DNA of 64,000 nucleotides from Sorghum bicolor (taxonomy: Eukaryota; Streptophyta; Magnoliopsida; Poales; Poaceae). The first letter of the stretch is position 1. Every line of letters begins with the position of its first letter. The stretch lies in the NCBI RefSeq assembly GCF_000003195.3, contig NC_012878.2, positions 40,526,599 through 40,590,598 of the forward strand, written 5' to 3'. A model generated the notes under the pieces. The model saw only the letters and a list, made by a program, of their open reading frames with translations, was not told the DNA's origin and made no database searches. The translations under genes were made by a program, and so were the position numbers. This document shows, in pieces, positions 1-64,000 of this stretch.

Positions 1-736
1 GTGCATTTGCTTAAGTGATTGCATCTAGTGGCACTTGGGGATCGTTCTAGCTGCGGTTTTCTTGTTACTCTTGGTGGTTGCTGCCACCTAGACGACTTGG
101 AGCAGCGGAGGAGCTTTGGCACGAGTTGGTGATTGTTCGTGGCCATCTCCCGGTGATTGTGAGGGGTCTTGTACCTTCCCCGACGGAGAGCTGAAAGGTA
201 ACTCTAGTGGATTGCTCGTGTCATTGAGTTACCTCAATTGTGGGTAGGTTCTTGTGGTGTCCTAGTGAGGACGAGGTTCGTGCTACACCTCTTAGCCACC
301 GAACCACCAAGTGTTGGTCGACACAATGGGGATGTAGCGTGCCGGCAAGCATGTGAACCTCAGGAGAAAATCGTGTGTCTCCATTGTGATTGTACTTTGG
401 ATTTCTCCCGATGATTGGACTTCATATTATTGATTGGTTCATCCCCTCTACGCGGTGGTATAAAGTTCAAACCATCTCTCTTACTTTCTTGCAAACTAGA
501 GTAGCTTACATACTTGTATAGAAACTTTAGGTAGCTCTCTAGTGTAAGTAGAGACATAGCTCTTGTGGGCCTAGTGATCATATCAACTAGAATTGTTGGA
601 TAGGTGGCTTGCAAACACCCCTTTAGAGCTAGAGCAAAAAGCTTCGCTTTGTTATTTACTAACCTCTTGCTCTAGTGATTTTGTAGAATTTTTTAATAGG
701 GTATTCACCCCCCTCTAGCCATATTAGGACCTTTCA
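1..736 (+). repeat. Copia (Maximus/SIRE-type) LTR, 3' part
   Basis: The stretch ends with a C-rich run, CACCCCCCTCTAG, followed about 20 bases later by a terminal CA at 735-736. That is the usual 3' end of Maximus/SIRE-type Copia LTRs of grasses. From base 737 the reading frame of the Tat element A gag is open, so the junction is sharp. No long coding region is seen. The 5' end lies outside the window, so a solo LTR and the 3' LTR of a full element cannot be told apart. The bases after the junction, GTTAC, would be one copy of the target duplication. The lineage call rests on the terminal motif only. Confidence 0.6.
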
Positions 737-3700
737 GTTACAGCTCCATCGGCTACTACAGCCGTTGCGGGTACAGAAGCTACTTCTCCTCCAAGCACAT
801 TAGGGATCACTAATGCGCAATCTACACCGATGACGACCAATCCATCAACATCAGACGGGCAAATCAAGCTTGCCACAGATCTATTGGCATCGGCAATGTC
901 GGGATCTGTTCCTCCCAATTGGTGGGGTTATGGTATGCCCCTAGAGATGATGGTGAAGACTCCTAGAACGTCTCAAGTGGCTGATATGACAGGCAAGGCT
1001 CCTATGGCATCGGCACCTCCAAATCCGCCGATGAATCAGAGTCCCCAGTACATTACAACTACTACTGCAAGACCTTACACTGGGAATTCTCAAGCTCCAA
1101 TGTTCTAGATGCCTAACGCATCGGCAGATTCAATGCCGACGCAGCAGAGGTTTATGACACAACCAGGGTATGTCAATTCGATGATGATACCCAATTACCA
1201 GTCATCGGCAGGGCCTATGCCGATGAATGCTAACAGTGGATGGACTGGGCAGTTTGTCTTTCCATAGCAGAATCATCAGGCTATAGGGTTTCAACAAGGA
1301 CCAATCCAACCTGGGTTTCAGAATCAAGGGTTGGTCAATCAGCCGATGAATCTTAGTCAGCAGATTGGTGGTCAGATGGTTAACCCAGTGTTCCATGCAG
1401 ATCGTGCACCTCAGAGACACGTGGAAGCATATCAGCAGGTGCCAGATCCACAACCGCCTCATCGGCAAGATGCCGATGCTTATTGGGCCGATAAGATAGC
1501 TGAAGTAATGAGAGACCAATTTGGGATAAAGCCCAAAGTCAACACTTACTCTTATCAGACACTGTATCCTTCTGAATATGATTTAATTCCACTTCCAAAT
1601 CGGTACAAGGTACCAGATTTCACTAAGTTTTCTGGACAGGATGATACATCGACTATGGAGCATGTCAATAGGTTCATCATCCAGTGTGGAGAAGCTGCTA
1701 ACAGAGATGAGTTAAGGGTTCGTCTGTTCTCATCATCTTTGTCTGGATCGGCTTTTACATGGTTTATTTCGTTACCTCCCAACTCAGTAATCACTTGGGC
1801 CGATCTAGAGAAGCAATTCCACAAATACTTCTTCTCTGGAGTTCATGAAAAGAAGATTACTGATTTGGTCAGATTGAAACAACGCAATGATGAATCGGTC
1901 AAAAGCTTTGTGCAGAGGTTGCGAGAAGTTAAGAATAAGTGCTATAGTCTAGTTTTGGATGATCGGCAGCTAGCCGATTTGGCTTTCCAGGGATTGCTGC
2001 CACATATCAGAGACAAGTATGCTTCTCAGGAGTTCGAGAGTTTGAGTCATTTGGTGCAGAGGATTTCTGACCAAGACATTAAACCTTTTGAACCCAAGAG
2101 AGCATGGAATAAAAATGTATCATTTGTCGATGAGGCAGCAAGCTCAGATTCTGATGAGGAACCAGTCATCGGCATGGCAGAGTGGGTGAAAAATAAGAAG
2201 CCGATGTCTTGCCCTTTTGGGCATAAAGAGCCAGAAAAATTTGCATTTGACATCACCAAGGCCGATAGAATATTTGACTTTCTACTTCAAGAAGGGCAAA
2301 TCAAGTTGTCACCCAATCATTTGGTTCCATCGGCTGAAGAATTAAAGAAGATGAAGTACTGCAAGTGGCACAATGCGACATCCCACAGTACAAATGAGTG
2401 CAAGGTTTTCAGGCAACAGCTGTAATCGGCTATAGAATCTGGGAGAATCAAGTTCGATAATTCTAAAGCTCAGAAGCCGATGAACATCGATCAACATCCT
2501 TTCCCAACAAATATGTTGGATTCTAAGGGAAAAACCAAGGTCTTGACGTCAGAAGCAGCTGAAAGGAGTGCATCGGTGGATCCTCAGCATCAGATTACTG
2601 CTGATGCCAAAGGAAAGGGTTTGATCTAGGAAGGAACTAGTTCAGGAAGGCCTCCCCGATCTGGCATTGTGATAACTCATAGAAGGCATCGGGAGACTTG
2701 GCAGCAACGTGAACATCGGTATCGGCGTCAACAAGAGGATCGTCGCCGGGAAGAGGACCAACGCCGACAGGAGTGGAATCGGCATAAAGATCACTGGAAC
2801 TGCCCGTTCTTTATCCATTGCTGGGAGGAAAACATTAAACTGTTTACTGTTAGAGATTGCCCTGAATGCAATGGTTATGATCGATATGATAGATTTAATC
2901 GGCAGTATCAAAACGATGATCGGCGATTTAATGGGCCGATTAGGGGAAGAACTTTAGTTCATGATCGGCTGGGGGGCAGGCTCAGTGTGCATGACAGACT
3001 TGGTGACCGTGTTGGGTATTTTCCCAGAAATCAAGAGGAGCTTGAAGAGATGGTCGATGCACGAGTTCCCGATGAGTTCATATTTTGTAGGGATGCTAAT
3101 ACCTATTGAGTGGAGTCAAGGGAAAGTCATCGCCCATCGGCAAGGCAGCCACAACTTCCTCCATGGTGTTCGGAGGGGCTGACTAGGACTCAGAAAATAA
3201 GGCTGCAGCGTGAAAGACGAGAAGATTTGAGCAAGGGAGAGAACTCTGGCAAGTCTGGAGATCAGCAGCAACCGGATCCTAAAGGGAAAGGACCATCGGC
3301 AGATGTTAACATGGTATTTATGTTGCCGATGGAGTTCCTTGCGCCGTCCAGTGATGATGAAGAGGTGAATTTTTCTGACCAGATAGCTCAGTTGGCTCTA
3401 GATCCAATGACGGCTATCTTTGAAAAACCTACCGACAATGAAAGACAGCATCTTAAAGCCCTGTTTGTCAAAGGTAGGGTTGATGGGCAGCCGATGACCA
3501 AGATACTTGTTGACGGTGGGGCTACTATCAACATTATGCCGTATGCAGTTTATCAGAAGCTTGGGAAAGGAGACCAGGACTTGACCAAGACCGATATGAT
3601 GCTGAAGGATTTTGAAGGAAATGTGTCTTCGGTTAAGGGAGCAGTATGTGTCGAGTTGACCATCGGCAGCAAAACCTTGCCGACAACTTTCTTCGTTATC

Positions 3701-3976
3701 AGTGGACAAGGTGCTTACAATCTACTGTTGGGAAGAGATTGGATTCATGCTAATTGTTGCATCCCATCAACAATGCACCAATGCTTGGTTCAGTGGGTAG
3801 GTGACAAGATTGAGATTGTCCTGGGAGATTCTTCTTATGTCATCGCATCGGCAGAAGCAGATACTTATGAAAGGACCAGGTGCATCTCGGGAGAGATTTG
3901 GGAGAAGGATTTCCTCAAAGTTGCTGATTATGAGATTCCACCGATCCAAGCAGTCGGTTCTGATGAGGAGTTTTAA
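737..3976 (+). pseudogene. Element A gag-protease, degenerate
   Basis: One reading frame runs from the Copia junction to 3976 and is broken by five in-frame stops (TAG 1106, TAG 1265, TAA 2423, TAG 2627, TGA 3107), with no frameshift. An N-terminal Gln/Pro/Met-rich part is followed by the gag capsid region at about 1600-2080 (FSGQDD, a tryptophan-containing helix, then a leucine-rich segment). A knuckle-like CKWHN...HSTNEC lies at about 2360-2401. A basic Arg-rich segment spans about 2670-3080. The aspartic protease follows, with active site VDGGATINIMP near 3510-3540 and the later LLLGRDWI near 3724. It should form the capsid and process the polyprotein. Its TAA stop shares a base with the pol ATG at 3976 (TAATG). 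Confidence 0.88.
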
Positions 3977-4310
3977 TGGATAGGTTCGCCGATGATGGAA
4001 AATTAGGCCAGGGGTTTACATTGGTCGATGATTTAGTAGAGGTAGATTTAGGTGATGGTGATAGGCCAAGGCCTACTTTTATTAGTGCTAAGTTAGATTC
4101 TGAGTGTAAGCAACAGTTAACCGATTTGTTAAAGGAATATAAAGATTGCTTTGCTTGGGATTATATCGAGATGCCTGGTTTGGACCGATCTATTGTTGAA
4201 CATCGGTTGCCGATCAAATCTGGATTTCGGCCATATCAGCAGCCAGCCTGCCGATGTAATCCTAATATTCTTCCTGATATTAAGGCCGAAATAACCAAAC
4301 TTATCGAAGC

Positions 4311-5354
4311 TGTCGAGGGTATCGGTAAGGGGTACCCTCAGCGACGCGCATTATGAGATTGCCCGTACGAAGGTCGAGACCCTCAATTCGACGCTCTGAT
4401 CTTACGTATGCGCCGCCATCGACTGTCGCAGCCTCGAAGACGGAAATAGCGTCGAGCGAATCGGTCAGGGCTCGAGCGACGACTGCCGTCGAAAACGGAA
4501 GCGGGCTCGAGCGAACCGAGAGGCGTCGGGCGCAAGGACACTGTCCGCCGCCTAACGCGCGCACGCGGGCCGGAGCATTAAATGCACCTGACGCTTCCCC
4601 ACCTAACACACGGGTCACGGAAGGCGTGATAGGGAACAAGCTTCTGTCCCATCGTTCTTTTTGCAGCCTTCCCACCGAACGACCCAGGGCGTGTCAGGAC
4701 GCAGGAAACAAGGATGGAACGTCTAATCGGGACCCCCTCGAGACACCCAAGGTCAGCGCTCCAGATATCAGCATATTACACGGCGTCCGACCCTCGACCG
4801 AACAGGGTCCCTTCCTAGGGACAAGTTGGGCGTCGACTGACAACACCACAGCTACCCCGCCGGATCCGCCACCATACCGTACAAGCATGCGACCTCAGAA
4901 CCAGCACAAGGCGGCTGGCAGGGCAGAACGCAGGAGCACGCGTAATCATCACCGGGCTATCAAGATGGGACGGCTCGAGGCCATGCCGTCGGAAGCCTCG
5001 AGTAGGTCAGCGCTCCATGCGGCTATCGATCCCTACTCTAACATCTACGCATGTACCCTGTGTCTCTCCTTGGAGCTATAAAAGGAGAGACTCAGGAATA
5101 GAAGAAGGGGACATCACAACACAAGACCACGCTCATACGTAGTAAAGCTCCACACTTCATACCACGCTTGTATTCGCCCCTGTACAAGCACTTAGGTGCA
5201 AGATAATACGAACTCTCTCCCCCCGCTGGACGTAGGGCCTTCTCTTGCCCGAACCAGGATAAATCTCTGTGTCTTCTTGCATCACCATCCGGGATAGGGA
5301 GCACGCATACAAATTTACTCGTTGGTGTGACCCCTCGGGGGAAAAACACCGACA
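4311..5354 (+). repeat. Element D 5' LTR
   Basis: It begins TGTCGAGGG and ends ACCGACA, and matches 17468-18512 along its whole length. A TATA box (TATAAAA) lies at 5077-5083, so transcription should start a little downstream. The target duplication GAAGC immediately precedes it. A 243-codon open frame in it is present in both LTRs and resembles nothing I recognise. Confidence 0.96.
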
Positions 5355-5356
5355 GT

Positions 5357-5375
5357 TGGCGCGCCAGGTAGGGGT
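5357..5375 (+). other. Element D primer binding site
   Basis: TGGCGCGCCAGGTAGGGGT starts two bases after the 5' LTR, the position where a tRNA 3' end (CCA) primes minus-strand synthesis. I do not assign the tRNA isoacceptor. The same motif, reverse complemented, lies next to the LTR of the small element at 30527-30544. Confidence 0.85.
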
Positions 5376-5412
5376 CCTGCGTGTTTTTCATCGATTTCCC
5401 ACTACTTTCCGG

Positions 5413-8400
5413 ATGGCTACTCTTGCCTCGCCGCTTCCGCGCTCCACGGTGATTTGGTTTGGGAGTCTCGAGTTCATGTCTACGGGCTCCGGCTACGACA
5501 TGATCTTGCTCTCAGTCAAAGGACCAGGAGGAGTCTGCGTTACGCCAGCACGGTTGAAGGCCCCGAGACGCCCTCACCACCATGCCTCCCCGCCTAAGAA
5601 GAGGCACGGACAGCACCACCGCGGCCCTTCTGCTTCAGCACGACCAACAACTCGTGCGAGGCAGGATGTGGGCCACAAGTCGGCAGCACCATGTGACGGA
5701 GCAACAAGTGCGACGACTCAGCACCGCGCGACGACGGGAGGGGACGCGTCTCGCGCCCTCTCCCCCACCGCAGCTAGGCTACTTCCACACGGGTTGTTCT
5801 CTCCAAGGGCGGCACTGCCGTTCGGAATGGACAACGCCGCGGCGTCACTCGCCAGGACGATATGCCCAAACGCCCAGACGTACGTGGAAAGACCCATGGT
5901 CCTCCCACATAGCTCTGAAGCACGGCGGCCGGCGTCCGAGCTGCCGGACCTTTCCCGAGTACGAGGCCTCCGTCGTCTAGGCCCTGGACGATACTCGATC
6001 ACCTCCCTCAGGCAACGATTGCTGGAGGAAGGACGTGGGTGTTTTTACGCCGCCGAACCGGACTCCGACTCCGAGACAGACAGCTATGACCCTACGAGGG
6101 AATGTTATCACATCGACGGGGCGGTAGAAACTACTGACGAGACACGGGATGCTGCTGCGGGTGGTCGAGCCCCCGCGGCGCGAGAAGACCCCAGGACGCC
6201 TGGGAACGACGGACAAGTCGACCCCCCACCTCAGGAAGACAGAATCGCGCAGCTCGCGCAGCTGCGGGAGCTCAAAATGAAGCTCGACGAAGACCGCGAG
6301 CGCCTCGTCCTGCTCGAGCAAATCCTCGAACAAGACCTGCCCTACCCGCCGGGCGGAAGTGTCCGCAGACGCGCTCGAGAGGTACATTGACAAATCGTCG
6401 GTGACGCAGAGGCGGAGCAACCTGTCAGCCGTTTCCCTCGAGCAGGCCAGAATGTAGTGGCAGCGACGATGCTGCTACGTAACATGCCAGAGCCGTCGAA
6501 TTCCCAGGCCCGACGCATTCGAGATGAAGTTCAGACATTGCTCCAGGTGGCAGCAGTTCAACAAGCCGAAAGTTCGGCGTCTCGACGAGGAGCTGCCACA
6601 GAGAAGCGCGACGAACAGCCTCTAAACGAAGAGGAGGTGTCAGTCCATCAACAACCTCCCCCTCGAGGTAGAAAGACCGCTCTCATCCTCCCTGCCGACA
6701 ATCAACGTCGACACGACGCGCGGCACGACATCAAAGAAAATAGACGCCGCCGGCACGGAGACGCGGAAGAACGTGGTTATAGCGCGCATCGCGGTGGGAG
6801 ATACGACAGCGACGAGGACCGGGTGGCCCCCGAGCCACCGGGCCCGCGGGTGTTCAGCAGGGCGATTCGCAGCACGCCCCTGCCCAATCCGTTTCGACCC
6901 CCGACCAGCATCGCGAAGTACAAACGGAGAGACCAAACCTGAGTTATGGCTGGCCGATTTCAGGTTGGCCTGTCAGCTAGGTGGCGCTCGAGGTGATGAC
7001 CGAGCCATCATCAGACAGCTACCCCTTTTCCTCTCCGACACCGCCCGTCGATGGCTCGAGGAACTCCCTGCCAATCAGATCCACAACTGGGTTGATCTGG
7101 TCAGAGTCTTCGAGGGTAACTTCAAAGGGACCTACATACGGCCAGGGAACTCGTGGGACCTCAGCAAATGCAAGCAGAAGTCAGGAGAAACTCTTCGGGA
7201 GTACGCTCGACGCTTCTCGAAGCAGCGCACTGAGTTGCCGCACATCCCTGACCACGACGTCATCTTGGCGTTTGTCTCGGGCACCACCAGTCGAGACTTG
7301 GTGCGGGAATTAGGTCGCAATCGACCTCAGACCGTCGACGAGCTGATGGACGTAGTAGCTAACTACGCGGCAGGGGAGGAGGCAGTCGGCGCCTTCTTCA
7401 GCTCAGAAGGAAGAAAAGGCAAGCAGCCCATCGGTGAAGATGGGACTTCCAGTCGAGGCCTCAAGAAAAATAAAAAGAAGCAGAAAGTGCGGCAGTTCCA
7501 CCGGGAAGATTCAGATGACAACCTCGTCGCCGCCATGGATCGAAAGAAGCCGCGAGGCCCTCCGGATGGAGGCATCTTCGACAAGATGTTGGAGGAGCCG
7601 TGCCCTTACCATAAGGGGGGCGCCAACCACAAACTCAAGGACTGTCGTATGCTGAGAAAGCATTTCGACGGTCAGGGGTTCAAAAAAGATACGCGTGATG
7701 ACTCCAAGAAAGAGAAGGCTGGCGGCAAGGAGGACAACAAAGATGACGACGGCTTCCCCGCCGTCCACGACTGCTACATGATCTATGGCGGGCCTTCGAC
7801 TCGGTTGACCACGAGGCAGCGCAAAAGGGAGCGTCGCGAAGTCTTTGCAGCAAGAATGGCGGTGCCCCAATACCTTAGCTGGTCGAGCACTCCCATCACT
7901 TTCGACCAAGAAGACCACCCTGACAAGGTAGTCGCCCTAGGCGTCTACCCGCTCGTCGTCGACCCCATCATCGTCAACACCCGACTCTCGAAAGTGCTGA
8001 TGGATGGTGGTAGCAGCCTCAACATCATCTACCTCGAGACCCTCGATCTCCTCGGCATCGATAGAGGACGCCTCCAGCCAAGCGCCGGCGGTTTCCATGG
8101 CGTCGTACCAGGGAAAAAGGCACTGCCAGTAGGTCGAATCGACCTACCGGTCTGCTTCGGCACGGCGGCCAACTTCAGGAAGGAGACCCTCACCTTTGAG
8201 GTGGTTGGGTTCCGAGGCACGTACCACGCCATCATCGGGCGCCCGGGCTACGCCAAGTTCATGGCTATACCCAACTACACATACTTGAAGCTGAAGATGC
8301 CTGGTCCCAAAGGCGTCATCACTGTCAGTTCCTCCTTCGAGCACGCGTACGAGTGCGACGTCGAGTGCGTCGAGTACGGGGTGGCGGTCGAGAGCTCCAC

Positions 8401-8563
8401 CGAGCTCGTTGCAAAGCTCGAGGCCATGGCCGCTGAGGCTCCAGAGCCTAAGCGTCATGCGGGCAGCTTCGAGGCGGCGGAAGGAACTAAGAAGATCCCG
8501 CTCGACCCCAACAACTCCAACGGCAAGGTGCTAACGATCAGCACCGACCTCGACCCCAAATAG
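5413..8563 (+). pseudogene. Element D gag-protease, with stop codons and one frameshift
   Basis: The first ATG after the PBS at 5413 opens a Pro/Arg/Ala-rich segment. It runs to TGA at 6388-6390 and is open again in the same frame to 6942. Near 6921 (an A run in ACAAACGG) the frame shifts. The gag capsid region then reads at about 6935-7390 (WLADF, WLEELP, YARRFSKQR). A lysine-rich linker and a CPYHKGGANHKLKDC knuckle-like motif follow at about 7590-7640. The protease active site is DGGSSLNIIY near 8000. The frame ends at TAG 8561-8563, but pol continues in the same frame beyond it. The capsid and protease assignments rest on motifs. Confidence 0.85.
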
Positions 8564-11500
8564 GAAGCCGTGCTCGTCGACTTTCTCCGTGCAAATGCTG
8601 ATATGTTTGCATGGAGTCCCTCGGACATGCCAGGCATACCGAGGGAAGTCGCCGAGCACTCCTTGGAAATTCGAGCCGGTTCCAAGCCAGTGAAGCAGCG
8701 GTTGCGCCGATTCGACGAGGAAAAGCGCAAGATCATTGGCGAGGAAGTCCACAAGCTTTTGACGGCCGGATTCATCAAGGAGGTTCATCATCCTGACTGG
8801 TTAGCGAACCCTGTATTAGTTAAGAAAAAGAATGGGAAAATGAGGATGTGTGTCGATTATACTAGTTTGAATAAAGCATGTCCAAAAGTTCCCTTTCCAT
8901 TGCCACGCATTGATCAGATTGTCGATTCTACCGCGGGATGTGAAACCCTTTCTTTCCTTGATGCTTATTCTGGTTACCACCAAATAAAAATGAAAGAGTC
9001 CGACCAGCTCGCGACCTCTTTCATCACACCTTTCGGGATGTATTGCTACGTGACCATGCCATTTGGGCTTCGAAACGCGGGAGCCACGTATCAACGTTGC
9101 ATGCTCCACGTATTTGGCGAACATATAGGCTCAACGGTCGAGGCCTACGTCGACGACATTGTCGTCAAGTCAAAGCGACGAGGAGACCTGATCCAGGACC
9201 TCGAGGTTGCCTTCAGCTGCTTACGCACCAGCCGGATCAAGCTCAATCCCGAGAAGTGCGTTTTCGGCGTGCCTCGAGGCATGCTCCTAGGATATATCAT
9301 TTCGCAGCGCGGTATCGAGGCCAACCCCGAGAAAGTCTCGGCCATCACGAAAATGGGGCCAATCCGAGACATCAAGGGTGTGCAGAGAGTCACGGGGTGC
9401 CTGGCGGCTCTGAGCCGTTTCATCTCGAGACTAGGAGAAAAGGCATTACCATTATATCGACTCCTAAAGAAGGTCGAGCGCTTTTCTTGGACCCCCGAGG
9501 CCGAGGAAGCACTCGAAAAACTGAAAAAGACGCTGACCTCGGCACCAGTCCTGGTTCCACCTCAACCTGCAGAGCCGCTGCTCCTCTACGTCGCGTCGAC
9601 GACCCAGGTCGTCAGCGCGGCGGTGGTGGTCGAGAGGCAGGAGGAGGGACACGCGTTACCGGTTCAGAGGCCAGTATATTTCGTCAGCGAGGTGCTTTCG
9701 GAAACCAAAGCACGTTACCCCCAAATCCAGAAGCTGATTTATGCCGTAATCCTTGCTCGTCGCAAGCTGCAGCATTACTTCCTCGGCCACCCCATCACGG
9801 TGGTCTCGTCTTTTCCTTTAGGCGAAATAATCCAGAGCAAAGAAGCCACGGGAAGAATAGCAAAATGGTCCGTCGAGCTCATGAGTGAGACTCTCACTTA
9901 TGCGCCTCGAAAGGCCATCAAATCGCAGGCCCTGGTAGACTTCATCGCAGAATGGACGGACACCCAGCTCCCCCCAACCCAGGTCCAGGCGGAACTATGG
10001 ACGATGTATTTCGATGGGTCGCTCATGAAAACAGGAGCCGGAGCCGGCCTGCTGTTCATCTCACCCTTGGGCGTCCACATGAGGTACATAATCAGGATTC
10101 ATTTTGCCGCATCTAACAATGTCGCAGAATATGAGGCCCTCGTCAACGGTCTCAAGATCGCTATCGAGTTAGGAGTCCGACGCCTCGACGTCCGAGGCGA
10201 CTCCCAACTCGTCATCGACCAGGTAATGAAAACCTCGAGTTGCCACGACCCAAAAATGGAAGCGTACTGCAAGGAGGTCCGTCGACTCGAAGACAGGTTC
10301 CACGGCCTCGAGCTTGTCCATGTCGCTCGACGCTACAACGAGGCAGCCGACGAACTCGCCAAGATCGCATCTACCAGAGGCACAGTGCCGCCTGATGCAT
10401 TCTCAAAGGATCTTCACGAGCCATCCGTCGACCTAGGCACGGGGGCTGGCGTCGACACCACCATCGCCCAACCAACCAATGCTGTCGATGCGCTCCTGAT
10501 GGAGGAAGAGGTGATGGAGATAGAACGACGACCGGGTCGACCATTCGATTGGCGCACACCGTTCCTCGACTGCCTTATCCGCGGTGAGTTGCCAGAAGAC
10601 AAGACAGAAGCTCGTCGTATCGCTCGACGGGCCAAATCATATGTGATCTATGGCGAAGACAATGAGCTATATCGACGGAGCCCGACGAGGGTCTTACAAC
10701 GTTGCATCACCGTAGAGGAAGGCCGAAAACTCCTCAATGACCTGCACTCGGGGGCTTGTGGCCACCACGCCGCCCCACGGACCCTTGTAGGAAACGCTTT
10801 TGTGCAAGGCTTTTACTGGCCAACGGCCGTGGCGGATGCCATCGAGCTCGTATGCTCGTGTCATGGGTGCCAATTCTACGCCAAACAGACGCATCTGCCC
10901 GCCCACGCTCTTCAGATGATCCCCATCACCTGGCCGTTTGCGGTATGGGGGCTCGATTTAGTAGGACCTCTACAAAAGGTGAAAGGAGGGTATACCCATT
11001 TGCTGGTGGCCATCGACAAGTTCTCCAAATGGATCGAGGCTCGACCCATCACCAACATCCGCTCCGAGCAGGCCGTCCTTTTCTTCTCCGACATCATCCA
11101 TCGGTTTGGGATCCCCAATGTCATCATCACCGACAACGGCACCCAGTTCACCGGCAGAAAGTTCTTGGATTTCTGCGATCAGCATCACATCCGTGTGAAC
11201 TGGTCTGCAGTAGCCCACCCTCGAACTAACGGCCAGGTCGAGCGTGCCAACGGCATGATTTTGCAAGGACTCAAGCCAAGGATCTACAATCGATTGAAGA
11301 AATTCGGCAAGAAATGGGTCGAGGAGCTTTCCTCAGTCCTATGGAGCCTTAGGACAACGCCAAGCAGGGCCACAAAATACACCCCGTTCTTCATGGTCTA
11401 CGGCTCTGAAGCTATCCTCCCCACAGACCTCGAGTATGGGTCACCACGACTCAAGGCTTACAACGAGCAATCGAACAAAGAGACTCAGGAAAACGCGGTC

Positions 11501-11791
11501 GACCAACTCGAGGAGGCTCGAGACATGGCCCTCCTCAACTCTGCTAGATATCAGCAGAGACTCCGACGCTACCACGACAAGCACGTGCGCAAGAGGGACC
11601 TCAACGTAGGCGACCTTGTCCTACGACGCCGGCAAAGCAACCAAGGACGCCACAAGCTGACCCCACCTTGGGAAGGCCCGTATGTGGTGGCCGAGGTCCT
11701 TAAGCCAGGAACGTACAAATTGGCGGACGAAAAGGGGGCAGTCTTCACCAACGCATGGAACATCGAACAGCTACGTCGATTCTACCCCTAG
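8564..11791 (+). CDS. Element D pol: RT, dual RNase H, integrase
   Basis: A 1075-codon open frame follows TAG 8561 with no other break. In order: linker with MFAWSPSDMPGIP (near 8605), RT with RMCVDY (near 8840) and the catalytic YVDD at 9146-9157, a first degenerate RNase H, a second RNase H with MYFDGS near 10005, and an integrase. The integrase has an HH...CC zinc-binding start (about 10745-10875), catalytic Asp in LDLVGP (near 10954), DNGTQF near 11131 and Glu in GQVERANG near 11235. A C-terminal barrel-like segment (HDKHVRKRDLNVGDLVL) ends the protein. It has no ATG of its own at the start, so it must be made as a fusion with gag-pro or through the TAG. Confidence 0.92.
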   Translation, partial: EAVLVDFLRANADMFAWSPSDMPGIPREVAEHSLEIRAGSKPVKQRLRRFDEEKRKIIGEEVHKLLTAGFIKEVHHPDWLANPVLVKKKNGKMRMCVDYTSLNKACPKVPFPLPRIDQIVDSTAGCETLSFLDAYSGYHQIKMKESDQLATSFITPFGMYCYVTMPFGLRNAGATYQRCMLHVFGEHIGSTVEAYVDDIVVKSKRRGDLIQDLEVAFSCLRTSRIKLNPEKCVFGVPRGMLLGYIISQRGIEANPEKVSAITKMGPIRDIKGVQRVTGCLAALSRFISRLGEKALPLYRLLKKVERFSWTPEAEEALEKLKKTLTSAPVLVPPQPAEPLLLYVASTTQVVSAAVVVERQEEGHALPVQRPVYFVSEVLSETKARYPQIQKLIYAVILARRKLQHYFLGHPITVVSSFPLGEIIQSKEATGRIAKWSVELMSETLTYAPRKAIKSQALVDFIAEWTDTQLPPTQVQAELWTMYFDGSLMKTGAGAGLLFISPLGVHMRYIIRIHFAASNNVAEYEALVNGLKIAIELGVRRLDVRGDSQLVIDQVMKTSSCHDPKMEAYCKEVRRLEDRFHGLELVHVARRYNEAADELAKIASTRGTVPPDAFSKDLHEPSVDLGTGAGVDTTIAQPTNAVDALLMEEEVMEIERRPGRPFDWRTPFLDCLIRGELPEDKTEARRIARRAKSYVIYGEDNELYRRSPTRVLQRCITVEEGRKLLNDLHSGACGHHAAPRTLVGNAFVQGFYWPTAVADAIELVCSCHGCQFYAKQTHLPAHALQMIPITWPFAVWGLDLVGPLQKVKGGYTHLLVAIDKFSKWIEARPITNIRSEQAVLFFSDIIHRFGIPNVIITDNGTQFTGRKFLDFCDQHHIRVNWSAVAHPRTNGQVERANGMILQGLKPRIYNRLKKFGKKWVEELSSVLWSLRTTPSRATKYTPFFMVYGSEAILPTDLEYGSPRLKAYNEQSNKETQENAVDQLEEARDMALLNSARYQQRLRRYHDKHVRKRDLNVGDLVLRRRQSNQGRHKLTPPWEGPYVVAEVLKPGTYKLADEKGAVFTNAWNIEQLRRFYP

Positions 11792-12345
11792 AAGTCCTAG
11801 ACTTACGATCCTACTTTTTGTACGAAGACTTTGTAAATGAACGCATGAATAAATAAAGTCTTTCCCTCGAGCGGCTTCTTTCTGTACCAAAAATAGTTAC
11901 GAGTTATAGTCTCGACGTCAAAAGGGGATGCCGACCATGACCCATCGTAGTCCGCACCCCCTCGGGGGCTACCAGAGGGACGACCCCTCCCCAAGCGTCG
12001 AAAAAGCCAAGAAATTTTCTTTTCTTGCTTGGTAAACCTTGCACGGTTCGAGTAGCCAAGGCACCTCGAGCCCCTCAAAGGCCGAGGGATAATGAGCCCG
12101 AAAACTCCCACGCCCCTGGGCTACGGAAACTCTACTCACTTCCTCACCCTTGAGGAAATCGAGGTTGTTTCTGACGAAAGGTCGAGCAAGGGATACAAAC
12201 GTAGGAACAAAGAGAAACAAAGGAACCTCGAGCGGAAAGACAAATAAGCAGTTAACAATTACGAAAAGATACTATATCACGTAACAGCAAAATTAATAAA
12301 GTATCGTACAAGGGGCCTCAGGCGCCCTGAGCAGGCTCGCAGGCC
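11792..12345. other. Element D convergent intergenic region
   Basis: This is non-coding sequence between the 3' ends of pol (plus) and the antisense gene (minus). AATAAATAAAG near 11848 could serve as a polyadenylation signal for plus-strand transcripts. The paired hairpins seen in elements A and B are not found here. Confidence 0.5.
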
Positions 12346-15300
12346 TCAGTCAGCGGCACGATCCTCACCGCCCTCGCCTCCGCCCGAACTAGCCTCAGGA
12401 GGGAGCACCTCAGGCTCGAAGAGCTTGGCCAACCTTTCCCCAGGAGCCTCCGCGTCGTCGATCAAGGCATGGAGCCTCTCCTCGTTCTCCGCGTCGGTCT
12501 TGGAAATGTCGGTGACGAAGCCATGGGACACCACCTCCATGTCGTAGGAGAAGCCCGAGCAGACAACCGCCATCGCCCGCTTCACCCCGATGTGGAGGGC
12601 GTCCCGCACCCGATCTCGCAGCGTTGCGCCTATGTAGCACAACTGGTCGATCAGGGCGTCGCCTCGAGCGTCCTCCCTCAACTCATCCATAGGCTCGACC
12701 TCCCAAGAGGTCGAGAGATCGCTTATCGCCGTCCGCACTCGACGGTTCGAAGCAACCTCAGCCTCGAGCTGAGCCTTGGCGTTGCGAGCCTCGGCTTGGG
12801 CGGCTAGGAGTTCGTCCTTGAGCCCTATAAATGCCAATACAAAGAAGCTTTAGGAAAAACTCAAGCACACCTCGAAAAGGAAATTCGACAAAGGAAACAT
12901 ACCTTTGATGCTCTTCTCTAGGGCCGTGTTCTCGCCGACCAATCTGGTGTTGGCACGCTCGATCTCTCTGTTGGAGCGCGCCAGCTCAGTATTGGCGACG
13001 CGGAGATCTTCGATCACCCTGCCAGCCTGAGCGACGGCTCCACTCTTCTCCAGCAATTCTCCCTTCAGACGCTCGACGTCGTCAGAGAGACTGCGGGATC
13101 GAGCTCGCTCCATCTCGAGGTCTTCGAGGGCCTTCTTCTTTGTGTCCTCGGCGGCACCCCTGGCGACCTCATTGTCCACGAATGCCACTTTCATCTTTTG
13201 GAAGGTATCGCGGAGGGAGTCCAGGTCGGTTTGGAGAAGGCCCTTCTCCTTGTCCAGGTCCGCAATGACGCTCTTGTAGGACAGGGCCTCCTCCCGGGCT
13301 CTGGACGCGGCCTCCTCGACCGTAAGAGCCCGCTCCCGTAGCTGCATCGCCTCCTCCTCCGCCTTCTTCGAGACCTCCCGGGCCTCGGCCAAAGCAGCCT
13401 CCCTCGCCTTCTTCTCCTCCTCGAGTGCTATGAGATCTTTGTAAGCTTTAAGCAGCTTTTCCTGCGACTCGAGGAGTTGATCCTTGAGGAGGGGAAGCTG
13501 CTCCCATCCGCCCCTCGTGGCATGTATGAAGCTGGACTTGATGCGAGAGGTCTCTTTCATATCCTGCGAATCAGGGGTCGGATGGATTAGAATACAGAAA
13601 CCAGAAAGCACCATAAAGATTGGAGTTCGAGAGACACTTACAAAATAAGCTGGCCCGAGCCCGTTGTTGATGACGTCCGATAGGAGCCCCACCACGTGTT
13701 TCATCCAAAGGCGGAGCTCCTCGACATGCTCCCACTTCTCGACCTCCTTCTTGTCGTCGAGGAAAATATTGGGCTCGGACGGGTCGGTGGAAGCTCGGAT
13801 ACGAATCCGATTGGGACACCAGTTCTCCATCTCCCGATCAGCCCGCACCTTGACGCCGCGGAGAAAGTTCTCGACGGTCTCGAGGGAACCCCCATGGCGC
13901 AAGAACAGGTCGGCGAGGCAAGGGAACCGCCCGTCGTCGTCCACCGTCTTCCACGTACCGTCCTTGCTCCCAGACGACCCGATCTCATCCTCCTCAGAGG
14001 GAAAGCGGTCCTCCCATGCTCGACGCTCCCGGAGGAACCCTGGGGCGATCCCGTCCATGCCGTAGATCGTCCTCTTGATCTCGGACTCGGGGTCGGTGGG
14101 GGTGCGCATCATGCAGGCGAGCGCCACCACTCCGTCCGCTCGCCCCGACTCTGCCTGGATCGCGGCAGGCGCCCCCGGGAGGAGCCACGCTGGGGTGGGA
14201 GGTCCGTACACCGACAAATTTCCCTCTTGATCGCCGGGCTCTTGCGACGCCAGTGGCGCCGGTTCGGCCAAACCTTGAGGCGGGGGCTCGAGTGGCTCGT
14301 CCTCTTGGCCCCCCAGCTGCTGTTGCTGCCCCAGCTGCTGCTGCTGCTCCTCCTGCTGATGCTGCAGCTGCTCCTCCGGCTGGGGTCGCTGCTGCTGCTG
14401 CTCCAGTGACGGCTGCGTCGCCTCGCGCTCCCGCTCCTCCTCCTCCACCATCTTCCTTTGCGCCTCGAGAGCTCGAAGGCCTGCAGGCCAGGGAGTCCGT
14501 CCCGCGACGTTGGGGGTCGATGCTTCTTCCTCCATAGGTCGAGCGCCCCCAGACGCTTCGTTGCCATCAGACGTATCGCTGATGGTGATGGGTTCCCCCT
14601 CGACCCCCAATCGAGAGGGCTCGGGGGCTCCCTCTGACGCTCGCGTCTGGGGGGCCGCATCATGAGTCGGCGGCGGCGGAGTAGACGCGGGACGAGATGA
14701 AGCCCTCTCGACGCCGGCTGGAGGTTGGGTGCTGGATGAGCCTACAAAACAAAGGGTAAGGGTCAGACGTTATGATAACCAACGCAAGAATATCGCGACG
14801 CCCGGGAATTAACTACGAACCTGGTTCCGTGGAGGCGGCACCCGTTCTGAGCCTCTTGGCCATAGACGGTTGGGCCTGCTCAAGGGTCCGCTTCAGCCTG
14901 AGAAAAGGTCGGCATATGAGGAAAGGTGGAAGAATGGGAAGACAAAAACCGCAACATCAAAAAAGGCTTACCCCACGGGGAGAACGGCTCGCCTTCCGCC
15001 ACCCCGACCAGCGGGCCTCGAGCCACCCCGCGTCGGGGCTCCGGGCCCCTCGAGGGCACGAACCGGCTTAGGTACGTCGGTCCCCGCCTGGCGGACGCCG
15101 GGACCCACGCTCTTACGGCCGGCGTCTCCTCTCTCAGAGGCCGCAGCGCGACCACGGGTTAGCGGCCCCGACGCCTGGGACCTAGCCGGATCGCTCTCCC
15201 TGGGCACCGGGGGAGGGCGCGGTGCGTCTTGTCCCGCCTTGGGCGCGGGAGGGGTGTCGGCCCGGGGACGACGAGATCCGCTCGGACCCTCCTCTGGCGC

Positions 15301-16635
15301 CTCTGTCCGGGGGGCGTCGGCGTCGCCTCGAGGCGGGCCCTCGAGAATCCGATCGAGGCGCGACGCCATCCCCTCGGAGTCGTCGCTGTCCTCGTCGTCA
15401 TCGTCGTCATCATTGGGGGATTCTTCCTCAGGCTCCCCCCTCTGCCTGGATTTGGCTCGACGCGCCTCTAATGCTTGGCGGTCGAGGTTCTTCTTCTTCT
15501 CCCCCTTCTTTGCGGAGACCTTGGCAGACTTCAGCTTTTCGGCGGATTGGCGCCGTTTGTCGCGATCGACCTCGTCCTCCTTTACCGGAGGCCTCGAGGA
15601 CCGGACATCAATCCGACCCTGCCAAAACTAAGGTAGACTTAGAAAAAAGAGAGGGGAGAAAGGAAACCCAGAATCGGGGATGCGCGTAAGAAGAAAGCGT
15701 ACCAGATCGATCGAGCCTGCGTCAGGTCTCATGGGGAAGCCGTTGACATGCTCCGGCTGAAAATCACCGGCAATTGCGGCCCTGACTCGGGCCGCGACTT
15801 TGTCGTCCGCCGGAGGCTCGTTGGACATCCGACATGCCTCGAGGTCCCGAGATGAGACGCCAGGGCCCATCTCGTCCATCCTCAACGGTCGTGACATCAG
15901 AGGGAGAACTCTCCGATGATGGACGGCCGAGAGGACGAGGGCGACGGTCAAACCTTCCTAGCGAAGCTTCTTCAGGGCGTCGAGGAGAGGGTCGAGCCGA
16001 GACTGATGAGCTTGGACGACGCCGTACGTCCAGTCCGCTGGACGCTCCAAGATCAGACGGCCCGAGTAGGAAGGCAGGAGGTTGTCGTCGTTCCGCAGGT
16101 AGAACCATTGGGAGTCCCAGCCGTCGTGGTTGGTCGACAACCCTACCGGGATGTACTCCCGCGGCCGGTCCGTCTTCCCCGTCTTCTGCACCAGATTGAG
16201 GCAACCCGCCCGCACGGGCTTCCTTACGCCCGTGGTTCCGGTGGGGGCGTGAAACAGCTCGCCCCTGTAGAGGTGGAGCCACAGCTCCCAGTGCGGCATC
16301 ATCCCCAGGAAGCCCTCACACACGGCGGCGAAGACCGCCGCTACGGTGATGGCGTTTGGAGAGAAGTGCTGGAGCTCCACCCCATAATGGAAGCAGAGGG
16401 CCCGCATGAAGCGGCTTGGGGGCGCGCCCAGACCGTGGCGGTGAAACTTGGCGAACGACACCACGTAGCCCTCGGGCGGCTGAGGCGCCCTGTGACTCAC
16501 CGGCGGCGCGATCCACTCTGGCGACGACAGCGAGGTGCGGCGGCGCAGCAGTCCCTCCTTCTCAAGCTCTAACAGCCGGCGCTCCGTCATCGACGACGGG
16601 CGCCAGTCGTCGGCGGCGACGAGTCTTACAGGCAT
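12346..16635 (-). pseudogene. Element D antisense gene: 'putative gypsy type transposon' (Transposase_28-like) domain plus coiled coil, six exons
   Basis: I deduce exons, on the minus strand, at 16635-15703, 15618-14972, 14897-14821, 14741-13642, 13563-12903 and 12824-12346. All introns have GT-AG borders and the exon total is a multiple of three. Exon 1 starts MPVRLVAADD and carries a helical region (FMRALCFHYGVELQHFSPN, then FLGMMPHWELW) typical of PF04195, which grass retroelements commonly carry. A charged linker with a Lys-rich then Asp-rich stretch follows. Exon 4 has a Gln/Pro-rich stretch. Exons 5-6 form a long coiled coil rich in Glu, Arg, Ala and Leu. One in-frame TAG (15958-15960) breaks exon 1. 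Function unknown; despite the family name there is no sign of transposase catalysis. Confidence 0.8.
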
Positions 16636-16767
16636 CTCGGCTAAAGGGACGGTGGGTTCGCTACTGCTCGAGGGGGCGTGTGCGCGTGAGATGGCGAGAA
16701 AGCAAAGGCAGCGAAGGAATAAGAGCAAGAAGGCGGAAGGGAGAGGAACGGCGGTGACGCGACGACG

Positions 16768-16775
16768 TATTTATA
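16768..16775 (-). promoter_or_regulatory. TATA box of the element D antisense gene
   Basis: TATAAATA on the minus strand lies about 130 bp upstream of the proposed start codon at 16635. The antisense genes of A, B and C have a TATA box in the same relative place, which supports an independent promoter just inside the 3' LTR. Confidence 0.65.
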
Positions 16776-17467
16776 GGCAGCTGTCCGCCAACGGACAGAT
16801 CCGAGAAGTAAGGTAACTCCCCCCATAAATGCGCCGCCTGACAGTCCTCTCTCTCTCCTCACAGGCCGGACTCTCCGAATTCCTCGCCGATACAGTGTCG
16901 TAACGTCATCCGCCTAAAAAGGCGCGCCCAACGGGCAGAAAGGCGAACCGCCACGGCCGTTTCCTTCCCTCGTAAGCCAAGGGACGTAACCACAAAAGTC
17001 TCGAGAGGTCGATGGCTGGCCCGCCAAAAGGGTTCGACAGCCGATCTCGAGCGCCAGAGTCAGGGATCCCCAGCGAGCGGTCGAAGATCGAGGCCCGCCT
17101 CGAGGACTCGCTGGCGATGTTCAAGGTAGGGTCGAGACAGTCGAGAGGAATCCCCCCGACGGGAGGCATCGAGCCGCCGGTCTCTATCGAATGAGACTGG
17201 TATCCCCGACCACGTCGACCCTGCTTTATGAGGACGCCTCCGGGCTACAGCTGACCCCCTCGAAAGGGGCACAGGTTCTCACTTGGACTACCCGCTAGGA
17301 ACTCAATTTGGGGTGGAAGACGCTCGCTCTATCGAGAGTACGTCGAAACCCCCGGGCAAAAACGAGCCAGTCAGAATCTTCCACCACTGGTGTCGAAAGC
17401 ATTTCTGTGAATTAGACAACATAACCCTCGAAGGAGTCAAAAACTCCTCCGAGGGCTCGGGGGCTAC
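16776..17467 (+). other. Region between antisense promoter and 3' LTR, with PPT
   Basis: No gene is seen. It ends in the G-rich tract GGCTCGGGGGCTAC (17454-17467) directly before the 3' LTR, the expected polypurine tract for plus-strand priming. Just before the tract is a short inverted sequence, CCTCGAAGGAGTC...CTCCTCCGAGG (about 17428-17456). Confidence 0.6.
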
Positions 17468-18512
17468 TGTCGAGGGTATCGGTAAGGGGTACCCTCAGCG
17501 ATGCGCATTATGAGATTGCCCGTACGAAGGTCGAGACCCTCAATTCGACGCTCTAATCTTACGTATGCGCCGCCATCGACGGTCGCAGCCTCGAAGACGG
17601 AAATAGCGTCGAGCGAATCGGTCAGGGCTCGAGCGACGACTGCCGTCGAAAACGGAAGCGGGCTCGAGCGAACCGAGAGGCGTCGGGCGCAAGGACACTG
17701 TCCGCCGCCTGACGCGCGCACGCGGGCCGGAGCATTAAATGCACCTGACGCTTCCCCACCTAACACACGGGTCACGGAAGGCGTGATAGGGAACAAGCTT
17801 CTGTCCCATCGTTCTTTTTGCAGCCTTCCCACCGAACGACCCAGGGCGTGTCAGGACGCAGGAAACAAGGATGGAACGTCTAATCGGGACCCCCTCGAGA
17901 CACCCAAGGTCAGCGCTCCAGATATCAGCATATTACACGGCGTCCGACCCTCGACCGAACAGGGTCCCTTCCTAGGGACAAGTTGGGCGTCGACTGACAA
18001 CACCACAGCTACCCCGCCGGATCCGCCACCATACCGTACAAGCATGCGACCTCAGAACCAGCACAAGGCGGCTGGCAGGGCAGAACGCAGGAGCACGCGT
18101 AATCATCACCGGGCTATCAAGATGGGACGGCTCGAGGCCATGCCGTACGGAAGCCTCGAGTAGGTCAGCGCTCCATGCGGCTATCGATCCCTACTCTAAC
18201 ATCTACGCATGTACCCTGTGTCTCTCCTTGGAGCTATAAAAGGAGAAACTCAGGAATAGAAGAAGGGGACATCACAACACAAGACCACGCTCATACGTAG
18301 TAAAGCTCCACACTTCATACCATGCTTGTATTCGCCCCTGTACAAGCACTTAGGTGCAAGATAATACAAACTCTCTCCCCCCGCTGGACGTAGGGCCTTC
18401 TCTTGCCCGAACCAGGATAAATCTCTGTGTCTTCTTGCATCACCATCCGGAAAAGGGAGCACGCATACAAATTTACTCGTTGGTGTGACCCCCCGGGGGA
18501 AAAACACCGACA
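17468..18512 (+). repeat. Element D 3' LTR
   Basis: TGTCGAGGG...ACCGACA, 1045 bp, nearly identical to 4311-5354, with TATAAAA at 18235-18241. It is followed by target duplication GAAGC (18513-18517), after which the interrupted pol of element A resumes in frame. Confidence 0.96.
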
Positions 18513-21427
18513 GAAGCTAAATTTATTCGGCAGTGTTGGTATGCCAAGTGGATTTCCAATGTCGTTCCAGTTTACAAGAAAAATAGAAAGCTTCGAGTTT
18601 GCATTGATTTCAGGAATCTTAACAAGGCTACGCCGATGGATGGTTACCCGATGCCAGTTGCCGATTTACTAGTTGATGCTGCGGCTGGACATCAGATCAT
18701 AAGCTTCATGGATGGCAACGCAGGATATAATCAGATATTCATGGCTAAAGAAGATATTCCAAAGACTGCATTTAGATGTCCTGGTCATGTTGGGCTGTTT
18801 GAATGGATAGTCATGACCTTTGGCTTGAAAAATGCTGGTGCTACCTACCAAAGAGCTATGAATTTTATCTTTCATGAGTTCATCGGCAAGCTGGTAGAAA
18901 TTTACATTGATGATGTGGTGGTTAAGTCTGGGGATTTCACAAAGAATCTTGCCGATCTGCGAAAAGTGTTGGAATGCACAAGAAAACATGGTTTAAAGAT
19001 GAACCCTAACAAATGTGCATTTGGTGTGTCGGCAGGGCAGTTTCTTGGTTTCATGGTGCATCAGAGGGGAATTGAAATTAGCAGAAGATCTATCAATGCT
19101 ATTAACAAAATAGTTGCTCCTACTAACAAGACTGAGCTCCAATCTCTGATCGGCAAAATAAATTTTATCGGGCAATTTATTTCCAATTTGTCTGGTAAAA
19201 TTCGTGCTTTTATTCCTTTACTTAAATTAAAAGCCGATCAAGAATTTATATGGGGAGAAGAGCAACAGTTGGCCTTAGATGAAATCAAGAATTATTTGAC
19301 AAATCCTCCAGTCTTGATTCCACCTCAGCAAGGAAAGCCCTTCAGATTATATTTGTCTACCGTTGGGATGGTCATCGGCTCGGCTTTGATTCAAGAATTT
19401 GAAGGGAAGGAGCGTGTGATTTACTATTTAAGTAGAAGATTGATTGATGCTGAGACCAGGTATTCGGCCATTGAAAAATTATGTTTATGCCTATATTTTT
19501 CTTGCATTAAGTTGAGGCACTATTTGCTATCGGCCGAATGCACTGTTATATGCAAAGATGATGTGGTCCGATATATGCTGTCCATGCCGATTATGAGTGC
19601 TAGATTCAGTAAGTGGATCTTGGCACTGTCGGAATTCGATCTGCGTTACGAATCAACCAAAGCGGTTAAAGGGCAGATTATGGCCGACTTTGTGACTCAA
19701 CATCGTGGTGTAGTGGAGACTTTGGAAATTGTGCCTTAGACGTTCTTCTTTGACGGATCCACGTGTGACCGAGGGGCAGGAATCGGTATAGTGTTAATTT
19801 CCCCTCAAGGAAGGAAGTATGAGTTCTCTTTGCCGATTGTTGCCACGTCAACGAATAATCAAGCCGAGTATCAAGCTTTGATCAAGGGGTTGGAATTGTT
19901 AAAAGAATTTCTTGCTGATGCTGTTGAAATCTTTGGGGATTCTATGTTGGTTATAAATCAATTGGCTGGAAGTTATGAATGTCGAAGTGAAGTCCTGATA
20001 AATTATTACGAAAAAAGTATGCGACTATTGAAGGAGTTCAAGGATTTCCGATTAGAGCATGTTCCTCGGTTACATAATGAGGAAGCTAATCGGTTGGCTC
20101 AGCATGCCTCGGGATATCAACCCATACTGAACACGTTATCGGCAATCGGTGCCGATGATTGGAGAAAGGAGATTATTGATTATTTAAGGGATCCATCTAA
20201 GAAGGTTGAGAGGCGTGTCCGGTTTCAAGCTACCAAGTACGTGCTCCTTGAGGATGAGCTATATTATCGAACAATCGATAGGGTTCTTCTCAAGTGCTTA
20301 GGTGATGATGAAGCTAGAAGTTTGATGGGAGAAATCCATGAATGAGTGTGTGGAGCACATCAGTCGGCTTTTAATATGAAGTGGATGATCAGGAGAAATG
20401 GGTATTATTGGCCGACTATACTCGAGGATTGCTTTAAATATTTCAAAGGGTGTCAAGGATGTCAGAAATTTGGCAATATTCAAAGGGCGCCCGCATCGGC
20501 CATGAATCCCATTATTAAACCTTGGCCGTTCCAGGGATGGGCTATTGACCTAATCAGCTAGATTTACCCACTATCGAACAAAGGGCATAAGTTCATCTTA
20601 GTTGCCACTAATTATTTCACTAAGTGGGTTGAAGCTATTCCTTTGAAGAAAGTTACATCGACTAATATGATTGATTTTGTGAAAGAGCGTATTATTTACC
20701 GATTTGGTATTCCTCAAACAATTACTTCTGATCAGGGTACTATGTTTACATCGAGGGAGTTTGATGAATTTGTAATCGGCATGGGGATTAAAGTGTTGAA
20801 TTCTTCTCCTTATTATGCTCAAGCCAATGGGCGGACCGAAGCGTCTAACAAAGGAATTATTAAACTCATCAAACGAAAGGTTGAAGAAAATCCTAGAAAA
20901 TGACATACGTCATTAAATGAGGCTTTATGGTCGTATCGAATGGCGTGCCATGGGTCAACTAAAGTTTCACCTTATCAGTTGGTGTATGGACACGACACCG
21001 TGCTACCATGGGAGATTAAGACCGGATCTAGGCGACTATCTTTTCAAGATCAGCTGGCTGTCGATGACTATGCTACTTTGATGAAAGACGAGTTAGATGA
21101 TTTAGCAGGACATCGCCTGAAGGCTTTGATAAGTATAGAAGAGAATAAAAAGAGAGTTGCCAGATGGTATGATAAAAAGGTAAAGGCTAAGGAATTTGCC
21201 GATGGAGATTTGGTATGGAAACTAATATTACCGATTGGGGCTAAAAGTTCAAAGTTTGGCAAGTGGTCTCCCAATTGGGAAGGTCCTTATCGGATAAGTC
21301 GGTCTGCTCCTGGTAATGCCTATATTTTGGAAACTCTCGAAGGAGTTGAATTTCCCAGAGCATTGAATGGAAAATATTTGAAGAAATATTACCCAAGCAT
21401 ATGGGTTGATGCATAAAAGGTTTAAGT

Positions 21428-21448
21428 GCCGATAACACTCCTATCGGC
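21428..21448. repeat. Hairpin 1 between A pol and antisense gene
   Basis: GCCGATA, a 7-base loop, then TATCGGC: a perfect 7-bp stem. It lies 12 bp after the pol stop, in the 157-bp gap between convergent genes. Element B has the equivalent. Confidence 0.8.
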
Positions 21449-21493
21449 TGGGTTGAAATGTATCTGGGACTAAAGATGATGTTTCAAAAGGGT

Positions 21494-21514
21494 GCCGATA
21501 ACAGTCCTATCGGC
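21494..21514. repeat. Hairpin 2 between A pol and antisense gene
   Basis: The same stem, GCCGATA/TATCGGC, with loop ACAGTCC, 66 bp after the first. It may act in termination or 3' processing for one or both convergent transcripts; this is inference. Confidence 0.8.
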
Positions 21515-21573
21515 TAGACCAAAATGTTCAGGAGTTTTTAGAGAAAGAGTGAAGCATGCCACCGATGAAGAGT

Positions 21574-24500
21574 TCATACATTCAGCAGGGCTTGGATGGC
21601 TGATATAGCGCGCAGACGGATTTGATCGGCTTCTTCTATCTCCTTGATATCTTCATCGGTAGAGCCTTCCACCGGTTTCAGCTTCTTCTTCATCTGTAGT
21701 GCTTTGCGAGCTTGGACGTTTCGCTCTTGTTCGAGGGTCTTGATCGTCTCAGGCAGCTGACTTTCTTCCTGTTGAGCTTGGGACAGAGCTTCTTCTACTT
21801 GTTTGAGCTCTGCCAACAGGGCTTCACTTTGTGCCGATAGGTCGGAGATCTTTTGTTTCAGTATATCTCCTGAGGATTTTAGAATGCCGATGCTCTTGTG
21901 TTTCTCATCGGCAAGACGCTTTACTTTCATCACCTCCTCTGAAAGCTGGGCATGAGTGGCTCTATCGGCAAGGCGTTGAGTGGCCTTTTGGTACTGGAGC
22001 TGTCGACTCTCCAAGTGTGCAGCCTTGAAGAGGATCTCCTCGACATCGGCAGGGATTTGGCCTCTGAGAGCTTTAAACAGAGCCTTAGCCGGATCGGAGT
22101 CATCAACCAGTTGGGCTGTATCCTGATGAAGCAGGGCCAGTAAATCTTCTAGCTTTGCTCTGATTTCTACCGATGAAATCCCGATTGCTTGAGAAGAGCT
22201 TGCTTCCTCGCCTTCATCATCGGAAATTTCGATGGCAAAGGAGAACAGGCTATCGGGGGAATCTTGTTCCTTAAAAAGAAAAGGAGATAGGTTATTTGAT
22301 GATGGAATGTTAGTAAAATAAAGGATGATAATCAAATAGCTTACTTGTTTCAAAGCTATCTCTCTCCTCTGGCTAGTTGAGGCCGATGGTACCACAGGTT
22401 GATCGGCCGGAGTTGCCGATGGGACAATGTCAGCTAAAAAATTAACAGGGATAATTATAAGGTGGAAAGATAGGTCCATCGGCAATGATTTCATAGATAG
22501 TACTTTACCTCGAGGGGGTGCGATGCTTGTCTGAATTGAGGAGACTACTGATGCTATGATTGAGCCTACTGGATCGGCGGTCTGTTCATGTACATCGGCT
22601 GATGTCTCTTCTGGCTGAGGTTCTTCTTGTGGCTGAGGAGGAGACGACACTTGTTGTGTCTGAACCTTTGGTGAAGAAGGGGACGATTCCACATGAATCG
22701 GTGACCCTAGAGGAGGTGTTGCTGTTTTCTGACGCTTTGCCTGTGACTTAGTACTCTTGGGGCCCTTTCTCTTAGCTTGACTGGCCTGGGGGGCATCGGC
22801 GCTTGTCTTGGTACTTCTGGTCTTTACTGATTTGCCGGATTGCTGATACAACAACAAAAGTTTCATAAGTACAAGCGTGACCGAGTTGATGAAGTTTTGG
22901 TTGGAATAGTAAAAATTACCGATGAAGTTCCCATAGCAGCCGATGTGTCCTGAAAGAATTATGTAAGTATAGAATGGAATCGGTATAAGTTGAAGAAGTC
23001 AAGAATTTACCTTGAAAGCTTGTGCCAAAGCAGTAGCAGCTACCGATGGGGATGTCTTCGCTCATCTGGTGGTAATTTTCTTGAAACGCACACCCCGGTG
23101 CATTAAAGCTGCCAAGCTTGGCGCATTGTTACCGATCAGAGAGATCGGGCCCGATGGGAGAAGTTCGATCGGCCTTCCGCTCCTGCTGACTATCGGTGGT
23201 GTACCATCGACCTGATTAAAGAGAGAGGAAGTAAGTTACCGATAAAAATAAAAGTAATATAAGAAGATTGAAGCATCGGTTGAAAACTTACAGTGTTCTC
23301 AGGAATTTTGTACTTGGGGTCGATCATGCTGCGGTATGTGAGGGCCGATCTACAGAACAAGTGTTCTTTCCACTCCTCCCACCACTGCTTGTATGCCTAG
23401 GTAATGAAGAGAGCCAGGATCCAAGCCGATAGATCGACGTCTGTATCGACATTTGGTGGAAGTTGAGCTATTCTGATCCACTCGAGACCGCTGGTTATGG
23501 TTTCCCTTGGTTTCACCACATCAGCGTAGCAGAGTGCAATCGACAGCTGTCCGAAGGCTAGTTGGCGAGCTAGTGCCGATGGGTTATAGAACTCATAGGT
23601 CAGATTGGAGGCTTTCCCGCTACCAAAGAAGTTCACTGGTATGGCTCTCGGAGTTATGATTGCCATCATCAGATCCTGGTCCTTGTTGAGAGCATTGTCA
23701 AAGGGGTGGAAAGTGAGCGGGAATCTGGTTTCTGGATCCTCATAAGGCATCCATGCCCGCTGGTCTTTGGCTAAACCCTCATAGAGAGTCTGAAAGAATC
23801 GGCTGACTTGGTCCTCATTGCCACCGGTACCAGGTAGAACTATGGCAGCTTCACCATAGTTCAGAGGAGAGCGAGTTGCCGATTCTTCTTCCTCCAACTC
23901 ATGATCTTTGGCTATGTCTCTTGGAAAACGCTGTGCAAAAAGGTCGAATCCAAGGCATTTATGCATATGGACACTGAGCCACATGTTAACAAACCACCAA
24001 GGTCCCCCTAAGTTGCCGATGGATTGGCCTAGCAGGAGTTTCTTAGCTACCTGATGAAGAAGGTGATAAACAGAGCCGAGCAAGTATCGGCCAAGAGGAA
24101 ATCGGCCACCATTAGCCAATCTCTCTGCTGCCGATAGATAGACAGAGGTTGGTCCTACCGATCGGCCACAGAATACAAACTTATCTAACCACATGTTCAA
24201 GAAAATTGTCTGCTCCCTTTCCCCGACAGATCCTGTTTTTCGGTACTTCTGAATGTATCTAGACCAACTGCTGATAGCGCGAGTCTCTACCTTAGAACTG
24301 GGCTTGGTGTCAAACAGATGACTGTTATCGGCAGTGGATATGTCTAAGCCGGTGAGCATGAATACATCGGCAAGAGTAGGTGAAGCAGGGCCATGGCCGA
24401 GTACAAAAGCATTGAGCATGTCTGACCAAAAGTATGAGGCAGCTATTAGCAATGACTCGTTCCTCTCCATATTGGCAAGGGATAATCTGATGCACTGGTC

Positions 24501-25597
24501 TAATTTCCGCTCACCCCATTGGACTTCATTTGAATGGCTGACTCTCAGGAACCAGTCTTTCCATCCCTTGGTAGGACTGGGCCAGGAACGAAAGGCATCT
24601 TTCCACAGATCTAAGGAAAAGTTTTCGGCTCTGAAGGGGATTCTATTTGTCTCTGCGTTTATCAGATCGGTGGGATCTGGATTTCCTAACGGGCCGAGAC
24701 ATTGGAAGTGAGGTTGATCGGTGGGAATTACGATCTTATCGGCCAAATCCTAAGAAGTTTTGAGGATGAAAGAATAAAAAAATGGGGTACTGTTGGTGCA
24801 AAAGCTGATCTGCAAACACAAAGGGCTAATACCCGATTTAAACGTTAAGGCGTGCCAGCTGATTTGACCTTACTATCGGCAAAGGTAATAACTCAAATAC
24901 TTTGGTCCCGACAACAGCGATACGCCCGGATGCCACGGCCAAGAGCTATTCACGTGGAACTTGAGAATACGCCGAGCTTAAGTCAACGAACTTCTAAGAA
25001 CTCGTAATGAAAAAGGAAAATATGACGAAGTCATCGAAAAAGTAGATACTGGAATATGAGTAGAAACTTGTATTTGATTGATTGATAGATTAATTACAAG
25101 GCCCTAGGGTCTATATTTATACCCTACTCAAAGAGCTACAACCAGACACGACTAGAATTCGAATTCCATATTTAATCAAAATCTGTGTACAAAACGATTT
25201 AAATAACTAAGGAAAACATAAACCTATCCTGCCGCGATAGGCTGAGACACGACCACGGATCAATTGGCGACCTCCAAGTCTTCCTTCCATGTCATCGGTA
25301 GACTCCCCATCGGCAACGATTAATACTGGCCATCGGCATAAACACATCACCATCCACGGACTTAGCCATATTCAGCTGTCTTCTCGTCGGCAACCGCCCT
25401 CATCGGCAACCCTTCTGCAGACCAGTAACCATTACTCTGTCTTGCCGATCCACACTCTACCGATCTTGGATACGTGTCCAAAAATGGTGTCAACAGGTAC
25501 TCAGTAAAAGGAATCGCAGATGAATAGGAGTACAACAAAAGTACATAAAGAAGAAGGATGGTAGGCTGACCTTAGGAACGACGAAGTTGATGGCCAT
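21574..25597 (-). pseudogene. Element A antisense gene: plant mobile domain (PMD) protein with coiled coil, six exons, one stop
   Basis: Minus-strand exons: 25597-25571, 24749-23292, 23211-23011, 22842-22509, 22433-22345 and 22269-21574. Borders are GT-AG and the total of 2805 nt is divisible by three. Exon 1 encodes MAINFVVPK. Exon 2 holds the aminotransferase-like plant mobile domain (GPASPTLADVFMLTGLDIS, FLNMWLDKFVFCGRS, GRYLLGSVYHLLHQ, GGPWWFVNMW). Exon 4 is Pro/Ser/Gln-rich and basic. Exon 6 is a Glu/Gln/Leu-rich coiled coil. TAG at 23397-23399 stops exon 2. Intron 1 contains a solo LTR. Exons 1, 2, 3 and 6 are the same length as in element B, which argues for past selection on the protein. 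PMD function in retroelements is unknown. Confidence 0.85.
24791..25495 (-). repeat. Solo LTR of the A/B/C family inside intron 1 of the antisense gene
   Basis: On the plus strand it reads TGTTGGTGCAAAAG to GGTGTCAACA, the reverse complement of the family's sense LTR. It is flanked by the perfect duplication GGTAC (24786-24790 and 25496-25500). No internal sequence is attached, so it is a solo LTR left by recombination. Without it, the flanks join into an intron like that of element C (34597-34701). Confidence 0.93.
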
Positions 25598-26156
25598 TTC
25601 TTCACGAGGAAGAGGATCGAAGACTTGGGGGATTGGTGAAGGAGGCTCTTGCTGAAGTTCTTGGAGTTCTCGGGCAATGCCGCCGCCAGGAAAGTGTATT
25701 TTGAGCTGTAGAATGATAGGATGGTGAAGGAGTACTGGAGAAGGAAGTATTTATAGGACAAAATGGGCAGGGGCAAATCTGACTTATCTCTTTGCCGCAT
25801 CCGTGAAATCCGAGGGTGTTCAGGTGGATATGGTAACTGTTCGCACGGTAATCAAAGGATTGCGCAGGTGATTTGACAGCAAGCGGTCATGATTTTGGAG
25901 ATATTTTATTGTGCAAGATCGCTTGGTCGGCCCATCGGTAGTTCTCTCTAACGGTAATATTGCCGATGAGCGCATAAGTGGGGAGATTTGATTGGAGAGG
26001 TTGAGAAATTCGAGGAATCTACAGGGGAATCGGGTCAATATTGTTCAGATTTGACCGCTGATCACCCAAATTGGGAGAAGTAATTGTAGAAAGGCGTCAT
26101 TACTGCAGAGAATTTTGGAGCATTAATGATTTTATACTCTGAAATTGGGGGGCATG
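25598..26156 (-). promoter_or_regulatory. 5' flank of element A antisense gene and PPT
   Basis: A minus-strand TATA box (TATAAATA) is at 25748-25755, about 150 bp upstream of the ATG at 25597. Further up, the sequence resembles 34239-34569 (C) and 56566-57205 (B). On the plus strand the segment ends in GAAATTGGGGGGCATG (26141-26156), the polypurine tract of element A directly before its 3' LTR. No other gene is seen. Confidence 0.7.
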
Positions 26157-26883
26157 TGTTGACACCGTTTTTGGACACGTATCTGTTTGACACGTACTTG
26201 TAATTAGTGAAATGTAGATCGACAGATGGGGCAATGGTGACTAGTCTACCGGGAAGTTGCCGATGAAGGTGGTTGTCGATGGGGGACAACTGAATATGAC
26301 TAAGTCCAGAAGTGATGACTTATTCGTGCCGATGACCAATGCCGGTGTTTGCCGATGGCTGTAATAGGTAGTATGCCGATGACTCTAGAGAAAAGCGTCG
26401 AGGTTGCCGATTGATTCGTGGTAGTGTCCCGATCGGTTACGGGGGATAGTTTAATGTTTTCCTTAGTTGTTAGAATTCGTTTTGTATGCGGGTTCCGTTT
26501 AATTTGGATTTTGAGTCCTAGTCGTGTCTGGTTGTAGCTCTTTGGACAGGGTATAAATGTAGACCCTAGGGCCATGTAATGAGACATCTATCAATCAATC
26601 AAACACAAGTTTTTACTCATATTCTAGCATCTACTTTTTGACGACTTCGTCATATTTTCCTTTTTACTACGAGTTCTTAGGAATTCGTCGAGTCAAACTC
26701 GGCGTGTTCTCAAGTTCCGCGTGAGCACCTCTTGGCTGTGACATCCAGGCGCATCGCTGTTGTCAGGACCAAAGTGTTCGAGTTACCACCTTTGTCGATT
26801 GTAAGGTCAAATCGGCTGGCACGCCTTAACGTTTGAATCGGGTATTAGCCCTTTGTGTTTGCAGATCAGCTTTTGCACCAATA
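26157..26883 (+). repeat. Element A 3' LTR
   Basis: It starts TGTTGACACCG and is read in sense with TATAAAT at 26552-26558. It ends ...GCACCAATA, where the copies at 24791 and 33512 have CCAACA, so the last bases appear mutated and the exact edge is uncertain by a few bases. It is similar over its length to 33512-34238 and 55879-56565 reverse complemented. Confidence 0.88.
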
Positions 26884-27355
26884 AATATATACATTTATAG
26901 CACAAATCATGAATAATTTAGATTAAAAACAGGGAAGAATCAGTAGACATACCTTAGGTCCTTTGTATGATTACTGAATTTCCAGTAGCAGTGCTGCAAT
27001 AGAAGTGGACAACACTTTTATATGCAATTGGGCATCAATACAAGTGACACAAAAAATAGAAAATAGCAAGTTAGGTACTTATCTGTGGTCTGAGCCTTCT
27101 CCCATCCATTATCAACATTTCAGCAGCATAGGATAGGTATTTTAAATCACAAACATGAAGGGACAACAAGCAACAACACAGAATATAAAATGGATAGCAA
27201 ACTAACAGTACATTACATCACATGATTTTAGTTCTCAGAACACCAAACACAAGCACACAACAGCAAAGAGTTCTAAGTTCATATGTTAAAGATACATGAA
27301 GCACACAAGATAATAAAAGCTGAAAATATGACATGAAGCTCTCACACACACTTCT
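26884..27355. other. AT-rich sequence downstream of the hAT gene
   Basis: No gene is visible. It is probably the 3' untranslated and flanking part of the hAT element read on the minus strand. I could not locate a terminal inverted repeat. Confidence 0.35.
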
Positions 27356-28653
27356 TCAGTAGGGTTCTTCATCTTCCATCACATAGTCATCCTCTTGCTC
27401 ATCAAACTCTTCTTCTTCGGACTTAAAGTCTTCTTCATGGAGCTGTCTCACCCTTGGACTTCTACGCAACTCTAGTTGTTCTTTTGCTCCCATTGCATCT
27501 CCAATTACAGACCAAGGTATCACTGTATCTTCCATCTGTTCCTCATCTTCCTCATCTCTAAATACAACTAATGCACACTCATCTCCATTCTCTTGGAGGA
27601 AACCTTGTGCTTCAGTTGTATCACTAGAAGCAAGAACATCAGTAATTTTCTTTGACTTAATCTTTGCTCTCTTATTCATCAGCCTGTTGTTGAATTGAAT
27701 GAAGACCAACTTTTCAAGGCGGTCTGTAGTCAGCCTATTCCTCTTCTTAGTGTGCACCTTTAAATTAAGAATAAGGGCACTTTTAGTTCTACAATATAAT
27801 TGAAATGCTGCTGAAATTTTGATTACAGATAGGCACTAACCCCATCAAAGCCACTCCAAGTTCTTTCATAACCAGAAGCACTAGATGTCAAAGATAAGAT
27901 CTTTGTAGCCATCTTCTGTAGAGCTGATGTTTTAGTTTAATACAGGCTCCACCATGATGCTGAAATGAAAAATGTCTCTATTAGTTAGTAGTTTACAACA
28001 AATTTCTTGTTAGATAAACACAACAAACAACAATGTGAAATCAGCAAACATCTTTTACCTAGCCTATAATCAAAGTTCTCATAAGTCCTTGCAAGTTTCT
28101 TGCTAAATGGTCCATCTCTATTCTAAAACTTCTGGAGTTCAAAGTTGGCAGCTTGTGTTTGCATCTCTTCATCATGATAATAGAAAGTCTCGACACAACT
28201 GATAAATGCTACTGACATTTTGGGAGCATCAAAGATTGAAGGGTCAACATAGCTGTAGTGTGGATTCAACAAATATGCTGTCAAATGCAATGGTGAATCA
28301 AGTCTGCCACCCATCTTCTTGTCTACAATTTCAATAATATCCTTGAAACAGGTCTCAATATTGACAAGAGCCTCTTTGATCTGTCTCTTTGCCTTCAATA
28401 GTTCTCCATATACAAAACCCACGGATGGCTTCACATCTCCATCAACCATATGGAGAACTTTGAACAATGGCTCAAAAACAGCTATGGTCAACTTCACATC
28501 CTTCCAAAAGCTTGCACAGAATATAGTTGCTGTGGCATTTTTTCCCTTCTTTGATTTCACCTCCTTCAATGAGTCCCACTTACTATGCACAACCATCTTT
28601 CTTAGCTGGTCCTTCTTCTCTTGTATGCTATTCAAAGTCAATTAGTTGGAAGC

Positions 28654-29112
28654 TGTCGACGAAAGCTGGTCGCCAGTCTACCTTGGGGTATACCCACGAC
28701 AGTAGTTTATCGGTAGACGATGCGCAAGCTATGAACTTGATGGTGACGCAAGACACAGACAAGCTTTTTATCCAGGTTCGGCCGCCGTGTGGGCGTAATA
28801 CCTACGTCCTGCGTCTGGTTGTATTGGATTGTGTTGAGAGATAATGTGTCCTAGGGGGGTCCTTTGCCCCTCCTTATATAGTCCGGAGGGCAGGGTTACA
28901 GATTTGGAAACTAATCCTAGTCGGCTACAATTGCCATAGATAGTACAATATCAATTCCTACTCTAACCGACTAGAATCTGGCTTGATCTCCACGCCTTGT
29001 TTCCTTGCGCGAAACTCCGAGCAGTTGGATCAAGCCTCGGACTGTCTTCATGATGGGCCAAGCCTCCTGGCCCAAGTCTAGCCGTAAGGGTATATGGGTT
29101 TATACCCCCACA
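28654..29112 (-). repeat. 3' LTR of the small Tat-type element
   Basis: Plus-strand ends are TGTCGACGAAAG and TACCCCCACA. Next to its inner end, on the minus strand, the tract GCTCGGGGACTAGC (29113-29126) is the likely polypurine tract. Confidence 0.93.
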
Positions 29113-29684
29113 GCTAGTCCCCGAGCACCATGTATTGTGATGTAACACGCCGTCTTGAGCTTCTTCGACCAGGAAGAATTGAGATTTTTGACGACCAGGA
29201 AAGTCGCCTAGGCAGTTGCAACTGTATTTCGACCAACTTGAAAATCAGTTGACCAACATCAATGTCGAAGAAGTCGGTTGTTCGAAGAATGCATGGTGCT
29301 CTTGAGAAGAAATATTCTTTCCCCTGGTGAAGTGTGCCCACTTTACTTTTCCAAAAAGTATAGACCTCCACAAAGCAAGCATAATCACCGCAAGGTGAAG
29401 TGTGCCCACTTAGTCTCCGAGTCTGGTAGTAGGTGACGTAGGCACGTGGTGCGAGGGTCTAGAGAGAAAACCATATAAAAAATCTGATACTGAAATGCAT
29501 TGCCAGATGCATCGTACCGATGTAGTCCCCGAGCTTGCTGGAAGGTGAAGTATGAGCCTTGTAGCAAGGTCTAAAAAATTCAATTTACCAGTCCCCGAGC
29601 ATATCGTTCTCATCCACAACCGAAATAAACTAATCATCCAATCTCCGAGCGTATCATGATCATCTGCAATGGAACAGACTAGCC

Positions 29685-29965
29685 GACCAGTCCCCGAACA
29701 TATAACGCTCTGTGGTCGGTACATTCCCAAACTCTCAAATTGGTAGGCTGGTCGACCAGTCCCCGAGCGTATAATGCTCGGATTAGTCGGTACAGTCCCC
29801 ATGTTCTTAAATTAGCGAGCTGGTCGACCAGTCCACGGGCATACAGAGCTCGGTGGTCGGTACAGTCCCCATGTTCTCAAATTGGTGAGCTGGTCGACCA
29901 GTCCCCGGGCATACAGTGCTCGGTGGTCGGTACAGTCCCCATGTTCTCAAATTGGTGAGCTGGTC
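29685..29965 (-). repeat. Tandem repeat, about 70 bp x 4, in the small Tat element
   Basis: Units start at about 29685, 29754, 29826 and 29896 with GACCAGTCC and contain GGTCGGTACAGTCCCC. Spacings are 69, 72 and 70 bp. Tandem repeats near the 3' end are known in Tat-lineage elements. Each unit holds the palindrome GGTCGACC at the join. Confidence 0.85.
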
Positions 29966-30062
29966 GACTGCTCTGTCTTGGCGACCATCCCGCCTTGTTG
30001 AAAAGGGATTGGATGTGCTGTGAGTAGTGAACGGCTGAGTTATTTAGCCCATAGGGAGGACT

Positions 30063-30545
30063 CTAGTCTGGGTCTGCCTTGAGTTCGACGGATCGCCCTG
30101 TGGGGGTGGAAGTTATTGTCAGAGACGTCCCCAGCCGTTCGTGTGTGACGACACGAGTTGGCCGGCAGGAGTCGAAAGAGTCCGTCGGCGCGACTTGATC
30201 AGATTGGCGCGAGATCCCATCTACTAGTCGGGAAGCTTCGAGGAGTCTGAGATCGGCGTGATCGAGGGCTCGGAAAAGATCCGAGTCGTCGACCTTCTTT
30301 CCCCTGTAACGAGGGAGCGGTGGTCGAGTGCTCGGTGTCAGCGTGATCGGAGTCGACGCCACTGTCGTCCCAGATCGGATCTGGGTTTCTTCCGAAGTCG
30401 TGGTCGTGAGGCCTCCGCCATGAGTCGTCCACGTGATCTGGCCGACGGTGAACGTGAGGCCTTCAGGCACGGCTGCGGAAGCTGGAACGATGACCGTCTT
30501 GTTCGCCGAGAGAACTGTACGCACACCCCCTACCTGGCGCGCCAC
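30063..30545 (-). CDS. Open frame starting at the PBS of the small Tat element (gag leader remnant?)
   Basis: It is open for 160 codons from the PBS. The first residues encoded by the PBS itself (ARQVGG) match the frame read through the PBS in element D (ARQVGV). There is no capsid motif, zinc knuckle or protease. It is Ser/Thr/Pro-rich at first, then basic and acidic in alternation. It could be the remains of the N-terminal part of a Tat gag, or simply an open frame. There is no ATG near the start. Confidence 0.35.
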   Translation of the reverse strand: MARQVGGVRTVLSANKTVIVPASAAVPEGLTFTVGQITWTTHGGGLTTTTSEETQIRSGTTVASTPITLTPSTRPPLPRYRGKKVDDSDLFRALDHADLRLLEASRLVDGISRQSDQVAPTDSFDSCRPTRVVTHERLGTSLTITSTPTGRSVELKADPD

Positions 30546-31004
30546 TGTCGACGAAAGCTGATCGGCAATCTACCTTGGGGTATACCCACGGTAGTAGTTT
30601 ATCGGTAGACGGTGCACAAGCTATGAACTTGATGGTGACGCAAGACATAGACAAGCTTTTTATCCAGGTTCGGCCACCGTGTGGGCGTAATACCTACGTC
30701 CTGCATCTGGTTGTATTGGATTGTGTTGAGAGATAATGTGTCCTAGGGGGGTCCCTTGCCCCTCCTTATATAGTCCGGAGGGCAGGGTTACAGATCTGGA
30801 AACTAATCCTAGTCGGCTACAATTGCCATAGATAGTACAATATCAATTCCTATTCTAACCGACTAGAATCCGGCTTGATCTCCACGCCTTGTTTCCTTGC
30901 ACGAAACTCTGAGCAGTTGGATCAAGCCTCGGACTGTCTTCATGATGGGCCAAGCCTCCTAGCCCAAGTCTAGCCGTAAGGGTATAGGGGTTTATACCCC
31001 CACA
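30546..31004 (-). repeat. 5' LTR of the small Tat-type element
   Basis: 459 bp, matching 28654-29112, with the PBS (reverse complement of TGGCGCGCCAGGTAGGGG) adjoining at 30527-30544. It is followed by duplication GAAGC at 31005-31009. Confidence 0.93.
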
Positions 31005-32362
31005 GAAGCAAACCTAGTCACTCCTGGCCTTACTATCTCTTTGCCATCAGTGAAGCTTCTCATGCACTCTAGTGTTCTTGTGTGGTTGTAGACAAATATG
31101 GTGAATGCCTTTGCTTGGTCGACCACCTTCTTGAATCGAGGCAAATTGCAAATTCCTTGGAGCATCAAGTTGATAGTGTGAGTTGCACAAGAGGTCCAAT
31201 AGATGTGTGGTCTCTTCTCTTTCAGTAGCTTCTTTGCTCCCATGTTGTTAAAAGCATTGTCAGTCACAACTTGCACCACATCATCTTCACCAATGTCTTC
31301 AATTGCTTTGTCCACTAGTTCAAAGATAACTTCACTTGTGTGTGACACATCTGACACCTCTTTTGAAGTAACAAAATTGGTTCCTTCAGCACAATTAGTG
31401 CACACATTAATTATGCTTCTCCTCTTCTTATCTGACCAAGCATCAGTCATAACAGAACACCCATATTCTTCTACCAGAAATCTGCCTCGCAGGTCAAACA
31501 TAGTTGGAAGTTCAAATCCTGCCCCAAATTGACCAATTGCTTCACACATTTGCTTGAACTCATCATTGTCACATGCATTGAATGGAACAGCTGCCAATGT
31601 TAGAGAAAAAAAAGGAAATTAGTAAGGAAATCTGATGATAATGCAATCTGAAATACAAATACAGCAAGTAAAAGGAAATATAAATACAACAAGGAAAAGG
31701 AAATTACCACGGTTAAATGCCCATCTTGCAATATATTTCCACACTTAATGTAATCTTTCTTTCCAAAGCTCCTTGTTCAGCTTCTATTGAGTCAAAGATT
31801 CAATTCTGGTTGTTGTAGGATCAATATGCTGCTTCAACCGATAAACCGCTCCAAACATTTGCTTGTCACAGAGTAGGCACTTCACATTGTCCTTGTTGCT
31901 TGGATTAACAAGAACCCCAAACTCCCATCCCACATCAAATGAATTCCTTCTCAAGACACTTGCTCCCTCTGTTGCACTTGCCTGAGCCTCTGTTCATGTC
32001 ATCTGAAGATGGCAACAAAATCTTAACTGAATATATGCATGAAATTTCACAGATCGGTCAACAAATACTTGGAATCAGAAGATGGCAACAAAAGCTTGAC
32101 TGAATATACAAGTATATGCATGCAATTTCACAAATTCATCATGCATTCATTGATTCACAAGATATACAACATGCAATTAGTCAAGAATATCATAGATACA
32201 TACATACAGTCCACAATTTCACAGATTCATCAAGGAATCAGAATCAATCAATCACGAATTTCAGGTTTCAAGAAAGGAAATAGAGGAAAAATACAAAGAG
32301 AAAGGAAACAGAGGAGAGGAGAGAGGCAGAGGAGAAAGGAAACAAAGTAGAGGAGAAAGGAA

Positions 32363-32620
32363 ACATACAGACCTTGGGGCTTCGGCTGAGGGAGGAGACC
32401 GGCGTTGGGGAGGACCTGCAGCTGCATCTGCGTAGCCGTCGGGGAGGAGCAGCCGCCACGCAGTCCGAGCAGCAGGCGCGCGGTGAGGAGGACGAGCAGC
32501 AGGCACGCGGTGAGGAGGACGAGCAGCAGGCACGTGGTGAGGAGGACGAGCAGCCGCGCGGTGACCAATTGTTGCGGAAGCAATGAGGTGTTGACTGAAA
32601 ATTGCACACCTCATTGCTTC
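32363..32620 (-). other. GC-rich segment with 27-bp repeats and a perfect inverted repeat, possible first exon of the hAT gene
   Basis: About 3.5 copies of a 27-bp unit (GGTGAGGAGGACGAGCAGC) lie at 32471-32566. A perfect 14-bp inverted repeat (GAAGCAATGAGGTG, 32577-32590; CACCTCATTGCTTC, 32607-32620) with a 16-base loop lies beside them. On the minus strand an Ala/Arg/Pro- or Ser/Arg/Cys-rich frame ends at a possible splice donor (AAG/GTCTGTATG near 32375). This would suit a first exon of the hAT gene but is not proven. Confidence 0.4.
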
Positions 32621-33511
32621 AATCCATTATTTGTAACAAATAAATTATTTTATTTATTTATTTATTTATTTTTGTATGGTGATAGTTTTGAGCTGCAACT
32701 TATGAAGAAGCAGTTCCTACATGTATTTGAACCTTTGATTTGGCAAGAGGAGTCAAATCTTTAGTTAATACATATGGTTTATTTAGAGTTGCCTTAATAC
32801 CAAAACTATTGCTATTTCTACTCCTACTTCTTCGCCAACTGGACATTACAATTATAGTGCATATATGTGAAGAGTTTATCTTGGACCTAGCTTTGCCCAG
32901 GTTGGATGGAACCGTAAAGAACTCGAGCTAGCCTTATTTATCTCTCATGTCAAGTTTTTAGCTCTCTCTGTAACACGTGGACAAAGTTTTTGACGTTATA
33001 TTATGATAATGGATGGCCTGTTTTTTAAAAAAAGGATAAGATGGCTAAAAAAATAAGACTAGACAGATGATTCATTATTGTTATCATTCCATACATAGAA
33101 GTTTAGCGAGAAGTATGGGAGTCTAGCCAACTTCTAACAAGGCTACAATATGAGACAAAATGTTCCTTGTCTTAACGTGCACGTGTATGGTGTCGCTGAA
33201 TCCTAACGTGCACATGTATGCTGTCGCGATGGCCTCTTTTATGTATCTAGTATGTTATCCATTTGGTTCGTGCTAAAGTCAACGGTCTGCACAATAAGAG
33301 TGAAATGGTCGTCTCATCATATTAAAAAAATGTTTTTTATAACAATATAACATGTTTAAAGTATCATGACATTATTTATTTTCATTAAAACACAAATTTT
33401 CTCATGTGCACCAAAGCTAGCTTCCCCCTCGATCCAGATTCAGTGACTTTGCTTTAGCAAGTCACCTTGTAACTTTACCCCAATCTCCTCCATCCATTCT
33501 TCATCTGATGG
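32621..33511. other. AT-rich sequence with no gene
   Basis: It contains a TTTA/TTAT simple repeat (about 32645-32672) and a direct repeat around CTTAACGTGCACGTGTATG and CCTAACGTGCACATGTATG (33172-33220). It ends at the outer edge of element C, where GATGG (33507-33511) would be one copy of its target duplication. No coding sequence is recognised. Confidence 0.45.
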
Positions 33512-34238
33512 TGTTGGTGCAAAAGCTGATCTGCAAACACAAAGGGCTAATACCCGATTCAAACGTTAAGGTGTGCCAACCGATTTGACCTTACAATCGA
33601 CAAAGGTGATAACTCGAACACTTTGGTCCCAACAACAGTGATGCTCCCGGATGTCACGGCCAAGAGGTGCTCACGCGGAACTTGAGAACACGCCGAGCTT
33701 GACTCGACGAATTCCTAAGAACTCGTAGTAAAAAGAAAATATGACGAAGTCGTCGAAAAAGTAGATGCTGGAATATGAGTAAAAACTTATGTTTGATTGA
33801 TTGATTGATAGATCATTACATTGCCCTAGGGTCTACATTTATACCCTGTCCAAAGAACTACAACCAGACACGACTAGGACTCAAATTCCAAATTAAACGG
33901 AAACCGTATACAAAATGAAATCTAATAACTAGGGAAAACATTAAACTACCCCCCGTAACCGATCGGGACACCATCATGAATCAATTGGCAACTTCCGTGC
34001 TTTTCTTCAGAGCCATCGGCAGATTATCTGTCCACAGTCATCGGCAAACAACGACATTGGTCATCGGCACGAATACGTCACCACTTCTGGACTTGGTCAT
34101 ATCCGATTATTTCCCATCGGCAGCCACCTTCATCGGCAACTTCCCTACAGACAGGTCACCAATGCTTCATCTGCCGATCTATATCCCCTTAATTCCAGAT
34201 GCGTATCAAAAGATACGTGTCCAACAACGGTGTCAACA
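33512..34238 (-). repeat. Element C 3' LTR
   Basis: TGTTGGTGCAAAAG...GGTGTCAACA on the plus strand, 727 bp, the same length as A's LTR. It is followed by CATGCCCCCCAATTTT (34239-34254), the reverse complement of the family's polypurine tract. Confidence 0.92.
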
Positions 34239-34411
34239 CATGCCCCCCAATTTTGGAGTAAAATATTTCCAAAATCATGACCGTTTGCTGTCAAATCACC
34301 TGCGCAATCCCTTGATTATCGTGCGAACAGTTACCATATCCACCTGAACACCCTCGGATTTCATGGATGCGGCAAAGAGATAAGTCAGATTTGCCCCTGC
34401 CCGTTTTGTCC

Positions 34412-34419
34412 TATAAATA
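34412..34419 (+). promoter_or_regulatory. TATA box of element C antisense gene
   Basis: TATAAATA lies 150 bp before the ATG at 34570, at the same place as in A (25748-25755, minus strand) and B (57049-57056). The region 34239-34569 holds no other gene. Confidence 0.7.
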
Positions 34420-34569
34420 CTTCCTTCTTTGGTACTCCTTCTCCATCTTATCATTCTACAGCCCAAAGTCCACTTTCCTGGCGGCGGCATTGCCCGAGAA
34501 CCCCAAGAACTTCAGCAAGAATCTCCTTCACCAATCCTCCAAGTCTTCGATCCTCTTCCTCGCGAAGAA

Positions 34570-35957
34570 ATGGCCATCAACTTCGTTGTTCCTGAGGTCA
34601 GTCTACCATCCTTTGTCTTTTCGCACCTTTGCTGTACTCTTATTCATCTGCGATTTTTACTGAGTACCCCTTTTTTCTTTTTGCTCTTTCAAAACTTTTA
34701 GGATTTGGCCGATAAGATTGTAATCCCTACCGATCAACCTCACTTCCAATGTATCGGCCCATTTGGAAACCTAGATTCCACCGATCTAATAAACGCAGAG
34801 ACAAATAGAATCCCTTTCAGAGTCGAAAACTTTTCCTTAGATCTGTGGAAAGATGCCTTTCGTTCCTGGCCCAGTCCTACCAAGGGATGGAAAGACTGGT
34901 TCTTGAGAGTCAGTCATTCAAATGAAGTCCAGTGGGGTGAGCGGAAATTAGACCAGTGCATCAGACTATCTCTTGCCGATATGGAGAGAAACGAGTCACT
35001 GCTGATAGCTGCCTTGTATTTTTGGTCAGACACGCTCAATGCTTTTGTATTCGGCCATGGCCCTGCTTCACCCACTCTTGCCGATGTACTCATGCTCACC
35101 GGCTTAGACATATCCACTGTCGATAGCAGTCACCTGTTTGACACCAAGCCCAGTGCTAAAGTAGAAACTCGCGCTATCGGCGGTTGGTCTGGATATATTC
35201 AGAAGTACCGAAAGACTGGATCTATCGGGGAGAGGGAGCAGGCAATTTTCCTAAATATGTGGTTGGAAAAATTTGTGTTCTGTGGCCGATCGGCAGGACC
35301 AACCTCTGTCTATTTATCAGCAGTAGAGAAACTAGCCAATGGTGGCCGATTTCCTCTTGGCCGATACTTGCTCGGTGCTGCTTATCACCTCCTTCATCAG
35401 GTAGCTAAGAAACTCTTGCTAGGCCAGTCCATCGGCAATCTAGGGGGACCCTGGTGGTTTATCAACATGTGGCTCAGTGTCCATATGCACAAGCGCCTTG
35501 AATTTGACCTTTTTGCACAGCGCTTCCCTAGAGATATAGCTGAAGATCATGAGTTGGATGAAGAAGAATCGGCAACTCGCCCCCCTCTGGACTACGGTGA
35601 AGCTGCCATAGTTCTGCCTGGTACCAGTGGCAATGAAGACCAGGTTAGCCGATTCTTTCAGACTCTTTATGAGGGTCTGACCAAAGAACAACGGGCATGG
35701 ATGCCTTATGAAGATCCAGACACTAGATTTCCCCTGACTTTTCATCCTTTTGACAATGCTCTCAACAAGGACCATGATTTGATGATGGCATTCATCACTT
35801 CGAGAGCTATACCGGTGAGTTTCTTTAGCAGTGGGAAAGCCTCCAACCTTACCTATGAGTTCTACAATCCATCGGCATTGGCTCGCCAATTGGCTTTTGG
35901 GCAACTACCGATTGCGCTATGCTACGCCGATGTGGTGAAACCAAGGGAGATTGTCAC
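34570..35957 (+). pseudogene. Element C PMD gene, 5' part, cut by Athila insertion
   Basis: Exon 1 (34570-34596) encodes MAINFVVPE. Intron 1 is 34597-34701. Exon 2 starts at 34702 (DLADKIVIPTDQPH) and is open through the plant mobile domain to 35957, where the LTR of the Athila-type element begins. The last family-like residues are PREIVT. Within what remains there is no stop, so this was the best preserved PMD exon 2 of the three copies. The C-terminal coiled coil is missing from the window. Confidence 0.88.
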
Positions 35958-36851
35958 TGTTGACGGTCCTTAAGTACCAAATATAATCATCAAATAAATA
36001 AAGAAAAGGATCCAAATGCAACCAACACCTAGACTTAGGGTTTTATCTGACAGAATTCCACGAGTTTTGGTGTTTGTCTATTTCTGCAGGGGGTTATCAG
36101 GAAATATGGAAGAAAGGCCCACACGTCGGGATTACATAGAGATATTAACGTGCCGCGCAATTATCTTACACCTAGAAGACTCCAGAAGCCACGGGAAGGA
36201 AGCGGAGGCCGAACGGGGCCAGGCACTGGGCGCCCGCCCTCTGTTGGATTCGATTTAGAACTCTCTTCGCGGACTAAGCTCCACCGACCTAAAGGATCAA
36301 GGATAACCGTCCAATCAATGTCAGTTTGATCCAATGGCTCACGTTCACTTGAGGGGACTATAAAACCAGACCCCCTGGCCCCTGGAGGAGACAAGTTCAT
36401 CATAGAGTTGAGAGGAGCCCTCGAAGGAATACCTCTCCTCTAAATAAAATTTCTTTTAGGCTTAGCATCCAATGTGAGTAGAATTAGATCTTCTAGTTTC
36501 TACTAGATTGAGAGATATAGAGTGGAGGTGTAGATCGGAGGAAGCCCGGCCTGTCGGTGTCTACTCCGAGGTTGTACCTGCTGGATCAAGTCTTCTAACC
36601 CGAGGCTTGCTCCTAGGATTCTTCAGTATTTCGACTTCTAATTCTAGTAAGTTCTTGTTTTATTGTTCTTTGGTTTATGAGTTTACTTTAATCTGTTCCA
36701 GTTGAGTATTAGAGTAATCATTGCTAGCGTAAACGTGGTGTTTTGGCTAGGGTACTCATAGATATCCCCTGACTAGCTGCACTGTGGTAGTAGCGAGGAA
36801 CGTGAAATTTCTGAGTTACCTTTGCAGCCCACATCTCGTTAGTAGGACGGG

Positions 36852-39800
36852 TGTCACAGAACCGACCAAATTATAAGAGTTCAAGTATAGAAACGATCGA
36901 CAAGCAATCAAGTTTCCAAACTTGAGCCCATATAATCCCGGTAGTCAACTGAAATCACGAAGGACTTCAACCAACTTGCAACAAACCAAGATCGTAATAG
37001 TTCAACACAAACACAGCGAATGTTACATAGCCATTCATTGCCGACGAAGCGGCACCACATCGGAGTTATTAAGTTATTACAACACATGTTCGAAGCAGTG
37101 TTATCCTAAACGCTAAACGGTAAACAGTCGGTCACCCTTCGTTTAGCGTTTAAACTGTTTAGACGGTGTTTAAACGGATTAAAACGGTCTAAACGGTTTT
37201 ACACAATATTACAAAAATATGCATATTTTTAATGTAAAATCAATCATTCTATCATTTATACATATTTATGCAACTAAAAAACCATTTATTTTATTATGTA
37301 TATATGTTTATGCATGTTAAATGAATCAAATATACATATTTATGCATGTAACAAATCAATTTTACATATTTATAAATATAATAAATTTAAGTATACAAAT
37401 TGTTGATATAAAATTCAACTAGATTCACCTAGTGTTTGCCTAAACGGCCGTTTAAACAGCCGTTTAGCATGTTTAATACTGTTTAGAACCGTTCCGTTTA
37501 GGCCGTTTAGACCGTTTTTTCCCTTTTTTGACCGTTTAAACGGTCAACCGTTTAATTTCCTGTTTACCCCTAAACAAAACAGTTTACCACCGTTTACCGT
37601 TTAATGACCGTTTAATCGGCCGTTTAGGCCGTTTAGGCGAACACTGGTTCGAAGTAGCGGAAGCAAAATAATTACACACACTTTCCAAAGTTCATTTCAC
37701 AAGTTCTTGTTCAGGTAGGGTCTCATGCCATCCATCCAAAAGCAACAGATACGAAGTGGTTAGAGAACTGTGCCCAACGGTTAGTCCTCATCCCCAGCGG
37801 GATGGAGACAGGTCTTGCAGAAGCCATCATAATAGATATCATCTACAACAGGTGGGAATAAACCCTGAGTACGAGAATGTACTCAGCTAGACTTACCCGT
37901 CTAGTAAAACATAAAAGACACCAAGGATCATGCAATGCTAATATCAAGTGGAGCTGGTTGACTCAACATTTGACAAAAGCTTAACTTACAACTACAATGT
38001 TGTGCGAGCCTCATTTAATCATCATCAGCCTACCACTAGATTAGCACCTGTACTAAAGCACTTCACTTGATTATTACAAGCAATAATAACCATATCAAGC
38101 TCATCATGTGTTCTTCCTTGCTATCATCATTATCATGAACCGAGTTCTTTAGTGAATGCTACGTTTGCCGCTGCTCTGTCAAGTTCTCACTGACCGGGAG
38201 AGACGGCGATTCAAATCGAATTCCTATCCAGCTGGAGGGGTATTCCTAGCACTCACCCAAGCATCACCCGTCGGAGAGCCAATTGGTCACCTTTGGTACG
38301 ACTCAGGAATCGCGGTTCCGATCAGCGCCCAACTCCCAGGGCTACCACTCTGTCAGGGAGGTCAAGAATTTTAACTCACCTGCCTTTGGACTTATGCCAA
38401 TGGTCCTCCGCACACTACACTTCCTCCGGTAGTGCGCACTTTATACTTATCGACCTTCCGGCCTGAGTCATATTACTTGGCTTCGCGGTCGGAACGAGTT
38501 ATCCGGCCAACTAAGTGTTAGGCATGCGTTCAACAAGACAAGAGGACGTACAACGGTCGGTCCTTAACTGCCACAGACGGAGTTACTACAACCTTACAAA
38601 ACTCCGCCCGGCTTAAGTCTAATTAATCAGGTTCCATCCACGATAGCACATATAGTCCATCGTGATCCAACATAACCCTATATCGCGCAGGTGACAGGAA
38701 ATCACCCGACTTCTACCGATTAAAGCATGGCTAAGCTGCTACTCGATCCTATTCTATAACCAGGGAGTGGTAATATATCTAGACAAGGATGGAGTAAAAT
38801 GCAGCAAAGGTTTCATCACAACTCCTATACCTAATGCATCAATAGATATAACATATTAAATAAACTTTTCAAAAGTAAAGGGAGACTTAGAATGCTCCGG
38901 GGCTTGCCTTTCACGAACGAAGCTGGCTCATGGTTCGGGCACTCAACTTCTTCTTCAGGCTCCTCGAGTTCGGCTTGCTGGACCTCCACCTCCGGGTTGC
39001 CCTCCTGGCCTTTGGGGTTCACTTGCAGCTCGAAGGAAGCGGTCGCGTCCGATGCACCTATTGCATGCTCAATGAATAAGAAGATGTGCATACTAAAGGA
39101 TGAATGCTTGATACATAATTAAACTCACTGGACACTCATTTACGGAGTAACAGTTATAACAAGGTCACACAAGATGACAAGTTAACTTAGCCAAAACCTA
39201 CCAAGTTAAATCATAACAAGAAGCATCACATAACAGAGCAGCTCAGTAAACAAACCATAACTATTGCTACAAAGATCCAACAAACTTAAGTGAGAACATT
39301 CTGGAAAGCTTATGAAATTGTCTACAAATAATCCTTGAACATCACAGCAAGATTCATAGGTTAACTACATCATTTAAACAAAGTTCCAGGTTGTATCCCA
39401 GAAAAACAGAAAGCACCTATTTCTGGAACCCAACTTGGAACAGCCATAACTTTCAAACTACTGGACCAATTGATCCCAAATTTAAACCACAGCTAGCTCA
39501 TAAAGTTTACAACAACTTTGATTTAGACAAGTTTCCCAGACAGCTCAGATATCAACAAGTCAAAGTTGAATTACTCCCTTGCTGTCCAGAACAGCCTTTA
39601 ATCCCTTTAATTAATTATTTGATGACATAACCAAAACATAAATAGTGCCAACCAAATAGCTTATCAGCATAAACACAACATAAGACAACCAGAACATGAT
39701 ATGATGACCTCCAAACATTTACTTAACAAGGCATTTATTAATTTAATTCTAGAAAGGAGCATAATTACAGAATACTAGTAAAAGTACTCAGAAAAATCTA

Positions 39801-41990
39801 CAAAAATTACAGAAGCACAAGCATAGCATCACAACACCACCATAAAATTCTCAGAGCAAATGCACATGCCAAATTAAAGATAGGCATTTAACATGTGACA
39901 AGGTGTTTATTTCATAAATTCAGAAACATGGCTTACATGGTGTCAAACAGCAGATTTCAGATTATTTACATGTTACTAATACCAAAACAAGTTTGCCACC
40001 CAAGTAGAGCACCAGCATAAGCACCAATTATTTGCTATGATTTTAATAAGGAAACAAGCCATATCTTAATCATAAATTACCTATCACAGATATAGTACTC
40101 CAAAAATCATGAAATATTTATCATAGTATCCTAGTATCACACAGAGGCTTCCATAAAATTTTTATAGCAAAATAAGCAGTATAACAAGAGATATGAATTT
40201 ATTCATGAAAAAAAGATTAAATCCTAATAAATACTTTCCCAGAAAACATGGTTCATTTTATATTTTTATTAAAAACTAGCCATCTCAAGGAACATCACAA
40301 AATTGGTTTCACAAATTTTGGATCCACAGAAACAGAGATATGATTTTTGCAAGAAAGCCAAAAACCTGGATTTGAATAAAAGAATAGGAGGGAAACAAGT
40401 GTCACTGACAGCGGACCCCACGCGTCAGGTTCTTCTCCCTCACAGCCGAGGCGACTCTCGCCGGCGATTTCTCCATGACAGCGAGGTCTCCAGCCAAACC
40501 AAGGGCACCAACGTGATCCCCAGACCTTTGCGACTCGATTGACCCCCTTTTTCCCACGGCGGAGCCACCGGAAAGGGCTCGCCGTCGATCATGGCGGCTT
40601 GGCGGAGGTGCTCGGCGTTACGCCGGAGCCCTCAGGCCGGTAGAGCGTGACCTAGGGTTTCCTACAGCACTAGCGGACTACGGCGAAGCTTCCTAGGTAG
40701 GCGGCTTGGCTTGAAACGGCGTGGAACACGCTGGCCACGAGAGACCCTTACTCCGGCGGAAACACGGCGGCGCTGCGCATCGTGTCCGGCGACGGTGAGT
40801 GCGGTAGAGCGTCCACCAAATGGCGCAAATGCTCGCTAAGAACCTAAGCTACCTCTAGGACCTAACCAGAGGAGACGAGAGGCTCCGAGGAGCTCAGCAT
40901 TGAGTTCGCCAGAGAAGATGGTCACGGCGACCCGATTTGGGGGAAGAAGGAAACGGCGGTTCACCGGTGGGTTTCGCGGCGAGCTAGCGGGTGGAGAGTG
41001 GAGAGCGGTTCACGGCGGAGCTGTGGGCGAGGTTTGGTCGACAGCAACGCAGCGAGGAGCGCGTACGAGCTCGGCGGAGTGAGCTCGCGGCGGTTAGCTC
41101 GCTGCGGCCGCGTTTCTGGCGAGAGAGGGCGAGGCAGAGAGCAGTGGACGCGTCCACTTCGCTCGGGACGTCGCCGTGGAGGACATGCGCGCGCTGGGAG
41201 CTGACGAGCGAGGCCAGGAGCGACGTACGGATGCCAAATGTCGACGGAGCTCTGCCGCCGGTCGGCCACGTCGATGAGCTCGGCCTTGATTCAGTTAAAA
41301 CGATGGCCGACTAAAAGAGCTACTTTGACAGCGATTAACTCCCAAACCAGAGCGAGTTAGGAGATGATGCAGTTGACAAAGTTGGAGTACTAGCTGAGTT
41401 CTACAACATTGTCAATTGGAGCAAAAGCTAGATCGTCCTGGATTGAGAGATATAAAGTTTTCAAAATCGATCGAGCAAACTGTTTGTGTTCCCGGACTTA
41501 GAAAATTTTCCAAGTGTTGGAAACAGCCCCAAATCTGCATTGTGGTTCAGTTTTGAGCTAGTTGTGATCATTTTCATGAGATGGCCATAAAACAACTTTT
41601 GTTCCTTATAAAATTTGCGACAACTTTGCTGTAGAAAGTTTTGACATGCAAACATTTTATGAAACACTTTTTAAAAGCCTAAGCAAAAGAGGTTTCTAGA
41701 GCCTACTTGAGTAAGTATGACTTAAGTGAGTATTTTGGAGAAATGACCAACATGAACGTTGCTCCTAAGGTTGAGTTAAACATAGATAAACTAATTACCA
41801 AGGCATATAGCACAAACACAAGCATGGTTCACTCAAGCATAAGCATAGGGAGCCTATTTAACCATTTAAATCACATTTTTGCATAAAATGACATGGCTCA
41901 AGGTAGATGATGATCATGATATTCTTTGAGTAGAAGATGATGCTCATGTTATGCATGTGATTTATGCAACCATAACACTGGGGTGTTACA
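36852..41990 (-). repeat. Solo LTR of a Tekay/Del-like retrotransposon (5.1 kb including a MITE)
   Basis: On the minus strand it begins TGTAACACCCC and ends GGTTCTGTGACA, the same ends as the 4.26-kb LTR at 48220-52483 (TGTAACATCCC...GGTTCTGCCACA). Flanks are ACGGG (36847-36851) and GCGGG (41991-41995), an imperfect 5-bp duplication. No gag or pol is inside. GC-rich open frames at about 40900-41310 have no recognisable family. A short acidic coding-like segment at 38891-39057 (minus) has a counterpart in the other LTR. Confidence 0.82.
37096..37646. mobile_element. hAT-type MITE (551 bp)
   Basis: Terminal inverted repeats are CAGTGTTATCCTAAACG and CAGTGTTCGCCTAAACG, and the 8-bp target duplication GTTCGAAG is perfect (37088-37095 and 37647-37654). 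An 8-bp duplication points to hAT. Both ends are dense in CCGTTTA/TAAACGG words around an AT-rich core. No ORF. Confidence 0.95.
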
Positions 41991-42308
41991 GCGGGTAGGT
42001 TTATAGGTGCGGGTCGAACATCCTTTGTGGTGTCTAGATTCCGTAAGCTTCCCCAATAGAACAGTAGATCATCCTTACCAAGGTTAGAACGAGACTACGG
42101 TTGCAGTCTTCTCTATACATCGCTCACATCGAGAAACATTCTTTGTAGCCTAAAGGGATAGTAGCAATAGATTTGGTTAGTCAGATGCACCCTTTCTCCC
42201 AGTGGTAAAAATATAAATACGATACTCTGGAAAACCTCCCGGGTGAAATGCTCACCGATATCTGTGAGGTTGCAGGTCATTTCTTGATGGCGTTACCAAA
42301 TATCAACA

Positions 42309-42433
42309 AGCATTTCTGGCGCCGTTGCCAGGGAGAAAGATGGTTTGCTGAGATAACTTTGAGTCTTGCTATTATCTTGTATTATACTTTTATACTTTTA
42401 TACTTTTATCTTTTTATTTTTTTTTCCATCTTT
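42309..42433 (+). other. Athila PBS and leader
   Basis: TGGCGCCGTTGCCAGGGA at 42317-42334, eight bases after the LTR, matches the tRNA-Asp type PBS of Athila elements with one mismatch. Confidence 0.85.
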
Positions 42434-43192
42434 ATGGATAACTCAAATTCCATACCTATTATTGAATTCTTTGCACCTTCGGAGACCAGCCATAGACCAT
42501 GGGAGTCAACAAGTCCTTTCTTTTCCCCTAATTATGATTTGTGTCCGGAGTTGATGGTAATAGGTCAAAACCAACCCTTTTCTATAGTTGAGGTCCTATC
42601 TTTTAATCAAGAAGATAATGCACTTTTAGCTACACATAGGGAATCTGTTAATCTTTCTATAAATTCTGGTTTAGACCTAGCCCTACAAGACCATGTTTTT
42701 TCTCAATATTTTCACATTGGTCTTAATCATATAACCGTTGGTAGAGTCTTTCTTTCTTTATCTATTAGTAAAGGAAGGTATATCTTCATTCATGGACATC
42801 CTTCTTGCACTAGTCTTCATAAAAAATTCCTAGAGATAGAGAAGGAATCATCTCCCAGACAAGGAAAGGAAGTTTTAATAGCTGATTTCCAAACATTTCA
42901 ATCCCATAATTCGGCTATCCAACCCATCCTTGAGCCTAATAATTTCTACTATGCTCCTTCTCTTGAACCTCCCGATGACCCAATGAATCTCTCTAGACAT
43001 CCCATGCATAAGAGTCACCAAGACCATAAGGAGGATCGAGAAGAGCAACATCAATGGCTAGAGGGTATTAAAAATCCATGTGCTATCACCATATTTGAGA
43101 TCTCCAAACATCTCTTCCTTTCTATTTATAACAACTTTAAAAGAGTGGTTGTCGATGCATATGTCTATAATAAATATTGCAGATCTCCTTGA
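42434..43192 (+). CDS. Uncharacterised ORF of the Athila-type element (252 aa)
   Basis: It starts at the first ATG after a T-rich leader and begins MDNSNSIPIIEFFAPSE. I recognise no domain: no capsid motif, zinc knuckle or protease. It is acidic to neutral, with a His/Asp/Glu-rich stretch near residues 185-215. It occupies the gag position, so it may be a divergent gag-like protein of a non-autonomous Athila derivative. An upstream extension to 42248 would read through the LTR end and PBS and is unlikely to be used. Confidence 0.55.
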   Translation: MDNSNSIPIIEFFAPSETSHRPWESTSPFFSPNYDLCPELMVIGQNQPFSIVEVLSFNQEDNALLATHRESVNLSINSGLDLALQDHVFSQYFHIGLNHITVGRVFLSLSISKGRYIFIHGHPSCTSLHKKFLEIEKESSPRQGKEVLIADFQTFQSHNSAIQPILEPNNFYYAPSLEPPDDPMNLSRHPMHKSHQDHKEDREEQHQWLEGIKNPCAITIFEISKHLFLSIYNNFKRVVVDAYVYNKYCRSP

Positions 43193-44743
43193 GTTGATTG
43201 ATGGTTTCCCAAAGACAAGCTTAGTGTCCTAAAACAAGTATTGATGAGATCGTAACATGAGCTGTTAATTATTTGCAACATTACCTTGTGTATTGAGCAT
43301 ATAAAGATAATTGTAGAAATATTCCTTCGGGTATTCGTGTCACTAACCTTTCTAGGATTGGAGCAAGAAGATCTGAGGAATGACAAGCACAAGGTATGTC
43401 CAACCAATCATCATGCAACATTGAATTAAATTCATCCAATCTTGAATTTTGCAAAATTCAAGCTTGGGGGAGTACTTCACATGAAAACATCCTTTGCCAA
43501 GTTGCTATGTTGGTTGTCCCTACCTTTGAGACATGCTTGATTTGTTAAATACTAATCACACTACTTCATCTCCACTTGAGTAGATCTCTATAAAAGCCAT
43601 CATGCTACCTTTGTTTATCCTAGTAAGTGTTAGTTTGGAAGTACTAGACATACTTCCATTGGCATTTAAATTAAGTGTGGTGCTTAGGTTAAATAGCCTT
43701 CCTTAATCTGATTAGACATGGAGTCTAGTTTGGTTACTGAACTAAAAACTGCTTGAGTAGGCATTGGTATATTTTGTCGGACTAACCCCTGCAGGAAAAC
43801 TTTCAATATCAACCTGGGAAGTCCTGAGATACAAACTCATATTGGAGATAAAGGAGACAAATGAAATTTAACGACTTGTACAAGAACGACATAGCTCATT
43901 CATCATAAAGAGATGATCCATGGAGGGTGCCACAAACACGATGCACAATCGCTAAGAAAGGGAAGCTTCTACAAGGAGATACTATACCATCACTCTTCAA
44001 GTAAGGTAACATCTTAAAGTACTTGACTATCACTTTTATAAGCTTCTCCGTGGTTCTAGCATACACATGAATAAAAGAGACAAACATGTATGATTTGTAG
44101 CTCCAAATTAACCAACTCGATTAATTCAACATGTTTAGTCCTTTAATCATTGTTCCTAGTACTACCTTCGTGATTCCACACTCCTAATCATATAAGCTAA
44201 TATGTTGCACATTCAATCTTTGGAAGATATAAACAAAACATAAATATAGATAGATTATCTTTCCACTAGGTTGAGCCATCTGATCTAACAAATGCTACAT
44301 ATGATTTTATTATCCATCAACTTTGCCTTGCTCACTATGCTTGAGGTTAGAGAAGAACAAATACACTTTTGGTTCTGTTGGTGTTTTCCACCAACAGGGC
44401 CCATGCACTTGATCTCTGCCTTGTCTCTATGAATAGGTACACTTCAAAAAAAATATGGAGGAGTTTTACGACTCCCAGACTCCACCAAGTGAAGGACCTG
44501 AATCTACGAGCACAAACACACTGAGCAGGATATTGCCAACACCGCACTTCGAACTGCTAAGCAAACGAAGAACATAGGTGACACTGTATCAAGAGGTGCA
44601 GACGTCAAGGTCCACACCTAATCAAGTGATGCACCTAAAAGGATGAAGACGGTGAGAAGTCTTGTCCAGAAGACTTAAAACATTGGATCCTTATCAGAGG
44701 AGGTCAAGATCGTCGACTCAAGTCACCTTTCCTGATCAAGAAA
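43193..44743. other. Athila internal region without recognised gene
   Basis: It contains an internal AGCTTGGGGGAGT (43462-43474) like the element's own PPT, and a 9-bp hairpin (CTGTTGGTG/CACCAACAG, 44375-44397). No coding similarity is seen. Confidence 0.45.
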
Positions 44744-45110
44744 GAAGACCCTGGTGTTCCAAGCATCAAGTGCACAATCAATGGATACTCTTTTCATCAG
44801 ACACTCTACGACACCGAATCTGACGACAACATAATGGCCGCAGTCACTTATCAGCTCATGCATGGAACCATGCCCCTACAACCAATATATATTCAGCTCC
44901 AGATGATTTTTAGGTCATTGACATGGGAGAAGACAAGTATGATCCACCCACGATCCTTGGGAGACCGTTCCTCAACACTATCAAAGCCATCATCTATATT
45001 GGAACCGGAGAAGTCCACATGCACTTCCCTCTGAAGAGGGCGACGCAACCGAAACCAGAGGAGGCAAATCATCAAGGACGGATGGGCAGACTACGAAGGA
45101 GAAGTAGTAA
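44744..45110 (+). pseudogene. Athila protease remnant
   Basis: Two frames carry pieces of a retropepsin-like domain. One has CTINGYSFHQTLYDTESDDN, where the expected catalytic Asp-Ser/Thr-Gly is not recognisable. The other has DPPTILGRPFLNTIKAIIY, the conserved C-terminal protease motif of Athila-type elements. A frame change occurs near 44910. Not functional. Confidence 0.7.
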
Positions 45111-47413
45111 GGTCTGAAGACATACAACTTGAACAGAATTGTCCCGAGGAGACCGTAGCACCGAGTCAAGTGTGGAGAGAGAAGATAGTTATAGCAGTCG
45201 GAATCACTGACTATGCCATCCAGCGAATCCTAGGACGACTGAGAAAACGGAGAATCCCGTTCGAAGGATTCAAAAACACCGAACGCCTTGCCAAGAGGTA
45301 AACTTGGTAGTTATCCTTTTTCCTATTTAAAATAGTTTGCTTAGTTAATCAGGTTCCTACTATCTCGAAAAGAAAATAAAAATGTTAAAAATAGTAAGCC
45401 CCATGTGAGTATGCTCATGGCATAAAACCCATAGGTACATTCACTGTGGTGGCATAAAATAAATATATTTTCATCTTACAATAAAAATATAAATAATAAG
45501 TGCATGATCCTGCTAAATAAAATTTATTAGGAGGAAGCTCAATATGATAAAGGCAAAGAGATTTTATGCTAACACTTAACCAGTTCCACAAAGCTTTGTT
45601 GTCTATTTGAGCTCCATAGAATTCAAGGATCAAAGAAGACTAGCAGACGGAGGACATCCTAATCGTTGTCAGGGTGCTGCCGACTTTCGAATACATCACC
45701 ACCTGCTAGCTACATCAGAAGAAATTACGTCAAAATCCAGCTTGGGGGAGAGTACCCCCATTTATCCAGCTAAGTGTTTCTACTCGCGTTTATACTTTAC
45801 TCAAATAATAAAAAGATGCATAATCATAAAAAACCCAAATAAAGATTTTGTGCTTTTATATATATCTTTGCTTAGTTTGCTAAATAAATAAATAAATAAA
45901 TAAAGTTTGCTATGAACCCTTATGATAAGCTCTCACATGGAAATAATGAATAGTTGCTCTACCATGACTAGTTCTTAAAATTGAAATCTCTCTCAAGTTT
46001 AGACATAACTGTTATAATTTAAACCTGCTCTAAACCTGAACTTGTGGGAAGAGTACTTGATCTAAAGTCTAAGTTGTTAATGGATATGATATGGGAAGGT
46101 TGAGCTGCTGTTTCTCTGTTCCTAGAGATCCTAGAATTCTGGAGAATTTTATCTTTGAAAAATCTTTAAAATAACACATGATGAGTTCCTGTATGATGAG
46201 AGATTCAAATCCTACCACAGCCATATATACATGCTTATTAGACTTTGAGCCACACATTTACTTTTTACTGCTTATGAGCATTGAGTGTGGTCAAGCTGTG
46301 TAGACCCTTAGGAGCTTGTCATGCGATTAAAATCAAGATTCACTTGCACGTTCACTCATACATGCTGCTTCTACTCCGGAAGTACGCATCCACATACATC
46401 CACTCAATTCCATCTCGAGAGCCACCCTAAAGTGTTCTACTCCTAATCCGGGAGAGAATAGCCAAAAATATTTTCCTATCCCTGTTATTCCCTGTGAAAT
46501 AAATGCTCCAGTTATTTTGGTTACTACCACTTGCTATATTATTTAAGGAGATGAGTGCTCTAAAAAAAAGGAAAAAAGAAGAGAAAAAAATATATACGAG
46601 GAAATAAAAAGGGGCAAGTACCCGGGACCTCGAAGAAAAGAAAAAGTGAGACGAGAGGTAAAAATGGACAAGTGTCCGACGATAGAATTAGGGGTACAAG
46701 ATACCCACCTGAGAGAAAAAAGAAAAAGAAAATATAGAGCATCTCATTCTCCCCAAAAAGCTTCAAAGTGCAAAAAAGGTATGTATCCCCTAAAAAGAGC
46801 AGAAGTAGAATTAGACTTTCGCCATTGTTATCACCATCATCACCATACACCATTCACTCGCCACACATGCACATCTTGATTTGACTTATTGACTTGTTTC
46901 TCTGGATCCATGGTTTGACTATGCAATAAATGTCTTGTAAGTATGTATTAGCTGTCTCCCACCTATGAGCTCCAGATATCAAAACCTTATTAGGGTAGGG
47001 TGAGAGAGAAGGCAATATCACTATGCCTCATACCACAAATACTACATACTTTGAGAGAAGGCATATACCATTACTTCCTTGGAAAGGATCCAGAAATACC
47101 ACAAAAGAGAGATCTGAGAGAGTCATACAAGGAATCTCTGAGTTTTATTTGAAAATCTGCAAAAACTCCAGAGCTATAGTTAATCAAAGAATAAGATACA
47201 CGGCGCTTAACTTGACCATTCTATCTTTTAACTACTCAAGACACCAGTGACGGTTACAAGCCCCATGGTGAAAGGTAAAATGAGTAAGTTTTAAGTCTTA
47301 ACAGTTTACTCTAAACTCAGAGATGAAATCTTACTTTTAAGGCATGAAACCACTGCAAAAACTCTTGAGTTCATCCTTGCTCAGGGATGAGCAAGAGGTA
47401 AGCTTGGGGGAGT
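45111..47413. other. Athila internal 3' region and PPT
   Basis: No RT or integrase is visible. It contains a second internal AGCTTGGGGGAG (45741-45752), an ATAA simple repeat (45880-45904) and a purine-rich stretch (46560-46760). It ends with the true PPT AGCTTGGGGGAGT (47401-47413). Confidence 0.5.
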
Positions 47414-48219
47414 TGTTGACGGTCCTTAAGTACCAAATATAATCATCAAATAAATAAAGAAAAGGATCCAAATGCAACCAACACCTAGACTTAGGGTTTT
47501 ATCTGACAGAATTCCATGAGTTTTGGTATTTGTCTATTTCTGCAGGGGGTTATTAGGAAATATGGAAGAAAGGCCCACACGTCGGGATTAAATAGAGATA
47601 TTAACGTGCCGCGCAAGTATCTTACATCTAGAAGACTCCAGAAGCCACGGGAAGGAAGCGGAGGCCGAACGAGGCCAGGCACTGGGCGCCCGCCCAGTTG
47701 ACCTAGGCGCCCGCCCTCTGTTGGATTCGATTCAGAACTCTCTTCGCGGACTAAGCTCCACCGACCTAAAGGATCAAGGATAACCGTCCAATCAATGTCG
47801 GTTTGATCCAATGGCTCACGTCCACTTGAGGGGACTATAAAACCAGACCCCTGGCCCCTGGAGGAGACAAGTTCATCATAGAGTCGAGAGGAGCCCTCGA
47901 AGGAATACCTCTCCTCTAAATAAAATTTCTTTTAGGCTTAGCATCCAATGTGAGTAGGATTAGATATTCTAGTTTCTACTAGATTGAGAGATATAGAGTG
48001 GATGTGTAGATCGGAGGAAGCCCGGCCTATCGGTGTCTACTCCGAGGTTGTACCTGCTGGATCAAGTCTTCTAACCCGAGGCTTGCTCGTAGGATTCTTC
48101 AGTAATTCGACTTCTAATTCTAGTAAGTTCTTGTTTTATTGTTCTTTGGTTTATGAGTTTACTTTAATCTCTTCCGGTTGAGTATTAGAGTAATCATTGC
48201 TAGCGTAAACGTGGTGTTT
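47414..48219 (+). repeat. Athila-type 3' LTR, 5' part
   Basis: Matches 35958-36760 closely, starting TGTTGACGGTCC. It is cut at 48219 by the Tekay-type LTR; TGTTT (48215-48219) would be one copy of that element's target duplication. Confidence 0.9.
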
Positions 48220-51200
48220 TGTAACATCCCTGATGTTACGAATACTAAAAACGGATCATGTCATCATAAGCATTGCCAAGCATATTTGTTAAGCACATTG
48301 TTATGCATCAACTTAAAACAAGTTTATTTTGATTGCTTGTGTTTAGGGAAGTAGAGTGTGCTCATGTTGTGTGTTGATGCTTGCTAAAACCCTAGGGTGG
48401 AAGATTTCCGAAAGCTAAGGGGGGGAACACTGATTTCTGGAGCCTAGAATTTCCCCTTTTTGTGCAATTCAAAAACTAATCAAAATTTGGGATGAGTTCA
48501 AAAGCAAAGTTGTAGATCTTGTCAAGGTGTACAACTTTGGTGTTTTGAGTTTTTGAAGTTTCAATACAAAATTCAAAGTAATTTTGAAAATACAGATTTC
48601 CAGAAAGTGTCCCCTTTTCCAACTTAAACCCCCAAATCAAAATCCATTTGGAATTTTAAAAAGTGGTCAACATGAAAGTTGTAGAGCACAAAAAGTTGAG
48701 CAACTTTCATGTTGGGAGTTTTTCAAGTTGTTATGCAAAATCAAAAGTAATTTTGGAAATCCTGTTTTGTCCCCAATTCAAAAATTTGAATTTCTTTGAA
48801 TTGAGTTCAATTTCAAAACTGTTTGGCCAAATTAGCTATTTTCTACTCAGAATCAGCCCTGGCCACCAAAAGATGATTTGTAGTTTACAAAATTTGGCAC
48901 AACTTTTATTTTGGTGGCAATTTGGCTTTAGTTCAAACTTTGGCCGAATTTCGCAAGGGGACAAAAGCGGGAAGATAGGGGTTGCTACAGTGATCCGATG
49001 GGGATCACCGGCCCCTGTCCAGCGCATCCGCCGCGCGAGCTGCGCCGCGCGCATGCGTGCAAGCACACAGCTGCTTGCTGCCAGAGCCGCCAGGCGACGT
49101 GGACGCCCTGAGCTCGCTCCTCCCTCCACTTGAGCACCGACGTGGACGACGCCGTCCGTTTTCGCTGTCCACGGCCGAAGAAACCCGACATCCCCCTCTC
49201 TGAAATCCACCGTACTCAGTTCCTTTCGAGCCAAATTGAGTACTCTGCCGTATTCGCCACCTCCTTGCGGACCCAAAGCACCCCCGAGCTCACTCCCTAA
49301 CCCCCTCAAACGCCAGAGCTTCTCCTTCTTCTCTAAGTCCGGCCGGCGTCGCCGCCGTGGAACCCTTCACGTGGGCACGTTGCTCCAATCGGTACCACGC
49401 CTTACAGCGATCGTTTCGAACTCCTCTTGTTTCCCCGATGCTCATGCGCTCGCTTCTTCTTCCTGGACGTGAGCAGGACCCCCGGAACGACTTCGCCGGA
49501 GCCGGAGCATCCGCCCGACCGCACGGCCACCGTCGCCAAGCTTCGCTACTGCTTCTCCCGCCGTGGTGATGTGAGCACCATGATCCCCACTTCTTCTCGG
49601 ACCTCCCGGACCTACTGGTTCACGCTCTACCGAACCCTCGTGCCCGGTCCTCGGCGACCGACGCGGCCGTCCGCCATTTGTGTGGTTGAGGTGGAAAGAG
49701 AGCGGGAGAGCGTCCGTGAGTGGTAGCTTTGGAGTCGCAGGGTTGACGCGGTGCTGGTGCGCACGCGCGCGGGGGCCGAGGAACTCGCTAACGGTCGCCG
49801 GAGCGGCGGTAGCACCGCCGTGAACGAGGGAGGCGAAACTGACGGGCGGGACCCGCCTGTCAGCTTCCGCAGAGAGAGGGGAAGGGAGAGCCTGACGAGT
49901 GAGTCCCGCTCGTCAGTGTCCACATGAGGGGAGGGGCAGCACGCGCAGTGCGTGCGCGGGCCGAGCGCGCATGGGCCGGCCTGCGGGCCAAGATCCAGGC
50001 CGCCCACTGCGCAAAGATCTTTTTCTTTTTTCTTTTTATGCAATTTTTGTTTGATGTTTGAAATTATGTGATAAATTGTGTGCTAATCCAAAAATGATGA
50101 AAGTTTTTGTATAGGTTCCATAAAGTGGGTAGAACACAAGAAAAATAGTGGATTCTGTTTTCTGGTAGTTTACATGTCTGTAAAAATTTGCTCTTTTAAT
50201 TAGTGAATAAAACTTCTAGGAATTTTAATAATTTATTTGTATGTCCAAAAATCACCAAAAATTGTGGGGAGCCTCTGACTATTATTCCCTGGCTCCACAC
50301 AAAATTTGGTGGCATTTGGATAATGTTTGATTAAAATATTAATAAATCCTTATTTAGTACTTAAATAATAATTCCAAAATAATTAGATAGTGATTAGTGA
50401 AATCCTCATAATTAGGGTTGAGTGATTTTGGGGATTGTGTGATGACCTGAGGTCATTAACCCTAATGACCTTTGGCATTTAATTATTGTTTAGCCTTAAT
50501 GCTTAATTACTGTCATTAGCAGTTGATTAAGAATTAATTAAGGTAAATAGGATTAATAATTAGTTAATTCAGGTTAATTATGAATTAAAAGAGATTTTAT
50601 TTTACAGATGCAACCTCTTGGGTAAAAACATTAAGATGTTAAACAACTTTATTTAGTGATAATTCTGTATTGCATCAAGAAGGCGAGTTGTACTCGATTT
50701 GGTCCTTCTTGCATATTTGTCATACGCATATCATGAGCATTCATCATTTTGCGTATAGTGTCCGTGACCGAAGGAGCGCCCGTTGAACCGAACCCCGAGG
50801 TCGGTGCTCCGTTCGAGGAAGTCGGATCCGAGACTTGGGAAGTCTCCGAGGGTCCCTCTCTGCCCTGCAACCAAGGCAAGCCCCGGATGCATTAACCCCT
50901 CCTTGAATGTTTTAAATCTTTTATCTCTTATGAATTGAAAATGCTGCATTAGGCAGTTGAGAATTGGGTTAACCTACTTGCTGCATTTACTACCTTGTTA
51001 CCTGTTATCCTTGACACCTGTTTTATTTTAAAACAGCGTAGCGATGCTTAGCCCTGCTACTAGATAGGTTTTCAAACAAGAAAGTTTGAAGGGTTGTTGT
51101 GGGATACACTTATGATCAATGATGTTTCAATTTGAGACCGGTCGGTGGACTTGCTTTAAGAATGGAGTCTTAAAGTAGTGTCTCCGACTGTGTTGATTAA

Positions 51201-52483
51201 GGACCGTTCTGTTGATGGCCTGCTGGGTTGAGAATTTGTAGTACTAGCCACTTGCCCTCGGTAAGCCCGGTCTTGTGATCCCTCGACGCGAACAGCTACT
51301 CGCGCACTGGGAGTGGAAAGATTGCGAGAGTAACGTGTGCCCACCTTACGGATCTGAGATGACCGGAAAACATCTAGATCGGCTGTAGGATGGTGGAGTA
51401 CTGTGCTCTCGGGTGCCGCGAACCTGGTCAAATTTGGGGAGAGCTTGATTTGGGTTGATATATGCAAGATTTGGTTCTACATATGTCGGGTGGTTAGGAA
51501 CTCCAGCTGGATTGCTAAGCGATTCGAATCGTCGTTGCTCCCCGATTGGGAGACTCAATTCCTTCGACCCTCATCGTAGTTAAATATGCAATTAATTGGT
51601 AAAATGAGAAAGGAAGAAATGTCTCATGAGGTTCGGATCCTAATTCCCGGACTCATAGCGACATGAAGCTATGGCCATCGATAAACAATACTTTAGGATA
51701 GGACTAGGAACTCACGGATTCGTCTGTGGGGAACAACTAGTTAGACTGTCCTCGAACTCCTCGACCTCTGTGAGGGAGGAATTCGCGGGTAAAACTTGAA
51801 AATAAGGATGCACTATTAGTAAGCTTTTTAAGCAAAACACTTTGGCTCCTTGCTTAGCCACCCCTTGTCTACCCTAAGCCTGCATCCCTAAGTTCTCCTC
51901 TTTTTCTCATCGGGTAAGTCTTGTTGAGTACTCCCGTACTCAGGGTTTCAATACCCCTGTTGCAGGTGAAGCACAGGAGCCGACTTGTTTCGGACCCTGT
52001 TGTGTGACCGTCGTCGAGGTTGACGACGAAGAAGAGTGAGCGTGACCCATGGGCAGGGTCTGTAAATTTGTACTGTCTGTACTAAAGTTTCAGTTGCTCC
52101 GCTGGACCAGGCTTGTAATAACACTCTACTATTTGGAAGAACTCCTTTTGTAAATTAAGTTATGTAATACTTCCGCTGTTTCACTCTGAAATATTATTTT
52201 GGTCTTGTGTCGTTGAGTTACTGCTTTATCCTCGCAACGAATGATCCTGGTGTTAAGGTGGCCACTTGCTATCCTGTAAGGGCGAGAAGAAGCAGTTCTC
52301 GTTGTTTGACCATTACCAGTGGTCAGGACGAGCCAGCTTGGTACGCCACAGGTAGCAGTGGAATGAGCGTCCAGCGATGCTCATCGGACTTCTAAAGTGG
52401 GAGGACTCCCGGCATCACCGTCAGAGGTCCTTAGGACAATGGCAGGTGCCGGTGGGCCCAAACACTTAGGGGGTTCTGCCACA
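48220..52483 (+). repeat. Tekay-type 5' LTR (4264 bp)
   Basis: TGTAACATCCC...GGTTCTGCCACA, ending two bases before the PBS. It contains paragraphs typical of such LTRs (repeated CAACATGAAAGTTGTAGAGC-like words near 48500-48720) and a GC-rich part (49000-50000) with open frames I do not recognise. A short acidic coding-like segment ends in GGCAAGCCCCGG (50759-50895). The solo LTR at 36852-41990 is a relative. Confidence 0.88.
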
Positions 52484-52485
52484 GC

Positions 52486-52497
52486 TGGTATCAGAGC
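52486..52497 (+). other. Tekay PBS (tRNA-Met type)
   Basis: TGGTATCAGAGC two bases after the LTR is the standard initiator tRNA-Met primer site of many plant LTR retrotransposons. The leader 52498-52856 that follows has no ORF of note and ends in CCCTCTACAG/G, which looks like a splice acceptor. Confidence 0.95.
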
Positions 52498-52856
52498 ATT
52501 CGTTGCTAAGATGACTGCTGTACCTATTGAAAAACTTCAAAAGTTCGTTTGGATCTAATACTATGAACCTGCCTATTTTGAGTCCAAGTGCTTAGTCCTA
52601 ACCTACCCCTGTCTATAGGCTTTCTTAGAATTTTTGAAGCGGTATGGAGGAGCAACATAAAGTATTGCCCTATGTTGTAAAAATTTAAAGTAATATCGTT
52701 ACGAATTGTTAGTGGGAATCGTAAGTTCGTGCATGCATCATGATGTATTAACTGGTTAAGTTCCTTCCTCCTTGTTTGGGTTGGGTGAATAGAATCAATC
52801 CGATTCTTGCTAACCTTTAAGGTCTCTCTTACTAATCTAAACTTACCCTCTACAGG

Positions 52857-53561
52857 ATGGCTCGTCAGAAGCAGACCCCGCGTAAGCAGACCGGTCCAAA
52901 AGGAGTTCCCCGACATCAGCTAGCTCCACGCAGCGATCAAGCCAGCAGTAGCCGTTCACCGCCTCAGCAGGAGGTGGACAGGTTGTCCGCCGAGTTGACT
53001 GAGGTGATGAGAGAGAGAATGTACAATGTTATGGAGATTGGCAAACTTAAAGCTCAACTGGCCAAAGAAAAACAAGCTACAGAGAACTGTGAGGCTATGT
53101 TGTCCCGGATGGTGGAGGAGCGGAATGCAGCCATTGCCCAAGAGGAAGAAGCTAGGAGCACACACAGGCATGAGCTGACTAGGATGAACGCAAAGTTGGG
53201 CAAGGCCAGGTATCTTAAGGATTTGTACGTGAAGATGGCGGCCACGGTCACCGCACAGCGGGATGTCGCGTGGCAACGAGAGGACCAGCTCCAGCTGGAG
53301 AAACTGGAGCTGGCACATCACTTAGATACTGTCAATGACCTGGCTATGCAATATCGTGATATTGCATTTGATCTGTATCATCAGCTCCATCCACCTTCTG
53401 GCGAAGGGGAAATGGATACGGATGGCGAGTTGGCAGACGATGGGGAACCCGATCCAGGCCTCAGTGATGAAGAGGAGTCCGACCCCGATGACAACAACCC
53501 AGGGGGTAATCAGGATGATGGCAATGACGACCCGGGCTACAGCTCTGGCCACACCGATTAG
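52857..53561 (+). CDS. Extra ORF before gag: histone H3-tail-like N-terminus, coiled coil, acidic tail (234 aa)
   Basis: The ATG at 52857 opens a complete ORF. Residues 2-23 follow the H3 tail: ARxKQTxRKxTGxK, then, after one extra residue, PRxQLA. Positions equal to H3 R2, K4, Q5, T6, R8, K9, T11, G12 and K14 are kept. T3 and S10 are replaced by Gln and A7 by Pro. There is no histone fold. Residues about 40-175 are heptad-like, rich in Glu, Ala, Leu, Lys and Arg. Residues about 178-234 are strongly acidic (Asp/Glu/Gly/Pro). It lies between PBS and gag, where ordinary Tekay elements have no gene that I know of. A chromatin role is inference. Confidence 0.85.
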   Translation: MARQKQTPRKQTGPKGVPRHQLAPRSDQASSSRSPPQQEVDRLSAELTEVMRERMYNVMEIGKLKAQLAKEKQATENCEAMLSRMVEERNAAIAQEEEARSTHRHELTRMNAKLGKARYLKDLYVKMAATVTAQRDVAWQREDQLQLEKLELAHHLDTVNDLAMQYRDIAFDLYHQLHPPSGEGEMDTDGELADDGEPDPGLSDEEESDPDDNNPGGNQDDGNDDPGYSSGHTD

Positions 53562-53774
53562 TTCGGTGAAACCGAGGGCAACGTCGTTGTAGGGGTCCTA
53601 GCTAGCCGTAGTGGGGTTCGGGTTTGTAATATAAGTTCTCTTTTGGTTTGAGAAGTTGTACCTATTTACTCTTGGTGTGTCGAACTAATGTTTAATAAGT
53701 GAATGGAAGAATGTAAGATATGTTCTGTGTTATAAATTTCACGTGGTAACAGGTATCTACGACTCTTGTAACAG
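53562..53774 (+). other. Spacer between the H3-like ORF and gag
   Basis: No gene. It ends TTGTAACAG directly before the gag ATG (53775), a possible splice acceptor. With the acceptor-like CTACAG at 52855 this would allow separate mRNAs for the two ORFs; inference only. Confidence 0.4.
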
Positions 53775-55878
53775 ATGCCGATGCGTACTCGCGGATCTGA
53801 TGGAGCTGGGATATCTCAGGGAGGGGATGATATCCCCAACCCTCCACCTGCTCCACCTTCTTTGGCTGACGCCATTGCTGTTCTGCTAAGTGCCACAACT
53901 GACAACGCTCGCTTGCTGCGCGAGCTAGCACAGCGTCAACCACACCTCGCCCCAAACTTCAGGGCACCGCGCAACGGGGACGGAGAGACTCGGTATGTGG
54001 ATTTTACCGAGACCAGGCCCCCGGTGTTCACTAAGGCCGATGAGCCTTTAGAAGCGGATGACTGGCTCCGAACCATGGAGCATAAGTTCAGTTTTATTCA
54101 GTGTTCAGAAACTCAGAAGCCCTTGTTTGCAGCCCAGCAGCTTCGGGGAGCTGCAGGTGCCTGGTGGGAGAACTTCTTAGCTATCCAAGCTCCAGGACAC
54201 CAGGTTACCTGGACCGAGTTTAAGGACGCGTTCCGCGCCCACTACATCCCCGAAGGGCTCATGGCCATGAAGGCCGAAGAGTTTCTCGCCTTGCAGCAAG
54301 GCGATAAAAGTGTTATGGAGTATGTGGCAAGGTTTAATCATCTCTCTCAATATGCCACGGATCATGTGAACACTGACAGAAAGAAGAAAGCCTGTTTCAT
54401 GCATGGTCTAAATACTAAACTTCAGACCATGATGACTACTTGCCAGAATGTTACCTTCTATGAGGCGGTAAGTATTGCCATCGCCTCTGAGGAAAAGAAT
54501 AGAAAACACAAGGAAGCCAAGAAGAAGGTTGCTTCCTCCTCTTTCTCTGGTCGCGGTCAAAAGCGCCAGAGGATCATTTATCATCCACAGGGCCACGGAC
54601 GTTTCCAAGCGCCGTCACCTTATCGTGGTCCTTTCTCCCCTCCACAGTACAGTCCCGGGCAGCAGGTATACTCTCGACCTACTGCCATCGCTCTTGCACC
54701 ACGTCAGCCGAACACCCCAGGTGTTCGCCCCACTGCTCCGCCCAGCCACAATTACCCTTGCTTCAATTGCGGTAAGCCTGGGAATTTCTCTAAAGAGTGC
54801 CCTTTTCCCCGCCAAACCAACCCTACCTTCCAAAGGCCACCTATGGGCCAAGCCCAGCCGAGTCAGTTCAGGACTGGGGCTCAGAAAGGGCAACAGATAC
54901 AGAAAGGTAGACCAGTAAAGAAGACGGGGCAGGTCTTCCATACGGAAGTGGAGATGATTCCAGAGGGTGAACCAGTGATGATGGGTACGTTTCCTGTTGC
55001 GAAACATCCTGCTTTAATGCTCTTCGATTCTGGTGCATCTCATACATTCATCAATCACACCTTTGTGTTAAAGCATGGCATACCCATTGGGGAAACACAA
55101 GATCATTTTTATATACAGTCGCCAGGAGGACGGCTGATGTCCAAAGAAATGGTTCACCAAGTACCCATCGAATTTGGTGGGCATAATTTTCCTACTAGCA
55201 TGATTGTTCTTAAGGACCAAGAGATTGATGTCATCTTAGGCATGAACTGGATGGCAGAACGAGGGGTTGTGTTGGACACTTTGCATCGAACCATTAAAAT
55301 CCCATTGCCCAATGAGAATTCTTATTTGCTAATTCAATTAGTTACTCCCAAGCGGACAATTGGGCAAGTTCATGCCGCTAATGTGTCTGAAGTTAAAGAT
55401 ATCCCGGCAGTTCGAGATTTCCCGGATGTATTTCCTGAAGACTTACCAGGTCTGCCTCCGGACCGGGATGTACAATTCAGTATAGAACTGAAGCCAGGGA
55501 CGGCCCCAATATCTCGAAGGGCCTACAGAATGGCACCGAAAGAGCTGGCCGAATTAAAAACCCAATTACAAGAGTTGTTGCAGAAAGGTTTTATTCAGCC
55601 CAGTTCTTCTCCATGGGGTTGCCCAGCCTTGTTTGTGAAAAAGAAAGATCAAACATTAAGGCTGTGTGTCGACTATCGTCCCCTAAATGAGGTAACGATT
55701 AAGAACAAGTACCCACTGCCCCGCATTGACTTATTGTTTGACCAGCTAGCTGGGGCCAAAGTATTCTCAAAAATTGATTTGAGATCAGGGTACCACCAAA
55801 TTAAAATTAGGCCGGAAGATGTGCCCAAGACAGCTTTTACAATCCGTTACGGGCTATATGAATACTTGGTGATGTCCT
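53775..55878 (+). pseudogene. Tekay gag-protease-RT, 3' end cut by element B
   Basis: The single frame has no stop. It has a gag capsid region at residues about 75-235 ([38 protein letters not shown]), a basic segment and a zinc knuckle [14 protein letters not shown] with Asn where His is expected (54783-54785). The protease has [11 protein letters not shown] near 55021. RT has [10 protein letters not shown] near 55661 and [15 protein letters not shown] near 55768, up to EYLVMS. The sequence then runs into the LTR of element B, so YIDD, RNase H and integrase are missing from the window. The pol start is fused to gag-pro, as is usual in this lineage. Confidence 0.92.
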
Positions 55879-56565
55879 TGTTGATGCAAAACTGATCTGC
55901 AAACACAAAGGGCTAATACCCGATTCAAACGTTAAGGCGTGCCAGCTGATTTGACCTTACTATCGGCAAAGGTGATAACTCGAATACTTTAGTCCTGACA
56001 ACAGCGATGCGCCCGGATGTCACGGCTAAGAGGTACTCACGCGGAACTCGAGAACACGCCGAGCTTAAGTCGACGAATTCCTAAGAACTCATAATAAAAG
56101 GAAAAAAATATGACGAAGTCGTCGAAAAGTAGATGCTGGAATATGAGTAAAAACGTATGTTTGATTGACTGATTGATTCTTCTTACAAGGCCCTAGGGTC
56201 TATATTTATACCCTGCTCAAAGAGCTACAACCAGACACGATTAGAATTCGAATTCCAAATTACACGGAATCCGTATACAAAACGATGCAAATAATTAAGG
56301 AAATAACAAAACTATCCCTCGTAACAAACCGAAACTCCTCCACATAACGACCGGCAGCTTCCAGACTCCTCCTTTGCATCATCGGCAGATCCTTTGCCAT
56401 AGTCATCGGCAGACTTTCTTATCTAGCCATCGGCACCATATTACTGCCTGTCACATTCAACTTCTCCCTCATCGGCAACCATCCTCATCGGCAACCCGCT
56501 TTGTAAACATCGTACTGCCACCTTATCCTGCCATCCTAGACACGTGCCCAAAAACGGTGTCAACA
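55879..56565 (-). repeat. Element B 3' LTR
   Basis: TGTTGATGCAAAACTG...GGTGTCAACA on the plus strand, 687 bp, homologous to 33512-34238. CATGCCCCCCAGTTTC (56566-56581) is the reverse complement of its PPT. Confidence 0.92.
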
Positions 56566-57205
56566 CATGCCCCCCAGTTTCGGAGTATAAAACTATTAAT
56601 GCTCCGAAATTCTCTGCAGTAATGATGCCTTCTCCCGCAATTAATGCTCCTAATCTGGTAACCGACAACCTCAATCTGGACAACTCTGATCCTAATCCTC
56701 CGCAGATTCCTCGAAATCCACAACTTCCTAAACGGGCATTTTTCTCAGTCGTACATCGGTAACAATACTGTTACAAAGATCTGCCGATGCTCTGACCAGG
56801 ATATTCGCAAAAACGGTTACTTCCCCTCTATCCGCCCATCGGCAAAATGACCGTTATAGAATATCGCCGATGGACCGACCAGGAGATCTCGCACAGTAAA
56901 ATATCTTCAGATAATGACCGCTTCCTGTCAAATCACCTGCACAATCCCTGGATTACCGTGCGAACAGTTGCCATATCCACCTGAGTACCCTCGGGTTTCT
57001 CGGATGCGACAAAGAGATAAGTCGGATTTGCCCTTGCCCATCTTGTCCTATAAATAGTTCCTTCTTGGGTACTCCTTCCCCATCACACCATTCTACTACC
57101 CAACTTTACTTTTCCAGCGGCGGCGCCACCAAAAACTCCTAAGGTCTCCGACAAGTACCCCTCTTCATCAACTCCGGCGCCTTCACACGCTTCCTTCACG
57201 ACAAG
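56566..57205 (+). promoter_or_regulatory. 5' flank and TATA box of element B PMD gene
   Basis: TATAAATA at 57049-57056 lies 157 bp before the ATG at 57206. The segment 56640-56940 contains an extra stretch not present in C, including a second copy-like GTAACAATAC...GCCGATG part. No other gene. Confidence 0.65.
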
Positions 57206-60200
57206 ATGGCCATTGGCTTCGTCGTCCCTGAGGTCAGATCTCCATCTCATCTTCTGTATTTTTATTCCTGTTCATCCGCGATTCATCTTACTAAATATTC
57301 TCCTTTTCCCTTTTCTTTGTATTTTTATTCCCCAAAATCACTAGGAGTTGTCCAATAAAATTGTCATCCCCACCGATCAACCACACCTTCAATGTCTCGG
57401 CCCTCTAGGGGATTCAGATCCAACCAACCTTATCAACGCAGAAACCAATAGGATCCCCTTTAGAGCTGAAAACTTTTCTTTAGATCTGTGGAAAGACACT
57501 TTTCGCTCTTGGCCCAGCCCTACCATAGGGTGGAAAGACTGGTTCTTGAGGGCCAGCAATTCTTATGAAGTCCAGTGGGGCGAAAGGAAGCTAGCCCAAT
57601 GCATTAGGCTATCCATTGCCGATATGCACAGGAACGAGTCACTGCTGATAGCTGCGTCCTACTTTTGGTCAGACACTCTCAATGCTTTTGTTTTTGGCCA
57701 CGGCCCTGCTTCTCCTACCCTTGCCGATGTAGCCATGCTCACTGGTCTAGATATATCTTCTGCCGATAGCACCCACTTTTTTGATACTGCCCCCAGTGCC
57801 AAAGTGGAGACTCGCGCTATCGGCGGTTGGTCAGGGTATATTCAGAAGTACCGCAGGAGAGGGCCTGTCACCATAAAGGAGCAAACCACCTTTCTGAACA
57901 TGTGGCTGGACAAGTTTGTATTCTGTGGTCGATCGGCAGGACCGACTTCCGTCTATCTATCGGCAGCAGAGAGACTGGCTAACGGTGGCCAATTTCCTCT
58001 CGGCCGATACTTGCTTGGCGCTGTTTACCACCTTCTCCATCAGGTAGCCCAGAAACTCCTGCTTGGCTAATCCATCGGCAACTTGGGAGGCCCCTGGTGG
58101 TTTATTAATATGTGGCTCAATCTGCAACTGCATAAGCGCCTTGATTTCAACTTGTTCTCACAGCACTTCCCAAGAGATATAGCCGAAAATCATGTGTTGG
58201 GTGAAGAGGAATCGGCAACGCGTGCCCCCTTGAACTTTGGCGAAGCCGTCATAGTCCTACCTGGTTCAGGGAGTAATCCGGATCAGATCGGCCGATTCTT
58301 CGAGACTCTGTATGAGGGTTTGGCCAGAGATGAACGACCATGGTTGGCTTATGATGACCCAGATAGCATGCTCCCTCTGACCTTCAATCCATTTGATGAA
58401 GCTCTCGACAGGGACAATGAGGCGATGATGGCAATTGTGACTCCCAGAGCCATTCCAGTGAATTTCTTCGGTAGCACAAAAACTTCTCCCCAGACTTATG
58501 AATTTTATAATCCATCGGCATTTGCTCGCCAGTTAGCTTTCGGCCAGTTGCCAATCGCACTTCCTTATGCCGATGTGATAAAACCCAGAGAAACTATCAA
58601 TAACTTTCTTGAGTGGAGTCTAGTAGCCCAACTACCACCAAACGCCGATACAGATGTAGATCTATCAGAATGGGTTCCGGCTGCTTTTATCACTCAGGCA
58701 TACAAGTTATGGTGGGCAGAATGGAAAGAGCATCTATTCTGCAGATCGGCCCTTTCATACCGCGGCATGATCGACTCCGAATACGAAATTCCCGATGACA
58801 CTGTAAGTATCTCCAACCGATGTTTCATTTTTTCAACATTATTTCCATCAGTAGCTTACCCTTGTATTCCTTTTGCAGGTTGATAACATCCCCTCATCGG
58901 TTAGCAGGAGTGGCAAGCCGATCGACTTGTTTCCATCAGGCCCGATTTCCTCAATCGGCCACAATGCTCCCACTCTGGCTTCCATCGTGCATCGGGGTGT
59001 GCGCCTCAGGAAAGTTACGACCAGGAGAACCCAGACATCACCAACGGTAGCTGCTCCCACTCTGGCGCGGGCTTTCAAGGCAATTTGTCAAATCTTTATC
59101 TTTTACGCTGACTATCTTTATATCGGCTTTATTTATACTTATAAACCCTTGTTCGTTATTGCAGCAAACCAGTGCATCGGCAAAGGTCACACGTCAAGGT
59201 GCCGATGCCACCCAGTCCAGCCAGCCAAAGAGGAAGGGTGTCAAGAGCACCAGGGCCGAAACGAAACGCCAAAAGGTGGCAACTCCCCCTCTTCCTCCGG
59301 TATCTCCAATCCCAGTGGAGTCTTCTCCTTCTTCTCCAGAAGCCCAGACACAGCAAGCGCCATCTCCCCAACCAATGCAGGAAGCACCACAGATGGAAGA
59401 ATCCCAGCAGGAAGAGCCTCAAACAGAAGGTACATCAGTCGATGTGGGTGAACAAACAACTGGTCCGGTGGGTCCAATTATATCATCGGCGGTTCTCCCG
59501 ATTCAGACAACCGTTGTTCCCCTTCCAGGTAACATACTTTAACAATACCGTTGCCGATGAACTTATTCTCATTTAGTCTCATAACCTTTCTTGTCTCCTT
59601 TTAGTCGATATCGTCCCATCGGCAACCTTAGCCGATCAACCTGTAGTTCCATCGGCATCTTTGGCCGGTCAGCCCGCAGCTCCGTCAGCACCTCCCAGTC
59701 CAAGGCAAGAGATCGCCTTGAAGCAAGTAAGTCACTGTTTACCGCCAGTATTATTTGCCGATTCTCTAAGTATGAGCTAATTTTGCTTTCCCTCCCAGGA
59801 ACAAGATTCTCCCGATAGCCTGTTCTCCTTCGCCATCGATTTCTCTGAAGAAGAAGGTGAAGAAGCAAGCACTTCTCAGTCGGTCGGCATCACATCGGCA
59901 GAGGTCAGGGTCAGGCTGGAAGAATTTTCAACTCTCCTTCACCAGGACACAGCGCAATTGGTTGATGATTCTGACCCTACCAAGACCCTGTTCAGAACTC
60001 TCAGAGGCCAAGTCCCAGCCGATGTTGAAGAAATCCTGTTCCAAGCCGCTCATCTGGAGAGTCGCCAACTGCAGTACCAAAGAGCTTCTCGGCGGCTTGC
60101 CGATAGAGCCGCTCAGACTCAGCTCTCCGATGAAATGAGGAAAGAGAAGCTTTTGACCGATGAGAAGCACAAGAACATCGGCATCCTGAGATCTTCTGGA

Positions 60201-60494
60201 GACGCGCTGAAGCAGAAGATATCCGATCTATCGGCAAGAAAAGAGTCCCTATTGGCGGAGCTCAAGAAAGTAGAGAACGCTCTGTCCCAAGCCCAACAGG
60301 AAGAAAGCCAATTGCCAGAGGTCATCAGGCTTCTTGAGCGCGAGCGAAATGCTCATGGTCGCAAAGCACTCCAACTGAAGAAGAAGCTGAAGCCGATAGA
60401 AGGTTCTGCCGATGATGACATCAAGGAGATAGAAGCAGCCAACCAAATTCGGTTACGCGCTATATCGGCAATCCAGACGCTGCTTAACACATAG
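57206..60494 (+). pseudogene. Element B antisense gene: plant mobile domain protein with coiled coil, six exons, one stop
   Basis: Exons: 57206-57232, 57345-58802, 58879-59079, 59165-59528, 59605-59726 and 59799-60494; the total of 2868 nt is divisible by three. Intron 3 begins GC rather than GT (59080). The mobile domain fills exon 2 (PTLADVAMLTGLDIS, FLNMWLDKFVFCGRS, GGPWWFINMW). Exon 4 is basic then Pro/Gln/Glu-rich. Exon 5 repeats a QPxxPSA unit. Exon 6 begins with acidic residues and continues as a long coiled coil (LADRAAQTQLSDEMRKEK, then the heptads to 60470). The only break is TAA 58068-58070 in exon 2, where copies A and C have a glutamine codon. It converges on pol, ending 153 bp from the pol stop. 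Function unknown. Confidence 0.88.
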
Positions 60495-60547
60495 AGTTTC
60501 CATCGGCATTGTTTCTGCGCTTTCCTGCTTCCTCAGCTTTTAGTCTA

Positions 60548-60568
60548 GCCGATAGGACTGTTATCGGC
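60548..60568. repeat. Hairpin 1 between B PMD gene and pol
   Basis: GCCGATA, loop GGACTGT, TATCGGC. Counterpart of 21494-21514 in element A. Confidence 0.8.
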
Positions 60569-60616
60569 GCCCAAACTTTTGAAACACCACGTCCTGTCCC
60601 CAAGCATTTGGATCCA

Positions 60617-60637
60617 GCCGATAGGAGTGTTATCGGC
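60617..60637. repeat. Hairpin 2 between B PMD gene and pol
   Basis: GCCGATA, loop GGAGTGT, TATCGGC, 10 bp from the pol stop codon. Counterpart of 21428-21448 in element A. The 7-bp stems are identical in all four hairpins. Confidence 0.8.
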
Positions 60638-60647
60638 ACCTAAACTT

Positions 60648-63600
60648 CTATGCATCGACCCATATACTGGGGTAGTACTTCTTTAAATATTTGCCGTTTA
60701 ATGCTCTGGGAAATTCAATCCCTTCGAGGGTTTCTAGAATGTAGGCATTACCAGGATCCGATCGACTTATCCGATAAGGACCCTCCCAATTAGGAGACCA
60801 CTTTCCAAACTTCGAACTTTTGGTCCCAATTGGTAAAATTAATTTCCATACCAAATCCCCATCGGCAAACTCTTTAGCCTTCACTTTCTTATCATACCAT
60901 CTAGCAACTCTCTTCTTATTTTCTTCTATACTCATTAAAGCTTTTAACCGATGCCCTGCTAGATCGTCCAATTCATCGGTCATCAAAGTGGCATAACCAT
61001 CGGAAGTTAATTGATCTTGAAAAGATAATCGCCTAGATCCAGCCTTAATTTCCCAAGGCAACACTGCATCATGTCCATACACCAATTGATAGGGTGATAC
61101 CTTGGTTGATCCATGACAAGCCATCCGATAAGACCACAATGCTTCATTTAATAATGTATGCCACCGCTTAGGATTTTCTTCAATTTTTCGTTTAATAAGC
61201 TTGATAATTCCTTTGTTAGACGCTTCGGCCTGCCCATTGGCTTGAGCATAATAAGGAGAAGAATTCAGTACTTTAATTCCCATACCGATTGCGAATTCAT
61301 CGAACTCCCCCGATGTGAACATGGTGCCCTGATCGGTAGTAATTGTTTGGGGAATCCCAAATCGGTAAATAATATGCTCCTTCACAAAATCAATCATATT
61401 GGCCGATGTGACTTTCTTCAAAGGAATAGCTTCAACCCACTTAGTGAAATAGTCAGTGGCAACTAGAATGAACTTATGCCCTTTGCTAGATGGTGGATAA
61501 ATCTGGCCGATCAGATCGATGGCCCATCCCCGGAACGGCCAAGGCTTTATTATAGGGTTCATAGCCGATGCGGGTGCTCTCTGGATATTACCAAACTTCT
61601 GACAACCTTGACATCCCTTGAAATATTTAAAACAATCTTCAAGTATGGTTGGCCAAAAATATCCATTCCTTCGAATCATCCACTTCATCTTAAAAGCTGA
61701 CTGATGCGCTCCACACACTCCTTCATGGATTTCCCCCATCAAACTTCTAGCTTCATCATCACCCAAGCATCGGAGAAGAATTCCGTCGATAGTTCGATAA
61801 TACAATTCATTTTCAAGGAGCACATACTTGGTTGCTTGAAATCGAACCCGTCTTTCAACTTTTTTGGATGGATATTTTAGATAATCAATAATTTCTTTCC
61901 TCCAATCACCGGCACCGACTGCCGATGTCGCATTAATCATTGGCTGATATCCCGAGGCATGCTGAGCTAACCGATTAGCGTCTTCATTATGCAATCGGGG
62001 GACATGCTCCAATCGGAAATCCTTGAATTCCTTTAACAGTTGCATACTTCTCTCGAAATAAGTTATGAGAACTTCACTTCGGCATTCATAGCTTCCGGCC
62101 AATTGATTTATAACCAACATAGAATCCCCGAATATTTCAACAGCATCAGCACGAACTTCTCTTAACAGCTCCAATCCCTTGATCAGAGCTTGATACTCAG
62201 CCTGATTATTTGTTGATGTGGCAACAATCGACAAGGAGAACTCATACTTCCTCCCCTTAGGGGAAACTAATACAATGCCGATTCCTGCCCCCCGGTCACA
62301 GGTAGATCCATCAAAGAAGAGCGTCCAGGGTACAATTTCCAAGGTTTCCACTAGACCGCAATGCTGAGTCACAAAATCGGCCATAATCTGTCCTTTGACT
62401 GCCTTAGCCGATTCGTAACGCAAATCGAACTCCGACAGCGCTAAAATCCATTTACCGATCCTACCACTCATAATCGGCATAGATAGCATGTATCGGACCA
62501 CGTCATCTTTGCAAACAACAGTGCATTCGGCCGATAACAGGTAATGTCTCAGCTTGACACATGAAAAATATAAGCATAAGCATAATTTCTCAATGGCCGA
62601 ATACCTGGTTTCAGCATCAATCAACCTCCTACTCAAATAATAAATTACCCTTTCTTTCCCTTCAAATTCTTGAACTAAGGCTGAACCGATAACCGATCCA
62701 TCGGTAGATAAATACAATCTGAAGGGCTTCCCTTGTTGAGGTGAAACTAGAACTGGAGGACTTACTAGATACTTCTTGATTTCATCCAGAGCCAACTGCT
62801 GTTCTTCTCCCCAAATAAACTCTTGATCGGCTTTCAATTTAAGAAGAGGACTGAAAGCACGAATCCTACCAGACAAATTCGATATAAATCTCCTGATAAA
62901 ATTTACCTTGCCGATCAAGGATTGGAGCTCGATTTTGTTGGTAGGGGCCACTATTTTATTGATGGCATCAATAGATCTTCGACTAATTTCAATACCCCTC
63001 TGATGTACCATGAAACCAAGAAACTGCCCTGCCGATACACCAAATGCACACTTGTTGGGATTCATCTTCAATCCATCCTTCCTTGTGCACTCTAACACTT
63101 TTTGTAAATCGGCAAGATGCTTTGAGAAATCTCCAGACTTAACCACCACATCATCAATATAAATCTCTACGAGCTTGCCGATGAACTCATGAAATATAAA
63201 ATTCATAGCCCTTTGATAAGTAGCACCAGCATTCTTCAACCCAAAAGTCATGACTATCCATTCAAATAGCCCAACATGACCAGGACATCTGAATGCGGTT
63301 TTTGGAATATCCTCCTCCGCCATGAATATTTGATTATAACCTGCATTACCATCCATGAAGCTGATGACCCGATGACCAGCCGCAGCATCAACCAGTAGAT
63401 CGGCGACAAGCATTGGGTATCCATCCATCGGCGTAGCTTTATTGAGATTCCTGAAATCAATGCACACCCGAAGCTTCCCGTTCTTCTTGTAAACCGGAAC
63501 AACATTGGAAATCCATTCGGCATACCGACACTGCCGAATAAACTTAGCTTCAATAAGTTTAGTGATTTCGGCCTTAATATCAGGTAGAATGTTAGGATTA

Positions 63601-63881
63601 CATCGGCGGGCTGGTTGCTGATGTGGCCGAAATCCAGACTTGATGGGTAACCGATGTTCAACAATTGATCGGTCTAAACCAGGCATCTCTGTATAATCCC
63701 AAGCAAAGCAATCTTTATATTCCTTTAACAAACTAGTCAATTGTCGCTTACTCTCAGGATCTAATTTAGCACTGATAAAAGTAGGCCTAGGCTTATCACC
63801 ACTACCTATATCTACTTCTACCAAATCATCGGCCGATGTGAACCCCTGGCCTAATTTTCCATCATCGGCGAATCTATCCAT
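60648..63881 (-). CDS. Element B pol, uninterrupted: RT, dual RNase H, integrase (1077 aa)
   Basis: The ATG (63881-63879) overlaps the gag-pro stop as TAATG. In order: linker with CFAWDYTEMPGLD, RT with RVCIDFRNLN and catalytic YIDD (63162-63151), a first degenerate RNase H, and a second RNase H with FFDGST, NQAEYQAL and GDSMLVINQL. The integrase has the HH-CC zinc-binding start (HEGVCGAHQ...CQGCQ), Asp in WAIDLIG, TDQGTMF and Glu in GQAEASNKG. It ends with a small C-terminal barrel-like region (WYDKKVKAKEFADGDLVW). All expected catalytic residues are present and there is no stop or frameshift, so this protein could be active if expressed. No separate chromodomain is seen. Confidence 0.95.
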   Translation of the reverse strand: MDRFADDGKLGQGFTSADDLVEVDIGSGDKPRPTFISAKLDPESKRQLTSLLKEYKDCFAWDYTEMPGLDRSIVEHRLPIKSGFRPHQQPARRCNPNILPDIKAEITKLIEAKFIRQCRYAEWISNVVPVYKKNGKLRVCIDFRNLNKATPMDGYPMLVADLLVDAAAGHRVISFMDGNAGYNQIFMAEEDIPKTAFRCPGHVGLFEWIVMTFGLKNAGATYQRAMNFIFHEFIGKLVEIYIDDVVVKSGDFSKHLADLQKVLECTRKDGLKMNPNKCAFGVSAGQFLGFMVHQRGIEISRRSIDAINKIVAPTNKIELQSLIGKVNFIRRFISNLSGRIRAFSPLLKLKADQEFIWGEEQQLALDEIKKYLVSPPVLVSPQQGKPFRLYLSTDGSVIGSALVQEFEGKERVIYYLSRRLIDAETRYSAIEKLCLCLYFSCVKLRHYLLSAECTVVCKDDVVRYMLSMPIMSGRIGKWILALSEFDLRYESAKAVKGQIMADFVTQHCGLVETLEIVPWTLFFDGSTCDRGAGIGIVLVSPKGRKYEFSLSIVATSTNNQAEYQALIKGLELLREVRADAVEIFGDSMLVINQLAGSYECRSEVLITYFERSMQLLKEFKDFRLEHVPRLHNEDANRLAQHASGYQPMINATSAVGAGDWRKEIIDYLKYPSKKVERRVRFQATKYVLLENELYYRTIDGILLRCLGDDEARSLMGEIHEGVCGAHQSAFKMKWMIRRNGYFWPTILEDCFKYFKGCQGCQKFGNIQRAPASAMNPIIKPWPFRGWAIDLIGQIYPPSSKGHKFILVATDYFTKWVEAIPLKKVTSANMIDFVKEHIIYRFGIPQTITTDQGTMFTSGEFDEFAIGMGIKVLNSSPYYAQANGQAEASNKGIIKLIKRKIEENPKRWHTLLNEALWSYRMACHGSTKVSPYQLVYGHDAVLPWEIKAGSRRLSFQDQLTSDGYATLMTDELDDLAGHRLKALMSIEENKKRVARWYDKKVKAKEFADGDLVWKLILPIGTKSSKFGKWSPNWEGPYRISRSDPGNAYILETLEGIEFPRALNGKYLKKYYPSIWVDA

Positions 63882-64000
63882 TAAAAACCGTCGTCAGAAC
63901 CAACTGCTTGGATCGGTGGAATCTCATAATCGGCAACTTTGAGAAAATCTTTCTCCCAAACTTCTCCTGAAATGCACCTGGTCCTTTCGTAAGTATCCGC
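63881..64000 (-). CDS. Element B gag-protease, C-terminal end only
   Basis: Last 39 codons visible, ending ...KVADYEIPPIQAVGSDDGF and TAA (63883-63881), almost the same as the end of element A's gag-pro. The remainder lies beyond the window. Confidence 0.85.
   Translation of the reverse strand, partial: ADTYERTRCISGEVWEKDFLKVADYEIPPIQAVGSDDGF

Follow-up and report, generated by a model that had tools for sequence, protein, structure and literature searches.

A histone H3-like N-terminus on the ORF0 proteins of Tekay/Retrosat2-like retrotransposons in sorghum

Analysis of the window (the whole stretch of Sorghum bicolor DNA under study, 64,000 nucleotides) revealed a retrotransposon protein, ORF0, whose N-terminal tail resembles that of histone H3 beyond chance. 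We tentatively propose, as a possibility that we rate clearly below even, that, in one lineage of plant retrotransposons, the opening coding exon and splice acceptor of a host H3 gene were captured and have since encoded an H3 reduced to its tail, which would act as a multivalent decoy or adaptor, centred on Lys9, on the H3K9 methylation pathway that silences these elements.

The H3-like tail and the element that carries it

The sequence-only reading had described an ORF ahead of gag with an H3-like start, and this was borne out: the ORF is there, its protein begins MARQKQTPRKQTGPKGVPRHQLAPR, 10 of the 14 residues after Met are those of H3, and the match resumes as PRxQLA past a single inserted residue. 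With gaps allowed, this tail scored 60 against H3 under BLOSUM62 (z = 8.8 against 20,000 shuffles with a mean of 17.5, an sd of 4.8, and a maximum of 50); of the window's 685 open stretches of 30 codons that begin with ATG, the best other one scored 24. Without gaps, the tails of families II, III, and IV matched H3 at 16–17 of 23 residues (z 12.7–13.7). That the tail is a chance or convergent basic N-terminus with no relation to H3 could be argued from the window protein by itself, as a phmmer search with the whole protein gave 51 distinct PDB sequences at E ≤ 1 and no single significant match: the top match was a helical chorismate-mutase chain (E 0.064), and the other 50 were all H3 itself, its peptides, or chimeras containing it, of which the best had E 0.22. 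The ungapped matches in the three other families and the recovery of family-II copies from the genome by a plain H3 query speak against this reading, to which we assign a negligible probability; the shuffle and window controls together with the H3 query led us to reject a chance match.

The relative P0100 matched a PDB chain named Cse4, whose start is the H3 tail, at E 0.0062, and among the best 60 of its 125 matches H3 was mixed with coiled-coil chains of PI3-kinase p85. ORF0 gave no Pfam histone match at E ≤ 1; its Pfam matches were weak, mostly of coiled-coil type, and all under the curated cut-offs. AlphaFold modelled the tail as unstructured at low confidence, followed by one high-confidence helix (residues 36–177) and an unstructured acidic end (residues 181–234), in agreement with the coiled coil and acidic tail read from the sequence. 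A decayed H3 gene was rejected as an identity for ORF0, which lacks a histone fold and continues after the tail as a single long helix.

ORF0 is best explained as an accessory protein of Tekay/Retrosat2-like chromoviruses, to judge from its sequence context: it lies on the same strand between the primer-binding site and gag, the place of the Tekay/Retrosat2 5' ORF0, and the element has a long LTR (over 3 kb; about 4.3 kb from sister-copy similarity). The primer-binding site, which we take to be of the initiator-tRNA type, lies 370–383 nt upstream of ORF0 in 6 of 8 family-I loci examined. The window element is interrupted at 55879, where the sister-copy match ends (the mechanical ORF continues to 55895), so the integrase and its chromodomain are seen only in sister copies. 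The integrase chromodomain usual for the Tekay lineage was located C-terminally in two sister copies, L039 of family I (Pfam Chromo score 26.1) and L099 of family IV (26.9; gathering score 25.1), and is absent from the cut window copy; at E ≤ 0.01, the family-II integrase stretch L041 did not match Chromo. Beyond the cut, plus-strand open frames of 240 and 266 aa and a minus-strand pol-like frame of 1077 aa occupy window positions 57348–58883 and 60648–63881, apparently within other elements.

Table 1. Features of the ORF0-bearing element, in window coordinates
Feature	Position	Strand	Basis
5' LTR	48220..52483	+	sequence shared with LTR-containing parts of sister copies L039, L040, and L101; the match begins at 48220 and in L040 extends to 52483
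Primer-binding site TGGTATCAGAGC	52486..52497	+	sequence
Conserved leader block ATCGTAAGTTCGTGCATGCATCATG	52718..52742	+	near-identical in families I and II; related form in IV
Putative leader intron GT...CTACAG	52721..52855	+	families I, II, and IV have donor- and acceptor-like sites in corresponding positions
ORF0, 234 aa	52857..53561	+	reading frame
H3-tail-like N-terminus, residues 1–25	52857..52931	+	H3 comparison, copies, families
Long helix / coiled coil, residues 36–177	52962..53387	+	AlphaFold, pLDDT mostly above 90
Acidic C-terminus, residues 181–234	53397..53558	+	sequence; no predicted structure, pLDDT block means 46–50
Acceptor-like TTGTAACAG directly before gag ATG	53766..53774	+	sequence; analogous site in family IV
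Gag-protease-RT frame	53775..55879	+	Pfam Retrotrans_gag, RVP_2, RVT_1

The leader block (consensus ATCGTAAGT(A/T)CGTGCATGCATCATG, about 132–161 nt ahead of the ORF0 ATG) is near-identical between families I and II although their flanks do not align. It contains a 5' splice-site-like GTAAGT at 52721; GTAAG was present in 26 of 30 copies, was replaced by ATAAG in L019, L028, and L030, and was missing at this place in L009. The layout was read in the window and in L015, L025, L029, L035, L099, and L100: an acceptor-like AG lies directly or, as in family I, one base 5' of the ORF0 ATG, so that the putative intron of the window copy ends one base ahead of ORF0, and in families I and IV such an AG also precedes the gag ATG. 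At the sequence level, the leader block and acceptor-like sites suggest a conserved leader intron and alternative splicing of ORF0 and gag. The leader block also holds a TGCATGCA palindrome, which might be a candidate RNA dimerisation or RY-type site.

ORF0 families, conserved residues, and selection

Profile and sequence searches for relatives of ORF0 returned 56, 524 (of which the best 120 were taken), and 40 proteins; no relative was confirmed in viral or prokaryotic contigs. In the genome (709 Mb searched), the best 150 of 1471 ORF0 candidates were scored, all with 96–100% identity and 142 of them without an internal stop. Family-II ORF0 (about 347 aa, e.g. L015) starts MARTRLTARKSTGGQAPRHQLA and matches H3 at 17 of 23 ungapped positions, family-IV ORF0 (155 aa; L071 and L072) starts MARTRLTARKSTGGRVPRHQLAPR with 16 of 23, and the database family III (P0188) has the tail MARTKRTARKSAGGRAPRHRLAPR. 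By this ungapped measure, the sorghum families II and IV are closer to H3 than family I, to which the window copy belongs. With few exceptions the tail stands at the exact N-terminus after Met; L065 and L066 keep the tail and lack the ATG, the database proteins P0043, P0101, and P0186 are predicted with an extension upstream of it, and many relatives outside the 63-sequence set described below are predicted to start further downstream. A GVPRHQLAP codon pattern occurred exactly 373 times in the genome (181 forward, 192 reverse), and the same pattern written backwards as a control occurred 0 times.

The 14 "families" compared are representatives picked by hand, and they form 12 clusters; at 60% body identity P0188 joins family II and P0101 joins family V. 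Their tail identities were 0.52–0.88 (median 0.74) and their body identities 0.02–0.50 (median 0.28), the tail being the more similar part in 91 of 91 pairs. Lysine was kept at H3 position 9 in all 14, at position 4 in 9 (Arg in the other 5), at 14 in 6, at 18 in 0, and at 23 in 2. Residue 18 is His in 14/14, unlike H3, and residue 23 is Arg in 11; lysines 4, 14, 18, and 23 are thus often replaced by Arg or His, with the basic charge mostly kept. Fisher tests of K9 against K4, K14, K18, and K23 gave 0.04, 0.002, 5e-8, and 6e-6, treating as independent families that are not. K9 is the sole lysine among the five tail lysine positions in the representatives of families II and IV, and the positions that drift across the 14 include 5, 7, 10, and 14. 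A larger set of 63 sequences, obtained by applying a pattern that requires a GVP-type core to the window protein and the first 161 proteins, kept K4 in 60, T6 in 61, R8 in 56, K9 in 62 (one Met), S10 in 44, T3 in 51, and K14 in 34; PRHQLA was about as constant as K9 here, partly because the pattern demands its start.

Among genome copies, K9 was found in 32/32 of family I and 21/21 of family II, with Arg at position 9 in 0/53. Loss of the motif from other copies, or relaxed selection on it, had been named beforehand as the mark of chance or decay, and family I showed neither: R2, K4, T6, and K9 are kept in 32/32 copies, which were picked by a loose pattern near residues 1, 8, and 17–21 that left those four free. 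Variation in the family-I tail is confined to positions 1, 3, 5, and 10 plus one R8C, and Pro replaces H3 A7 in 32/32. The earlier observation that T3 and S10 are both Gln survived in part: family I has lost both residues, but among the 32 copies examined Gln at position 10 is private to the window copy (R 29, K 2, Q 1), and the loss is not group-wide, as 10 of the 14 representatives retain T3 and 9 retain S10. Most family-II copies depart still more from H3, with Pro at Q19 in 18/21 and Arg at residue 18 in 9/21.

Selection was evaluated in 53 of 98 loci (32 of family I, 21 of family II), the others being duplicates, fragments, or other element parts, or lacking the start codon, length, or tail pattern. 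In family I (32 copies, 496 pairs), pN/pS was 0.084 for the tail (pS 0.35), 0.089 for the linker, 0.069 for the coil, and 0.190 for the acidic end, and the tail ratio was 0.085 at pS 0.52 in the 314 pairs with pS of at least 0.2. Between subfamilies Ia and Ib (L001 and L035), dN/dS was 0.055 in the tail, at dS 1.6, and 0.066 in the body. The family-I tail is under strong purifying selection. The family-II tail (21 copies) is not clearly so, with pN/pS of 0.59 from a pN of 0.034 and an unusually low pS of 0.058, and it shows no stronger constraint than the rest of the protein. The expectation that the tail would be more constrained than the coiled coil was not supported. When L001 was compared with the shortened family-II copy L009, dN was 0.31 for the tail and 0.77 for the body, at saturated dS and with an uncertain body alignment, and two other I–II pairs pointed in the same direction (0.43 and 0.36 in the tail vs 1.16 and 0.75 in the body). 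Family-II pS in codons 2–24 was about a quarter of that in the next segment (0.240), and codons 119–149 had a similarly low value (0.062), which may point to a constraint on the DNA or RNA sequence as such.

Origin in a host H3 exon

When residues 1–60 of H3 served as a genome query and 150 of 1170 candidates were scored, 63 matches resulted: eight were exact H3 genes, others were split H3 genes or fragments, and many covered only residues 1–26 to 1–40. At least four of the short matches lay at or just upstream of known ORF0 copies (C4:27028537, C4:23689541, C8:32136073, and C8:6907508); both family-IV places, L071 and L072, were absent from the matches among the 150 scored of 1170.

Four intron-split H3 loci, L106–L109, were read from these matches. 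Three of them, L106, L107, and L108, have a first coding exon that spans the ATG to the Lys23 codon, with GT immediately after it, and a second that begins Ala24-Ala-Arg-Lys-Ser-Ala-Pro-Thr-Thr, a sequence characteristic of H3.3-like genes; the start of L109 looks broken. The ATG of L108 directly follows an acceptor-like ...AATTAATGCAG, L107 has TTTTCAG 21 nt upstream of its ATG, and L106 has only a purine-rich ...GAGGAG within the 46 nt read. The H3 resemblance of ORF0 extends over 24 codons and no further, the same extent as the first coding exon of the split genes, and this shared extent together with the AG-ATG layout suggests exon capture. For 7 of 8 loci (the pattern missed L025), the codons of the ORF0 tail were set against those of seven H3 genes, four intronless and three intron-split. 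L071 of family IV shared 11 of 16 same-residue codons with L108 and 3–5 with the intronless genes, while five family-I and family-II loci shared 4–8 with the intron-split and 3–6 with the intronless genes, a result that favours an intron-split source but is only suggestive. A host H3 gene, perhaps of H3.3 type, is the probable source of the tip of ORF0, which would stem from its first coding exon; the layout is most simply explained if that exon was captured together with its splice acceptor.

Proposed function, alternatives, and known systems

Plant retrotransposons are silenced through H3K9 methylation, and to our knowledge few element-encoded antagonists of silencing have been found, VANC of VANDAL elements being one example. 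ORF0, with its flexible H3 tail, long coiled coil, and acidic end, could multimerise through the coil and so present several H3 tails at once. Host H3-tail enzymes and readers, above all those directed at Lys9, would take these tails as substrate or ligand; ORF0 would then compete for the H3K9 machinery or recruit it to the element's complex, and H3K9-dependent silencing of the element would be weakened or redirected. That ORF0 acts as a coiled-coil multimer showing H3 tails to host H3K9 writers and readers is, on sequence and structural models, a serious possibility that falls somewhat short of an even chance. In its favour are a tail that is H3-derived, stands at the N-terminus, and is conserved across families, and the distinct standing of K9 within that tail; the coiled-coil model allows multivalency, and the chromodomain in sister elements lends support. 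It is weakened by Pro in place of H3 A7 and, in most copies, Arg in place of S10 in family I, by the ratio of 0.59 in the family-II tail, by the p value of merely 0.04 for K9 against K4, by a PRHQLA about as constant as K9 and a non-H3 His18 in all representatives, and by L065 and L066, which keep the tail without an ATG. The interpretation in the sequence-only reading is partly supported, namely in the H3-like, family-wide N-terminus, its purifying selection in family I, the coiled coil with an acidic end, and the chromodomain of sister copies; modification like H3, binding by chromodomains, and titration of such readers would be candidate roles.

The best rival, which we consider rather unlikely, is that the tail serves as an H3-type nuclear import signal read by histone importins of the importin-4/Kap123 type, perhaps with the integration complex and with no mimicry of marks. 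The retained basic charge despite replacement of Lys by Arg or His at 4, 14, 18, and 23 fits such a signal, as do the high constancy of PRHQLA in the 63 sequences and the predicted nuclear location of grass 5' aORFs (PMC11728184). However, Arg never replaces K9, in 0/14 representatives and 0/53 family-I and family-II genome copies, an import signal requires neither a free Ala1 nor K9, and PRHQLA itself varies in family II, where Q19 is mostly Pro and H18 is Arg in 9/21. The tail might instead dock onto the element's own integrase chromodomain and tie ORF0 multimers to the integration complex, for which the Chromo matches in family-I and family-IV elements, both slightly over the gathering score, can be adduced; we judge this improbable, given that L041 of family II lacks such a match and that plant type II chromodomains are described as lacking part of the methyl-lysine cage (PMC6317226). 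Pro7 and Arg10 argue against a plain chromodomain ligand in family I, as Pro at H3 A7 is expected from chromodomain structures to disturb canonical binding. Slightly more improbable still is a transduction fossil, an H3 exon whose present role is limited to providing the start codon and a disordered, basic leader: the family-II tail ratio and the drift at positions 5, 7, 10, and 14 would suit it, but the tail is conserved across families despite diverged bodies and synonymous sites.

Family-II ORF0 (L015:751-1791, relatives P0162–P0183) shows a dsRBD-like fold between the H3 tail and the coiled coil. In the relative P0173 this is an additional alpha-beta-beta-beta-alpha fold over residues 40–117 (model with a mean pLDDT of 64), whose first Foldseek match, a hint only, was the plant DRB7.2:DRB4 complex (E 0.19, target TM 0.68). 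The modelled fold hints at a link to RNA silencing and is in line with the DRBM-like proposal for Tekay 5' aORFs (PMC11728184).

If the host-reader proposal is true, the H3-like tip may let ORF0 trick the host gene-silencing machinery, and a tail-only H3 mimic in abundant grass elements would offer a peptide-sized test of histone mimicry against silencing; the ORF0 tail would also be an unusually clean case of exon capture.

The sequence-only reading knew of no published description, which holds for the tail analysis and not for ORF0 itself. ORF0 of Retrosat2 and its homologs, including those of sorghum, was described with its function called unclear (PMC3485330), Tekay 5' aORFs were treated in PMC11728184, and between them these papers name an ORF0 or 5' aORF in Retrosat2, RIRE3, RIRE8, Sorsat2, ZMsat2, Sb7, and Tekay. 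The present ORF0 is like these in being an extra same-strand ORF between LTR and gag of long-LTR Tekay-clade grass elements with named sorghum members (PMC3485330, PMC11728184). It differs in that the available portions of both papers call ORF0 unknown, enzyme-like, or DRBM-like and contain no analysis of the tail, Lys9, or the exon. The word "histone" has 0 occurrences in the main texts of PMC3485330, PMC11728184, and the review PMC7264820. Among the literature titles and opening parts of abstracts that were screened, a retrotransposon H3-tail mimic was not found. In a 2011 abstract (Genetica 139:1543), Steinbauerova et al. reportedly noted that some extra ORFs of Poaceae chromoviruses are partially similar to the histone H3 gene, and the bare H3 resemblance is for this reason probably in print.

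Compared with sorghum H3 genes, ORF0 shares residues 1–23 and the AG-ATG and exon-end layout of the intron-containing L108, but its tail leads into a coiled coil and not into a histone fold. Histone mimics are known from influenza NS1, SARS-CoV-2 ORF8, and the ARKT site of G9a. ORF0 resembles these viral and host mimics in carrying a short H3-like stretch of ARK type on a non-histone protein; whereas the known mimics are short motifs, ORF0 carries the whole 24-residue N-terminus in place, and does so in a retrotransposon.
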